Shown piece by piece: positions 1 to 64,000 of a DNA stretch of 64,000 bases. This DNA comes from Siphonodentalium dalli. Lineage: Eukaryota; Mollusca; Scaphopoda; Gadilida; Siphonodentaliidae. The first letter of the stretch is position 1. Every line of letters starts with the position of its first letter. The stretch lies in the NCBI GenBank assembly GCA_032622095.1, contig CP136064.1, positions 5,697,512 to 5,761,511 of the forward strand, in the 5' to 3' direction. The notes under the pieces were generated by a model. It did no database searches. It was given only the letters and a program-made list of their open reading frames with translations, and was not told the DNA's origin. Position numbers and translations under genes: made by a program.

Positions 1-3000
1 ACAGTGGCTGAATGGGAGAATCTATTGGTGAGAGACGGGTTAACAGTGAATGAATGGGAGAATCTATTGGTGAGAGACGGGTTAACAGTGGCTGAATGGG
101 AGAATGTATTGGTGAGAGACGGGTTAACAGTGGCTGAATGGGAGAATCTATTGGTGAGAGACGGGTTAACAGCGGCTGAATGGGAGAATCTATTGGTGAG
201 AGACGGGTTAACAGAGGCTGAATGGGAGAATCTATTGGTGAGAGACAGGTTAACAGTGGCTGAATGGGAGAATCTATTGGTGAGAGACGGGTTAACAGAG
301 GCTGAATGGGAGAATCTATTGGTGAGAGACGGGTTAACAGTGAATGAATGGGAGAATCTATTGGTGAGAGACGGGTTAACAGTGAATGAATGGGAGAATG
401 TATTGGTGAGAGACGGGTTAACAGTGGCTGAATGGGAGAATCTATTGGTGAGAGACGGGTTAACAGTGGCTGAATGGGAGAATCTATTGGTGAGAGACGG
501 GTTAACAGTGAATGAATGGGAGAATCTAATGAGGCGAGAGACGGGTTAACAGTGGCTGAATGGGAGAATCTATTGGTGAGAGACGGGTTAACAGTGGCTG
601 AATGGGAGAATCTATTGATGAGAGACGGGTTAACAGTGAATGAATGGGAGAATCTATTGGTGAGAGACGTGTTAACAGTGGCTGAATGGGAGAATCTATT
701 GGTGAGAGACGTGTTAACAGTGGCTGAATGGGAGAATCTATTGGTGAGAGACGGGTTAACAGTGGCTGAATGGGAGAATCTATTGGTGAGAGACGGGTTA
801 ACAGTGAATGAATGTGAGAATCTATTGGTGAGAGACGGGTTAACAGTGTCTGAATGGGAGAATCTATTGGTGAGAGACGGGTTAACAGTGGCTGAATGGG
901 AGAATCTATTGGTGAGAGACGGGTTAACAGTGGCTGAATGGGAGAATCTATTGGTGAGAGACGGGTTAACAGTGAATGAATGTGAGAATCTATTGGTGAG
1001 AGACGGGTTAACCGTGAATGAATGGGAGAATCTATTGGTGAGAGACGGGTTAACAGTGGCTGAATGGGAGAATCTATTGGTGAGAGACGGGTTAACAGTG
1101 AATGAATGGGAGAATCTATTGGTGAGAGACGGGTTAACAGTGGCTGAATGGGAGAATCTATTGGTGAGAGACGGGTTAACAGTGGCTGAATGGGAGAATC
1201 TATTGGTGAGTGACGGGTTAACAGTGGCTGAATGGGAGAATCTATTGGTGAGAGACGGGTTAACAGTGGCTGAATGGGAGAATCTATTGGTGAGAGACGG
1301 GTTAACAGTGGCTGAATGGGAGAATCTATTGGTGAGAGACGGGTTAACAGTGGCTGAATGGGAGAATCTATTGGTGAGAGACGGGTTAACAGTGGCTGAA
1401 TGGGAGAATCTATTGGTGAGAGACGGGTTAACAGTGGCTGAATGGGAGAATCTATTGGTGAGAGACGGGTTAACAGTGGCTGAATGGGAGAATCTATTGG
1501 TGAGAGACGGGTTAACAATGGCTGAATGGGAGAATCTATTGGTGAGAGACGGGTTAACAGTGGCTGAATGGGAGAATCTATTGGTGAGAGACGGGTTAAC
1601 AGTGGCTGAATGGGAGAATCTATTGGTGAGAGACGGGTTAACAATGGCTGAATGGGAGAATCTATTGGTGAGAGACGGGTTAACAGTGGCTGAATGAGAG
1701 AATCTATTGGTGAGAGACGGGTTAACAGTGGCTGAATGAGAGAATCTATTGGTGAGTGACGGGTTAACAGTGGCTGAATGGGAGAATCTATTGGTGAGAG
1801 ACGGGTTAACAGTGGCTGAATGGGAGAATCTATTGGTGAGAGACGAGTTAACAGTGGCTGAATGGGAGAATCTATTGGTGAGAGACGGGTTAACAGTGGC
1901 TGAATGGGAGAATCTATTGATGAGAGACGGGTTAACAGTGGCTGAATGGGAGAATCTATTGGTGAGAGACGGGTTAACAGTGGCTGAATGGGAGAATCTA
2001 TTGGTGAGAGACGGGGTTAACAGAGGCTGAATGGGAGAATCTATTGGTGAGAGACGGGTTAACAGTGGCTGAATGGGAGAATCTATTGGTGAGAGACGGG
2101 TTAACAGTGGCTGAATGGGAGAATCTATTGGTGAGAGACGGGTTAACAGTGGCTGAATGGGAGAATCTATTGATGAGAGACGGGTTAACAGTGGCTGAAT
2201 GGGAGAATCTATTGAGGCGAGACGGGTTAACAGTGAATGAATGGGAGAATCTATTGGTGAGAGACGGGTTAACAGTGGCTGAATGGGAGAATCTATTGGT
2301 GAGAGACGGGTTAACAGTGGCTGAATGAGAGAATCTATTGGTGAGAGACGGGTTAACAGTGGCTGAATGGGAGAATCCATTGGTGAGAGACGGGTTAACA
2401 GTGGCTGAATGGGAGAATCTATTGGTGAGAGACGGGTTAACAGTGGCTGAATGGGAGAATCTATTGGTGAGAGACGGGTTAACAGTGGCTGAATGGGAGA
2501 ATCTATTGAGGTGAGAGACGGGTTAACAGTGAATGAATGGGAGAATCTATTGGTGAGAGACGGGTTAACAGTGGCTGAATGGGAGAATCTATTGGTGAGA
2601 GACGGGTTAACAGTGGCTGAATGGGAGAATCTATTGGTGAGAGACGGGTTAACAGTGGCTGAATGGGAGAATCTATTGGTGAGAGACGGGTTAACAGTGG
2701 CTGAATGAGAGAATCTATTGGTGAGAGACGGGTTAACAGTGGCTGAATGGGAGAATCTATTGGTGAGAGACGGGTTAACAGTGGCTGAATGGGAGAATCT
2801 ATTGGTGAGAGACGGGTTAACAGTGGCTGAATGGGAGAATCTATTGGTGAGAGACGGGTTAACAGTGGCTGAATGGGAGAATCTATTGAGGTGAGAGACG
2901 GGTTAACAGTGAATGAATGGGAGAATCTATTGGTGAGAGACGGGTTAACAGTGGCTGAATGGGAGAATCTATTGGTGAGAGACGGGTTAACAGTGGCTGA

Positions 3001-4383
3001 ATGGGAGAATCTATTGGTGAGAGACGGGTTAACAGTGGCTGAATGGGAGAATCTATTGGTGAGAGACGGGTTAACAGTGGCTGAATGGGAGAATCTATTG
3101 GTGAGAGACGGGTTAACAGTGGCTGAATGGGAGAATCTATTGGTGAGAGACGGGTTAACAGTGGCTGAATGGGAGAATCTATTGGTGAGAGACGGGTTAA
3201 CAGTGGCTGAATGGGAGAATCTATTGGTGAGAGACGGGTTAACAGTGAATGAATGGGAGAATCTATTGGTGAGAGACGGGTTAACAGTGAATTAATGGGA
3301 GAATCTATTGGTGAGAGACGGGTTAACAGTGGCTGAATGGGAGAATCTATTGGTGAGAGATGGGTTAACGGTGGCTGAATGGGAGAATCTATTGAGGTGA
3401 GAGCGGGTTAACAGTGGCTGAATGGGTGAATCTATTGGTGAGAGACGGGTTAACAGTGGCTGAATGGGAGAATCTATTGGTGAGAGACGGGTTAACAGTG
3501 AATGAATGGGAGAATCTATTGGTGAGAGACGGGTTAACAGTGGCTGAATGGGTGAATCTATTGGTGAGAGACGGGTTAACAGTGGCTGAATGGGAGAATC
3601 TATTGGTGAGAGACGGGTTAACAGTGGCTGAATGGGAGAATCTATTGAGGTGAGAGACGGGTTAACAGTGGCTGAATGGGAGAATCTATTGGTGAGAGAC
3701 GGGTTAACAGTGGCTGAATGGGAGAATCTATTGGTGAGAGACGGGTTAACAGTGGCTGAATGGGAGAATCTATTGGTGAGAGACGGGTTAACAGTGGCTG
3801 AATGGGAGAATCTATTGGTGAGAGACGGGTTAACAGTGGCTGAATGGGAGAATCTATTGGTGAGAGACGGGTTAACAGTGAATGAATGGGAGAATCTATT
3901 GGTGAGAGACGGGTTAACAGTGGCTGAATGGGAGAATCTATTGGTGAGAGACGGGTTAACAGTGGCTGAATGGGAGAATCTATTGGTGAGAGACGGGTTA
4001 ACAGTGGCTGAATGGGAGAATCTATTGGTGAGAGACGGGTTAACAGTGGCTGAATGGGAGAATCTATTGGTGAGAGACGGGTTAACAGTGGCTGAATGGG
4101 AGAATCTATTGGTGAGAGACGGGTTAACAGTGGCTGAATGGGAGAATCTATTGGTGAGAGACGGGTTAACAGTGAATGAATGGGAGAATCTATTGGTGAG
4201 AGACGGGTTAACAGTGGCTGAATGAGAGAATCTATTGGTGAGAGACGGGTTAACAGTGGCTGAATGGGAGAATCTATTGGTGAGAGACGGGTTAACAGTG
4301 GCTGAATGGGAGAATCTATTGGTGAGAGACGGGTTAACAGTGGCTGAATGGGAGAATCTATTGGTGAGAGACGGGTTAACAGT

Positions 4384-5430
4384 GACTGAATGGGAGAATC
4401 TATTGGTGAGAGACGGGTTAACAGTGGCTGAATGGGAGAATCTATTGGTGAGAGACGGGTTAACAGTGGCTGAATGGGAGAATCTATTGAGGCGAGACGG
4501 GTTAACAGTGGCTGAATGGGAGAATCTATTGGTGAGAGACGGGTTAACAGTGAATGAATGGGAGAATATATTGATGAGAGACGGGTTAACAGTGGCTGAA
4601 TGGGAGAATCTATTGGTGAGAGACGGGTTAACAGTGGCTGAATGGGAGAATCTATTGGTGAGAGACGGGTTAACAGTGGCTGAATGGGAGAATCTATTGG
4701 TGAGAGACGGGTTAACAGTGGCTGAATGGGAGAATCTATTGGTGAGAGACGGGTTAACAGTGGCTGAATGGGAGAATCTATTGGTGAGAGACGGGTTAAC
4801 AGTGGCTGAATGGGAGAATCTATTGGTGAGAGACGGGTTAACAGTGGCTGAATGGGAGAATCTATTGGTGAGAGACGGGTTAACAGTGAATGAATGGGAG
4901 AATCTATTGGTGAGAGACGGGTTAACAGTGGCTGAATGGGAGAATCTATTGGTGAGAGACGGGCTAACAGTGGCTGAATGGGAGAATCTATTGGTGAGAG
5001 ACGGGTTAACAGTGGCTGAATGGGAGAATCTATTGAGGCGAGACGGGTTAACAGTGGCTGAATGGGAGAATCTATTGGTGAGAGACGGGTTAACAGTGAA
5101 TGAATGGGAGAATATATTGATGAGAGACGGGTTAACAGTGGCTGAATGGGAGAATCTATTGGTGAGAGACGGGTTAACAGTGGCTGAATGGGAGAATCTA
5201 TTGGTGAGAGACGGGTTAACAGTGGCTGAATGGGAGAATCTATTGGTGAGAGACGGGTTAACAGTGGCTGAATGGGAGAATCTATTGGTGAGAGACGGGT
5301 TAACAGTGGCTGAATGGGAGAATCTATTGGTGAGAGACGGGTTAACAGTGAATGAATGGGAGAATCTATTGGTGAGAGACGGGTTAACAGTGGCTGAATG
5401 GGAGAATCTATTGGTGAGAGACGGGCTAAC
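4384..5430. repeat. Higher-order repeat in the 42-bp array, 546-bp (13-unit) period
   Basis: A run of variant units (gtgactgaa, then gaggcgagacgg, then aatatattgatgagag) occurs around 4384-4580. The gaggcgag and aatatattgatg markers recur 546 bp (13 units) later: aatata is at 4565 and 5111. The block was amplified as a unit. Confidence 0.85.
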
Positions 5431-8400
5431 AGTGGCTGAATGGGAGAATGTATTGATGAGAGACGGGTTAACAGTGGCTGAATGGGAGAATCTATTGGTG
5501 AGAGACGGGTTAACAGTGGCTGAATGGGAGAATCTATTGGTGAGAGACGAGTTAACAGTGGCTGAATGGGAGAATCTATTGGTGAGAGACGGGTTAACAG
5601 TGGCTGAATGGGAGAATCTATTGGTGAGAGACAGGTTAACAGTGGCTGAATGGGAGAATCTATTGGTGAGAGACGGGTTAACAGTGGCTGAATGGGAGAA
5701 TCTATTGGTGAGAGACGGGTTAACAGTGAATGAATGGGAGAATCTATTGGAGAGTGACGGGTTAACAGTGGCTGAATGGGAGAATCTATTGGTGAGAGAC
5801 GGGTTAACAGTGGCTGAATGGGAGAATCTATTGGTGAGAGACGGGTTAACAGTGGCTGAATGGGAGAATCTATTGGTGAGAGACGGGTTAACAGTGGCTG
5901 AATGGGAGAATCTATTGGTGAGAGACGGGTTAACAGTGGCTGAATGGGAGAATCTATTGGTGAGAGACGGGTTAACAGTGGCTGAATGGGAGAATCTATT
6001 GGTGAGAGACGGGTTAACAGTGGCTGAATGGGAGAATCTATTAGTGAGAGACGTGTTAACAGTGGCTGAATGGGAGAATCTATTGGTGAGAGACGGGCTA
6101 ACAATGGCTGAATGGGAGAATCTATTGGTGAGAGACGGGTTAACAGTGGCTGAATGGGAGAATCTATTGGTGAGAGACGGGTTAACAGTGAATGAATGGG
6201 AGAATCTATTGGAGAGTGACGGGTTAACAGTGGCTGAATGGGAGAATCTATTGGTGAGAGACGGGTTAACAGTGAATGAATGGGAGAATCTATTGGTGAG
6301 AGACGGGTTAACAGTGGCTGAATGGGAGAATCTATTGGTGAGAGACGGGTTAACAGTGGCTGAATGGGAGAATCTATTGGTGAGAGACGGGTTAACAGTG
6401 GCTGAATGGGAGAATCTATTGGTGAGAGACGGGTTAACAGTGGCTGAATGGGAGAATCTATTGGTGAGAGACGAGTTAACAGTGGCTGAATGGGAGAATC
6501 TATTGGTGAGAGACGGGTTAACAGTGGCTGAATGGGAGAATCTATTGGTGAGAGACGGGTTAACAGTGGCTGAATGGGAGAATCTATTGGTGAGAGACGG
6601 GTTAACAGTGGCTGAATGGGAGAATCTATTGGTGAGAGACGGGTTAACAGTGGCTGAATGGGAGAATCTATTGGTGAGAGACGGGTTAACAGTGAATGAA
6701 TGGGAGAATCTATTGGTGAGAGACAGGTTAACAGTGGCTGAATGGGAGAATCTATTGGTGAGAGACGGGTTAACAGTGGCTGAATGGGAGAATCTATTGG
6801 TGAGAGACGGGTTAACAGTGAATGAATGGGAGAATCTATTGGTGAGAGACAGGTTAACAGTGAATGAATGGGAGAATCTATTGAGGTGAGAGACGGGTTA
6901 ACAGTGGCTGAATGGGAGAATCTATTGGTGAGAGACGGGTTAACAGTGGCTGAATGGGAGAATCTATTGGTGAGAGACGGGCTAACAGTGGCTGAATGGG
7001 AGAATCTATTGGTGAGAGACGGGTTAACAGTGAATGAATGGGAGAATCTATTGGTGAGAGACGGGTTAACAGTGGCTGAATGGGAGAATCTATTGAGGTG
7101 AGAGACGGGTTAACAGTGAATGAATGGGAGAATCTATTGGTGAGAGACGGGTTAACAGTGAATGAATGGGAGAATCTATTGGTGAGAGACGGGTTAACAG
7201 TGGCTGAATGGGAGAATCTATTGAGGTGAGAGACGGGTTAACAGTGAATGAATGGGAGAATCTATTGGTGAGAGACGGGCTAACAGTGGCTGAATGGGAG
7301 AATCTATTGGTGAGAGACGGGTTAACAGTGAATGAATGGGAGAATCTATTGGTGAGAGACGGGTTAACAGTGGCTGAATGGAAGAATCTATTGGTGAGAG
7401 ACGGGTTAACAGTGGCTGAATGGGAGAATCTATTGGTGAGAGACGGGTTAACAGTGACTGAATGGGAGAATCTATAGGTGAGAGACGGGTTAACAGTGGC
7501 TAAATGGGAGAATCTATTGGTGAGAGACGGGTTAACAGTGGCTGAATGGGAGAATCTATTGGTGAGAGACGGGTTAACAGTGGCTGAATGGGAGAATCTA
7601 TTGGTGAGAGACGGGTTAACAGTGGCTGAATGGAAGAATCTATTGGTGAGAGACGGGTTAACAGTGGCTGAATGGGAGAATCTATTGGTGAGAGACGGGT
7701 TAACAGTGAATGAATGGGAGAATCTATTGGTGAGAGACGGGTTAACAGTGAATGAATGGGAGAATCTATTGGTGAGAGACGGGTTAACAGTGGCTGAATG
7801 GGAGAATCTATTGGTGAGAGACGGGTTAACAGTGGCTGAATGGGAGAATCTATTGGTGAGAGACGGGTTAACAGTGAATGAATGGGAGAATCTATTGGTG
7901 AGTGACGGGTTAACAGTGAATGAATGGGAGAATCTATTGGTGAGAGACGGGTTAACAGTGGCTGAATGGGAGAATCTATTGGTGAGAGACGGGTTAACAG
8001 TGGCTGAATGGGAGAATCTATTGGTGAGAGACGGGTTAACAGTGGCTGAATGGGAGAATCTATTGGTGAGAGACGGGTTAACAGTGGCTGAATGGGAGAA
8101 TCTATTGGTGAGAGACGGGTTAACAGTGGCTGAATGGGAGAATCTATTGGTGAGATACGGGTTAACAGTGGCTGAATGGGAGAATCTATTGGTGAGAGAC
8201 GGGTTAACAGTGGCTGAATGGGAGAATCTATTGGTGAGAGACGGGTTAACAGTGGCTGAATGGGAGAATCTATTGGTGAGAGACGGGTTAACAGTGACTG
8301 AATGGGAGAATCTATTGGTGAGAGACGGGTTAACAGTGGCTGAATGGGAGAATCTATTGGTGAGAGACAGGTTAACAGTGAATGAATGGGAGAATCTATT

Positions 8401-9390
8401 GAGGCGAGAGCGGGTTAACAGTGGCTGAATGGGAGAATCTATTGGTGAGAGACGGGTTAACAGTGAATGAATGGGAGAATCTATTGAGGTGAGAGACGGG
8501 TTAACAGTGGCCGAATGGGAGAATCTATTGGTGAGAGCGGGTTAACAGTGGCTGAATGGGAGAATCTATTGGTGAGTGACGGGTTAACAGTGGCCGAATG
8601 GGAGAATCTATTGGTGAGAGCGGGTTAACAGTGGCTGAATGGGAGAATCTATTGGTGAGAGCGGGTTAACAGTGGCTGAATGGGAGAATCTATTGGTGAG
8701 AGACGGGTTAACAGTGGCTGAATGGGAGAATCTATTGGTGAGAGACGGGTTAACAGTGGCTGAATGGGAGAATCTATTGGTGAGAGACGGGTTAACAGTG
8801 GCTGAATGGGAGAATCTATTGGTGAGAGACGGGTTAACAGTGGCTGAATGGGAGAATCTATTGGTGAGAGACGGGTTAACAGTGGCTGAATGGGAGAATC
8901 TATTGGTGAGAGACGGGTTAACAGTGGCTGAATGGGAGAATCTATTGGTGAGAGATGGGTTAACAGTGGCTGAATGGGAGAATCTATTGGTGAGAGACGG
9001 GTTAACAGTGGCTGAATGGGAGAATCTATTGGTGAGAGACGGGTTAACAGTGGCTGAATGGGAGAATCTATTGGTGAGAGACGGGTTAACAGTGAATGAA
9101 TGGGAGAATCTATTGGTGAGAGACGGGTTAACAGTGGCTGAATGGGAGAATCTATTGGTGAGAGACGGGTTAACAGTGGCTGAATGGGAGAATCTATTGG
9201 TGAGAGACGGGTTAACAGTGGCTGAATGGGAGAATCTATTGGTGAGAGACGGGTTAACAGTGGCTGAATGGGAGAATCTATTGGTGAGAGACGGGTTAAC
9301 AGTGGCTGAATGGGAGAATCTATTGGTGAGAGACGGGTTAACAGTGGCTGAATGGGAGAATCTATTGGTGAGAGACGGGTTAACAGTGAC

Positions 9391-10330
9391 TGAATGAGAG
9401 AATCTATTGAGGTGAGAGACGGGTTAACAGTGGCTGAATGGGAGAATCTATTGGTGAGAGACGGGTTAACAGTGGCTGAATGGGAGAATCTATTGATGAG
9501 AGACGGGTTAACAGTGGCTGAATGGGAGAATCTATTGGTGAGAGACGGGTTAACAGTGGCTGAATGGGAGAATCTATTGGTGAGAGACGGGTTAACAGTG
9601 GCTGAATGGGAGAATCTATTGGTGAGAGACGGGTTAACAGTGGCTGAATGGGAGAATGTATTGGTTAGAGACGGGTTAACAGTGGCTGAATGGGAGAATG
9701 TATTGGTGAGAGACGGGTTAACAGTGGCTGAATGGGAGAATGTATTGGTGAGAGACGGGTTAACAGTGGCTGAATGGGAGAATCTATTGGTGAGAGACGG
9801 GTTAACAGTGGCTGAATGGGAGAATCTATTGGTGAGAGACGGGTTAACAGTGACTGAATGAGAGAATCTATTGAGGTGAGAGACGGGTTAACAGTGGCTG
9901 AATGGGAGAATCTATTGGTGAGAGACGGGTTAACAGTGGCTGAATGGGAGAATCTATTGATGAGAGACGGGTTAACAGTGGCTGAATGGGAGAATCTATT
10001 GGTGAGAGACGGGTTAACAGTGGCTGAATGGGAGAATCTATTGGTGAGAGACGGGTTAACAGTGGCTGAATGGGAGAATCTATTGGTGAGAGACGGGTTA
10101 ACAGTGGCTGAATGGGAGAATCTATTGGTGAGAGACGGGTTAACAGTGGCTGAATGGGAGAATGTATTGGTGAGAGACGGGTTAACAGTGGCTGAATGGG
10201 AGAATGTATTGGTGAGAGACGGGTTAACAGTGGCTGAATGGGAGAATGTATTGGTGAGAGACGGGTTAACAGTGGCTGAATGGGAGAATCTATTGGTGAG
10301 AGACGGGTTAACAGTGGCTGAATGGGAGAA
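9391..10330. repeat. Higher-order repeat in the 42-bp array, 464-bp period
   Basis: The marker tgaatgagagaatctattga with the 44-bp variant occurs at 9391 and 9855, 464 bp apart (11 units plus 2 bp). It is followed in both copies by one tgatgagag unit and by three consecutive aatgtattgg units. This is a recent block duplication. Confidence 0.85.
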
Positions 10331-12089
10331 TCTATTGGTGAGAGACGGGTTAACAGTGGCTGAATGGGAGAATCTATTGGTGAGAGACGGGTTAACAGTG
10401 ACTGAATGGGAGAATCTATTGAGGCGAGACGGGTTAACAGTGGCTGAATGGGAGAATCTATTGGTGAGTGACGGGTTAACAGTGGCTGAATGGGAGAATC
10501 TATTGGTGAGAGACAGGTTAACAGTGGCTGAATGGGAGAATCTATTGGTGAGAGACGGGTTAACAGTGGCTGAATGGGAGAATGTATTGGTGAGAGACGG
10601 GTTAACAGTGGCTGAATGGGAGAATCTATTGGTGAGAGACGGGTTAACAGTGGCTGAATGGGAGAATCTATTGGTGAGAGACGGGTTAACAGTGGCTGAA
10701 TGGGAGAATCTATTGGTGAGAGACGGGTTAACAGTGGCTGAATGGGAGAATCTATTGAGGCGAGACGGGTTAACAGTGGCTGAATGGGAGAATCTATTGG
10801 TGAGAGACGGGTTAACAGTGACTGAATGGGAGAATCTATTGAGGCGAGACGGGTTAACAGTGGCTGAATGGGAGAATCTATTGGTGAGTGACGGGTTAAC
10901 AGTGGCTGAATGGGAGAATCTATTGGTGAGAGACAGGTTAACAGTGGCTGAATGGGAGAATCTATTGGTGAGAGACGGGTTAACAGTGGCTGAATGGGAG
11001 AATCTATTGAGGCGAGACAGGTTAACAGTGGCTGAATGGGAGAATCTATTGGTGAGAGACGGGTTAACAGTGACTGAATGGGAGAATCTATTGAGGCGAG
11101 ACGGGTTAACAGTGGCTGAATGGGAGAATCTATTGGTGAGTGACGGGTTAACAGTGGCTGAATGGGAGAATCTATTGGTGAGAGACAGGTTAACAGTGGC
11201 TGAATGGGAGAATCTATTGGTGAGAGACGGGTTAACAGTGGCTGAATGGGAGAATCTATTGGTGAGTGACGGGTTAACAGTGGCTGAATGGGAGAATCTA
11301 TTGGTGAGAGACGGGTTAACAGTGGCTGAATGGGAGAATCTATTGGTGAGAGACGGGTTAACAGTGGCTGAATGGGAGAATCTATTGGTGAGTGACGGGT
11401 TAACAGTGGCTGAATGGGAGAATCTATTGGTGAGAGACGGGTTAACAGTGGCTGAATGGGAGAATCTATTGGTGAGTGACGGGTTAACAGTGGCTGAATG
11501 GGAGAATCTATTGGTGAGAGACGGGTTAACAGTGGCTGAATGGGAGAATCTATTGGTGAGTGACGGGTTAACAGTGGCTGAATGGGAGAATCTATTGGTG
11601 AGAGACGGGTTAACAGTGGCTGAATGGGAGAATCTATTGGTGAGAGACGGGTTAACAGTGGCTGAATGGGAGAATCTATTGGTGAGTGACGGGTTAACAG
11701 TGGCTGAATGGGAGAATCTATTGGTGAGAGACGGGTTAACAGTGGCTGAATGGGAGAATCTATTGGTGAGAGACGGGTTAACAGTGGCTGAATGGGAGAA
11801 TCTATTGGTGAGTGACGGGTTAACAGTGGCTGAATGGGAGAATCTATTGGTGAGAGACGGGTTAACAGTGGCTGAATGGGAGAATCTATTGGTGAGAGAC
11901 GGGTTAACAGTGGCTGAATGGGAGAATCTATTGGTGAGAGACGGGTTAACAGTGGCTGAATGGGAGAATCTATTGGTGAGAGACGGGTTAACAGTGAATG
12001 AATGGGAGAATCTATTGGTGAGAGACGGGTTAACAGTGGCTGAATGGGAGAATCTATTGGTGAGAGACGGGTTAACAGTGAATGAATGG

Positions 12090-13660
12090 GGGAATCTATT
12101 GAGGCGAGACGGGTTAACAGTGGCTGAATGGGAGAATCTATTGGTGAGAGACGGGTTAACTGTGGCTGAATGGGAGAATCTATTGGTGAGAGACGGGTTA
12201 ACAGTGACTGAATGGGAGAATCTATAGGTGAGAGACGGGTTAACAGTGGCTGAATGGGAGAATCTATTGGTGAGAGACGGGTTAACAGTGGCTGAATGGG
12301 AGAATCTATTGGTGAGAGACGGGTTAACAGTGGCTGAATGGGAGAATCTATTGGTGAGAGACGGGTTAACAGTGGCTGAATGGGAGAATCTATTGAGGCG
12401 AGACGGGTTAACTGTGGCTGAATGGGAGAATCTATTGGTGAGAGACGGGTTAACAGTGGCTGAATGGGAGAATCTATTGGTGAGAGACGGGTTAACATGG
12501 CTGAATGATAGAATCTATTGGTGAGAGACGGGTTAACAGTGAATGAATGGGAGAATCTATTGGTGAGAGACGGGTTAACAGTGGCTGAATGGGAGAATCT
12601 ATTGGTGAGAGACGGGTTAACAGTGGCTGAATGGGAGAATCTATTGGTGAGAGACGGGTTAACAGTGGCTGAATGGGAGAATCTATTGGTGAGTGACGGG
12701 TTAACAGTGGCTGAATGGGAGAATCTATTGGTGAGAGACGGGTTAACAGTGGCTGAATGGGAGAATCTATTGGTGAGAGACGGGTTAACAGTGGCTGAAT
12801 GGGAGAATCTATTGGTGAGAGACGGGTTAACAGTGGCTGAATGGGAGAATCTATTGGTGAGTGACGGGTTAACAGTGGCTGAATGGGAGAATCTATTGGT
12901 GAGAGACGGGTTAACAGTGGCTGAATGGGAGAATCTATTGGTGAGAGACGGGTTAACAGTGAATCAATGGGAGAATCTATTGGTGAGAGACGGGTTAACA
13001 GTGAATGAATGGGGGAATCTATTGAGGCGAGACGGGTTAACAGTGGCTGAATGGGAGAATCTATTGGTGAGAGACGGGTTAACTGTGGCTGAATGGGAGA
13101 ATCTATTGGTGAGAGACGGGTTAACAGTGACTGAATGGGAGAATCTATAGGTGAGAGACGGGTTAACAGTGGCTGAATGGGAGAATCTATTGGTGAGAGA
13201 CGGGTTAACAGTGGCTGAATGGGAGAATCTATTGGTGAGAGACGGGTTAACAGTGGCTGAATGGGAGAATCTATTGGTGAGAGACGGGTTAACAGTGGCT
13301 GAATGGGAGAATCTATTGAGGCGAGACGGGTTAACTGTGGCTGAATGGGAGAATCTATTGGTGAGAGACGGGTTAACAGTGGCTGAATGGGAGAATCTAT
13401 TGGTGAGAGACGGGTTAACAGTGGCTGAATGGGAGAATCTATTGGTGAGAGACGGGTTAACAGTGACTGAATGGGAGAATCTATTGGTGAGAGACGGGTT
13501 AACAGTGAATGAATGGGAGAATCTATTGGTGAGAGACGGGTTAACAGTGGCTGAATGGGAGAATCTATTGGTGAGAGACGGGTTAACGGTGGCTGAATGG
13601 GAGAATCTATTGGTGAGAGACGGGTTAACATGGCTGAATGGGAGAATCTATTGGTGAGAG
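12090..13660. repeat. Higher-order repeat in the 42-bp array, ~923-bp period
   Basis: The ordered markers gaatgggggaatc, gaggcgagacgg, ttaactgtggc and tctataggtg occur near 12090-12230 and again near 13010-13150. tctatag is at 12221 and 13144. The 923-bp spacing is one base short of 22 units because of small indels. Confidence 0.8.
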
Positions 13661-16452
13661 ACGGGTTAACATGGCTGAATGAGAGAATCTATTGGTGAGA
13701 GACGGGTTAACAGTGAATGAATGGGAGAATCTATTGGTGAGAGACGGGTTAACAGTGGCTGAATGGGAGAATCTATTGGTGAGAGACGGGTTAACAGTGA
13801 ATGAATGGGAGAATCTATTGGTGAGAGACGGGTTAACAGTGGCTGAATGGGAGAATCTATTGAGGTGAGAGACGGGTTAATAGTGGCTGAATGGGAGAAT
13901 CTATTGGTGAGAGACGGGTTAATAGTGGCTGAATGGGAGAATCTATTGGTGAGAGACGGGTTAACATGGCTGAATGAGAGAATCTATTGAGGTGAGAGAC
14001 GGGTTAACAGTGAATGAATGGGAGAATCTATTGGTGAGAGACGGGTTAACAGTTGCTGAATGGGAGAATCTATTGGTGAGAGACGGGTTAACAGTGGCTG
14101 AATGGGAGAATCTATTGGTGAGAGACGGGTTAACAGTGGCTGAATGGGAGAATCTATTGGTGAGAGACGGGTTAACAGTGAATGAATGGGAGAATCTATT
14201 GGTGAGAGACGGGTTAACAGTGGCTGAATGGGAGAATATATTGGTGAGAGACGGGTTAACTGTGGCTGAATGGGAGAATCTATTGGTGAGAGACGGGTTA
14301 ACAGAGGCTGAATGGGAGAATGTATTGGTGAGAGACGGGTTAACAGAGGCTGAATGGGAGAATCTATTGGTGAGAGACGGGTTAACAGTGGCTGAATGGG
14401 AGAATCTATTGGTGAGAGATGGGTTAACGGTGGCTGAATGGGAGAATGTATTGGTGAGAGACGGGTTAACAGAGGCTGAATGGGAGAATCTATTGGTGAG
14501 AGACGGGTTAACAGTGGCTGAATGGGAGAATCTATTGGTGAGAGACGGGTTAACAGTGGCTGAATGGGAGAATCTATTGGTGAGAGACGGGTTAACAGTG
14601 AATGAATGGGAGAATCTATTGGTGAGAGACGGGTTAACAGTGGCTGAATGGGAGAATCTATTGGTGAGAGATGGGTTAACGGTGGCTGAATGGGAGAATG
14701 TATTGGTGAGAGACGGGTTAACAGAGGCTGAATGGGAGAATCTATTGGTGAGAGACGGGTTAACAGTGGCTGAATGGGAGAATCTATTGGTGAGAGACGG
14801 GTTAACAGTGGCTGAATGGGAGAATCTATTGGTGAGAGACGGGTTAACAGTGAATGAATGGGAGAATCTATTGGTGAGAGACGGGTTAACAGTGGCTGAA
14901 TGGGAGAATATATTGGTGAGAGACGGGTTAACTGTGGCTGAATGGGAGAATCTATTGGTGAGAGACGGGTTAACAGTGGCTGAATGGGAGAATATATTGG
15001 TGAGAGACGGGTTAACTGTGGCTGAATGGGAGAATCTATTGGTGAGAGACGGGTTAACAGTGGCTGAATGGGAGAATCTATTGGTGAGAGACGGGTTAAC
15101 AGTGGCTGAATGGGATAATCTATTGGTGAGAGACGGGTTAACAGTGGCTGAATGGGAGAATCTATTGGTGAGAGACAGGTTAACAGTGGCTGAATGGGAG
15201 AATCTATTGAGGTGAGAGACGGGTTAACAGTGAATGAATGGGAGAATCTATTGGTGAGAGACGGGTTAACAGTGAATGAATGGGAGAATCTATTGGTGAG
15301 AGACGGGTTAACAGTGAATGAATGGGAGAATCTATTGGTGAGAGACGGGTTAACAGTGAATGAATGGGAGAATCTATTGGTGAGAGACGGGTTAACAGTG
15401 AATGAATGGGAGAATCTATTGGTGAGAGACGGGTTAACAGTGAATGAATGGGAGAATCTATTGGTGAGAGACGGGTTAACAGTGAATGAATGGGAGAATC
15501 TATTGGTGAGAGACGGGTTAACAGTGAATGAATGGGAGAATCTATTGGTGAGAGACGGGTTAACAGTGGCTGAATGGGAGAATCTATTGGTGAGAGACGG
15601 GTTAACAGTGGCTGAATGGGAGAATCTATTGGTGAGAGACGGGTTAACAGTGAATGAATGGGAGAATCTATTGGTGAGTGACGGGTTAACAGTGAATGAA
15701 TGGGAGAATCTATTGGTGAGAGACGTGTTAACAGTGGCTGAATGGGAGAATCTATTGGTGAGAGACGGGTTAACAGTGGCTGAATGGGAGAATCTATTGG
15801 TGAGAGACGGGTTAACAGTGGCTGAATGGGAGAATCTATTGGTGAGAGACGGGTTAACAGTGAATGAATGGGAGAATCTATTGGTGAGAGACGGGTTAAC
15901 AGTGGCTGAATGGGAGAATCTATTGGTGAGAGACGGGTTAACAGTGAATGAATGGGAGAATCTATTGGTGAGTGACGGGTTAACAGTGAATGAATGGGAG
16001 AATCTATTGGTGAGAGACGTGTTAACAGTGGCTGAATGGGAGAATCTATTGGTGAGAGACGGGTTAACAGTGGCTGAATGGGAGAATCTATTGGTGAGAG
16101 ACGGGTTAACAGTGGCTGAATGGGAGAATCTATTGGTGAGAGACGGGTTAACAGTGAATGAATGGGAGAATCTATTGGTGAGAGACGGGTTAACAGTGGC
16201 TGAATGGGAGAATCTATTGGTGAGTGACGGGTTAACAGTGGCTGAATGGGAGAATCTATTGGTGAGTGACGGGTTAACAGTGGCTGAATGGGAGAATCTA
16301 TTGAGGCGAGAGCGGGTTAACAGTGGCTGAATGGGAGAATCTATTGGTGAGAGACGGGTTAACAGTGGCTGAATGGGAGAATCTATTGGTGAGAGACGGG
16401 TTAACAGTGGCTGAATGGGAGAATCTATCGAGGCGAGAGCGGGTTAACAGTG

Positions 16453-17225
16453 TGCAAATGTTAGCTTATTAGACTTGTAATACAAAGAAAATTTGTGGAA
16501 CCCAGACACCATTTGTCTTGGTTTATAGTTGCCCAGACATCGAGATGAGAAAATCCATGTCTCTTAATATGTTTGAACTTGCTCCACTCGTTTGTTGGAT
16601 GACTCACTCAGAATTATTGCCAGAGTTATGGGCCTTTTTTTAATCACCCAATTTTGTAGAATAAATGGGATATACTGGATTGGCTTTGACTGTCTGTCCG
16701 TCCGTCCGTTCTGTTCGTCCTGTCTTATACATGTCTGTCCGTTCGTTCTGTTCGTACGGGCTTATATCTTGTCTCTTTTGTTTGAACTTACTCTCGGGCT
16801 CCAAATAAAAGTCCAGTCCCAAATGTTAGTGCAGGGGGGAAATAAAAGGGCAGGGGGGAAATTCCATTGAAAGTTAATAAAAGTGCAGACCCAAATAATA
16901 GTGCAGGGGGAACTCTGAGCCCAAGAGTACCACACAGATATCACTATTTGTTTTATAGATGACTCACCCTGAGTTATTTGCCGTTTTTATACTCCCCAGT
17001 TATGGGAGTAAACTATATTTACTTTGTCTGTCCGTCCGTCTAGGTGTCCATTCGTCTGGAGATATATCTCAATCATCGGTTTTATCTCCATGAAAAGGAT
17101 TGTTCATCATCATGACTACTTTAAAATGAGGGGAAAATGGCATTGCTTGCATTTTCCATTCTAGAGTTATTCCTCTTTGTTTATCTGAAAGTCTTGGTTG
17201 CTTTGTCTGTCTGCACAGATACAAT
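16453..17225. other. Intronic or intergenic DNA with decayed repeats
   Basis: Single-copy-looking AT-rich DNA after the satellite. It has (GTCC)n/(GTTC)n-rich simple sequence at about 16690-16750, a short duplicated motif aataaaagtgcaggggg near 16800-16910, and a decayed piece of the ttatggccctttt family at about 16620-16700. I found no exon or RNA gene. Confidence 0.6.
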
Positions 17226-17333
17226 ACAATAATGCCCTAAGTAATCGACTCCTTAACCACAGCAGAATTATGGGTAACTTTTCAGGATTTAGTCAGAAAT
17301 ACGGCTTGTTGCCATTCATCGGAAAGCTCTCAC
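17226..17333 (+). mobile_element. Mariner-type palindromic MITE (family D), left half only
   Basis: Matches the left arm of family D (end AGTAATGCCCTAAGTAATCG; see 20716-20995). It reads up to the central gctctc and is then replaced by a GC-rich tandem repeat, so the right arm is missing. Confidence 0.8.
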
Positions 17334-17505
17334 CGTGGTGGCATGCCAGCACCGTGGGTGTATGCCAGAGACTGGGGGTATGCCAGCACCATGGGGTATG
17401 CCAGCCAGCACCGTTGGGGTATGCCAGCACCGTGGGGGTACGCCAGCACCATGTGGGGCACTGTGCGGGGGGGGGGGGGGTATGCCAGCACCCGAGGTGT
17501 AACTT
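17334..17505. repeat. GC-rich short tandem repeat (~18 bp) with a G tract
   Basis: Imperfect repeats of tatgccagcaccgtgggg, ending in a 13-base G run near 17468-17480. It starts exactly where the left arm of the preceding palindromic MITE stops, so it may have grown at the palindrome centre. Confidence 0.75.
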
Positions 17506-17559
17506 CTTGTTATATATGCATAACATGAATTTATCTATTGATTTTAGTGAGGGTAAATA

Positions 17560-17940
17560 AATGGGTGCACAGAGTAAATAGAATGTTTAAAGACGAGCCT
17601 TTAAAATATGGACGGGCAACAGCGGGCGGGGATTAAAACCTGTCAATTATTGTATTTAATTTTGCCTAAGGTGTGAAATATGATTTGTCAAATAGACACT
17701 AAATAATTCATAATATCAGACAGACAGCAAAACGCCTGTAAATATCTAATTATTTCTGGTTGGACATCGTTCAGTTCGACTTACTAGTACATCGTATGCT
17801 GCATCCATTGACCCCAAGAACTATAAAAGCCATTAGGATCGCGGGACTCCAGGAGAAGATGGGAATGTATATCATCTGTGATAGAATCGGTCCATATTTT
17901 AAGATGTAGCTGTTGTCAGAGATTTTCATCATTCAATTTT
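17560..17940. repeat. Dispersed repeat R, copy 1
   Basis: Shares a colinear stretch (gtgaaatatgatttgtcaaa ... gacatcgttcag ... gcatccattgaccccaagaa ... gagaagatgggaatgtatat) with 19825-20530. Copy 1 has gccaTTAggatcg where copy 2 carries a TTAA-flanked MITE. I recognise no protein in it. Confidence 0.8.
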
Positions 17941-18049
17941 TGTTTTCGAAAGTGGGGGAATTTTATTTTTTATTTTTATTTTATGACAGAATCATTACTG
18001 AATCGGAGTCTAAAAGTCAACTAATAAGGCCAAATAACAAATATTAATT

Positions 18050-18215
18050 GAGTCTCAGATACCACCGCATTGAAATAAATGTCCTGTTTTATTTAAATTT
18101 TTGATATTATGACCAAAACAAATCTAAAAAAATAAATAAAAAATTAAGTCCTCCCTTCCTCATTGATTTAGAAAAAAAATTGTCTGAGGCTCAAATAGTT
18201 TTTCTTCTTTTAGAT
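18050..18215. mobile_element. Fragment of TIR element F
   Basis: Partial match to the right part of the element at 26723-27412 (ctcattgattt, A-rich run, then a ttgtctgaggctcaaa end). It looks like a degraded copy. The flanking DNA at 17941-18049 and 18216-18650 shows nothing recognisable. Confidence 0.5.
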
Positions 18216-18658
18216 TTAACTTGTTTGGAAACATATCCCCTGCAGTTTGATGCTATAAATAGGAAACATGGTAATGAGTTTGCTATAAATAGGAAACATG
18301 CTAATGAATTTACCTCCTGTGGTATGATGGCATATTTCCACTCTGTTTTTTTATTGTTGATGGGCACCCCAACCATACATGGCATGGGTACTGTCATATT
18401 TAATGGGTAATGTAGCTGAAACAATGCTACCCTATTTGTTTAATAACATACAAGACTTGTTAACAATATGAATTGTGAACGAATTACTCTCTACAGTTTA
18501 ATGTGATGTGAAACACCCGGTGATCAAATAGAAATTGAGAATAATCTTGTTCAATGCAGTAATTCTTAGAATTATTATATAATATGTCTTTAATTTTAAA
18601 TTTTTTATTACGAAGCATGATTTGATCTCAGTTTATGAATGTTACTGGTAGCAAATAA

Positions 18659-19684
18659 CAAGTCTGGATACATTGTGTTCAGGGTCCGCGCTTGACAGAA
18701 ATGTACTTTTGCCAAATAATTTGCCAAATGAAAATATATTTTGCCAAATTCTTTTAGAATTTGCCAAATATTATTCCTGACAGTATCATTTTCTGCAACC
18801 TTGATTGAGTCTTATGTTTCGACACTCGCGGTTTGATATCAATAAAAAAATCAGTTAGTTAATAATTATACTCTCATCTCTATTGTGGTTTATCATACAA
18901 GAATAAACCAATCACTGAACAATACAATGGTAGAAGGGTTGCTTCATCAGAAGGGAACATCACAAGAGGATTAGCTATGTAAGCCCCACCATCACACTAA
19001 ATAGAGGTAATCCCTCCACCCATCGATACTAACGATATCAGATTAACTGCATCTTAATGGAGGTGTTAACTTTTGCGAAACAAAAAAAACACAACTAATA
19101 TAATTCCATTGTAATAATTTCCTAAAACAAATGGTATTGATTGACCGATATTTTTCAACTTTATTGAGGAATTAAAAAGTGACATGCCAAATGAAAATAT
19201 TTTTTGCCAAATGTGAATTATTTTTGCCATTGGCAAATTTGGCAAGTGGCAGCGCGAACCCTGATTGTGTCTGTCATCTGCCGAATGAGGTCCCAAGGGT
19301 GAATTTAGTGATGCTATCCTGCATCACCAAATTCACCCTCTGGGAACCTCAATTTGCTTAGACCACAAACCCTATGTGAGAGCTGGGTTAGATCGATGTT
19401 CCCCAGTTGAAGTTGGTGATGTTCAACCATTAGTCACCTCGATCATGCATTTTATCTTCTGCAAATTACAGGATATAAAAACTGAACAGAAGGGAAAAAG
19501 TACCGAAAAAAACAATGTTAATTTGAGATTATGCATGTAGATACATCCCAGAAGTTGAGGCCTGAGCAGAATGGTATCGCCAGAGGGTGAATTTGGTGAT
19601 ATGCTTGCCCTCTTGAATAGCGTCACTAAATTCATCCATGGGACCTCATTCTGTAAATGTCAAGACACACTATATCCAGGCATG
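18659..19684. mobile_element. Foldback MITE (family E) split by a hAT-like insertion
   Basis: Family E has long inverted ends. The left end CAAGTCTGGATAC at 18659 and the right end ending CCAGGCATG at 19684 are complementary over tens of bases (tgtctgtcat, gaatgaggtccc, gggtgaatttagtgatgct). The flanks gcaaataa (18651-18658 and 19685-19692) form an 8-bp TSD. The element is interrupted after 18679 by the hAT-like element at 18680-19263. Removing that and one TSD copy restores the family consensus. The interior has further inverted copies of the gggtgaattt module. Confidence 0.85.
18680..19263. mobile_element. hAT-like non-autonomous element (584 bp)
   Basis: Ends are CAGGGTCCGCGCTTG on the left and, reverse-complemented, CAGGGTTCGCGCTGCC on the right, fitting the hAT pattern CAGNG...CNCTG. 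Flanks attgtgtt (18672-18679) and attgtgtc (19264-19271) match 7 of 8 bases, the TSD size known for hAT. Subterminal TTTTGCCAAAT/ATTTGGCAA repeats cluster at both ends and look like transposase-binding sites. There is no transposase ORF. Confidence 0.88.
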
Positions 19685-19826
19685 GCAAATAACCCCTGTT
19701 ATATTCACTATATCCAGGCATGGCAAATAACCCCTGTAATATTCACTATATCCAGGCATAGCAAATAACCCCTGTAATATTCACTATATCCAGGCATGGC
19801 AAATAACCCCTGTATTATTCAGAGTA
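19664..19826. repeat. 38-bp tandem repeat, ~4 copies, spanning a MITE end and its TSD
   Basis: Unit actatatccaggcatggcaa plus ataacccctgtaatattc. It combines the last bases of the family E element (tatccaggcatg) with the TSD and flank (gcaaataacccctg), so the amplification happened after insertion. Confidence 0.85.
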
Positions 19827-20530
19827 AAGAGAATGTGTTTCAAGATGGGGATAAACCAAGCAATTATTTCATCTTGCCTAAGTAGTGAAATATGATTTGT
19901 CAAATAGACACTAAATAATTCATAATATCAGACAGACAGCAAAAACGCCAGCAAATATATAATTATTTGTGGTCGGACATCGTTCAGTGCTACTTTCATC
20001 GAAAGCTGCATCCATTGACCCCAAGAACGAAAAAAGCCATTAACCCTTTAACCAACAGAAGGGCCCTGTGCCAATGCATTCTCTTATATATGCGAGTCGA
20101 CCATAGGTCGCCTCGCATATATAAGAGAATGCATTGGCTTAACACATTAAAAATTATAAAATTGTTAAAGAATGTAAGAAAAAATGGTAAAAAGTGTTAA
20201 AAAAAGATTTTTTTTAGGCCAATGCATTCTCTTATATATGCGAGGCGACCTATGGTCGACTCGCATATATAAGAGAATGCATTGGCACAGGGCATAACTG
20301 TAACTATCACAATGTGGTCAAGGAGCCGGTTCCAATGATATCCATATTTGTATGGTTCTATTGAGACAGACCGAAGATATTTTAGGCTGTTGAAGCTTTA
20401 TTTGGCCGGTTTGTTGGGTAAAGGGTTAAGATCGTGAAGCTACAGGAGAAGATGGGAATGTATATCATCCGTAATGGAATTGGTCCATATTAGGACATAG
20501 TTGTTTGCGAGAGATTTATTGGCCTTCACT
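19827..20530. repeat. Dispersed repeat R, copy 2, interrupted by a MITE
   Basis: Colinear with 17560-17940. The copy is split by the family A MITE at 20040-20429 within gccaTTAA...TTAAgatcg, where copy 1 reads gccaTTAggatcg. Confidence 0.8.
20040..20429 (+). mobile_element. piggyBac-like MITE, family A, copy 1
   Basis: Ends are TTAACCCTTTAaCCAACA and TTGTTGGGTAAAGGGTTAA, flanked by TTAA. Two copies of the shared hairpin cassette (GCCAATGCATTCTC ... TATATGCGAG arm) lie in opposite orientation around an AT-rich spacer. The right third carries caatgatatccatatttg, gaccgaagatattttagg and ctgttgaagctttatttgg. TTAA target sites and CCCTTT-type ends are known for piggyBac; no transposase is encoded. 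The pre-insertion site is visible in repeat R copy 1. Confidence 0.85.
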
Positions 20531-20715
20531 ACCCGATTGGCTCCATTTATTCTGCCATTCGATATAAACTGAGTGTCTGTGAAGAGAGTGGCGTGCTTTG
20601 ATAGAAAGGCTTTTCTTGTAGTATCTTTCAAATTTAAAACAGATCTGTTTGTGGAATTAGGGTTCTGTCAGTCATGTCAACAAAGGTTAATGTTTGTATA
20701 TATTGCAGAACATGC

Positions 20716-20995
20716 TACAGTAATGCCCTAAGTAATCGACTCCTTAACCACAGCAGAATTATGGGTAACTTTTCAGGATTCAGTCTGAAATATGGCTTGT
20801 TGCCATTCATCGGAAAGCTCTCAGGGAGAGCTTTCCCCTGAGAGCTTTCCGATGAATTGCAACAAGCCATATTTCCGCAAGCTCAGGGAGAGCTTTCCGA
20901 TGAATGGCATCAAGCCATATTTCCCACTAAATCATAAAAAGTTACCCATAATTCTACTGTGGTTAATGAGTGGATTACTTAGGGCATTACTGTAG
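20716..20995. mobile_element. Mariner-type palindromic MITE, family D, full length
   Basis: Reads TACAGTAATGCCCTAAGTAA at the left and the complementary ttacttagggcattactgta at the right, with TA at each edge as in Tc1/mariner. The whole element is a near-palindrome around gaaagctctc/gagagctttcc. The centre of this copy has an extra repeat of the gagctttccgatgaa segment. Flanks 20531-20715 and 20996-21671 show nothing else recognisable. Confidence 0.8.
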
Positions 20996-21671
20996 CTTGC
21001 TAACCAAGCAGGGCACATAATTTGGGTTGATAAAATTTTCCATTTGCCTTTTGTTCACCCAAGTCAAAATGTGGCAGACCTATTTTTCGTTCACCATAGC
21101 GCTGAGGAGAGTTCAGACTCAACCTTCAAAACAACTAATATGAATCGTACGTGACACGTAGTGGAGCAACCACACACACTGTGCCTCGAATTTTTATCGG
21201 CGACATAACACTAATAATAATTTAAGTAACAACATGCAATGGCCCTGGTGGAGACGACATGACAAGTATTATCATGGATTGTGCAATATTCTCGGGATTC
21301 TGGCCCGCAAAGCCAGCATGACGTAAATGATGTCATGAACCGTGCCATGACGTCTTCTCTGGTTTTCATTAAGCTAACTAACGAAATTGGTATAAATGAA
21401 ACTAATATGCCTAAATCACATGGGAATTCTTCGGAAGTTGACAATTTTTTTTCATCTAGTTGAAATCAATTTCAGAAAAAAACATACACGTCACCAGCAT
21501 TTGGCTCATCGCTATAGAAAATACAGAAACAAATATATGATGTCATCATTCACTAATGCGTGCTTCGTGCACTTGTGGTTGCTATCAATCATGAATCTTT
21601 CATTTTGAGATAAGTTCCAAGCACTAGAAAATCATCATCAGCTAACAAATGCATGAAATGGCCTTGGAAAA

Positions 21672-21951
21672 AATTCATTGGAAAGTTCTCACTAAATCCT
21701 GAAAAGTTACCCATAATTCTGTTGTGGTTAACCCTTTGAGTGCCAGGGGCCGATCTCATCGGCCCTAAACCTACATAATAAGTCTGTTAAAGAATATAAG
21801 AATAAATTATAAAAATTGTAAAAAATTGTAAAAAAAATATGGTCGACTCGCATATATAAGAGAATGCATTGGCACAGGGTATATGGGTTGATACAAAAAT
21901 CGACCTGGCACTCAAAGGGTTAAGGAGTCCTTTATTTAGGGCATTACTGTA
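21672..21951. mobile_element. Family D MITE, right half, with a nested MITE
   Basis: The right arm of family D (attcattggaaagttctc ... cccataattctg ... gggcattactgta) is interrupted at its internal gtggTTAAggagtc site by the family B element at 21728-21923, with TTAA on both sides. The left arm is missing. Confidence 0.85.
21728..21923 (+). mobile_element. piggyBac-like MITE, family B, copy 1 (196 bp)
   Basis: Ends are TTAACCCTTTGAGTGCCAGG and CCTGGCACTCAAAGGGTTAA. Only the right half of the hairpin cassette is present (ggtcgactcgcatatataag to gcattggcaca). It sits exactly at a TTAA of a family D element whose intact sequence is known from other copies, so duplication of TTAA is demonstrated. 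Confidence 0.88.
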
Positions 21952-22230
21952 AGTCTAAGGTGCTACATCATCTGGGATCCAGTGTGGGCTCCCAGACCCC
22001 ACCCTCGGGAGCTCACTTCTGTGAGGGGCGACCTGTTGACAGGTCATCATAACTTTTCCATTCGCCCCAAATTTCATTGCCTGGCCAGCTGGCCTGGCCT
22101 AGTAGTAAAAAAGGCCCTTTAAATTTATAAGGGTTGTTCTAACCTAGTATATAAAGGGTCTTGTGCATTTAGAGGGTGGTCTGTTTGGTCCATGCTAGCT
22201 GAGTCAACAAATGGCAGTGTATGAGCATGG

Positions 22231-22630
22231 TTAACCCTTTACCCAACAGAACGGCCCTGTGCCAATGCATTCTCTTATATATGCGAGTCGACCATAGGTC
22301 GCCTCACATATATAAGAGAATGCATTGGCGTAACACATTAAAAATTATAAAATTGTTAAAGAATGTAAGAAAAAATGGTAAAAAGTGTTAATTTTTTTTT
22401 TTTTTTAGGCCAATGCATTCTTTTATATATGCGAGGCGACCTATGGTCGACTCGCATATATAAGAGAATGCATTGGCACAGGGCATAACTGTAACCATCA
22501 CAATGTGGTCAACGAACCGGTTCCAATGATATCCATATGTGTATGGTTCTATTGAGACAGACCGAAGATATTTTAGGCTGTTGAAGCTTTATTTGGCCGG
22601 TTTTGGCCGGTTTGTTGGGTAAAGGGTTAA
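22231..22630 (+). mobile_element. piggyBac-like MITE, family A, copy 2 (400 bp)
   Basis: TTAACCCTTTACCCAACA at the left, TTGTTGGGTAAAGGGTTAA at the right, two inverted hairpin cassettes, and the same right third as copy 1 with a duplicated ttttggccgg. Confidence 0.85.
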
Positions 22631-22806
22631 ACTGTATCATATATATTACAGAGGGAGGAACTGTGAAACTGTCGGACTTTACTTTGAATGCAATGATGCA
22701 GTTCTGATATACATAAGAATCTATTACATACAATTATATGTTCTAGCATCATGCTGTGATACAGGAAATTGACAGCTAGGGTCTGCTAACTTCAGATTGA
22801 GTTTTC

Positions 22807-23057
22807 ACACCCTTTCATGATGGGAGCTGCGCTGGCGCAACATAAAAGACCCTATGCCAATGCATTATCTTATATATGCGAGTCAACCATATATAAGAGA
22901 ATATATAAGAGAATTGTAAAAAATAATATAAAATTTGTTAGGCCAATGCATTCTCTTATATACAGTAGGCGAGGTGACCTATGGATATATACAAGAGAAT
23001 GCACTGGCACAGGATTTTTAATGTTGCACCAGCACGGCTCCCGCCATAAAGGGTTTA
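22807..23057 (+). mobile_element. piggyBac-like MITE, family C, degraded copy
   Basis: Left end CCCTTTCATGATGGGAGCTG, right end approximately complementary (ggctcccgccataaaggg). Two eroded hairpin cassettes, the first with its loop region rearranged into tandem atataagaga. The TTAA ends are mutated. Confidence 0.6.
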
Positions 23058-23552
23058 AGGATACGGATGGCCTTCACAATGGGTATTGCTGTTAAAAAAA
23101 AGTTACATCCGTTAAAACTGCCATAAACAGAAAGAATATTAAAATATAGACAGATTTTGTTCTTATACCAATCGTAAATATCGCATAAATATCATGTTAT
23201 TGTCAAGATTGTTCGCCATGTTAGTAAATAAAAACCATATTATGATACAGTACAGTGCATAAAGTGGGTGTGATATGCAAAACACTCAACACCGGGGAGA
23301 CCCCACTAAATGTACTTTGGTTAAAATTGACACCGATATACCGATAATGCCCCCCCCCCCCAATGATGTTCACTACTATGAGAGCATTCAATGGAGTGTT
23401 CAACCGTTTTGTCCAGATGTTTTATTTTAGAGTTATTCTTCTTTGTTTATCTGGAAATGTTTTTTTTTTTGTCCTTCGGAGCAGATATCTCCTTCACCGT
23501 TTGACGAATATCAATGAAAATTCAGTATGGATGTTCACTGCTACCAGGGCAT
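23058..23552. other. Intronic DNA with decayed simple repeats
   Basis: AT-rich sequence with a C run at about 23350-23361 and two decayed copies of a ttccattctagagttattcttctttgt-type repeat. No exon or RNA gene seen. Confidence 0.5.
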
Positions 23553-26427
23553 TCAATCGTTTTGCCTGATTTTCCATTCTGGTTGTGACAGCCCTCATGT
23601 TGAGTCATGTGTTTGGTAATCCCCCCCCCCCCACCCAATGAGTATGATCACTGCTATTCAATCGTTTTGCCTGATTTTCCATTCTGGTTGTGACAGCCCT
23701 CATGTTGAGTCATGTGTTTGGTAATCCCCCCCCCCCCACCCAATGAGTATGATCACTGCTATTCAATCGTTTTGCCTGATTTTCCATTCTGGTTGTGACA
23801 GCCCTCATGTTGAGTCATGTGTTTGGTAATCCCCCCCCCCCCCCCCCCACCCAATGAGTATGATCACTGCTATTCAATCGTTTTGCCTGATTTTCCATTC
23901 TGGTTGTGACAGCCCTCATGTTGAGTCATGTGTTTGGTAATCCCCCCCCCCCCCCCCCCCACCAGTGTTCGCGCTGGACCGAAAAAAACTTTAGCCAAAA
24001 GTTTAGCCAAATGAAAATTTTATTAGCCAAATGAAAAAAACTTTAGCCAAATGTTTTTTGGCCAAATTAAAAAAAACTTTGGCCAAATTAAATCACCGTT
24101 TTCTGGTCGGTTCACAATTAATGACTAAAACGTAAAATCTAACAGACACAGGTAAAATACACAATAATTGAAACAATTTTGATGAACTAGAAGTATTTTT
24201 ATATATATCATTTATTACAAATTTATTAATCTTTATGTGAAAGAGTGATTTGGGGGGGGGGGGGGGGGGGGGGGGGGGGTAACCCGGGATTGTCCTTCTT
24301 AATGTAATTATTTTTTGGTTTTATATCAATATCTTTTTTTTAAATCATTAAATATTTATCCAAGGATAAATATTTAAGTGACATCTGGAAACTAATAACT
24401 TAATATTGTTACGCCATTATCAAATTACAATCTGTCATAAAAGCATGCATATTATTTTGACTGTATCGGTATTGACGACAAATAGCCACAACATATCTGT
24501 CGTGATTCACATTTGGCTGATTAAGCTATTGTCTTACACTTGGTGCTCATAAACCTCGACCGTCATAAATACAATGTCATCATATACATGCATTGTGCAG
24601 GCGCGCCGTGAGTGATCAGACAGACAATGGGCTGAATGGGGGATTAGGGGATTAAATGTAAAAATTAATAATGACCTTTTGCTGCTTCGCGCAGGGTGAC
24701 ATAATCTTTCTCCAGATTAAAACAGCCTGTTACGAACAAATTGCTTATATACCGGCGTCAATGCACTTTACAAAACATAGCTTTCTTCACATTGTCATAA
24801 TTCAACCTTTGAATGTCCGTCTTGTGAAAACTAAAGATGATTGCATATCACTTTGTGATCGCTTGGTTGGTTGATAGAGTTGTCGATCGGGGTTCCCTTT
24901 GTACGATATTTCATAAGTACGAAAATAATGAAATACATTCGTCACCTAACTTCGTCTTGAATGTCGATCTATTGAGCGCTTTTATTAATTAGCTTTCTGG
25001 CTCCATGCTTTCAGTCTCCATTTGGGTTCAAAAAAAGTTTAGCCAAAAGTTTAGCCAAATGAAATTTTTATTAGCCAAATTCGAAAATATTAGCCATTGG
25101 CTAATTTGGCTACCGACAGCGCGAACACTGCCCCCCACCCAATGAGTATGATCACTGCTATTCAATCGTTTTGCCTGATTTTCCATTCTGGTTGTGACAG
25201 CCCTCATGTTGAGTCATGTGTTTGGTAATCCCCCCCCCCCCCCCACCCAATGAGTATGATCACTGCTATTCAATCGTTTTGCCTGATTTTCCATTCTGGT
25301 TGTGACAGCCCTCATGTTGAGTCATGTGTTTGGTAATCCCCCCCCCCCCCCCCACCCAATGAGTATGATCACTGCTATTCAATCGTTTTGCCTGATTTCC
25401 ATTCTGGTTGTGACAGCCCTCATGTTGAGTCATGTGTTTGGTAATCCCCCCCCCCCCCCCCCCCCCCCCACCCAATGAGTATGATCACTGCTATTCAATC
25501 GTTTTGCCTGATTTTCCATTCTGGTTGTGACAGCCCTCATGTTGAGTCATGTGTTTGGTAATCCCCCCCCCCCCCACCCAATGAGTATGATCACTGCTAT
25601 TCAATCGTTTTGCCTGATTTTCCATTCTGGTTGTGACAGCCCTCATGTTGAGTCATGTGTTTGGTAATCCCCCCCCCCCCCCCCACCCAATGAGTATGAT
25701 CACTGCTATTCAATCGTTTTGCCTGATTTTCCATTCTGGTTGTGACAGCCCTCATGTTGAGTCATGTGTTTGGTAATCCCCCCCCCCCCCCCCCCACCCA
25801 ATGAGTATGATCACTGCTATTCAATCGTTTTGCCTGATTTTCCATTCTGGTTGTGACAGCCCTCATGTTGAGTCATGTGTTTGGTAATCCCCCCCCCCCC
25901 CACCCAATGAGTATGATCACTGCTATTCAATCGTTTTGCCTGATTTTCCATTCTGGTTGTGACAGCCCTCATGTTGAGTCATGTGTTTGGTAATCCCCCC
26001 CCCCCCACCCAATGAGTATGATCACTGCTATTCAATCGTTTTGCCTGATTTTCCATTCTGGTTGTGACAGCCCTCATGTTGAGTCATGTGTTTGGTAATC
26101 CCCCCCCCCCCCCCCCCACCCAATGAGTATGATCACTGCTATTCAATCGTTTTGCCTGATTTTCCATTCTGGTTGTGACAGCCCTCATGTTGAGTCATGT
26201 GTTTGGTAATCCCCCCCCCCCCCACCCAATGAGTATGATCACTGCTATTCAATCGTTTTGCCTGATTTTCCATTCTGGTTGTGACAGCCCTCATGTTGAG
26301 TCATGTGTTTGGTAATCCCCCCCCCCCCCCCACCCAATGAGTATGATCACTGCTATTCAATCGTTTTGCCTGATTTTCCATTCTGGTTTTGACTGCCCTC
26401 ATGTTGAGTCATGTGTTTGGTAATCCC
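23553..26427. repeat. C-tract tandem repeat (~105 bp, ~16 copies) interrupted by a hAT-like element
   Basis: The unit is about 94 bp of conserved sequence (acccaatgagtatgatcact ... gttttgcctgattttcc ... catgttgagtcatgtgtttg gtaat) plus an uninterrupted C run of about 11 to 28 bases that differs in almost every copy. About four copies precede and about twelve follow the insertion at 23963-25130. Conserved units with length-variable C runs imply rapid slippage at the tract. Confidence 0.93.
23963..25130. mobile_element. hAT-like non-autonomous element (1168 bp)
   Basis: Left end CAGTGTTCGCGCTGGACC and right end, reverse-complemented, CAGTGTTCGCGCTGTCGG. It is flanked by a perfect 8-bp TSD, ccccccac (23955-23962 and 25131-25138), created inside a C-tract repeat unit. 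Subterminal TTTAGCCAAA/TTAGCCAAAT motifs recur at both ends. It is related to the element at 18680-19263 (TTTTGCCAAAT there). The middle has a 28-base G run (24252-24279) and no convincing protein. Confidence 0.92.
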
Positions 26428-26512
26428 CCCAAAGAGTATTACATACTCAACCTTCATACATGTATTGACATAGATTTAATTTAATAAATATAATTTTAAT
26501 TTATTTTTGCAG

Positions 26513-26587
26513 AAATGAAAGGCGAGTTGGAGGAACTGATGGCAGATATTAAAAAGACAGCAAATAAAGTTAGGGGGAAACTAAAAG
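26513..26587 (+). CDS. STX1: Syntaxin-1, internal exon (Hb helix region)
   Basis: 75-bp exon bounded by tttttgcag and gtacgt. After two bases completing the previous codon it encodes MKGE-LEELMADIKKTANKVRGK-LK and ends with one base of the next codon. This is the signature of neuronal syntaxin (animal STX1 about residues 84-108, with LEELM.DIKKTANKVR.KLK nearly invariant). Syntaxin-1 is the plasma-membrane t-SNARE that pairs with SNAP-25 and synaptobrevin in synaptic vesicle fusion; this segment is part of the N-terminal Habc bundle that folds back on the SNARE motif and binds Munc18. Exons for residues 1-82 are not in the window. Phase and boundaries join exactly to the exon at 35776. I recognised this from memory of the family, without an alignment search. 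Confidence 0.95.
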
Positions 26588-26722
26588 GTACGTTTTGAAC
26601 TACGTGATATACCTACAAAAGGGACTACAATGCTTGTAACCTCTTGTGAAAATATAGTTCCAAGTTGGCACTTTAATAAACTGTTAACAAAACGTTAATT
26701 ATAGTTTCATAAATTTGTGATA

Positions 26723-27412
26723 TTAGGCCAAAACAAAAAAAGGTTTTGGTTCTCAGGCCTTGCCGCATTGAATAAAAAGGGCCGCATTAGGCCTTTTTAT
26801 TGCAATGCCTGATGTTATGACAAAAAAACTTAAGAAAAATAAATTTGAAAAAAACAATTTTTATTTTTTTTATTTTTTAGTTTAGCAACATGTCCATAGC
26901 AGATATGTGTTGAATATTAGTGTGCATTGAGCTCTAACATGTAATGTGTTAAAAAGTGACTTGCAGGCTTACAACATGAAGTAGATGACTACAATTAAAA
27001 AAATGATTAGGTGATCCTCATGCTCTTCTTACAATTAGTCATTGTGAACAACTTACACTAATTGTAACTTTATACAATTGAAAGGCACAGGACTAAATAA
27101 AGGATCACATATTAAAATGGGGAGGTATCAGTTTTTAGACAACAATAACAGTAGTTAATGTCAGGGGCATTATATATTGTTAGGTAATCCCAGTCATACA
27201 CTGGTAGTACAATGTCATTTTTATATAAGACTAAATGAGTTTATATGCATAACAGTTCCATCTACCTTTCTGGTTATTACTAGACAGAGGAAGGTATCTT
27301 TGTCCATGCTTACTATGCGCAGAAAAAAATAAAAAATAAAAATCAAACCCTCCCTCATTGATTTGAAGAAAAAAATTGCCCGAGAACCAAAACACTTTTT
27401 TTTTTGGCCTTA
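26723..27412. mobile_element. TIR element F (~690 bp), class unknown
   Basis: Left end TTAGGCCAAAACAAAAAAAG followed by gttttggttctcaggc. The right end is complementary: gcccgagaaccaaaac then ctttttttttggcctta. A related fragment is at 18050-18215. The interior is AT-rich and shows no coding potential. Confidence 0.65.
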
Positions 27413-29685
27413 TATAACCAAAAAAAATTTCTTCAGAAAAATTCTTTTATTATACACTTTTGCCAAGTAATAGAACTAATGTACTGAGTTGCCGTGGGGT
27501 CAACGGAGGGTTGAAGTGTTTAAAATTTCTTCGATTGGTGTAAGTTCTAACTTTCTAATATTATTATTATCTGGTAGGATCATTGTATAAACAAAATACA
27601 CACGTATTGTTTCTGAATACCAAATTAACACTAACCCTGGGATTGATGATTTACTGCAGTCACTAAAGCCCATGCAGTATAATTTATCAATCCCACTCGT
27701 GGTATCAAGTTGGCATGATCATATAATAAAACACTTATTGCATGGTTTCGAGGTTGACATGAGGATTTATAAACCCTTGGAAGTTAATATTCAACTCAGT
27801 CGGTGAATATTAACTTACATATGGAACTTTTGAATATTCATGACTTAATTCCATATATGGAAATGCTACTCCAGAACTTTGACCTGTTGCACTAAACCCA
27901 TGGATGGATCCAATATACCGTCGCATTGATCAGTGCTATAATGTCGTAACCCACATTTTCAACTTTCCGAGAAAATGAAGGTTGAAGTTTTCAGTCAGAC
28001 AACATTTCTCCTAATACTGACAAAGTATGATGTATTGTTGTATTTATCCCAATGAAAACTGACATTAGCTGTCCACTGAACCACATATTGTTTCTGTTTA
28101 CTCCCTCGTTTTCTTTTAAAAAGCAATATCTTGTTTGGAGATACGACCTTTTGCGTGGTATCAAGTTGGCATTCGAAACACTACATGTGTATTCTATATT
28201 TACACTAAATCTGGTAATAATTGTAGCAGCTTTTCATGCTGGCATACATGTACTACCAGAATACTCACATATATATTTTGACACATGATCCTTTTCAGTA
28301 TTTACTCCAATTCAAACTACTGCTCTTGATACTAAAAATCTCTGTGTCATTTACATGTATGCCAGTTCACCAGGTTGAAATTTAGAAATTTTATTATGTT
28401 CCACGGAATAAATGAAACTAATGCAGAGCAATTAGAATCGATATGCTATAAAAACCACCTAGTATTTGCATAACTCCAATTTGTTGTTCGGTGTGTGCAT
28501 AATAGCCTTTAATCTGGAGGTTGCACTCACTATTACCAATAAGTTTTAAGTGTTATGAATTTGATTCACTGGGAGGACCAAGTCTGAGTTTAGTGTGCCT
28601 GTCATTGGCAGAATGAGGTCCCCAGAGGGTGAATTTAATGACATTCTCCCGCATAATGGGCTAGCATCACTAAATTCACCCTATGGGGACCTCATTCTGC
28701 TTAGGCATCATCTTCTCTGGAAAGTTTTATTATCAAATTTCTATAGAAACTTCTTCACATAGATTTTATTTCTTTTTTATTTAGGTTTTCTATATCTTCA
28801 AATTGACAGACGACACATTGAATAGTCAAGTACCCAGCAAGCCTTGAAGTAGGGTGTCTGTCATTTGCAGAATAGCGGGCTAGCATCACCAAATTCACCC
28901 TCTGGGAACCTCATTCTGCTGAGGTGTAAGCAGAATGAGGTCCCCAGAGGGTGAATTTTGTGATGCTAGCCCGCTGTGCACTATAGGGTTACTAAATTCA
29001 CCATCTGGGGTAGGGCTGGGCGATATTTCAATATATTGACTATAGTTGGTTTGGAAAAGGAAAACCGTATTGAAACCGTGTGTAAAGTAAATATTCAATA
29101 TAATGCAACCGCAATGTTATCGCCTCATAAGGCGGTTTCAAATTGACCACTGATTGAAAGCAGCCTTTACCGGTCGCTTCTGAGTCTCCATTGTCTTATC
29201 TTATGGTAACCAATGGCGACAGACATGTACATTGACAGCGACTGTTGTATTTTTGGCTGAATTAGAGCGATGGAGTATCTTCTTCCAAATACAATCTGGT
29301 AGCGGTGTAACTTCACAAGAGCGATACCTCATCCAAACTTTTGCATCCCTGCGACAAGTTGTGACTAAAGTTAACATATTAGTGTTCCTTGCCAAGAATT
29401 TGGACAAATAAACTTACGAACTGCATTATTGTATTACTGTTCAATGATCAATTATGATTATCTTGTTCCCATGTTCAATAGTTAATTTAAAAATGTTCGT
29501 AATTTAACGTGTGTGATAAACCGCAGACAGCCCAAAATGAACCATCTCAGCCCAATTCCATAGGTCCTCTATTAATCTATGAGCATGTGCTTTGCTATGT
29601 ATGACATAACGAGAATGTGCATCGCATGCTGATGTCTCATTAAGTAAACAAGGAAGTAATCAGGACATCATGAGCCTGTAATTCA

Positions 29686-29937
29686 TTAACCCTTTACCCA
29701 ACAGAACGGCCCTGTGCCAATGCATTCTCTTATATATGTGAGTCGACCATAGGTCGCCTCGCATATATAACAGAATGCATTGGCACAGGGCATAACTGTA
29801 ACCATCACAATGTGGTCAATGAACCGGTTCCAATGATATCCATATTTGTATGGTGTTATTGAGACAGACCGAAGATATTTTAGGCTGTTGAAGCTTTATT
29901 TGGGGGTTTTTGGCCGGTTTGTTGGGTAAAGGGTTAA
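29686..29937 (+). mobile_element. piggyBac-like MITE, family A, copy 3 (deleted, 252 bp)
   Basis: TTAACCCTTTACCCAACA and TGTTGGGTAAAGGGTTAA ends with one hairpin cassette instead of two. The AT-rich spacer and second cassette are gone, consistent with deletion between inverted cassettes. Confidence 0.85.
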
Positions 29938-30145
29938 GTCGAATCCGAAGCGATGTCTTCTAAACAAGGAAGTAATGAGGGCATCGTGAGCCTGTAATTC
30001 ACTCAATGTTGTTGCAAACTCAGGATGACAGGAACTTTATAGAATATTGGCATCTGCCATTCGGAGAATAGTTTATCATTTACTGCGATATTGTTTACAA
30101 TTTTAAATCCCTTATAACAAACACCTGGAATGTTATAACTCTTGT

Positions 30146-30400
30146 TTAACCCTTTCAGTGCCCTAATTTACAGTCTGTAGAGTGCCAGGGCCGATAAAAA
30201 TCTGGCACTGAATGAGTTAAAGAATATAAGAAAAAATTATTAAAATTGTAATAAATAATAACAAATGATGAAAAATTGATAGGCCAATGCATTCCTTATA
30301 TATGCGAGGCGACTTATGGTCGACTCGCATATATAAGAGAATGCATTGGCACAGGGTGTATGGGTTGATACAAAAATCGGACTTGGCACTAAAAGGGTTA
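30146..30400 (+). mobile_element. piggyBac-like MITE, family B, copy 2
   Basis: TTAACCCTTTCAGTGCCCTA at the left and TTGGCACTAAAAGGGTTAA at the right, with a single hairpin cassette and the family B tail gtatgggttgatacaaaaat. Confidence 0.83.
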
Positions 30401-31373
30401 AAATGTGATTTCATGTTGTATCTTTCACTAGTAAAATAATACTCAATAAAACCTTATATTGTGGTGTTATTTTGGAAAAATCGCGGTTTTTATAAAGGTC
30501 AATACCGCCCAACCCCAGTCTGGGGACCTCATTCTGCAAATGACAGGCACACTAAACACAGACTTGGTCCTCCCAGGAGGACTGCAGAATGAAATAGAAT
30601 ATTCTAATGCAGATTTTTTTGTAGATAGTTCAGACATCATTTATGAAATTGGATAAAATGTCATATAATTACCATTATATGCCGTAAAATTCCATGTTCT
30701 ATTATTTAGATATATGGAAAATTCCACTTTGTTCTCTAATTCCGCCAGGGACTATTATTAAGCACTTGAGTACCCACACACTACTACACAAACAGTGATA
30801 ACTCCTCCCCTTTTAACAGGCAATTACTGCTTGAATATTATCATACAAATATGCGAACATCTTGACACAAGTCAATTTTTCCGGCAACTGTTGCATTAAA
30901 TTCTGATCACTATCATGTGTCTATTGACTTCTGGATGTTGAAGCAGTCTGTGTTGGCTTTCAGATTCTAATGAATAAGAGAATGAAACGTAATTTTCCAA
31001 AGTGTCTAAAAATCAATAAATGTACCGTCATGATTGAATGAGTGTCGCGGTTGTCGAAAGCAATTGAATTAAAGCGATCAAGAGTGAGCGGTGATGTAAT
31101 AACATTGTATCACTCTAGCTGTCAACACGCGATGCATTTCGATTGCGATTGGCAGGTGAATTCGACTTCTTCTATAGGTCGTGCAGCGCCATCTGTGATT
31201 GGTTTTGTAATTGTAGAATTATTCCTTGCCCACAGGTGTGACGAGTCTGACACTTATGACATGAATATGACGTCTAAATCAATATCGAAATCATTACGTA
31301 GACATGATATTTTGATTTCTTGTGTTTATTAACTTAACTTGATGAAGTCATGCTGAGATATTTTGACAAGCCT

Positions 31374-31773
31374 TTAACCCTTTACCCAACAAACCGGCCA
31401 AAACCGGCCAAATAAAGCTTCAACAGCCTAAAATATCTTCGGTCTGTCTCAATAAAACCATACAAATATGGATATCATTGGAACCGGCTCCTGGACCACA
31501 TTGTGATAGTTACAGTTATGCCCTGTGCCAATGCATTCTCTTATATATGCGAGTCGACCATAGGTCGCCTCGCATATATAAGAGAATGCATTGGCCTAAA
31601 AAAAATCTTTTTTTAACACTTTTTACCATTTTTTCTTACATTCTTTAACAATTTTATAATTTTTAATGTGTTAAGCCAATGCATTCTCTTATATATGCGA
31701 GGCGACCTATGGTCGACTCGCATATATAAGAGAATGCATTGGCACAGGGCCGTTCTGTTGGGTAAAGGGTTAA
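31374..31773 (-). mobile_element. piggyBac-like MITE, family A, copy 4 (400 bp)
   Basis: Reverse orientation relative to copies 1-3: TTAACCCTTTACCCAACAAA then ccggcc repeats, then two inverted hairpin cassettes, ending TTGGGTAAAGGGTTAA. Full length. Confidence 0.87.
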
Positions 31774-31879
31774 CCCCTCATTACTGAATTGATTCTTCCA
31801 ACTCAGTTATAAAAGTATACATTTGAATGATAGATTTAAAGACCCACTTAATTGTTGAGTCGCTGATTACTTTTTATGT

Positions 31880-31959
31880 TTACCCATACCATAGTATGGT
31901 AAACATAGTGTCGTTGCCCGGATTGACCACTCGTCGTTAGTCCGTCCGTCCGTCCGTCC

Positions 31960-31997
<38 letters not shown>

Positions 31998-33440
31998 AGA
32001 CACTTTACGCATGGTGCGATAACTGAAATATTATCTATCTGATCGGAACCAAATTTAGTATGTAAGTTTCTTGGCCCAAAATACAGATCGAGTTCGAATA
32101 TGGATTTGATCGGAATTTTATTTACGGAGTTATGGCCCTTTTTCGACTTAGAATTCACGAATTCTATGATAACTAAAAAAAAATGATTTGATCAGAACTG
32201 ATCAGAACCAAATTTGGTATGTCAGTTTCTCCACCTAACATACAGTTCGAGTTCGAATATGGGTTTGATCAGATTATTTTTAATGGAGTTATGGCCCTTT
32301 GACATAGAATTAATGCATGCTTCAATAAATCTACTAGTTTTCATCTGATAGGAACCATATTTGGTATGTGAGTTTGTCAACTCAAAATACAGATCGAGTT
32401 TGAATATGGGTCAGATCCTGTTTTTTATACCAGAGTTATGGCCCCGTTTTAACTTAGAATTGAACAGATTTGATATTTGCTTGCAACATATAACCAGAAG
32501 CAGCTTATAATTAACTGTGGTATCTGTGAGAAAGAGACTAGAGTTAAACTCTATTATTGATAATGAAATCTGATACTCACTGCTGCTAGACATCTGTTTA
32601 TTGCATTTCCATAGTGTGTGGACCCTGTTGGCTCAGGACTCCCAGGCAGCTCTTTGTCAGATTTAGGCTGCCTATCAATGCATTGTTCAAGTGACATACA
32701 GTCCCCTAATTTTATAGAGTTAAAATTGTTAACCCTGGTCATCAATTTTATGCTTTTGTATATTTTTCATGTAGTCATTCTCCTATTATATCCCATTCGA
32801 TTGTACAGTATGGACTTTTGTAGTTAAAATGAACCCTTCTCAACATTCCTGATACTTAATAGAATTGAGATGTATGTAAATTTGGTATGTGAGTACATAA
32901 TGCGATAACTCAAACATTTTCTATCCGATCGGAACCAAATTTTGTATATGGGTTTCTCAGCCCAAAATACATATCGAGTTTGAATTTGGATTTGATCCGA
33001 GATTTTGTTACAGAGTTATGGCCCTTTTTCCACTCAGAATTAACACATTGCCATAACTCAAACATTTTTTATCTGATTGGAACCAAATTTGGTATGTGAG
33101 TTTCACACCCCAAAATACTGAGTGAGTTGAATATGGGTTTGATCCGATTTATTTTAAAGGAGTTATGACCCTTTTTTGAAAGAATTATTATTTTTTTTTA
33201 CTTTTATAATAATAATAAAAAAAATGTCATTGACTCTTTCATTTGTTTTCATTTAGATATTGATGATTATGATACAAGTTGATAAAATGGTTCCCAATGT
33301 GTCCAAATTTTTTTTAAAAACTAACATCATTATAACTCTGCCAATGGTACCCCCGAATCACCACACCAAATTTGTTTAAATCGGTTCAAAATCATCGCCA
33401 AGGGATGGGTTAACATCTGCCGATCGTGATCGGCCTCTCG
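31880..33440. repeat. Decayed ~155-bp repeats and a (GTCC)n(GTCT)n microsatellite
   Basis: Five or more diverged copies of a unit containing gatcggaaccaaatttggta, cccaaaatacagatcgag and gttatggccctttttc (starting near 32030, 32190, 32330, 32880 and 33040), preceded by a GTCC/GTCT run at about 31941-31998. Single decayed copies also occur at 37980-38020, 38270-38410, 45220-45400, 54430-54640 and 55380-55530. 32454-32880 interrupts the series with unidentified sequence. Apparent ORFs here are chance. Confidence 0.75.
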
Positions 33441-33777
33441 TTTTATAGTCCCTTGATATACAGTTTAAAAACAATCTATGACATCAAATATTAAAATACA
33501 ATAATTCATCACCATTTGAAGCATCTGCCTCCGAAAATGCCGATAGAGAAATAAAAAACAGCTGAAATCATATAAAGTTTAACCCCCTTTTGGCTCCCAG
33601 AATGCATCAGAATTCAAACTAAAAATGTATTTTCAATGGAAGGGGAATAACTATATATTAAGATTTTGAGTTATTCCCCCTCCATTGAATGTAATTTGAA
33701 CTACAATCCAGATGAAAAAAAACACATCAGTAACTCGACAAAAACAATATGTTCACAGTTTATTACACCGAATAAGT

Positions 33778-33779
33778 TG

Positions 33780-33813
<34 letters not shown>

Positions 33814-34180
33814 GTTTTTATATAGCGCTTTATCCCATATGGCCCAGAGCGCTTACATTCCTACTAGTACCCTGCCCTCTATCATACGTGATATACATAC
33901 ATCTATACACACCACATACCTATAGATATACACATACATCAAAATAATTAAACAACATCTGAGGTAACTTCCCCATAGTGAGCACAGAATAATTCACTCT
34001 TTAACAACGTTTTGAATTCGGTCAGAGAGTTTGCAAATCTTGTGTCGTGTCTCGGTGAGTTCCAAACGTTTGGCGCATATGAATCAAATGCTCTATCGCC
34101 ATAAGTTTTTTAATTTTTTGATGGAATATCCATTAGAGCTAGTGCCTTTGACCTCAGATTCGTAGGTGGAACATACATAC
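33778..34180 (-). pseudogene. LINE reverse-transcriptase C-terminus, 5'-truncated, with 3' tail
   Basis: On the - strand, one frame from 34175 to the stop at 33948-33950 reads YVPPTNLRSKAL, one in-frame stop, then YGDRAFDSYAPNVWNS, FANSLTEFKTLLKSELF and a short tail. This matches the end of many LINE ORF2 proteins (LRS...GDRAF...AP.LWN.LP...R...SL..FK..LKT.LF). Downstream comes gtaagcgctctggg and ataaagcgctatataaa, a 3' UTR motif known from L2/CR1/Rex-type LINEs, ending in an (ATT)n run at about 33778-33812. The upstream part is frameshifted or lost. It is a dead copy. Confidence 0.85.
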
Positions 34181-34813
34181 TTAAAAGTTTATCAAAATAT
34201 TGAGGCAATACAGGGAGAATACTTGAACTAGATTCTGATTTTTTATAACAGAATAACGCACACTTGTAGTAATACAAATACTTGCCATGATCACATCTAT
34301 TTTCCAGTTGTTATAAATTTTTCGCACAGTGAAATAAACGGTCTTTATTTCTACCATGCCGTGCAAATGGCTGTTCAGTGTTTGAAACCCAAACATCGTG
34401 TTAAAATTTGTATCCTTTTATGACTTTATTGCGTCTTTCTGGAACATATAATGTTCTTAGAAAGGTATGTTTGTAGTATTTCAATAATTATAGGCATCAC
34501 TGACATGGAACAACTGAGCATTGTTCAGACAATGTTTTCTATGGAGTGGTACGGTCGATTTGATTCAGATTTTTGCCGATGTTAGTAGAATGCTACGTTC
34601 CTCCAGTTGGCATAATGCCCGAATACTAACTTAACATTTTAATGCACCTGAACAAGTCCATAATATGTCTTTAAATTGCCACTCGAGCCTTTTACTTATA
34701 TTATTTTTGTGAAATATAACAAATTACAGAGTAAATCAAATTGTTCAATAAAAAAAATTATTCTGTCCTTGAACAATACAAACCAGTCAATAATGTCATT
34801 GGTGACGTCAACT

Positions 34814-35281
34814 TTAACCCTTTGAGTGCCAGGGGCCGATCTCATCGGCCCTAATTTACGGTCTGTAAAATCGGCCCTAAAAAATAAAAATAAATTGTTT
34901 TGTTTTTTTGGTTGAATTTTTTTGGGTATACTTAAGCATGCTATAGCGAATTTAAAAACAAACTGGATAAAACCTTAGGGCATGTTATAACTCAAAACTA
35001 TCACCAAGTATTCATAGTAATAATTTTGATGCCCATGAAAAACGTAAGATTCCCTGGCACTATTAAAACCTACAAAATAAGTCTGTTATAAATATAAGAA
35101 AAAATTATTAAAATTGTGAAAAATTGTAAAAAATAATAACAATTGATGAAAAATTGTTAGGCCAATGCATTCTCTTATATATGCGAGGCGACCTATGGTC
35201 GACTCGCATATATAAGAGAATGCATTGGCAAAGGGTATATTGGTTTGATACAGAAATCGGACCTGTCACTCAAAGGGTTAA
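34814..35281 (+). mobile_element. piggyBac-like MITE, family B, copy 3 (long form, 468 bp)
   Basis: TTAACCCTTTGAGTGCCAGG and CACTCAAAGGGTTAA ends. The long form adds gggtatacttaagcatgcta and gatgcccatgaaaaacgtaa between the left end and the single hairpin cassette; the same insert is in the copy at 43942. Confidence 0.87.
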
Positions 35282-35421
35282 CAGAAAATTTCTTCACAAA
35301 ATTATGCGGTATAGTCTACATAAATCACACGTTTGTTCAAATAAAAAAAACGATATTAACCTAAATATCAGTATATTACAAATTACAATTTACAATCTTC
35401 AGAGTGTGCAATAAACAGAGA

Positions 35422-35591
35422 ACAGTAATGCCCTAATTAATGGACCCCTTAACCACAGCAGAATTATCGCTAACTTTTCAGGATTTAGTCGGAAATATGG
35501 CTTGTTGCCATTCATCGGAAAGCTCTCCCCGAGAGCTTTCCGATGAATGGCTTACAGGCTTAAAGGGGGCATTACTTAGGGCATTACTGTA
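35422..35591. mobile_element. Family D palindromic MITE, internally deleted
   Basis: acagtaatgccctaattaat at the left and gggcattactgta at the right, with the central gctctcc/gagagctttccgatgaat palindrome intact. Most of the right arm is deleted. Confidence 0.82.
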
Positions 35592-35775
35592 GTTGTGTGA
35601 AAATTTTAACGTTATTGCACGCATTTGTCGTGAGGTAAAACTCGAATCTACAGTTCTCTTTTTACCGTCGCACCACAACAAACTCGCGCAATAATGTTAA
35701 CCAGTTCACCCACTTGTCACACACTTGTGTCGTTCTAATTATTATTTCATCCATTTTTTTCTTGCTCGTTTACAG

Positions 35776-35849
35776 TTATTGAAAACAATATAGAACAGGA
35801 AGAACATTCTAACAAATCGTCAGCCGATCTGAGAATACGGAAAACCCAG
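35776..35849 (+). CDS. STX1: Syntaxin-1, internal exon (Hb-Hc loop)
   Basis: 74-bp exon between tttacag and gtgagt. With the G left by the previous exon it reads VIENNIEQEEHSNKSSADLR then IRKTQ, 25 codons. It matches vertebrate STX1 (about residues 109-119 preceded by IEQ.IEQEE..N.SSADLRIRKTQ), where it covers the end of Hb, the polar loop and the start of Hc. It ends in phase 0 at CAG, so either of the two downstream 109-bp exons can follow in frame. Splice sites are canonical. Conservation of SSADLRIRKTQ makes the identification very secure. Confidence 0.95.
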
Positions 35850-36194
35850 GTGAGTAAGATGGGTTATTATAACGTACAAATCAAATGTCTAATATTATCA
35901 GATGAAATATTCTTAACTCCAGAAACGACCAGATCGGTCCTAAAATAGCAGCTCTCAGGGCACGAAATGTTGGGTGAAAAGATTTTCCATTCGACGTAAT
36001 AGATTTCAGACTCAACCATAAAAAAAAACTGTCCATGTTCGGGAAAAATGTACAGATAAATATACCTAATATTTCGTGAGAAGTTCCAAATTCTAGGAAC
36101 TCATCATCAGATCACAAATAGAGTAAATGGTCTCTGAAATGCAGTAAGGTCAGGGTTCCTGTGTGGGCCCAGACCCCCGCCCGACCTGAGGCAC

Positions 36195-36725
36195 TTAACC
36201 CTTTCAGTGCCAGGGGCCGATCTCATCGGCCCTAATTTACGGTCTGTAAAATCGGCCCTAAAAAAATAAAAAACATTTTTTTTATTTTTTAGATTTTTAA
36301 AAAATTATTAAAATTGTAAAAAATAATAACAAATGATGAAAAATTGTTAGGCCAATGCATTCTCTTATATATGCGAGGCGACCTATGGTCGACTCGCATA
36401 TATAAGAGAATGCATTGGCACAGGGTATATGGGTTGATACAAAAATCGGACCTGGCTAAACCTTCTATGACTGGAGCTTCCTGAAATTTTGCGAAAACCC
36501 TGTGCCAATGCATTCTGAGTTCTCTTATATATACGAGTCTCCAACAGGTAGCCTCGCATATATAAGAGAATACATTGGCCTAACACTATTTACCTTGATC
36601 TTGCAAGTCAGTGCATTCTCTTATATATGCGAGGCTCCCTATGGGGGACTTGCATATATAAGAGAATGACCTGGCACAGGATCTTAAATGCTGCACCAGC
36701 GCAGCTCCGGTCATGAGAGGGTTAA
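36195..36725 (+). mobile_element. Adjacent family B and family C MITEs
   Basis: Family B begins TTAACCCTTTCAGTGCCAGG at 36195 and runs through one cassette to cggacctggc at 36456, where its right end is missing. The reverse-oriented family C starts at once (taaaccttctatgactggag), carries two cassettes with the CTCCC-type inner stem, and ends gctccggtcatgagagggTTAA at 36725. The shared junction suggests C inserted into or recombined with the end of B. Confidence 0.8.
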
Positions 36726-36884
36726 GGGTCATTAAGGGGACCTGTTCACAGGTCACCATAGTTTTTCTCTTAGCCCAAAATTGAATGCCCTGATTTCCGC
36801 TCCCTCGTATCTCAGATTATATATTATGCAAAGTTACTTTACTGTTGAATATTTTATGAGATGTTTCACTCAACAGTTAATTGT

Positions 36885-37075
36885 ATTTTATTGTACATCT
36901 GTTGGGGTGAGACTCATTAATTAATAAATTGTATTTTATTGTACATCTGTTGGTGTGAGACTCATTAATTAATTAATTGTATTTTATTGTACATCTGTTG
37001 GGGTGAGACTCATTAATTAATTAATTGTATTTTATTGTACATCTGTTGGGGTGAGACTCATTAATTAATTGAATC
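36885..37075. repeat. ~45-60-bp tandem repeat, 4 copies
   Basis: Repeats of gtattttattgtacatctgt then tggggtgagactcattaatt, with variable numbers of the terminal attaatt. Confidence 0.85.
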
Positions 37076-37084
37076 ACTGCCATT

Positions 37085-37265
37085 GAGTACGTAGAGGATC
37101 TACAACGAGTCCCCAGTTTATATCAGAACTTACAAAACGAGTCCATTAAATTTTGTCTTGACCGAGCCTTTGTAAATTCCGCTATAAACATGGGGATTAG
37201 TTGCAGCTTCTATTTATTACATGATCCAAAACCTCGACAAAATATACTTAAATCAACAAATGGGA
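37085..37265. repeat. Dispersed repeat pair with 49440-49640
   Basis: tagaggatctacaacgagtc ... ttattacatgatccaaaacctc ... aaatatacttaaat has a diverged partner at 49440-49640 (tagaggatttccaact ... ttattacttgatccaaaacctc ... cgtacttaaatt). No function assigned. Confidence 0.6.
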
Positions 37266-37599
37266 CGCGAAACTATAAGGCATGCGATGGCGTTTCACGT
37301 ACATGTAACTATGCATTGTTTGCCTATGTAAGTAAATAGTCCCAGATAAATAAAGACTCTTTGGCGCATTTAATGGCGTATATTTAATGACATAACTTTT
37401 AAAACTCTTCATTCATTATAGTTTATTCTAAAAATATTGGAAGCCATAGTATTTTGAGACGTTGCATATACGGAATGTAAACAGACGACCAACTGGAAGT
37501 CAAAAGTCACCTGGCACTATTTCATGTTATTAAACGAATGTTTAATATCACAATTTTTAGAATGGGTTTATTGAATGGAATAAGGGTAGGATCATGTAA

Positions 37600-37960
37600 T
37601 AAATATTATTTTATACCACACATTGAAATACATGTTGATGTCGCCATGAGTGATGACTTGCATTACATCAACAATTCGCTTCATGTGGTGCCCGAAGAAT
37701 TATTGATTTTACATTTGATTTATATCTCATATATTATAGGTTGTTATAGTATCAATGGAGGTCACAGTCAAGGGTGTGGAATAAATACAAAACACAACTT
37801 GTATCATAATCTCAATGTTTTAATTCAACTCGTTGCGGCTAGCACATACATGTAGTTACATTTCACTCGAGCTCTGTGCTCATGAAATATATCCTTGCGC
37901 TGTCAGCTGTCAGTCAATAAAAGATTATCGATTAAGATACACATTGTGTTTTTGATTTGA
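37600..37960. repeat. Dispersed repeat S, copy 1
   Basis: Shares ggttgttatagtatcaat, gtgtggaataaatacaaaac, cttgtatcataatct and gaaatatatccttgcgctgt with 40080-40420. An ORF at 37538-37855 in this copy is not open in the other, so I treat it as non-coding. Confidence 0.65.
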
Positions 37961-38030
37961 ACATATTCTATGACTGACTTATTTAGTGGAGTTATCCCCT
38001 TTTTCGACTTAGAATTTTTTTGCAACATGC

Positions 38031-38268
38031 TTAAAACCCTTTGAGTGCCAGGGGCCGATCTAATCGGCACTAAACCTACACAATAAGTCTGTTAAAGAAT
38101 ATAATAAAATATATTAAAATTGTAACAAAAAATAAAAAAATATTGTTAGGCCAATTCATTCTCTTATATATGCGAGGTGACCTATGGTCGACTCGCATAT
38201 ATAAGAGAATGCATTGGCACAGGGTATATGGGTTGATACAAAAATCGACCTGGCACTCAAAGGGTTAA
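38031..38268 (+). mobile_element. piggyBac-like MITE, family B, copy 5
   Basis: Left end TTAAaaCCCTTTGAGTGCC (2-bp insertion next to TTAA), right end TGGCACTCAAAGGGTTAA, one hairpin cassette. Confidence 0.8.
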
Positions 38269-38699
38269 TTTTGTCCAAGCTTTTATTCCTACATTCTCCA
38301 GTAAATATTTTTTAAAACTTCGCACAAACATTTACCACTGTGCGATCTTGTGCAACTGGGATGATGAGCTCAATTGGACTTTTGTAGTAGAGTTATCCCC
38401 CTTTTTAGGTAATTAGATTATTTGACACTTTGATAGAACCATCACCCATGTGCATATAGAAAAATCATATAATTACATCACATTAGAAATATGATGCTGC
38501 AAATTGAATTTGAAGATTGAAATATATTTGATTGTTTAGAACTTTGACATTGCTATGATTTTGTATGCTGCTGTTGATTCAAATGATGACATTCCTCACA
38601 AGCTCCACATTTGCCTTGATGTCATCATCATTTTGTGACACCTCAGTAGTTGCTTCTTGAAAAGAACTTATTATGCCCCCACTTTTCATGGAAATAGAG

Positions 38700-39060
38700 G
38701 TTCGAAAAATTAGGGTATACGGAAATAACATTGTCCGTACATCCTGGGCATATATCTCAGGGTATCGGATCTGAATCAAATTTGTTACGGAGGTTCGCCA
38801 TCGTGGCTGCTTTCAAAAGAGGGGCAAATGACATTGTTTGCATTTTCTCATCTAGAGTTTTCATTCTTTGTTCATCTGGAAATATAGGTTGTCCATCCGG
38901 GGTAGATATCTCAGCAGTGGATTATCCAATCTCAATGAAATTTGGTTTCGATGTTCGTCTTTATGACTCTCACAATGATGTTTGCATTTTCCATTCTAGA
39001 GTTATCTTTCTTTGTTTATTTTAAAATTGGTTTCTTTCCTTCTCATGTTTATATTTGGCA
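38700..39060. repeat. Decayed dispersed repeat
   Basis: Two diverged copies of a gatatctcag ... atttggtttcgatgttc ... tttgcattttccattctagagttatc unit, also seen in decayed form at 17030-17190 and 23360-23580. Related to the conserved part of the C-tract repeat (cctgattttccattctgg). Confidence 0.5.
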
Positions 39061-39084
39061 CTGTGGGGGTGCTAGCTAGTTGTT

Positions 39085-39354
39085 AGTCCCTTTCATGAAT
39101 GGAGCCTAAAGATCCTGTGCCAATACATTTTGTGAAAACCCTGTGCCAATGCACTCTCTTATATATGCGAGTCTCCCATAGGAAGCCTCGCATATATAAG
39201 AGAATGCACTGGATTACAAAGTCAATGTAAATATTGTTAGGTCAATGTATTCTGTCATATATGAGAGGCTGCCTATGGAGACTCGCATATATAAGAGAAT
39301 GCATTGGCACAGGGTATTCGCAGAATTTCAGGAAGCTCCAGTCATGGAAGGAAT
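39085..39354 (+). mobile_element. piggyBac-like MITE, family C, copy 3
   Basis: Left end CCCTTTCATGAATGGAGCCT, right end gctccagtcatggaagg, two cassettes with the CTCCC-type inner stem. The left end has a partial duplication of the cctgtgccaat module. TTAA is lost on both sides. Confidence 0.75.
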
Positions 39355-40079
39355 ATTTGTTGGCAATCTCAGCTGTAATTGAAATTCAAAGATTTTTGGC
39401 AGTTAATGGAGAGTCTGATTGAGAAACTTCTAACTTCAAGCAGCAACAGACTGTGATATTCTGTATTGCGATTTTGTCCATTTAAGAACTGGATTTTGAT
39501 TTGCTTTGATTCCATGAGTAAAAGTTGGTCTGAAGTTTGTGTGGGACGGGAAGGACTAACTCGCATTCTCCATGAAACGCAACAACATCAACATCAATTT
39601 CTTATATTTACACTCAACTTGCTAATTAAAAGAGATAGTTTTGAATGATATTCCGATTGTAAGATGGAAGATGTGTCCATACAATATGAAATCAAGTTGG
39701 AGCCTGGGTGCGGCGTCACATGACACAATTTCAACCAACCAACATCCCCCACTCACATTCCACAGTGTGAATTAATGCATGTAGAGTGTATTGGTATGCA
39801 AACTTATAATCCATTGAAATACTCCACATAAGACCGATTGTCAATGGTTAGACAAATGTAGCAGCCTCATTTAATACTGACTAGAATATGGCATGTTTCG
39901 TGTCTCACTGTCAACCAAAGCAACCACTGTGGAATGTTGCACAGACTTTATTTGGAAATAGAACAAAGCTGTCTCAATACTGGATATTATTCCACACCTG
40001 TTGGTGTGAGGCTCATGCATTCAACGAAATCCCAGCCATTGTATACATATTGTTGTATATCATCAGTGGAATTCCGGAA

Positions 40080-40420
40080 CTAATTCGAGTTGACGTTGTT
40101 GTTAATAATGATGATGTTACGTCAAAGATCGGCTTTGGGCACAGCACAGATAATTACCAATTTTTCATCAGACGTAATCCACAATAAAGGTAGTTATAGC
40201 ATCAATAGTAGTAACATTCATGGATTAAACTTATCCGACACAAGTGTGTGCAATAAATACAGAACACAACTTACTTCATAATCTAAATTCTTTTATCAAA
40301 CTCGTTGTGGACCGCCCATTGTCACATTTCACTCTAACTCCACCTTCGTGAAATATATCCTTGCGCTGTTGGCAACTCATTGATAACAGATTCTTGATGT
40401 TGTGTTCTGTCTAATTTAGT
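40080..40420. repeat. Dispersed repeat S, copy 2
   Basis: Diverged copy of 37600-37960. The overlapping ORFs at 39888-40281 have no recognisable domain. Confidence 0.6.
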
Positions 40421-41168
40421 GTATCATGATGTATCGTGATTTATCTACCATTTCCTATGAAATTCCCTGATACAATGGGCGATAACGAATGGGCGATAAA
40501 AGCATCCGTATCGTTACTGCAGTTGCGATACAAGGCGCTCGTGACGTCGTTGACTGATCAAAATCATGAATGAACTGACGTCACATCAATCGCGTGAAAA
40601 ATCAAAACGACATTCCAACGTATATTCTTGCGTACTATAAACAAATAGTTCCAATGTTTTAACATTATTTGATTGCCTACCGGGTAACCATCACGGGTAT
40701 TATGGTATAACCCATCACAAGGGAACTAATATGTATGTGTTCAGTATGTATTATAAGTGTAAGAAATTGTGTCCATTGAATACATTTCCGTTAGGCATAT
40801 TCGCGTGAACAGGCAGGTTGTGAGAATTTAGCAAAGCGAGCTAATCGCGTGACACAGATACCTTTGCAGGTTGGGAGAATTTACTCAAGAAAGCGAATCA
40901 AGAAAACTTGCCTCGTCGCAATACATGAATCGTTACAAACATATTGTGTATATAACACATATGTATCGTATCATTGATCATGTATCGTTATTCGTGTCAT
41001 GATCATGTGTTTCGTTATAGCCCTGATTAAGATACTGTTGTGTTCTGTCTTTATATTTTCCCACCGAATGTTATAGTCTGTGGCTGCTTGACAGTAAAAT
41101 TAGAAGTTTTAATATCAATCTATACATGTACCTCACAATTATTCGTTTAGATGGGTCTCATCACTGGA

Positions 41169-41389
41169 TTGAACCCTTTCAGTGCCAAGTCCGATTTTTG
41201 TATCAACCCATATTTCCTTGATCATTTTTCAAATTTATTGATTAAAATAATGTGATACATTGATGGAAAGAGCTCTATAGAGCTCAATCCATCAATGTAT
41301 CACATTATTATATAAATCAATAAATTTGAAAAATGATCAAGGAAATATGGGTTGATACAAAAATCGGACTTGGCACTGAAACGGGTTAA
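41169..41389. mobile_element. Family B-ended perfect foldback without the shared cassette
   Basis: Left end TTgAACCCTTTCAGTGCCAA, right end TTGGCACTGAAACGGGTTAA, and the family B inner motif gatttttgtatcaaccca at both ends. The arms are about 100 bp and nearly identical (gaaatatgggttgatac, aaatttattgatt, gtgatacattgatgg), meeting at a central gagctctatagagctc. The family B tail has replaced the hairpin cassette and been mirrored. Confidence 0.85.
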
Positions 41390-41464
41390 ACATGTCAGAT
41401 GTGAATGCTTTACTATTTATAGAATATTACAACATATTTTATTGCTATTCTATCATTTAAACCT

Positions 41465-42770
41465 TTCTATACTAAAGCATCATTGATGAGTAGTTATCTT
41501 TAGGAAATATTCAGATAATAAGTTAAACAAACCATAGGTTGTTTGTTGAACTTATTATCTAAACATTTCCCTCAATAAATAGGACTGCTTCTGTACTTTT
41601 ATTTATCTGTCGTATGCTGATATTACCTCTATGTCAATAATAGACCATTCCAATGTTACACTTTTTAACAAAAGGGAGAATCCATTTAATATAGAAAGGT
41701 TTACAAGACGTTTCTCCTGTATTTTTGGAAATAATGATGCAAAAGTTCTTCCAAAGATTTTTATAGAAATTTCACACTCAAGCAGGGGGGGGGGGGGGGT
41801 CGGAAAAAAATTGCAGGCACGTATGCTGATTTTTTACTTTCGACCCTTGTTGGGACCCACACACCCCCGCGTCCAATTTTGTTTCCGTTTTCGGCAGTTT
41901 TTTCCCGAAATTTTTGGACACCCACCCCCCTCTTTTAACACTAAAACAGAGATTTGCGGGGGGGGGGGGGGGGGGGGGGGGGACAGCTGTAAATGAATTT
42001 CTGTGCATACCATTAGTCATGGATGTTAACGTTGATATGTAGATAGGAACAAGTAATTTTGGGGTCATTCGGTCAAAAAAAACATGGGCTACAGGCTATA
42101 CTGTTTGTCTGATCATCATGAAATTTGTCATTTATGTTAATATTGACATATAGATGTGTTTTAAGCCAAACTCATTGCAAAAACAGTCATAAAGACTTGC
42201 AGGAAAAATATTTTTGAGTTGCGGAAAAATTTGTTTGTTGGTCCTATCGACCACCCACCCACCTCGGCATACGTGCCCGGAAAAAACTTTTTTCCACCCC
42301 CCTGACTCAAGAGGATAAATTAAAAAACTATCTCTATTGCTTTGAATTTAAAATTACCTGTTTCTATACTAAATGGATTCTCCCATCAGTTATAAAAGTA
42401 AACATTGGAAGGGTCTATTATTTATCTGGAGGGTTGTTCAGGAAATATGAGCAGACGACAGATAATAATTCAAAGTCGTTTGTTGAACTTATTGTCTGAA
42501 CATTTTATTTTGGATAACTACTCGTCATTCCTCACATGAACCCAAGCAGACGACAGTCATCGGTGCATCATTCTCTCAGTCTGGGGCTCCATAGAGGTGT
42601 CATCAAAAAGTGTTTAGTATAGAAATTGTTCCTTTATATAACATTCCTGTATGGAGCCTCACATGGACCCAAGCAGACGAGAGTCATCAGTGCATCATTC
42701 TCTCAGTCTGGGGCTCCATAGAGGTGTCATTAATGAATATTTAGTATAAAAAGGGTTAATGTCTTAATTG
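41465..42770. repeat. Long inverted-repeat structure with G tracts and internal duplication
   Basis: 41639-41703 is complementary to 42361-42424 (tggattctccc, aacattgga, gtctatt), 41471-41520 to about 42484-42530 (aacttatt.tctgaa, gataactact), and the gcaggcacgtatgctga segment near 41810 to 42270-42310. Between the arms are G runs at 41785-41799 and 41958-41982. 42001-42160 is one diverged copy of the array at 55530-57240. At the right end a ~135-bp unit (agcagacgacagtcatcggt ... ctcagtctggggctccatag) is present twice (42520-42770). It may be a foldback transposon. Confidence 0.6.
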
Positions 42771-43032
42771 ATTCAATTAACATGATTTATTTATAATCCA
42801 GGTATGTAGAGAGATTGCGGCTTCATCCGAAACACTTTTAATGCGACAATTGTTGAAATATTTATGATAACTCTGTCAAGAGTCTGTTATCTGTATAAGA
42901 TTACGTTGTTACCAAATTATTACATTAATATTTCACTATGATCAAAATAACTTTTTATATATTCATGATATCACTGTGATGTAGGATAATTGCCACAACT
43001 TGCTTTTAGAATTCTTAGAATAGTTTATTCAC

Positions 43033-43294
43033 TTAACCTTTCATGACGGGGAGCTGCGCTGGTTCAGCACTAAAGATCCTGTGCCAGTGCATTCTCTTAT
43101 ATATGAGAGTCTCCCATAGGGAGTCTCGCATATATAAGAGATGCACTGGCTTACAAGGTCATGGTAAATATTGTTAGGCTAATGTATTTGCTTATATATG
43201 CAAGGCTCCCTATGGGAGACTCGCATGTATAAGAGAAAGCATTGTCACAAGGTTTTCGCAAAATTTCAGGAAACTCCCGTCATGGTATGGTTAA
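43033..43294 (+). mobile_element. piggyBac-like MITE, family C, copy 4 (262 bp)
   Basis: TTAACCTTTCATGACGGGGA at the left, ctcccgtcatggtatggTTAA at the right, and two inverted CTCCC-type cassettes around a cttacaaggtcatggtaaat spacer. Best-preserved family C copy. Confidence 0.83.
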
Positions 43295-43360
43295 ATTTGT
43301 GCCAAGTAGTCGTAAACTCAGAAATATTTGTGTATTTAATTTGATATTTTCATTTGATCA

Positions 43361-43462
43361 TAGTATGATTGTTTGATCGCCACCTAACGGCACTGGTAGG
43401 GTCAGGTTACTATAGTATGATTGTTGGAACGCCACCTAATGGCACTGGTAGGGTCATGTTAC
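43361..43462. repeat. ~52-bp tandem duplication
   Basis: Two copies of atagtatgattgtt..(a)cgccacctaa.ggcactggtagggtca. Confidence 0.8.
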
Positions 43463-43474
43463 TATTATTCAGGT

Positions 43475-43780
43475 ACACGAGAGTACATACACCAAATTCC
43501 ACGATTTACAATTAACATTATTCTTAACATGGAAATATGTATCAGCTGATGTATTAGTGATTTGGTCGAAATTTACAATAGTGCACATTTTGCATGTATC
43601 AGTACATAATATCACAGGGGGAGTTGTCAATATGCTTGTCTTTTTCCTTCCCACAAATTCTCCTTACCCTAAGACCGAGACCATATACAACAACTCTAGT
43701 TGTGTCTTCAATAACTTGCGATGCCTTTTGTAATCTTTTTCTTTCGCACAAATTCTCCTTACCCTAAGACCGTTGTATAT
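43475..43780 (-). pseudogene. Penelope-like element, inverted partial copy
   Basis: On the - strand 43648-43475 encodes KTSILTTPPVILCTDTCKMC ... DQITNTSADTYFHVKN ... NLVYVLSC, nearly identical to the + strand copy at 44575-44735. 43655-43780 is complementary to the RRIC..EKDYK thumb segment of the + copy. The two parts are joined with an internal deletion. Inverted partial copies flanking the main copy are a known feature of Penelope-like elements. Confidence 0.8.
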
Positions 43781-43941
43781 GGTCTCGGTCTTAGGGTAAG
43801 GAGAATTTGTGTGAAGGAAAAAGATTACAAAGGCATCGCAAGTTATTGAAGACACACTCAGAAGGAGCGGATATTGTTCGTATATCATCGAATGGGAACT
43901 GTTGAAGGTAGATAATGTTGAAAGGAAAGGCATTTTGGAAC

Positions 43942-44373
43942 TTAACCCCTTCAGTGCCAGGGGCCGATCTCATCGGCCCTAATTTACGGTCTGTAAAATC
44001 GGCCCTAAAACAATAAAAAAATAAAAAAAAACATTTTTGGTTGAATTGTTTTGGGTATACTTAAGCATGCTATAGCGAATTTTAAAAAAACTGGATAAAA
44101 CCTTAGGAGCATGTTATAACTCAAAACTATTACCAAGTATTCATAGTAATAATTTTGATGCCCATGAAAAACGTAAGATTCCCTGGCACTAAACCTACAA
44201 AATAAGTCTGTTAAAGATTATAATAAAAAATTATTAAAATTGTAAAAAATTGTAAAAAATAATAACAAATGATGAAAAATTGTTAAGCCAATGCATTCTC
44301 TTATATAAGAGAATGCATTGGCACAGGGTATATGGATTGATACAAAAATCGGACCTGGCACTGAAAAGGTTAA
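43942..44373 (+). mobile_element. piggyBac-like MITE, family B, copy 7, inside the Penelope-like element
   Basis: TTAACCCCTTCAGTGCCAGG and CACTGAAAAGGTTAA ends, with the long-form insert as at 34814. Its hairpin cassette has lost the inner stem and loop, leaving a perfect 36-base palindrome (gccaatgcattctcttat and its complement). It splits the Penelope-like frame at gaacTTAAagcac. Confidence 0.87.
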
Positions 44374-44934
44374 AGCACACAAGAAATAGAAGTTTGAGCG
44401 AGTTCCCCTCGTAGCAACATACATGTATAACGAGTCCTTACCGGATATTGGTGGAATATGTAGAAAATATATGGACATTCTATACATGTCGGAGAGAATG
44501 AAACGGGTATTCGATTCACCACCACTTGTTGCGTGTCGACATGATAGGAATCTGGCAGACATTTTGGTGCACCAAAAGACGAGCATATTGACAACTCCCC
44601 CTGTGATATTATGTACTGACACATGCAAAATGTGCACTATTGTAAATTTCGACCAAATCACAAATACATCAGCTGATACATATTTCCATGTTAAGAATAA
44701 TGTTAATTGTAAATCACGGAATTTGGTGTATGTACTCTCGTGTAAAAAGTGTGAATGTGCGGTATATGTGGGGGAGACAGCTCTCGTAGAGGATTGAAGA
44801 ACACTCCCGGGACATAAGGCTGCATCCAGATAAGCCAGTTTACCACACTCCCGGAACATAAGGCTGCATCCAGATAAGCCAGTTTACCAACATTCTATTA
44901 AGGACATGATTGTTTCGGTGGTAGAGATAGTCAG

Positions 44935-44935
<1 letters not shown>

Positions 44936-44985
<50 letters not shown>
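44936..44985. repeat. 50-base uninterrupted G tract
   Basis: Counted directly: G at every position from 44936 to 44985, inside the retroelement remnant. Length may be an assembly estimate. Confidence 0.9.
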
Positions 44986-44986
<1 letters not shown>

Positions 44987-45404
44987 AGCAACATAGACTT
45001 ATAAAAGAGAATTCATGGATTTAAAAACCCGACACACGAAATGGCAGAGGGTTCAATTCCCGTGCCAGTGTGATTACGCCATTGTTCAACCGATTGTCAT
45101 TTAGATAAGTAATCTTGTAACATGTAGCCGAAAGTGTATTTTGGATCATCACTGAGGAAGGCCTGTGGCCAAAAGATTTGATATTGAGCAGCTATTATAT
45201 ATTAAATGCTGAATTTCATTTATATTTGGTATGTGGATCTTTCACAACAATATCTCGATCAAGTTCGAAAATAAGTTTTGTCCGATTTCTTTTACCCTTA
45301 CGGCCCTTAGTTTGTATATTTTTTTAAAAGCAATTTTAGGAAATTTTATGTCCATTATCGCGATAACTTGTTTGTAACTGTTCTGTCTGTTCATTGGTTC
45401 CTGA

Positions 45405-45805
45405 TTAACCCTTTACCCAACAAACCGGCCAAAACCGGCCAAATAAAGCTTCAACAGCCTAAAATATCTTCGGTCTGTCTCAATAGAACCATACAAATAT
45501 GGATATCATTGGAACCGGCTCCTTGACCACATTGTGATAGTTACAGTTATGCCCTGTGCCAATGCATTTTCTTATATATGCGAGTCGACCATAGGTCGCC
45601 TCGCATATATAAGAGAATGCATTGGCCTAAAAAAATATCTTTTTTTAACACTTTTTACCATTTTTTCTTACATTCTTTAACAATTTTATAATTTTTAATG
45701 TGTTAAGCCAATGCATTCTCTTATATATGCGAGGCGACCTATGGTCGACTCGCATATATAAGAGAATGCATTGGCACAGGGCCCTTCTGTTGGGTAAAGG
45801 GTTAA
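45405..45805 (-). mobile_element. piggyBac-like MITE, family A, copy 5
   Basis: Full length, reverse orientation: TTAACCCTTTACCCAACAAA ... two inverted cassettes ... TTGGGTAAAGGGTTAA. It ends 144 bp before the first alternative STX1 exon. Confidence 0.87.
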
Positions 45806-45948
45806 AAACTGGAACTTTCTAGTCATAGTAGCCTGATCCTATCAGAACTTAATTAAAACCAAATTGTTAAATATGACTCAACTTGTTTGATCCGAATATA
45901 ATATGACTGTTATTTTCTCCAACTAAACAATGTTATGTATTTTTGTAG

Positions 45949-46057
45949 TACTCGACTATATCTCGTAAATTTATCGAAGTTATGACAGAATACAATCAGC
46001 AACAAATCAATTATCGAGACGGCTGCCTAAATCGCATTAAACGGCAAATGGAGATTA
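45949..46057 (+). CDS. STX1: Syntaxin-1 alternative exon A (Hc helix, divergent version)
   Basis: 109-bp exon between tatttttgtag and gtaagc, starting in phase 0 and ending with one base (A) of a split codon. It encodes [36 protein letters not shown], 36 residues aligned to animal STX1 about 120-155 (Hc helix and start of the linker). It is 21 of 36 residues identical to the exon at 47151, with the same length and phase. The Cys aligned with STX1 Cys145 is kept, but its surroundings ([15 protein letters not shown] in the canonical form) are changed to [15 protein letters not shown]. Open frame and intact splice sites argue against a pseudo-exon. Use of both exons or neither would shift the frame, so it should be mutually exclusive with the next exon. 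Confidence 0.9.
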
Positions 46058-47150
46058 GTAAGCAGGCATATAGATAGATCGTACAGCTTTGTCTAAGTTA
46101 TTTATCACGTAGTTTACAGTAGATGAAAACTATATCAAGCCATATTCATATTATGTTTATTACGAATAAAACAAGATTTTCAATTGGCTAATTGTATTCA
46201 CTGTGGCTCATTTACTAAAAGCGTAACGTATAAAACAAACTATTTTATTCAATTAACTAACATAATTGTAAAAACTTACTTAATAGAAGTGAGGACTTCT
46301 GTATTTCCCATTTTACTGATTGCTTTCAATGACAGAAATTTGCATCATAATAAATTTCTAGTTTCAATCACATCAGAAAAGATATATTCCTATAATCACA
46401 CATCGCTTCTTTGGGTATTTAATTATTATTATAAAATTGTAATTTCTAAAACAATTTTCCTCTGAAGAGAAATCATGATGTTATAGTTTATTGCTTATAA
46501 GATGAGAGCATTCCAGCATATTTATCAAAATGTTTGTGATTTTATTTGGATAAGATAAACTTGGATTTCTTTCGACGGCTCTTATTTTACCAGTATAATT
46601 GACTGAGAATACAAAAATTTTCCTTTACTGATATAATACCTGGTTTTGGATAAATTTTAACAAGGAGTTGATGGCATTTAATATTACTTGTATCTTACAA
46701 GAATATTACCTCAACAGATCAAAATTTACAACAGCTATGTGTTGCAGAATGTTTTTTTTATACATTTTCAGTTACATTTTGAAAATATTCCGCAGAACCT
46801 AAAAAAGATACTATGTTTGACTAAAAAGTTTGTAAAATTCCTTTCCCAATTGAATTAGTCCAGATGTTTCTGAAGCGGTGTTGACATATGGAAAGCGGTG
46901 TAGACACTTGAAAAGCAAGCTCTATCTATATGCCTCTATCCTGAGAGAGAAAAAATATTTCAGGTTAATTTATTACTTATAACAGCCACATACAGTTGAA
47001 TATATTCCAATTGAAACTTGTTTTTGTCTCTGTATTTTATTAAACTTGCTGAATTTAAATATCATTTCATAATTAATCTATTAAATTATTCCGATGTTTA
47101 ATATCTTAATTTCGCACTGTATCTTGTTTTGTTTTCTTTCTTTTTGTTAG
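46058..47150 (+). other. Intron between the alternative STX1 exons, repeat-free
   Basis: 1,093 bp from gtaagc to ctttttgttag. I see no MITE, tandem array or TE fragment in it, in contrast to the rest of the window. It carries a complementary pair (46064-46078 and 46921-46935) and a short direct repeat gaagcggtgttgaca/aaagcggtgtagaca at 46872-46906. The ORF at 46184-46465 has no recognisable domain. Confidence 0.85.
46064..46935 (+). promoter_or_regulatory. Intronic complementary pair, candidate splice-controlling RNA stem
   Basis: aggcatatagataga (46064-46078) begins 7 nt after the exon A junction. tctatctatatgcct (46921-46935) is its perfect reverse complement and lies 215 nt before exon B. 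The pairing may extend imperfectly (agctttgtctaagt against acttgaaaagcaagc). A stem here would sit beside the exon A donor and loop out about 840 nt. The role in exon choice is inferred by analogy with known mutually exclusive exon systems. Confidence 0.5.
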
Positions 47151-47259
47151 CACGCCACATTATCTCGTAAATTTGTCGAAGTTATGAACGATTATAATGC
47201 CTGTCAAATTGACTACCGGGAGAGATGCAAAGGCCGAATTCAACGCCAACTGGAAATCA
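47151..47259 (+). CDS. STX1: Syntaxin-1 alternative exon B (Hc helix, canonical version)
   Basis: 109-bp exon between tctttttgttag and gtaaga, same phase as exon A. It encodes [36 protein letters not shown]. The last 15 residues ([15 protein letters not shown]) are identical to the vertebrate STX1 sequence as I remember it, including Cys145, so this is the conventional form. The segment forms the C-terminal part of the Hc helix of the Habc domain and leads into the linker whose next residues (the TT.EELEDMLE motif, with the Leu-Glu that hold the closed state) must be in an exon beyond the window. An extra Cys (DYNACQ) is present in this version but not in exon A. Confidence 0.95.
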
Positions 47260-47423
47260 GTAAGACATCTGTGTTCATTGTTGTAAACTCTTAGTCCTTT
47301 GCGATAGTGACTGACTAACTACCAGTTCTGATTTAAATCTTACTTGGGACGCTTCAGATACTGAGTCTGATGAAATTGGGTCGGGATTCCATTACTACAA
47401 GCAGGAATTACGTAATTGTCAGC

Positions 47424-47677
47424 CAAGCCTTGAAATAGTGTGTCTGTCATTTGCAGAATGAGGTCCCCAGAGGGTGAATTTAGTGATGCTACCCCGCATA
47501 GCAGGCTAGCAACACCAAATTCACCCTCTGGGGACCTCATTCTGCTTAGAACTCAGCAGAATGAGGTCCCCAGAGGGTGAATTTAGTGATGCTATCCCGC
47601 TATGCGGGGTAGCATCACTAAATTCACCCTCTGGGGACCTCATTCTACAAATGACAGACACACTATTTCAAGGCTTG
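47424..47677. mobile_element. Foldback MITE, family E, compact full copy (254 bp)
   Basis: Left end CAAGCCTTGAAATAGTGTGT and exactly complementary right end acacactatttcaaggcttg. It is flanked by a perfect 9-bp TSD, attgtcagc (47415-47423 and 47678-47686). Inside are two tandem inverted gaggtccccagagggtgaat/attcaccctctggggacctc hairpins. Other copies give 8-bp TSDs, so the superfamily is uncertain (hAT- or Mutator-like). Confidence 0.9.
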
Positions 47678-48015
47678 ATTGTCAGCCAATCACAATATCA
47701 TCAGTAAAGCGATGTAACCAATCAGGCGATAGTCGCATCGAATACCCAAGACAAGGGGAATTTCTTCAGCCAGCGTGATTCCAGTGAACCGCGCCCATTA
47801 GCTAAAATAGCTTAAAGAACTTTTCCGCTGCATGGCTAATTTCACACAGTATTTACAAATTCAGAGTTTCCGACATGCAATTAAACACTAGCTGAAAGGC
47901 GTATATAAAGAGTCCAGAATTGACCAATTATATTACCAGCTAACATGTCTAATAGAATTGAATTTCAACATTTAGAACCAAGCAATAAGAGGTAGATTTA
48001 ACTTTTGGATTTTGC

Positions 48016-48409
48016 TTAACCCTTTACCCAACAGAAGGGCCCTGTGCCAATGCATTCTCTTATATATGCGAGTCGACCATAGGTCGCCTCGCATATATAA
48101 GAGAATGCATTGGCTTAACACATTAAAAATTATAAAATTGTTAAAGAATGTAAGAAAAAATGGTAAAAAGTGTTTTAGGCCAATGCATTCTCTTATATAT
48201 GCGAGGCGACCTATGGTCGACTCGCATATATAAGAGAATGCATTGGCACAGGGTATAACTATAACCATCACAATGTGGTCAATGAGCCGGTTCCAATGAT
48301 ATCCATATTTGTATGGTTTTATTGAGACAGACCGAAGATATTTTAGGCTGTTGAAGCTTTATTTGGCCGGTTTTGGCCGTTTTGGCCAGTTTGTTGGGTA
48401 AAGGGTTAA
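48016..48409 (+). mobile_element. piggyBac-like MITE, family A, copy 6
   Basis: Full length with TTAA at both ends, two inverted cassettes, and a shortened spacer; the right third has a tandem ggttttggccgttttggcca expansion. Confidence 0.87.
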
Positions 48410-48561
48410 TAGAATAAGAAGTCATGTTTTTCTTTTGCGAAAACGAGAGTCGTTTTCAGAAAAAAAACCAAAAGGACATTATGTCAATCAAAGCTATTTT
48501 AAATAAAAATGTGGGCAGTGATGTCATACTGCAGGTGTTGTCTTTGGAAGTAATTGTGAAA

Positions 48562-48695
48562 GTGTAGCGTGTTTCGTCAGACTCAGTCTGACAGTGTAGC
48601 GTGTTTCGTCAGACTCAGTCTGACAGTGTAGCGTGTTTCGTCAGACTCAGTCTGACAGTGTAGCGTGTTTCGTCAGACTCAGTACCTGAAGCGTC
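48562..48695. repeat. 32-bp tandem repeat, 4 copies, with internal hairpin
   Basis: Unit agtgtagcgtgtttcg then tcagactcagtctgac. The second half is a short palindrome (gtcagact/agtctgac). Confidence 0.9.
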
Positions 48696-48739
48696 TCAGT
48701 ATGATTTTAATCAGGACTGACTAACTACATATTCCCCTA

Positions 48740-48985
48740 AAAAGATAGAGCCACTAATCCTTTAAGCCACTAATCCCTTAAGTCTAGTTAGCAGCTCAAT
48801 AGTCTCTTTATAAAGCCAGTGATAATGTTACAGACTATTTAGTATAGAGCCACTAATCCTTTAAGCCACTAATCCTTTAAGCCACTAATCATTTAAGCCA
48901 CTAATCCTTTAAGTCTAGTTAGCAGCTCAATTGTCTCTTTATAAAGCCAGTGATAATGTTCCAGACTATTTAATATTCAGCCCTT
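48740..48985. repeat. Tandem duplication with 16-bp internal repeats
   Basis: Two copies of a block (agccactaatcctttaa repeated, then gtctagttagcagctcaat ... gccagtgataatgtt); the second has four of the short repeats, the first two. Confidence 0.85.
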
Positions 48986-49357
48986 CGTATATTTTTCAGA
49001 GTTATCTTTCCTTGGAGCGGTAACTTTCACACTAGCCGTCTGCTCCATTTCGCAGGCATTTTATCTACTAGATAGCTATATATAGATAGTTAGATAGATA
49101 GATGTTTTATTATCAAAATGCCCCAACTACATGATGATTTTACAGTTTAGAAATAGGTGATATAATGGAATCATTATAATAATAATGTTTAACGATAATA
49201 TATAATAATTTAATGTTCAGAAGAAAAGTATTTTGCCTGGTATTGGCATACTAGTAGCTATGCTCTGGGTTGTCTTCCGGTCCATCACAACTAACATTTA
49301 AGTCCATGTATAACTCTGACCTTCGTAATCAAGTGCGTGATTGTACTCAAATACATT

Positions 49358-49442
49358 AAAGTGATACATGTATGTGTGAATACATTAAAGTGATACATGT
49401 ATGTGTGAATACATTAAAGTGATACATGTATGTGTTAATACA
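49358..49442. repeat. Short tandem repeat, 3 copies
   Basis: Unit aatacattaaagtgatacat followed by gtatgtgtg, repeated three times. Confidence 0.9.
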
Positions 49443-49640
49443 TAGAGGATTTCCAACTAGCGAAATTTACAACATGAGTCGAGTATATTCAGTCTGGACC
49501 AAGTCGCTGGCGAGATCCAGAACTAATTTACTGGCCGAGTTTCGTAATTTTCGCTATTTGGGGTCGAGTTGAAGATATATTTATTACTTGATCCAAAACC
49601 TCCATAAAATCCATAAACGTACTTAAATTGGATGAGAAAC
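49440..49640. repeat. Dispersed repeat, partner of 37085-37265
   Basis: Diverged copy sharing acttgatccaaaacctc and the cgtacttaaatt end. Confidence 0.55.
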
Positions 49641-50065
49641 TAAAGATGGCTTCTATAAATATTTATATTAATAATATTATTAATTTATAAAACACAAACA
49701 ATATTAGTTTTATTCAATTCAATAATATTCATCAATCATCATGATTCATGTAAAATACGATGTTAGACCAGCACTGTGTTGCAAACTAAGATTTTGCATG
49801 TGGGGTCCTCAAAGGTAATTAAGCCAAGGACCAAGTTTTTGTGTTAAAACATCACAAGCTCCCTGGGACTACTGTCAGGTGTACACGCTACCACTATCTC
49901 TACCAGAGTGCACCAGTCATATTTCCTATCTAACCATGTCATCGTCTGGGTACCAATATGTGGCTTTCTATATTTAGCACAGGGTTTTCCAGCTAAAATG
50001 ACGAAACCGATCGCCCCAAAGTAAAATTTCCTGTGTGCTTTGAGAACTCTTCCCGCACTAAAAAC

Positions 50066-50455
50066 TTAACCCTTTACCCAACAAACCGGCCAAAACCGGC
50101 CAAATAAAGCTTCAACAGCCTAAAATATCTTCGGTCTGTCTCAATAGAACCATACAAATATGGATATCATTGGAACCGGCTCCTTGACCACATTGTGATA
50201 GTTACAGTTATGCCCTGTGCCAATGCATTCTCTTATATATGCGAGTCGACCAGAGGTCGCCTCGCATATATAAGAGAATGCATTGGCCTAAAAAACATCT
50301 TTTTTTACCATTTTTTCTTACATTCTTTAACAATTTTATAATTTTTAATGTGTTAAGCCAATGCATTCTCTTATATATGCGAGGCGACCTATGGTCGACT
50401 CGCATATATAAGAGAATGCATTGGCACAGGGCCCTTCTGTTGGGTAAAGGGTTAA
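50066..50455 (-). mobile_element. piggyBac-like MITE, family A, copy 7
   Basis: Full length, reverse orientation, two inverted cassettes, TTAA ends. Confidence 0.87.
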
Positions 50456-50809
50456 TGACAGAATGGAGAATTAGAGCAGTAGTTTCGTAATGATTTTCGC
50501 AAGCTACTCGTCAAAATAGCAGCAAATTAGAACTCTTGTGTTTGACTTGCCATGTGTATTGTCGTGACAGTGTCGTCAATGTGCATTTAGATTTTGTGTT
50601 GATAAATTAATCAGAGAACTAAATCACACTTTTTCGCAATATAGTTCTTCGGTTCTAGTGAAACTTTCCAAACTTAAGGTACGAAATTATACAAATTTTG
50701 TTCGATATTTTGTGTGCTTAATGATGGCAACATGTTGCTCTGTTCGCTTAGTATATATCTTAATATCACGGAAGTCTGCTAAATGTGGGTGAAATGTCAC
50801 CTGTAGCAG

Positions 50810-50920
50810 TGGTCTTACTGAGTCATCAAGGGAGGTAAACCCTGCATGGTTACCGAGTCATCAAGGGAGGTAAACCCTGCATGGTTACCGAGTCATCAAG
50901 GGAGGTAAACCCCGCCTGTA
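50810..50920. repeat. ~35-bp tandem repeat, 3 copies
   Basis: Unit gagtcatcaagggaggtaaa then ccctgcatggttacc. Confidence 0.9.
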
Positions 50921-50986
50921 GTTTGTTTCAGTACATGTATCTCGAAGCTTGATAATGTGTTAGTTGGTTTCCACAAAGTCTAGACA

Positions 50987-51885
50987 CAAGCCTGAAAATA
51001 GCGTGTCTGTCATTAGCAGAATCAGGTCCCCAGAGGGTGAATTTAGTGATGCTATCCCGCACAGCGGGTTAGAAACACCAAATTCACTCTCTGGAGACCT
51101 CATTCTGCTTATAGGCCTCATCTTCTGGGAAGTATCTGTATAGTATCAAATTAAGATTGTTTTTAGTTACATTTCCCTTCTAGGAAGTTTCTATATCCCC
51201 TAATTTGCAGAAGATAAAATCCATAATTGAGGTGCCCAATGGGTGAACATCACCAACCTCAACTGGGAAAGTACAATCTGATCCTAGGTCTGCCATAGCA
51301 GTTGACGGCCTAAGCAGAATGAGGTCCCCAGAGGGTGAATTTAGTGATGCTAGCCCGCTATGCGGGATAGCGTCACTAAATTCACCCTCTGGGGACCTCA
51401 TTCTGCAAATGACAGACACACTGATAAAGTTTAATGTTTAACCCACAGGGAGCCTCACACAGATGGTAGCCTGCACTACACACTGTCGTCTGTTCCAGTC
51501 TATGTGGGGCTCTCTATGGGTGTTAAATGACAGACATGCTGTTTGCAGGCTTGGTCAGTAATGTTAGACATCCATCTCAAACCTCACTGATAAAGTTTAA
51601 TGTTTAACCCACAGGGAGCCTCACACAGATGGTAGCCTGCACTACACACTGTCGTCTGCTCCAGTCTATGTGGGGCTCTCTATGGGTGTTAAATGACAGA
51701 CACGCTGTTTGCAGGCTTGGTCAGTAATGTTAGACATCCATCTCAAACCTCACTGATAAAGTTTAATGTTTAACCCACAGGGAGCCTCACACAGATGGTA
51801 GCCTGCACTACACACTGTCGTCTGCTCCAGTCTATGTGGGGCTCTCTATGGGTGTTAAATTACAGACACGCTATTTGCAGGCTTG
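50987..51885. mobile_element. Foldback MITE, family E, long copy (899 bp) with internal tandem expansion
   Basis: Left end CAAGCCTGAAAATAGCGTGT, right end acacgctatttgcaggcttg, flanked by a perfect 8-bp TSD, tctagaca (50979-50986 and 51886-51893). It contains the standard inverted gggtgaatttagtgatgct modules to about 51421. From 51422 a 166-bp unit follows (tgataaagtttaatg ... tgttaaatgacagacatgct gtttgcaggcttg ...) at 51422, 51588 and, partially, 51754. Each unit includes a copy of the element's own right end. Confidence 0.88.
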
Positions 51886-52035
51886 TCTAGACATCAAGCA
51901 TCATTCTCAAGAAGCTTAGGATTTTTCCTCAATGAATCTAATCTGATTTGAATTATATTAGATTACTGTCGAAATGGAGTCTGCTTCGGAACTCCTGAGA
52001 AATTAGTCTGTAGGATTACCATTGGCTTTATATTA

Positions 52036-52915
52036 GAGGGTATTAGCTGACTGGTTTATGTAGGCCCCCAGTAGAAATCGGAATTCCCTCTAACTAATGC
52101 TAACACATATAGTACTCGGTGACTGGTTTATGTAGGCCCCCAGTAGAAATCGGAATTCCCTCTCACTAACGCTAACACATATAGTACTCGGTGACTGGTT
52201 TATGTAGCCCCCCCCCCCCCTGGTAGAAATCGGAATTCCCTCTCACTAACGCTGACACATATAGTACTCGGTGACTGGTTTATGTAGGCCCTCAGTAGAA
52301 ATCGGAATTCCCTCTAACTAATGCTAACACATATAGTACTCGGTGACTGGTTTATGTAGGCCCTCAGTAGAAATCGGAATTCCCTCTCACTAACGCTAAC
52401 ACATATAGTACTCGGTGACTGGTTTATGTAGGCCCTCAGTAGAAATCGGAATTCCCTCTCACTAACGCTAACACATATAGTACTCGGTGACTGGTTTATC
52501 TAGGCCCTCAGTAGAAATCGGAATTCCCTCTCACTAACCCTTAACACATATAGTACTCGGTGACTGGTTTATGTAGGCCCTCAGTAGAAATCGGAATTCC
52601 CTCTCACTAACGCTAACACATATAGTACTCGGTGACTGGTTTATGTAGCTCCCCCCCCCCAGTAGAGATCAGAATTCCCTCTCACTAACGCTAACACATA
52701 TAGTACTCGGTGACTGGTTTATCTAGGCTCCAGTAGCTAACGAACTCCTTCTTACCAACCTTTAACACATATAGTACTTGGTGACTCTTTTATGTATGCC
52801 CCAGTAGTTAACGGACATCCTTGTCACCATAACACATATAGTACTCTGTGACTCTTTTATGTATGTCCCAGTAGTTAACGGACGTCCTTGTCACCATAAC
52901 ACATATAGTACTCTA
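52036..52915. repeat. 72-bp tandem repeat, ~11 copies
   Basis: Unit gtgactggtttatgtaggcc, ctcagtagaaatcggaattc, cctctcactaacgctaacac, atatagtactcg. Most copies have an EcoRI site; two have a short C run in place of ggccctc. The last three copies are diverged and shorter (ttaacggacgtccttgtcac). Confidence 0.93.
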
Positions 52916-52994
52916 GGTAACAACGTGAATGTTATTCTGTGGTTTATGACAGACAAGGAAGTTACTCCTTATTTTAGGAGCAAATTACTTCAAG

Positions 52995-53425
52995 TTAACC
53001 CTTTACCCAACAAAACGCCCAAATAAAGCTTCAACAGCCTAAAATATCTTCGGTCTGTCTCAATAACACCATACAAATATGGATATCATTGGAACCGGTT
53101 CATTGACCACATTGTGATGGTTACAGTTATGCCCTGTGCCAATGCATTCTCTTATATATAGGTCACCTCGCATATATAAGAGAAAGCATTGGCCTAAAAA
53201 AATTTCTTTTTTTTAACACTTTTTACCATTTTTTCTTACATTCTTTAAGAATTTTATAATTTTTTCTTACATTTTTTATAATATTTTTCAACATTCTTTG
53301 ACAATTTTATCATTTTTAATATGTTAAGCCATGCATTCTCTTATATATGCGAGGCGACCTATGGTCGACTCGCATATATAAGAGAATGCATTGGTACAGG
53401 GCCGTTCTGTTGGGTAAAGGGTTAA
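52995..53425 (-). mobile_element. piggyBac-like MITE, family A, copy 8
   Basis: TTAACCCTTTACCCAACAAA at the left and TTGGGTAAAGGGTTAA at the right. The first cassette has lost half of its inner stem and the loop (ttatatataggtcacctcgc). The AT-rich spacer is partly duplicated. Confidence 0.85.
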
Positions 53426-53444
53426 TGTAGTTCACAAATAGCAA

Positions 53445-54330
53445 TTCTAAGAAATCCCATGTATTTATAATAATAATAGATCACTTCAGGGTAGCTTTAT
53501 ATAGCAATTATAATAATATTTATAATAATAGTAGATCACTTAAGGGTAGCTTTATATAGCAATTCTAATAATATTTATAATAATAGTAGATCAATTAAGG
53601 GTAGCTTTATATAGCAATTCTAATAATATTTATAATAATAGTAGATAACTTAAGGTAGCTTTATATAGCAATTCTAATAATATTTATAATAATAGTAGAT
53701 CACTTAAGGGGAGCTTTATATAGCAATTATAATAATATTTATAATAATAGTAGATCACTTAAGGGTAGCTTTACCAAGCAATTATAATAATATTTATAAT
53801 AATAGTAGTTCACTTAAGGGTGGCTTTATATAGCAATTCTAATAATATTTATAATAATAGTAGATAACTTAAGGTAGCTTTATATAGCAATTATAATAAT
53901 ATTTATAATAATAGTAGTTCACTTAAGGGTAGCTTTATATAGCAATTCTAACAATATTTATAATAATAGTAGATAACTTAAGGTAGCTTTATATAGCAAT
54001 TATAATAATATTTATAATAATAGTAGATCACTTAAGGGTAGCTTTATATAGCAATTCTAACAATATTTATAATAATAGTAGATAACTTAAGGTAGCTTTA
54101 TATAGCAATTTTAATAATATTTATAATAATAGTAGTTCACTTAAGGGTAGCTTTATATAGCAATTCTAATAATATTTATAATAATAATAGATCATTTAAG
54201 GGTAGCTTTATATACCAATTATAATAATATTTATAATAATAGTAGATAACTTAAGGTAGCTTTATATACCAATTATAATAATATTTATTATAATAGTAGA
54301 TAACTTAAGTGTAGCTTTACCTAGCAATTC
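53445..54330. repeat. AT-rich ~55-bp tandem repeat, ~16 copies
   Basis: Unit agtagatcacttaagggtag, ctttatatagcaattctaat, aatatttataata. Some copies have a shorter gataacttaaggtag form, which occurs in regular alternation in the middle of the array. Confidence 0.93.
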
Positions 54331-54685
54331 TGATAAAAGCTACTAATCGTGTTTGATATATCAGTAGATTATTACAGGGTATAGTTTACTCATAGTAATT
54401 ATAGAATCCCTCCTCCTGATTTATATATGGTTGATTTAAAAAAAATGTGTGTATTACTGTCTGTCTGTCTGTCCGTCTGTCCATCACTTTTTGTTTCTGG
54501 ATAATTACTTTCGTTCTACTGATCAGAATGCATCACAATTTTGTATGTTTTACTACCACCAACTAAATTCCGGTTCAGGCTGCCAAATTAATTAAGAGTT
54601 ATTGGACTTTTAAAACTTAGATTTGAATTTGAATTTGTAACAAAACAACAGCTATATTATAATATAGGTGCTGTTAGGAAATTCT

Positions 54686-55056
54686 TTATCCCTTTCATGA
54701 CAGGACCAGCACTAGTGCAGCATTAATGATCATGTGCCAGTGCATTCTCTTATATATGTGAGTCTCCCATAGGGAGCCTCACATATATAAGAGAATACAC
54801 TGGCTTATAAGGTCAAGGTAAATAGTGTTAGGCCAATGTATCCAATGTATTCTCTTATATACATGTATGTGAGGCTCCCTATAGGAGACTCACATATAAG
54901 AGAATACACTGGATTACAAGGTCAAGGTAAATAATGTTAGGCCATGTATTCTCTTATATATGCGAGGCTTCCTATGGGAGACTCGCATATATAAGAGAAT
55001 GAATTGGCACAAGGTTTTTGCAAAATTTCAGGCAGCTCTAGTCATGGAAGGGTCAA
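54686..55056 (+). mobile_element. piggyBac-like MITE, family C, three-cassette copy
   Basis: Left end tatCCCTTTCATGACAGGAC, right end gctctagtcatggaagggtcaa, with three hairpin cassettes instead of two. The first has GTGAG/CTCAC in place of GCGAG/CTCGC, a change on both sides of the stem. Confidence 0.8.
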
Positions 55057-55089
55057 ATCACAATGTTGTCAAATTATGTCAATATGAAT

Positions 55090-55308
55090 GTACCTTAATG
55101 CCCTAAATAATCGACTCCTTAACCACAGAAGAATTATGGGTAACTTTTCAGGATTTAGTCGGAAATATGGCTTGTTGCCATTCATTGGTAAGCTCTCAGT
55201 GAGAGCTTTCCAATTGAATGGCAACAAGCCAATTTTCCAACTAAATCCTGAAAAATTACCCATAATTCTGCATGGTTAACGAGTCGATTATTTAGGACAT
55301 TACTGTAC
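55090..55308. mobile_element. Family D palindromic MITE, full-length copy
   Basis: accttaatgccctaaataat at the left, ttatttaggacattactgta at the right, near-palindromic around gctctcagtgagagctttcc. Confidence 0.85.
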
Positions 55309-55534
55309 ATGTAGTGGAAAAATCTCAGATGCTTAAGTCACCATCCAAATTAATAATATTTGTCCCCGAAATTATTTTTCCTTGGTCCTTGTTGACTTAG
55401 AACTTGCCAATTATTTTGGTATTCGGGTGATAAAACTTTAGTTTTAGTTATCTGATTGTTTTCAATTTTGATATATTGATTACTCATATGAAAATACAGG
55501 TCAAGTTTGAATTTTGGTTCCGTCCACCTATTTT

Positions 55535-57240
55535 TAGCTCAACTTACTTTGAGCTATTGCCATGGTTTGGCGTCCGTCGTCCGCGTGTGCGTGTATGCGT
55601 GTGTCCGTCAACAATTTCCTTTGGCGCGGGCTACAGGTCATGCCTTTGATCTGATCTTTATGAGATTTGTCATGAATGTTGACATTGACATTTAGATGGG
55701 AACGAGTCATTTTGGTGTCATTCGGCCAAAAAACATGGCCGCTGGCAGCCATCTTGGATTTCAAAATTCAATCCATTGGCGCGGGCTACAGGTCGTACTG
55801 TTTGTCTGATCATCACGAAATTTGTCATGGATGTTAATATTGACATGTAGATGGGAACGAGTGATTTTGGGGTCGTTCGGGCCAAAAAACATGGCCGCCA
55901 GCAGCCATCTTGGATTTTACTCTTTGCATGACTAAATCCTTTGGCGTGGGCTACAGGTTGTAGCTTTGGTCGGAACTTCATGAAATTTGTCATGGATGTT
56001 AACAATGACATGTAGATGGGAACGAGTCATTTTGGGGTCGTTCGACCAAAAAACATGGCCGCCAGCAGCCATCTTGGATTTTACTCTTTGCATGACTAAA
56101 TCCTTTGGCGCGGGCTACAGGTCGTACCTTTGGTCCGATGTTTATGAAGTTTGTCATGAATGTTGCCATTGACATGTAAATGGGAATGAGTCATTGTGGG
56201 GTCATTCGGCAAAAAAACATGGCTGCTGGCAGCCATCTTGGATTTCAAAATTCAATCCATTGGCGCGGGCTACAGGTCGTACTGTTCGTTTGATTATCAT
56301 GAAATTTGTCATGGATGTTAGTATTGACATGTAGATGGGAACGAGTGATTTTGGGGTCGTTCGGCCAAAAAACATGGCCGCCAGCAGCCATCTTGGATTT
56401 TACTCTTTGCATGTCTAAATCCTTTGGCGCGGTCTACAGGTCGTAGCTTTGGTCAGAACTTCATGAAATTTGTCATGGATGTTAACAATGACATGTAGAT
56501 GGGAACGATTCATTTTGGGGTTGTTCGGCCAAAAAACAATGGCCGCTGGAAGCCATCTTGGATTTCAAAATTCAATCCATTGGCGCAGGCTACAGGTTGT
56601 ACTTTTCGTCTGATCATCATGAAATATGTCATAGATGTTAATATTGACATGTAGATGGGAACGAGTGATCTTGGGGTCGTTCGGCCAAAAAACATGGCCG
56701 CCAGCAGCCATCCTGGATTTTGCTCTTTGCATGACTAAATTCTTTGGCACGGGCTACAGGTCGTAGCTTTGGTCGGAACTTCATGAAATTTATCATGGAT
56801 GTTAACAATGACATGTAGATGGGAAACAAGTCATTTTGGGGTCATTTGGCCGAAAAACATGGCCGCTGGTGGCCATCTTGGATTTCAAAATTCAATCCAA
56901 TGGCACGGGCTACATGTCGTACTGTTCGTCTGATCATCATGAAATATGTCATAGATGTTAGTATTGACATGTAGATGGGAACGAGTGATTTTGGGGTCGT
57001 TCGGCCAAAATACATGGCCGCCAGCAGCCATCTTGGATTTAACTCTTTGCATGACTAAATCCTTTGGCACGGGCTACAGGTTGTAGCTTTGGTCGGAATT
57101 TCATGAAGTTTGTCATGGATGTTAAAAATGACATGTAGATCGGAACGAGTCCTTTTGGGGTCAATTGGCCAAAAAACATGGCCACCAGCAGCCATCTTGG
57201 ATTTTACTCTTTGCATGACTAAATCCTTTGGCACATGTTA
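55535..57240. repeat. ~160-bp tandem repeat with a ~320-bp dimer period
   Basis: About ten units starting at ggcgcgggctacagg (55623, 55778, 55943, 56107, 56262, 56426, 56582, 56746, 56902, 57066). Spacings settle into alternation of 164 and 155/156 bp. Conserved parts: atgaaatttgtcatggatgt, gacatgtagatgggaacgag, catggccgccagcagccatc. A and B units differ after ttggatt (ttactctttgcatg or tcaaaattcaatccat). ORFs on both strands are by-products. A lone diverged copy sits at 42001-42160. Confidence 0.93.
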
Positions 57241-57639
57241 GACATTTCAATTAGCACCTTTCCTATTCCTCCATTTACTGTCAACCATTAAATTATTCCC
57301 CTACCTAAGTTGAGCTACAGTGTCATTGACACTTTCATTACCAGAATTATGGTCCTTGGAAGAATCAGATCCCTGGAGTTCAAATCTGGGCTACGTCCAA
57401 TGAATTTTGTGTGATGGGTTATAATTTGAGAATACATTAGATGAATTTTGCATTAGTCATTGCGTGATTCAGAAATAGATAACATATACAGTTGGAAGCA
57501 AAGAAAAAAAAGCCACCGGTCAAATAAAACTACCTTATTCTGGTGACATGTGGCCCAGCGGGCTTTTATTTAATATATCTTAAAATAAGTTAAATAAATT
57601 ATTATTTGTAAATCATGAAATCATGGTTGCCAATTTTTA

Positions 57640-57740
57640 CCCTGTGCCAATGCATTCTCTTATATACGCGAGTCGACCATAGGTCGCCTCGCATATATAA
57701 GAGAATGCATTGGCCTAACAATTTTTTATCATTTTTTTTA
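57640..57740 (+). mobile_element. Solo hairpin cassette, MITE ends missing
   Basis: ccctgtgccaatgcattctc arm, TCGACC-ATA-GGTCGC centre, complementary arm and then aggcc-type tail (ggcctaacaatttttt) with no TTAA ends nearby. Confidence 0.8.
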
Positions 57741-57917
57741 AATAAAAGTTTCTCACAATTGATGTCTGAAATGAAATCTTTTGCGATAGTTTTCCAAAGT
57801 GCCTGGTTTTGTTAACATATTGACAACTTAACTTAGATAATTTTGTACTACATGTATTGTACTCAAACTCCGAAAAGCTTCTACAGATTTGATCTGAAAG
57901 CAATAAAACTATTTTCA

Positions 57918-58317
57918 TTAACCCTTTACCCAACAGAATGGCCCTGTGCCAATGCATTCTCTTATATATGCGAGTCGACCATAGGTCGCCTCGCATATAT
58001 AAGAGAATTCATTGGCTTAACACATTAAAAATTATAAAATTGTTAAAGAATGTAAGAAAAAATGGGAAAAAGTGTTAAAAAAAGATTTTTTTTAGGCCAA
58101 TTCATTCTCTTATATATGCGAGGCGACCTATGGTCGACTCGCATATATAAGAGAATGCATTGGCACAGGGCATAACTGTAACTATCACAATGTGGTCAAG
58201 GAGCCGGTTGCAATGATATCCATATTTGTATGGTTCTATTGAGAGAGACCGAAGATATTTTAGGCTGTTGAAGCTTTATTTGGCCGGTTTTGGCCGGTTT
58301 GTTGGGTAAAGGGTTAA
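57918..58317 (+). mobile_element. piggyBac-like MITE, family A, copy 9 (400 bp)
   Basis: Full length, TTAA at both ends, two inverted cassettes each with one g-to-t change (gccaattcattctc, gagaattcattggc). Confidence 0.87.
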
Positions 58318-58320
58318 TAA

Positions 58321-58560
58321 TACAAATACCCCTGCAATACCTGTGTCTTTTTATCTTCACGGTCTGGTTTCATCAGTAACATCAATGTCATCCTTTGTGT
58401 TTATAAATAGATTTTCCTTTCTGGTCATGATAGTTGGTTGATAATTACATGGCGGGGGATACACATGATTAAGTTTGCTTTGATACCTCCTCGTTATCAG
58501 TAATCAATAGAAACACATCATTTTACCTGTCAAATTGTCTCAATACGAGCATCTGGTGGA
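58321..58560. repeat. Direct repeat T, left copy, flanking the 59290-60735 array
   Basis: gtcatcctttgtgtttataa atagattttcc ... acatggcgggggatacacat ... cgttatcagtaatcaata has a close partner at 60740-60960. Confidence 0.85.
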
Positions 58561-59285
58561 GTTTACACTATTCTTGGACATCAGTGGTAGAATTTATGTT
58601 GGAAGGGGAATGTATCGGAAAAGCCAAATTGCATCAAGAGGTTTATGTAGAACACTGAGATGATGTGAATTAGTTGGGTTGTTTGATCTTGTTTAAATCA
58701 CCACAGTGATAAAACTATGCTACTTCCATCTCTGGATAAGGGAATGCTTTTGAAGTTTAAAATTATTATTTGGAAATCATGGTTGACAGTTGATGTCTTG
58801 AAATAAAAAAAATTGTGATAGTATTCCCAACTGTCCAATAATTTTATAACATCCGTAGCAACATCCATATCAACATCCATAGCAACATCCTTAGCAGTGA
58901 TACAAACTCCAAATGGTATCTGAAAGCAACACAAAGCATTAACAGTACAATACCAGCGGGGACCAGCATAGAGGTTTCAAATTGGGAGAAGTTCATTTTT
59001 CCGTGTTTGTTTATTGGGGAGAAGTGGACTGTTATCAGGGAGAAGTCCAGGTAACAATGGCTGAAGTTCAATTTACATTCCAACATCATCCTGCCAACAT
59101 CACCCTGCTGTGATCAAATAAGTATAATGCAACAATTTATGAAACTATTATAGTGAGTAAGTATAATACCAATATAATCAGTAAATATACTTTACATATG
59201 CTGTTGGGACACATGTTGGTTTATGAGAGTGAAGTCACTTCTCCCTGGGTCAAAAATAGGTAAAACTGACTCATTTCAGGGAGAA

Positions 59286-60735
59286 GATCTCTCCCAAGTC
59301 CCCCTCTAGACTGGCCCCATGCAGTCTCCCAAGTCCTCCTCTAGGCTGGTCTGTCTCACAAGTTCCCCTCTAGACTGGCCCCATGCAGTCTCCCAAGTCC
59401 TCCTCTAGGCTGGTCTGTCTCACAAGTTCCCCTCTAGACTGGCCCCATGCAGTCTCCCAAGTCCTCCTCTAGGCTGGTCTGTCACCCAAGTCCTCCTCTA
59501 GGCTGGTCACTGTCTCCCAAGTCCTCCACTAGGCTGGTCACTGTCACCCAAGTCCTCCTCTAGGCTGGTCACTGTCACCCAAGTCCTCCTCTAGGCTGGT
59601 CACTGTCACCCAAGTTCCCCTCTAGACTGGTCTCTGTCTCCCAAGTCCTCCTCTAGGCTGGTCACTGTCACCCAAGTCCCCCTCCAGACTGGTTTCTGTC
59701 TCCCACGTCCTCCTCTAGGCTGGAAAACTGTCTCTCAAGTTCCCCTCTAGGCTGGAAAACTGTCTCTTAAGTCCCCCTCCAGACTGGTCTCTGTCTCCCA
59801 AGTCCCCCTCTATACTTGTCTCTTTCACCCAAGTCACCCTCTAGACTGGAAAACTGTCTCTCAAGTCCCCCTCTAGACTGGTTCCAGTCTCCCAAGTCCC
59901 CCTCTAGGCTGGTCTGTCTCACAAGTTCCCCTCTAGACTGGCCCCATGCAGTCTCCCAAGTCCTCCTCTAGGCTGGTCTGTCTCACAAGTTCCCCTCTAG
60001 ACTGGCCCCATGCAGTCTCCCAAGTCCTCCTCTAGGCTGGTCTGTCTCACAAGTTCCCCTCTAGACTGGCCCCATGCAGTCTCCCAAGTCCTCCTCTAGG
60101 CTGGTCTGTCTCACAAGTTCCCCTCTAGACTGGCCCCATGCAGTCTCCCAAGTCCTCCTCTAGGCTGGTCTGTCACCCAAGTCCTCCTCTAGGCTGGTCA
60201 CTGTCTCCCAAGTCCTCCACTAGGCTGGTCACTGTCACCCAAGTCCTCCTCTAGGCTGGTCACTGTCACCCAAGTCCTCCTCTAGGCTGGTCACTGTCAC
60301 CCAAGTTCCCCTCTAGACTGGTCTCTGTCTCCCAAGTCCTCCTCTAGGCTGGTCACTGTCACCCAAGTCCCCCTCCAGACTGGTTTCTGTCTCCCACGTC
60401 CTCCTCTAGGCTGGAAAACTGTCTCTCAAGTTCCCCTCTAGGCTGGAAAACTGTCTCTTAAGTCCCCCTCCAGACTGGTCTCTGTCTCCCAAGTCCCCCT
60501 CTATACTTGTCTCTTTCACCCAAGTCACCCTCTAGACTGGAAAACTGTCTCTCAAGTCCCCCTCTAGACTGGTTCCAGTCTCCCAAGTCCTCCTCTAGGC
60601 TGGTAACTGTCTCTTAAGTCCCCCTCCAGACTGGTCCCTGTCTCCCAAGTCTCCTCTAGACTGGTACCTGTATCCCAAGTCCCCCTCTAGACTGGTCCCT
60701 GTCTCCCAAGTCCCCCTCTTGGCTGGTCCCTGAAT
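59286..60735. repeat. CT-rich tandem repeat (~25-37-bp units) with a 691-bp duplication
   Basis: Units of gtctcccaagtcctcctcta ggctggtc type with several variants. A long ordered set of variants starting gtcacccaagtcctcctcta at 59482 recurs at 60172 or one base either side, about 691 bp apart, through the gaaaactgtctctcaag and tatacttgtctctttcac variants. Confidence 0.93.
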
Positions 60736-60739
60736 ACCT

Positions 60740-60960
60740 GTGGTTTTACCTTTGTTGCTGTTCATGGCCTGATTTCCTCAATGACGTCAATGTCATCCTT
60801 TGTGTTTATAAATAGATTTTCCGTTCTGGTCATGATAGATGGATGATAATTACATGGCGGGGGATACACATGGTTAAGTTTGCTTCGATACCTTCTCGTT
60901 ATGTTTCTCCTCGTTATCAGTAATCAATACGAAAACAGCTTTTTACCTGCCGTAGAAGAG
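60740..60960. repeat. Direct repeat T, right copy
   Basis: Partner of 58321-58560, with the same order of motifs and an extra ctcgttatgtttcct-like duplication. Confidence 0.85.
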
Positions 60961-61416
60961 ATAATTATAACTTCAGACGATCTGGTCTGTTCCTTCGACC
61001 TACAGATCAGCCTTATTATCGTTGTCTCAGCAGACACAGCGTTTATGCGGCATTGATTGTTGTGAGAACTCTGTAGTTGGTTCCAGTCTGGGACATCAGT
61101 TGCATTATTCCATGGCAGAGTCAGAATGTCAAACCATTTATAAAATCATGCCATCAATCTCTATTCTATCAATATGCCCGGAGAGATCATACTTTACCAG
61201 TTAAAAACCTGGGAACCATTTAATGTTCTGGCCCTTTCTGACAGGGAACTTTATAACATTGAGCAAACAAGGCAGGGAATATATTTCTTTGTTAATAGTT
61301 GTTCCTCAAAAATATACTTCATAGTAGGGGGTGGTCCCAGCTCAAGATCGCATGCTTTTTTGCGAGCCGATATCGCAATAAACATTGAATTAATTACCTG
61401 GGAGAAATTCTATGTT

Positions 61417-61626
61417 TACAGTAATGCTCTAAATAATCGACTCCTTAATCACAGCAGAATTATGGGTAATTTGTCAGGATTTAGTCAGAAATATGGCTTG
61501 TTGCCATTCATCGGAAAGCTCTCACTCTCCGATGAATGGCAACAAGCCATATTTCCGACTAAATCCTGAAAAATTACCCATAATTCTGCTGTGGTTAAGG
61601 AGTTGATTATTTATGGCATTACTGTA
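61417..61626. mobile_element. Family D palindromic MITE, full-length copy
   Basis: tacagtaatgctctaaataa at the left and ttatttatggcattactgta at the right, centre gaaagctctcactctccgat. Nearly perfect palindrome. Confidence 0.87.
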
Positions 61627-61698
61627 TAAGCAAAGCAAAATCGCTCACATCACTTAAATTGTGCAATTTCATGTTGGGACCTACAGTGAAAGTCATTA

Positions 61699-61944
61699 TT
61701 AACCCTTTGAGTGCCAGGGTTCGATCTCATCGGCCCTAAACCTACAAAATAAGTCTGTTAAAGTTAATAAGAATAAATTATTAAAATTGTAAAAAAAAAA
61801 AAAAAAAAAAATGTTAGGCCAATGCATTCTCTTATATATGCGAGGCGACCTATGGTCGATGGTCGACTCGCATATATAAGAGAATGCATTGGCACAGGGT
61901 ATATGGGTTGATACAAAAATCGGACCTGGCACTCAAAGGGTTAA
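61699..61944 (+). mobile_element. piggyBac-like MITE, family B, copy 8
   Basis: TTAACCCTTTGAGTGCCAGG and CACTCAAAGGGTTAA ends. One cassette, its centre expanded by a duplicated tggtcga. A long A run (about 61789-61811) precedes it. Confidence 0.87.
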
Positions 61945-62374
61945 GGAGCATTAATTATAAAGGTTTAACTAAGAAATATATTATCAGCACTGTTTTTTCA
62001 CTGTAATAAACTTCCCTGTTGCAACATCAAAATGTTCCTATGTTTTGAACTGGTGGAGTATGATGTCTACGGGCGTTTTGCTAATTCAAGCCATTTATCT
62101 GATAATGTATAGTTCAATCACACTGGTTTAATTTCCCCGACACAGGCAGGGGTCTCCTGAAATTAAATGCCCAAAAATAATGTTAACCACAGTCAACTAT
62201 AGTATAAAATTGCCCGAAACGTGCTATTTATTATATTTATTATAGCAAACGTAAACAGAAAATACACATCAATTAAAACAAATTATTGGACCTGTTTGAC
62301 CCAAATTTGTTAATGATTATTGACGTTGACGTTTAACTCACGGATGACATCATGAATGCTTAAGGGCTAAAGCA

Positions 62375-62525
62375 AACCAAACAAAACCGGAGGGGGGTGT
62401 GAGGTACATGTATGCATCTAAACCATAATAACCAAACAAAACCGGAGGGGGGGTGTGAGGTAAACCATAATAACCAAACAAAACCGGAGGGGGGTTTGAG
62501 AATTATGAAGGTATGCATCTAATAT
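62375..62525. repeat. Tandem repeat around ccaaacaaaaccggaggggg, 3 copies
   Basis: Three copies of aaccaaacaaaaccggaggg with ggtgtgaggta and taaaccataat linkers; spacing differs between copies. Confidence 0.85.
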
Positions 62526-62531
62526 TCTATG

Positions 62532-62942
62532 TTAACCCTTTACCCAACAAAACGGCCAAAAACGCCCAAATAAAGCTTCAATAGCCTAAAATATCTTTGG
62601 TCTGTCTCAATAACACCATACAAATATGGATATCATTGGAACCGGTTCATTGACCACAGTGTGATGGTTACAGTTATGCCCTGTGCCAATGCATTCTCTT
62701 ATATATGCGAGTCGACCATAGGTCGCCTCGCATATATAAGAGAATGCATTGGCCTAAAAAAATCTTTTTCTTACATTTTTTAACAATTTTTATAATATTT
62801 TTCTACATTCTTTGACAATTTTATCATTTTTAATATGTGTTAAGCCAATGCATTCTCTTATATATGCGAGGCGACCTATGGTCGACTCGCATATATAAGA
62901 GAATGCATTGGCACGGGGCCGTTCTGTTGGGTAAAGGGTTAA
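62532..62942 (-). mobile_element. piggyBac-like MITE, family A, copy 10
   Basis: Full length, reverse orientation, TTAA ends, two inverted cassettes with an altered AT-rich spacer like that of copy 8. Confidence 0.87.
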
Positions 62943-63560
62943 CAATATGGCTGTGCTCTGATCGATCAGTATGATTTAAATTAGTTTTCTAGGAATATCG
63001 ACAAGAACATGCAATTAGATAATAAATGTAATAAAGTTTAATGTACTTCATTCATAGATATATCTAAATAGCAGCACGCTGATGTAATGTAGAAATCAAT
63101 TTAACATGTACTACTGTGAACTGGTCTCCTATGGTTCCCGCGTCGCGTTGAAAACCTGGAAAAGCCTTCAATTTGACAAATAACCATTCAAGTCCTGAAA
63201 AATGCTGGAATTACCATGGAATCTTTCATGATATAATGGTATTTAGGAATATGATAATATATAGGATAGGGTCCTGCAAATCAGGTTTACAGTCGAATTG
63301 AATCTCGAATCGAATCAGGGCTGAGATTGACGATCAAATCTTGAATAAAATATTTACATACCAAACCTGGGTATAAAAAAAATAGTTTCAGCTAACCGGG
63401 GTAGCATAATAACAGTTTCGTGAATCTCGGAAATTTAGTGGACAAAAACATGCGTTAAAGGTCAATTCAGCATCATTACTATGTATACTGGGATAAAATA
63501 CGGTATGCATTTACAAGGGCGTCCGATGGGCAATGCAGCATGCTACAACATATAAGACCT

Positions 63561-64000
63561 CAAGCCTGCAAATAGTGTGTGTGTCATTTGCAGAATGAGG
63601 TCCCCAGAGGGTGAATTTAGTGATGCTATCCCGCACAGCGGGCTAGCATCACTAAATTCACCCTCTGGGGACCTCATTCTGCTTAGGCCCTCAACTGCTA
63701 TAGGAGACTTAGGATCAGATTGAAGCTTCCCAGTTGAAGTTGGTGATGTTCACCCATTGGGCACCTCAATTATGAATTGTATCTGCTGCAAATTAGGGGA
63801 TATAGAAACTTCCCAGAAGGAAAAATGTAACTAAAAACAATGTTAATTTGAGACTATACTCACTATATTTCCCAGAATATTAGGCATAAGCAGAATGAGG
63901 TCTCCAGAGGGTGAATTTGGTGATGCTAGCCCACTATGCGGGATAGCATCACTAAATTCACCCTCTGGGGACCTCATTCTGCAAATGACAGACACACTAT
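63561..64000. mobile_element. Foldback MITE, family E, cut by the window edge
   Basis: Left end CAAGCCTGCAAATAGTGTGT at 63561. The interior matches the first ~430 bp of the copy at 50987 in inverted order of its middle part (cagttgaagttggtgatgtt, aattaggggatatagaaact). The window ends inside the right inverted end (atgacagacacactat). Confidence 0.87.

Follow-up and report, generated by a model that had tools for sequence, protein, structure and literature searches.

Syntaxin-1 is the slowly evolving SNARE at the centre of neurotransmitter release. By analogy, the closest precedent for the locus described here is exon 5a/5b of vertebrate SNAP-25, a single-copy gene for a partner of syntaxin-1 in the SNARE complex, in which, as parts of PMC2581893 describe, a tandem duplication imposes an obligate choice of one exon out of two. 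The two SNAP-25 exons differ at 9 of 39 residues in the palmitoylated cysteine region (same parts of PMC2581893), whereas the syntaxin-1 exons reported below differ at 15 of 36 residues and lie in the Hc helix. A second relevant case is that of exons 8a/8b of unc-64, the syntaxin-1 orthologue of C. elegans, whose alternative splicing is regulated by CELF/UNC-75 and, according to the sections of PMC4946901 concerned, alters the C-terminal membrane anchor; here, in contrast, an internal Hc exon is swapped. Among the matches listed by our literature search, no title or abstract opening mentions a choice of Hc exon in syntaxin-1; automatic molluscan annotations may contain one.

Here we analysed a stretch of 64,000 nucleotides from the scaphopod Siphonodentalium dalli (the window), which carries two alternative versions, 6A and 6B, of the exon coding for the end of the Hc helix of syntaxin-1.

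A tandem exon pair in a syntaxin-1 gene

Exons 3 to 10 of the gene were located with mammalian and fly syntaxin probes, partly beyond the window (Table 1); exons 1 and 2 were not located with these probes. Exon 5 had been proposed to end in phase 0 at 35849, which splicing confirmed. The gene has a single membrane anchor exon among those found, ending in ...KKIMIIICVIILLGVLALILGLTLG followed by the stop, and a SNARE motif match (PF05739, 46.3 bits, over the cut-off) at C4:5771466-5771579 overlaps exon 9.

Between exons 5 and 7, the initial annotation had described two paralogous exons of 109 bp each that begin in phase 0, end one base into a codon and have canonical splice sites. Re-reading of the coordinates, lengths, phases and AG/GT sites bore this out, and the reported protein alignment held as well (36/36 residues covered, 21 identities, zero gaps). 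The two exons are identical at 74 of 109 nucleotides (25/37, 31/36 and 18/36 at codon positions 1, 2 and 3, respectively), and a tblastn search of the window plus 30 kb with 6A retrieved 6B at E=3.6e-12; this similarity is not due to chance. The swapped stretch comprises 36 residues, corresponding to rat positions 120-155, and covers, as judged from the helix borders, the C-terminal portion of Hc together with the beginning of the linker.

Exon 6B is identical to mammalian STX1A at 31 of 36 residues and scores 36.5 bits against the Habc profile PF00804, above the 26.7 cut-off; 6A alone scores 24.7 bits, below it. When spliced into the Habc part of the protein, both versions match PDB syntaxins, with best E values of 3.4e-66 (6A) and 8.2e-68 (6B). 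A change of charge around the conserved cysteine of 6A had also been put forward. Charges are indeed rearranged there (D140N, R144G, K146L and Q150K from 6B to 6A), but the net charge does not change, being +2 in both exons over rat positions 140-150 as well as over the whole exon.

Table 1. Positions of the syntaxin-1 exons and of the intron separating 6A and 6B. Numbers refer to the window unless preceded by C4.
Feature	Position	Strand	Remarks
Syntaxin-1 exon 3	C4:5650388-5650487		47 kb ahead of the window
Syntaxin-1 exon 4	26513..26587	+	75 bp; tblastn, 20/23 identical to mammalian STX1A; AG/GT; frame joins exons 3 and 5
Syntaxin-1 exon 5	35776..35849	+	74 bp; ends in phase 0 at ...RIRKTQ; tblastn, AG/GT, frame
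Exon 6A, variant Hc exon of syntaxin-1	45949..46057	+	109 bp; phase 0 to 1; AG/GT
Intron between 6A and 6B	46058..47150	+	1093 nt
Exon 6B, canonical Hc exon of syntaxin-1	47151..47259	+	109 bp; phase 0 to 1; AG/GT
Syntaxin-1 exon 7	window-equivalent 67737-67810		past the window end; AG/GT
Syntaxin-1 exon 8	window-equivalent 71223-71360		past the window end; AG/GT
Syntaxin-1 exon 9	window-equivalent 73952-74062		past the window end; AG/GT
Syntaxin-1 exon 10, to the stop	window-equivalent 74991-75068		past the window end; AG acceptor

In a search of the genome (2.2 Gb) with each exon separately, each of 6A and 6B matched itself and its partner at E values of around 3e-7, with no further match below E=1, although gaps or withheld stretches of the genome could conceal another copy in a search run exon by exon. 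Because only 6A and 6B were recovered, this genome appears to have a single syntaxin-1 gene with a single exon pair. A second syntaxin-1 locus as the source of one of the exons was considered and set aside: up to E=10, the sole further hit was on C7 (E=4, with 6B), and there was none with 6A. Pattern searches of viral and prokaryotic contigs in IMG/VR and GTDB gave 29 and 36 matches, respectively, and no relative was confirmed among them.

Reading frame and exclusive use

Splicing of 6A alone or 6B alone onto the real neighbouring exons gives a reading frame that runs uninterrupted from exon 3 through ...ILGLTLG to the stop. A length of 109 is not divisible by 3, so that other combinations shift the frame to an early stop. 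With both exons included, the seventh codon counted from the junction between 6A and 6B is a stop; with both omitted, exon 7 is read in a wrong frame and a stop comes after 13 of its codons. These premature stops lie well upstream of the last junctions. The earlier proposal that a working mRNA must contain exactly one of the two exons agrees with these products, and mutually exclusive splicing is supported by the frame constraint, the single intact gene, the intact splice sites and a low dN/dS (see below).

Our main reading, to which we give a probability of roughly four in five, is that 6A and 6B form a mutually exclusive tandem pair, the choice between which would probably grade the opening of syntaxin. 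An ancestral 109-bp Hc exon of the single-copy gene would have been duplicated in tandem before the lineage of this animal split from that of squid, and splicing would now connect exon 5 with one of the two copies, and that copy with exon 7. Exclusive use in S. dalli is what we infer from the frame logic and from one related protein, discussed next; the age of the pair, a choice by tissue and an effect on release are likewise what we infer.

Relationship to squid s-syntaxin

Among solved structures, the best match of exon 6A is not a mammalian syntaxin, it is s-syntaxin (PDB 1s94, E=2.7e-12), which we take to be a squid protein. One passage of PMC7024357 uses the name 'S-syntaxin' for Doryteuthis pealeii O46345. 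The 1s94 chain passes from ...RIRKTQ (exon 5) through one A-like Hc segment to TGRTTTNEELEDMLESG (exon 7), so that a real protein contains an A-like segment by itself. Five residues of 6A are found in 1s94 (Y120, I123, D143, K150 and M153) where 6B and the mammalian chain have H, L, E, Q and L. Over the flanking exons 3-5, the S. dalli protein is identical to squid at 72 of 83 positions and to the mammalian chain at 62 of 83. To our knowledge, s-syntaxin exists in a single protein form, and our literature search listed no report of a B-type partner for it. The syntaxin cDNA of Aplysia is probably of the B type.

Plain similarity does not decide which of the two exons is the partner of the squid segment. 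The latter is identical to 6A at 27 and to 6B at 26 of the 36 residues, and phmmer slightly favours 6B, both with the exon alone (51.8 bits with 6B and 47.6 with 6A) and with the Habc part (228.2 and 224.6 bits), we think because 6B and squid both keep ancestral residues. The case for grouping 6A with squid therefore depends on the derived residues that the two have in common within 36 sites. The maximum likelihood tree uniting 6A and squid was the best by more than 10 log units. In AU tests on four sequences, this topology obtained p=0.986, the alternative uniting 6B and squid p=0.026, and that uniting 6A and 6B p=0.007; the corresponding values were 0.980, 0.039 and 0.008 with seven sequences, a set that includes three segments typed from recall. 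Relative to an ancestor assumed by majority, five of the eight squid changes match 6A and one matches 6B. In a crude test that drew changes at random 200,000 times over the 15 variable sites only, five or more matches with 6A came up in about 1.7e-4 of the draws.

These data bear on the strongest alternative, namely that the duplication is real but private to the lineage of this animal, the squid Hc exon being single and its A-like residues having arisen independently. The near-equal identities, the slightly higher phmmer scores with 6B and the small number of sites compared would all be compatible with such a history. The five derived residues shared by 6A and squid, the low frequency of such a match in the simple draw and the AU values for squid with 6B and for 6A with 6B all speak against it, and we consider it unlikely. 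The likeness of 6A to s-syntaxin, another member of the syntaxin family, is incomplete: at positions 144, 146 and 147, 6A has G, L and N, compared with R, K and G in both 6B and the mammalian protein and R, K and A in squid. Exon 6A of this animal has thus drifted further, as it differs there from 6B, from the mammalian chain and from squid.

Control of the exon choice

The pyrimidine tract of the acceptor is weaker in 6A (10/17) than in 6B (15/17); because of this difference, 6B may be the default exon and 6A the regulated one. A perfect 15-nt stem joins 46064-46078, starting 6 nt past the end of 6A, to 46921-46935 within the intron between the two exons. A stem at least as long occurred in 5 of 1000 shuffles, yet stems of 15 nt are also reached in 17 of 23 further intron segments of the same length, all in one genome, and the stem is a weak candidate for the docking element of a Dscam-like competition between RNA pairings. 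Within 300 nt of the exons, no Fox motif was found, and counts of Fox, PTB, Nova and CELF motifs, made without a background model, were not decisive. Rfam gave no match at gathering score within the window, and no element near 6A and 6B was convincing as a switch.

Of two other ways of enforcing the choice, one was rejected and one looks unlikely. Both exons have ordinary GT/AG sites by inspection, which excludes incompatible U12-type splice sites, and steric hindrance in a too-short intron would be unlikely with 1093 nt. Codons 4-12 of the two exons (45958-45984 and 47160-47186) have nine consecutive identical third positions (permutation p=0.009), compared with 9 of 27 in the other codons; this run may reflect either a splicing enhancer common to both exons or a short conversion tract.

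Both exons might also be used without a strictly regulated switch, as splicing noise or as poison combinations that lower syntaxin through nonsense-mediated decay. Unproductive forms would be easily made, since the products with both exons or neither stop early and well ahead of the last junctions, and no specific switch element was identified. Against this, the derived residues that 6A has in common with s-syntaxin imply a selected protein product beyond a decay device, and we rate such unregulated use a little lower than a private duplication.

Age of and constraint on exon 6A

Between 6A and 6B, dS is 1.40 and dN 0.30 (dN/dS about 0.21), and different codons are used at 9 of the 21 residues common to both. 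Since synonymous divergence is so much higher than nonsynonymous divergence and shared residues differ in codon, the duplication is apparently an old one and the protein seems to be under constraint. We simulated neutral change from 6B to 34 base differences (35 observed) in 20,000 runs. A stop codon appeared in 83% of them, at least 21 residues were kept in 0.2%, and identity, conservatism and openness were jointly matched in 0 of the 20,000; the simulation puts all change on 6A and is weaker if 6B took part, for example through many silent changes. Exon 6A is thus probably an old exon in use. That it is instead a dead or nearly unused duplicate retained by chance, all working mRNA coming from 6B, would fit its weaker acceptor and its departure at R144 and K146, both kept by squid, 6B and the mammalian chain, but is very improbable given its stop-free frame, intact splice sites and low dN/dS, the outcome of the neutral simulation and the five derived residues in common with s-syntaxin.

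Possible consequences for the opening of syntaxin

Several residues of the swapped stretch have been linked to the closed and open states of syntaxin. As described in parts of PMC8728020 and PMC13398699, R151 and I155 dock the MUN domain of Munc13, which is unable to open the linker when both are mutated. The mutation C145W, reported in a section of PMC9995539 to have arisen de novo in two epilepsy patients, was predicted there by modelling to collide with Tyr141 and Arg198 when syntaxin is closed. According to a passage of a review (PMC10779493), the classical mode of Munc18 binding is disrupted when Cys145 is nitrosylated.

The exon swap would exchange Hc and linker residues that help to keep syntaxin closed, in the stretch that includes the Munc13 docking pair R151/I155. 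The closed-to-open step would be tuned and not abolished, since R151, I155, Y141 and C145 are kept in both exons and their surroundings differ (D140N, E143D, R144G, K146L, G147N, Q150K and L153M from 6B to 6A). The likely effect is a graded one, on the tightness of the closed state or on the ease of opening by Munc13, with neither step lost. Exon choice may in this manner tune the opening of syntaxin by Munc13 and Munc18.

A broader proposal, which we put forward tentatively and at slightly less than even odds, is that an ancient Hc splicing switch conserved in molluscs, and perhaps more widely in lophotrochozoans, sets the opening of Munc18-bound syntaxin by Munc13, 1s94 being the A isoform. 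From the comparisons made here, we regard the evidence that the pair is old and used as fair, and the functional hypothesis as a pointed one. If true, a conserved Hc choice near residues used by Munc13 would offer a natural two-state experiment on how syntaxin passes from closed to open. Squid s-syntaxin, presumably the syntaxin of the classic squid synapse work, would then represent, as a solved invertebrate Habc structure, one of two isoforms and not a generic squid syntaxin.

Repeats surrounding the exon pair

Two elements of about 400 bp flanked by TTAA, at 45405-45805 and 48016-48409, lie in opposite orientation on either side of 6A and 6B. Their ends read CCCTTTACCC.../...GGGTAAAGGG, and the two copies are 92% identical over their full length, with arms that are 97-100% complementary in ungapped blocks. 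We take the element to be piggyBac-MITE-like. Nine left and ten right ends occur within the window, at about 20400-62942, and 40 scored places in the genome (of 564 candidates, this one included) match it nearly full-length at 99-100%. Judging from these copies, the family is recently amplified. Base pairing between the two flanking copies in the pre-mRNA could place both exons in a loop, which could favour circular RNA, double skipping or A-to-I editing. The inverted pair was rejected as the switch itself, since its copies are frequent and near-identical, hence young, and the exons are old.

About 160 nt after 6B, an inverted repeat pair at 47417-47684 has arms of 133 nt that are 93% complementary, with two shorter palindromes inside. 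Finally, the large intron between exons 3 and 4 contains a satellite array at positions 1-16452, with 391 copies of a 42-bp unit, 96% matches and a strong skew of G over C.
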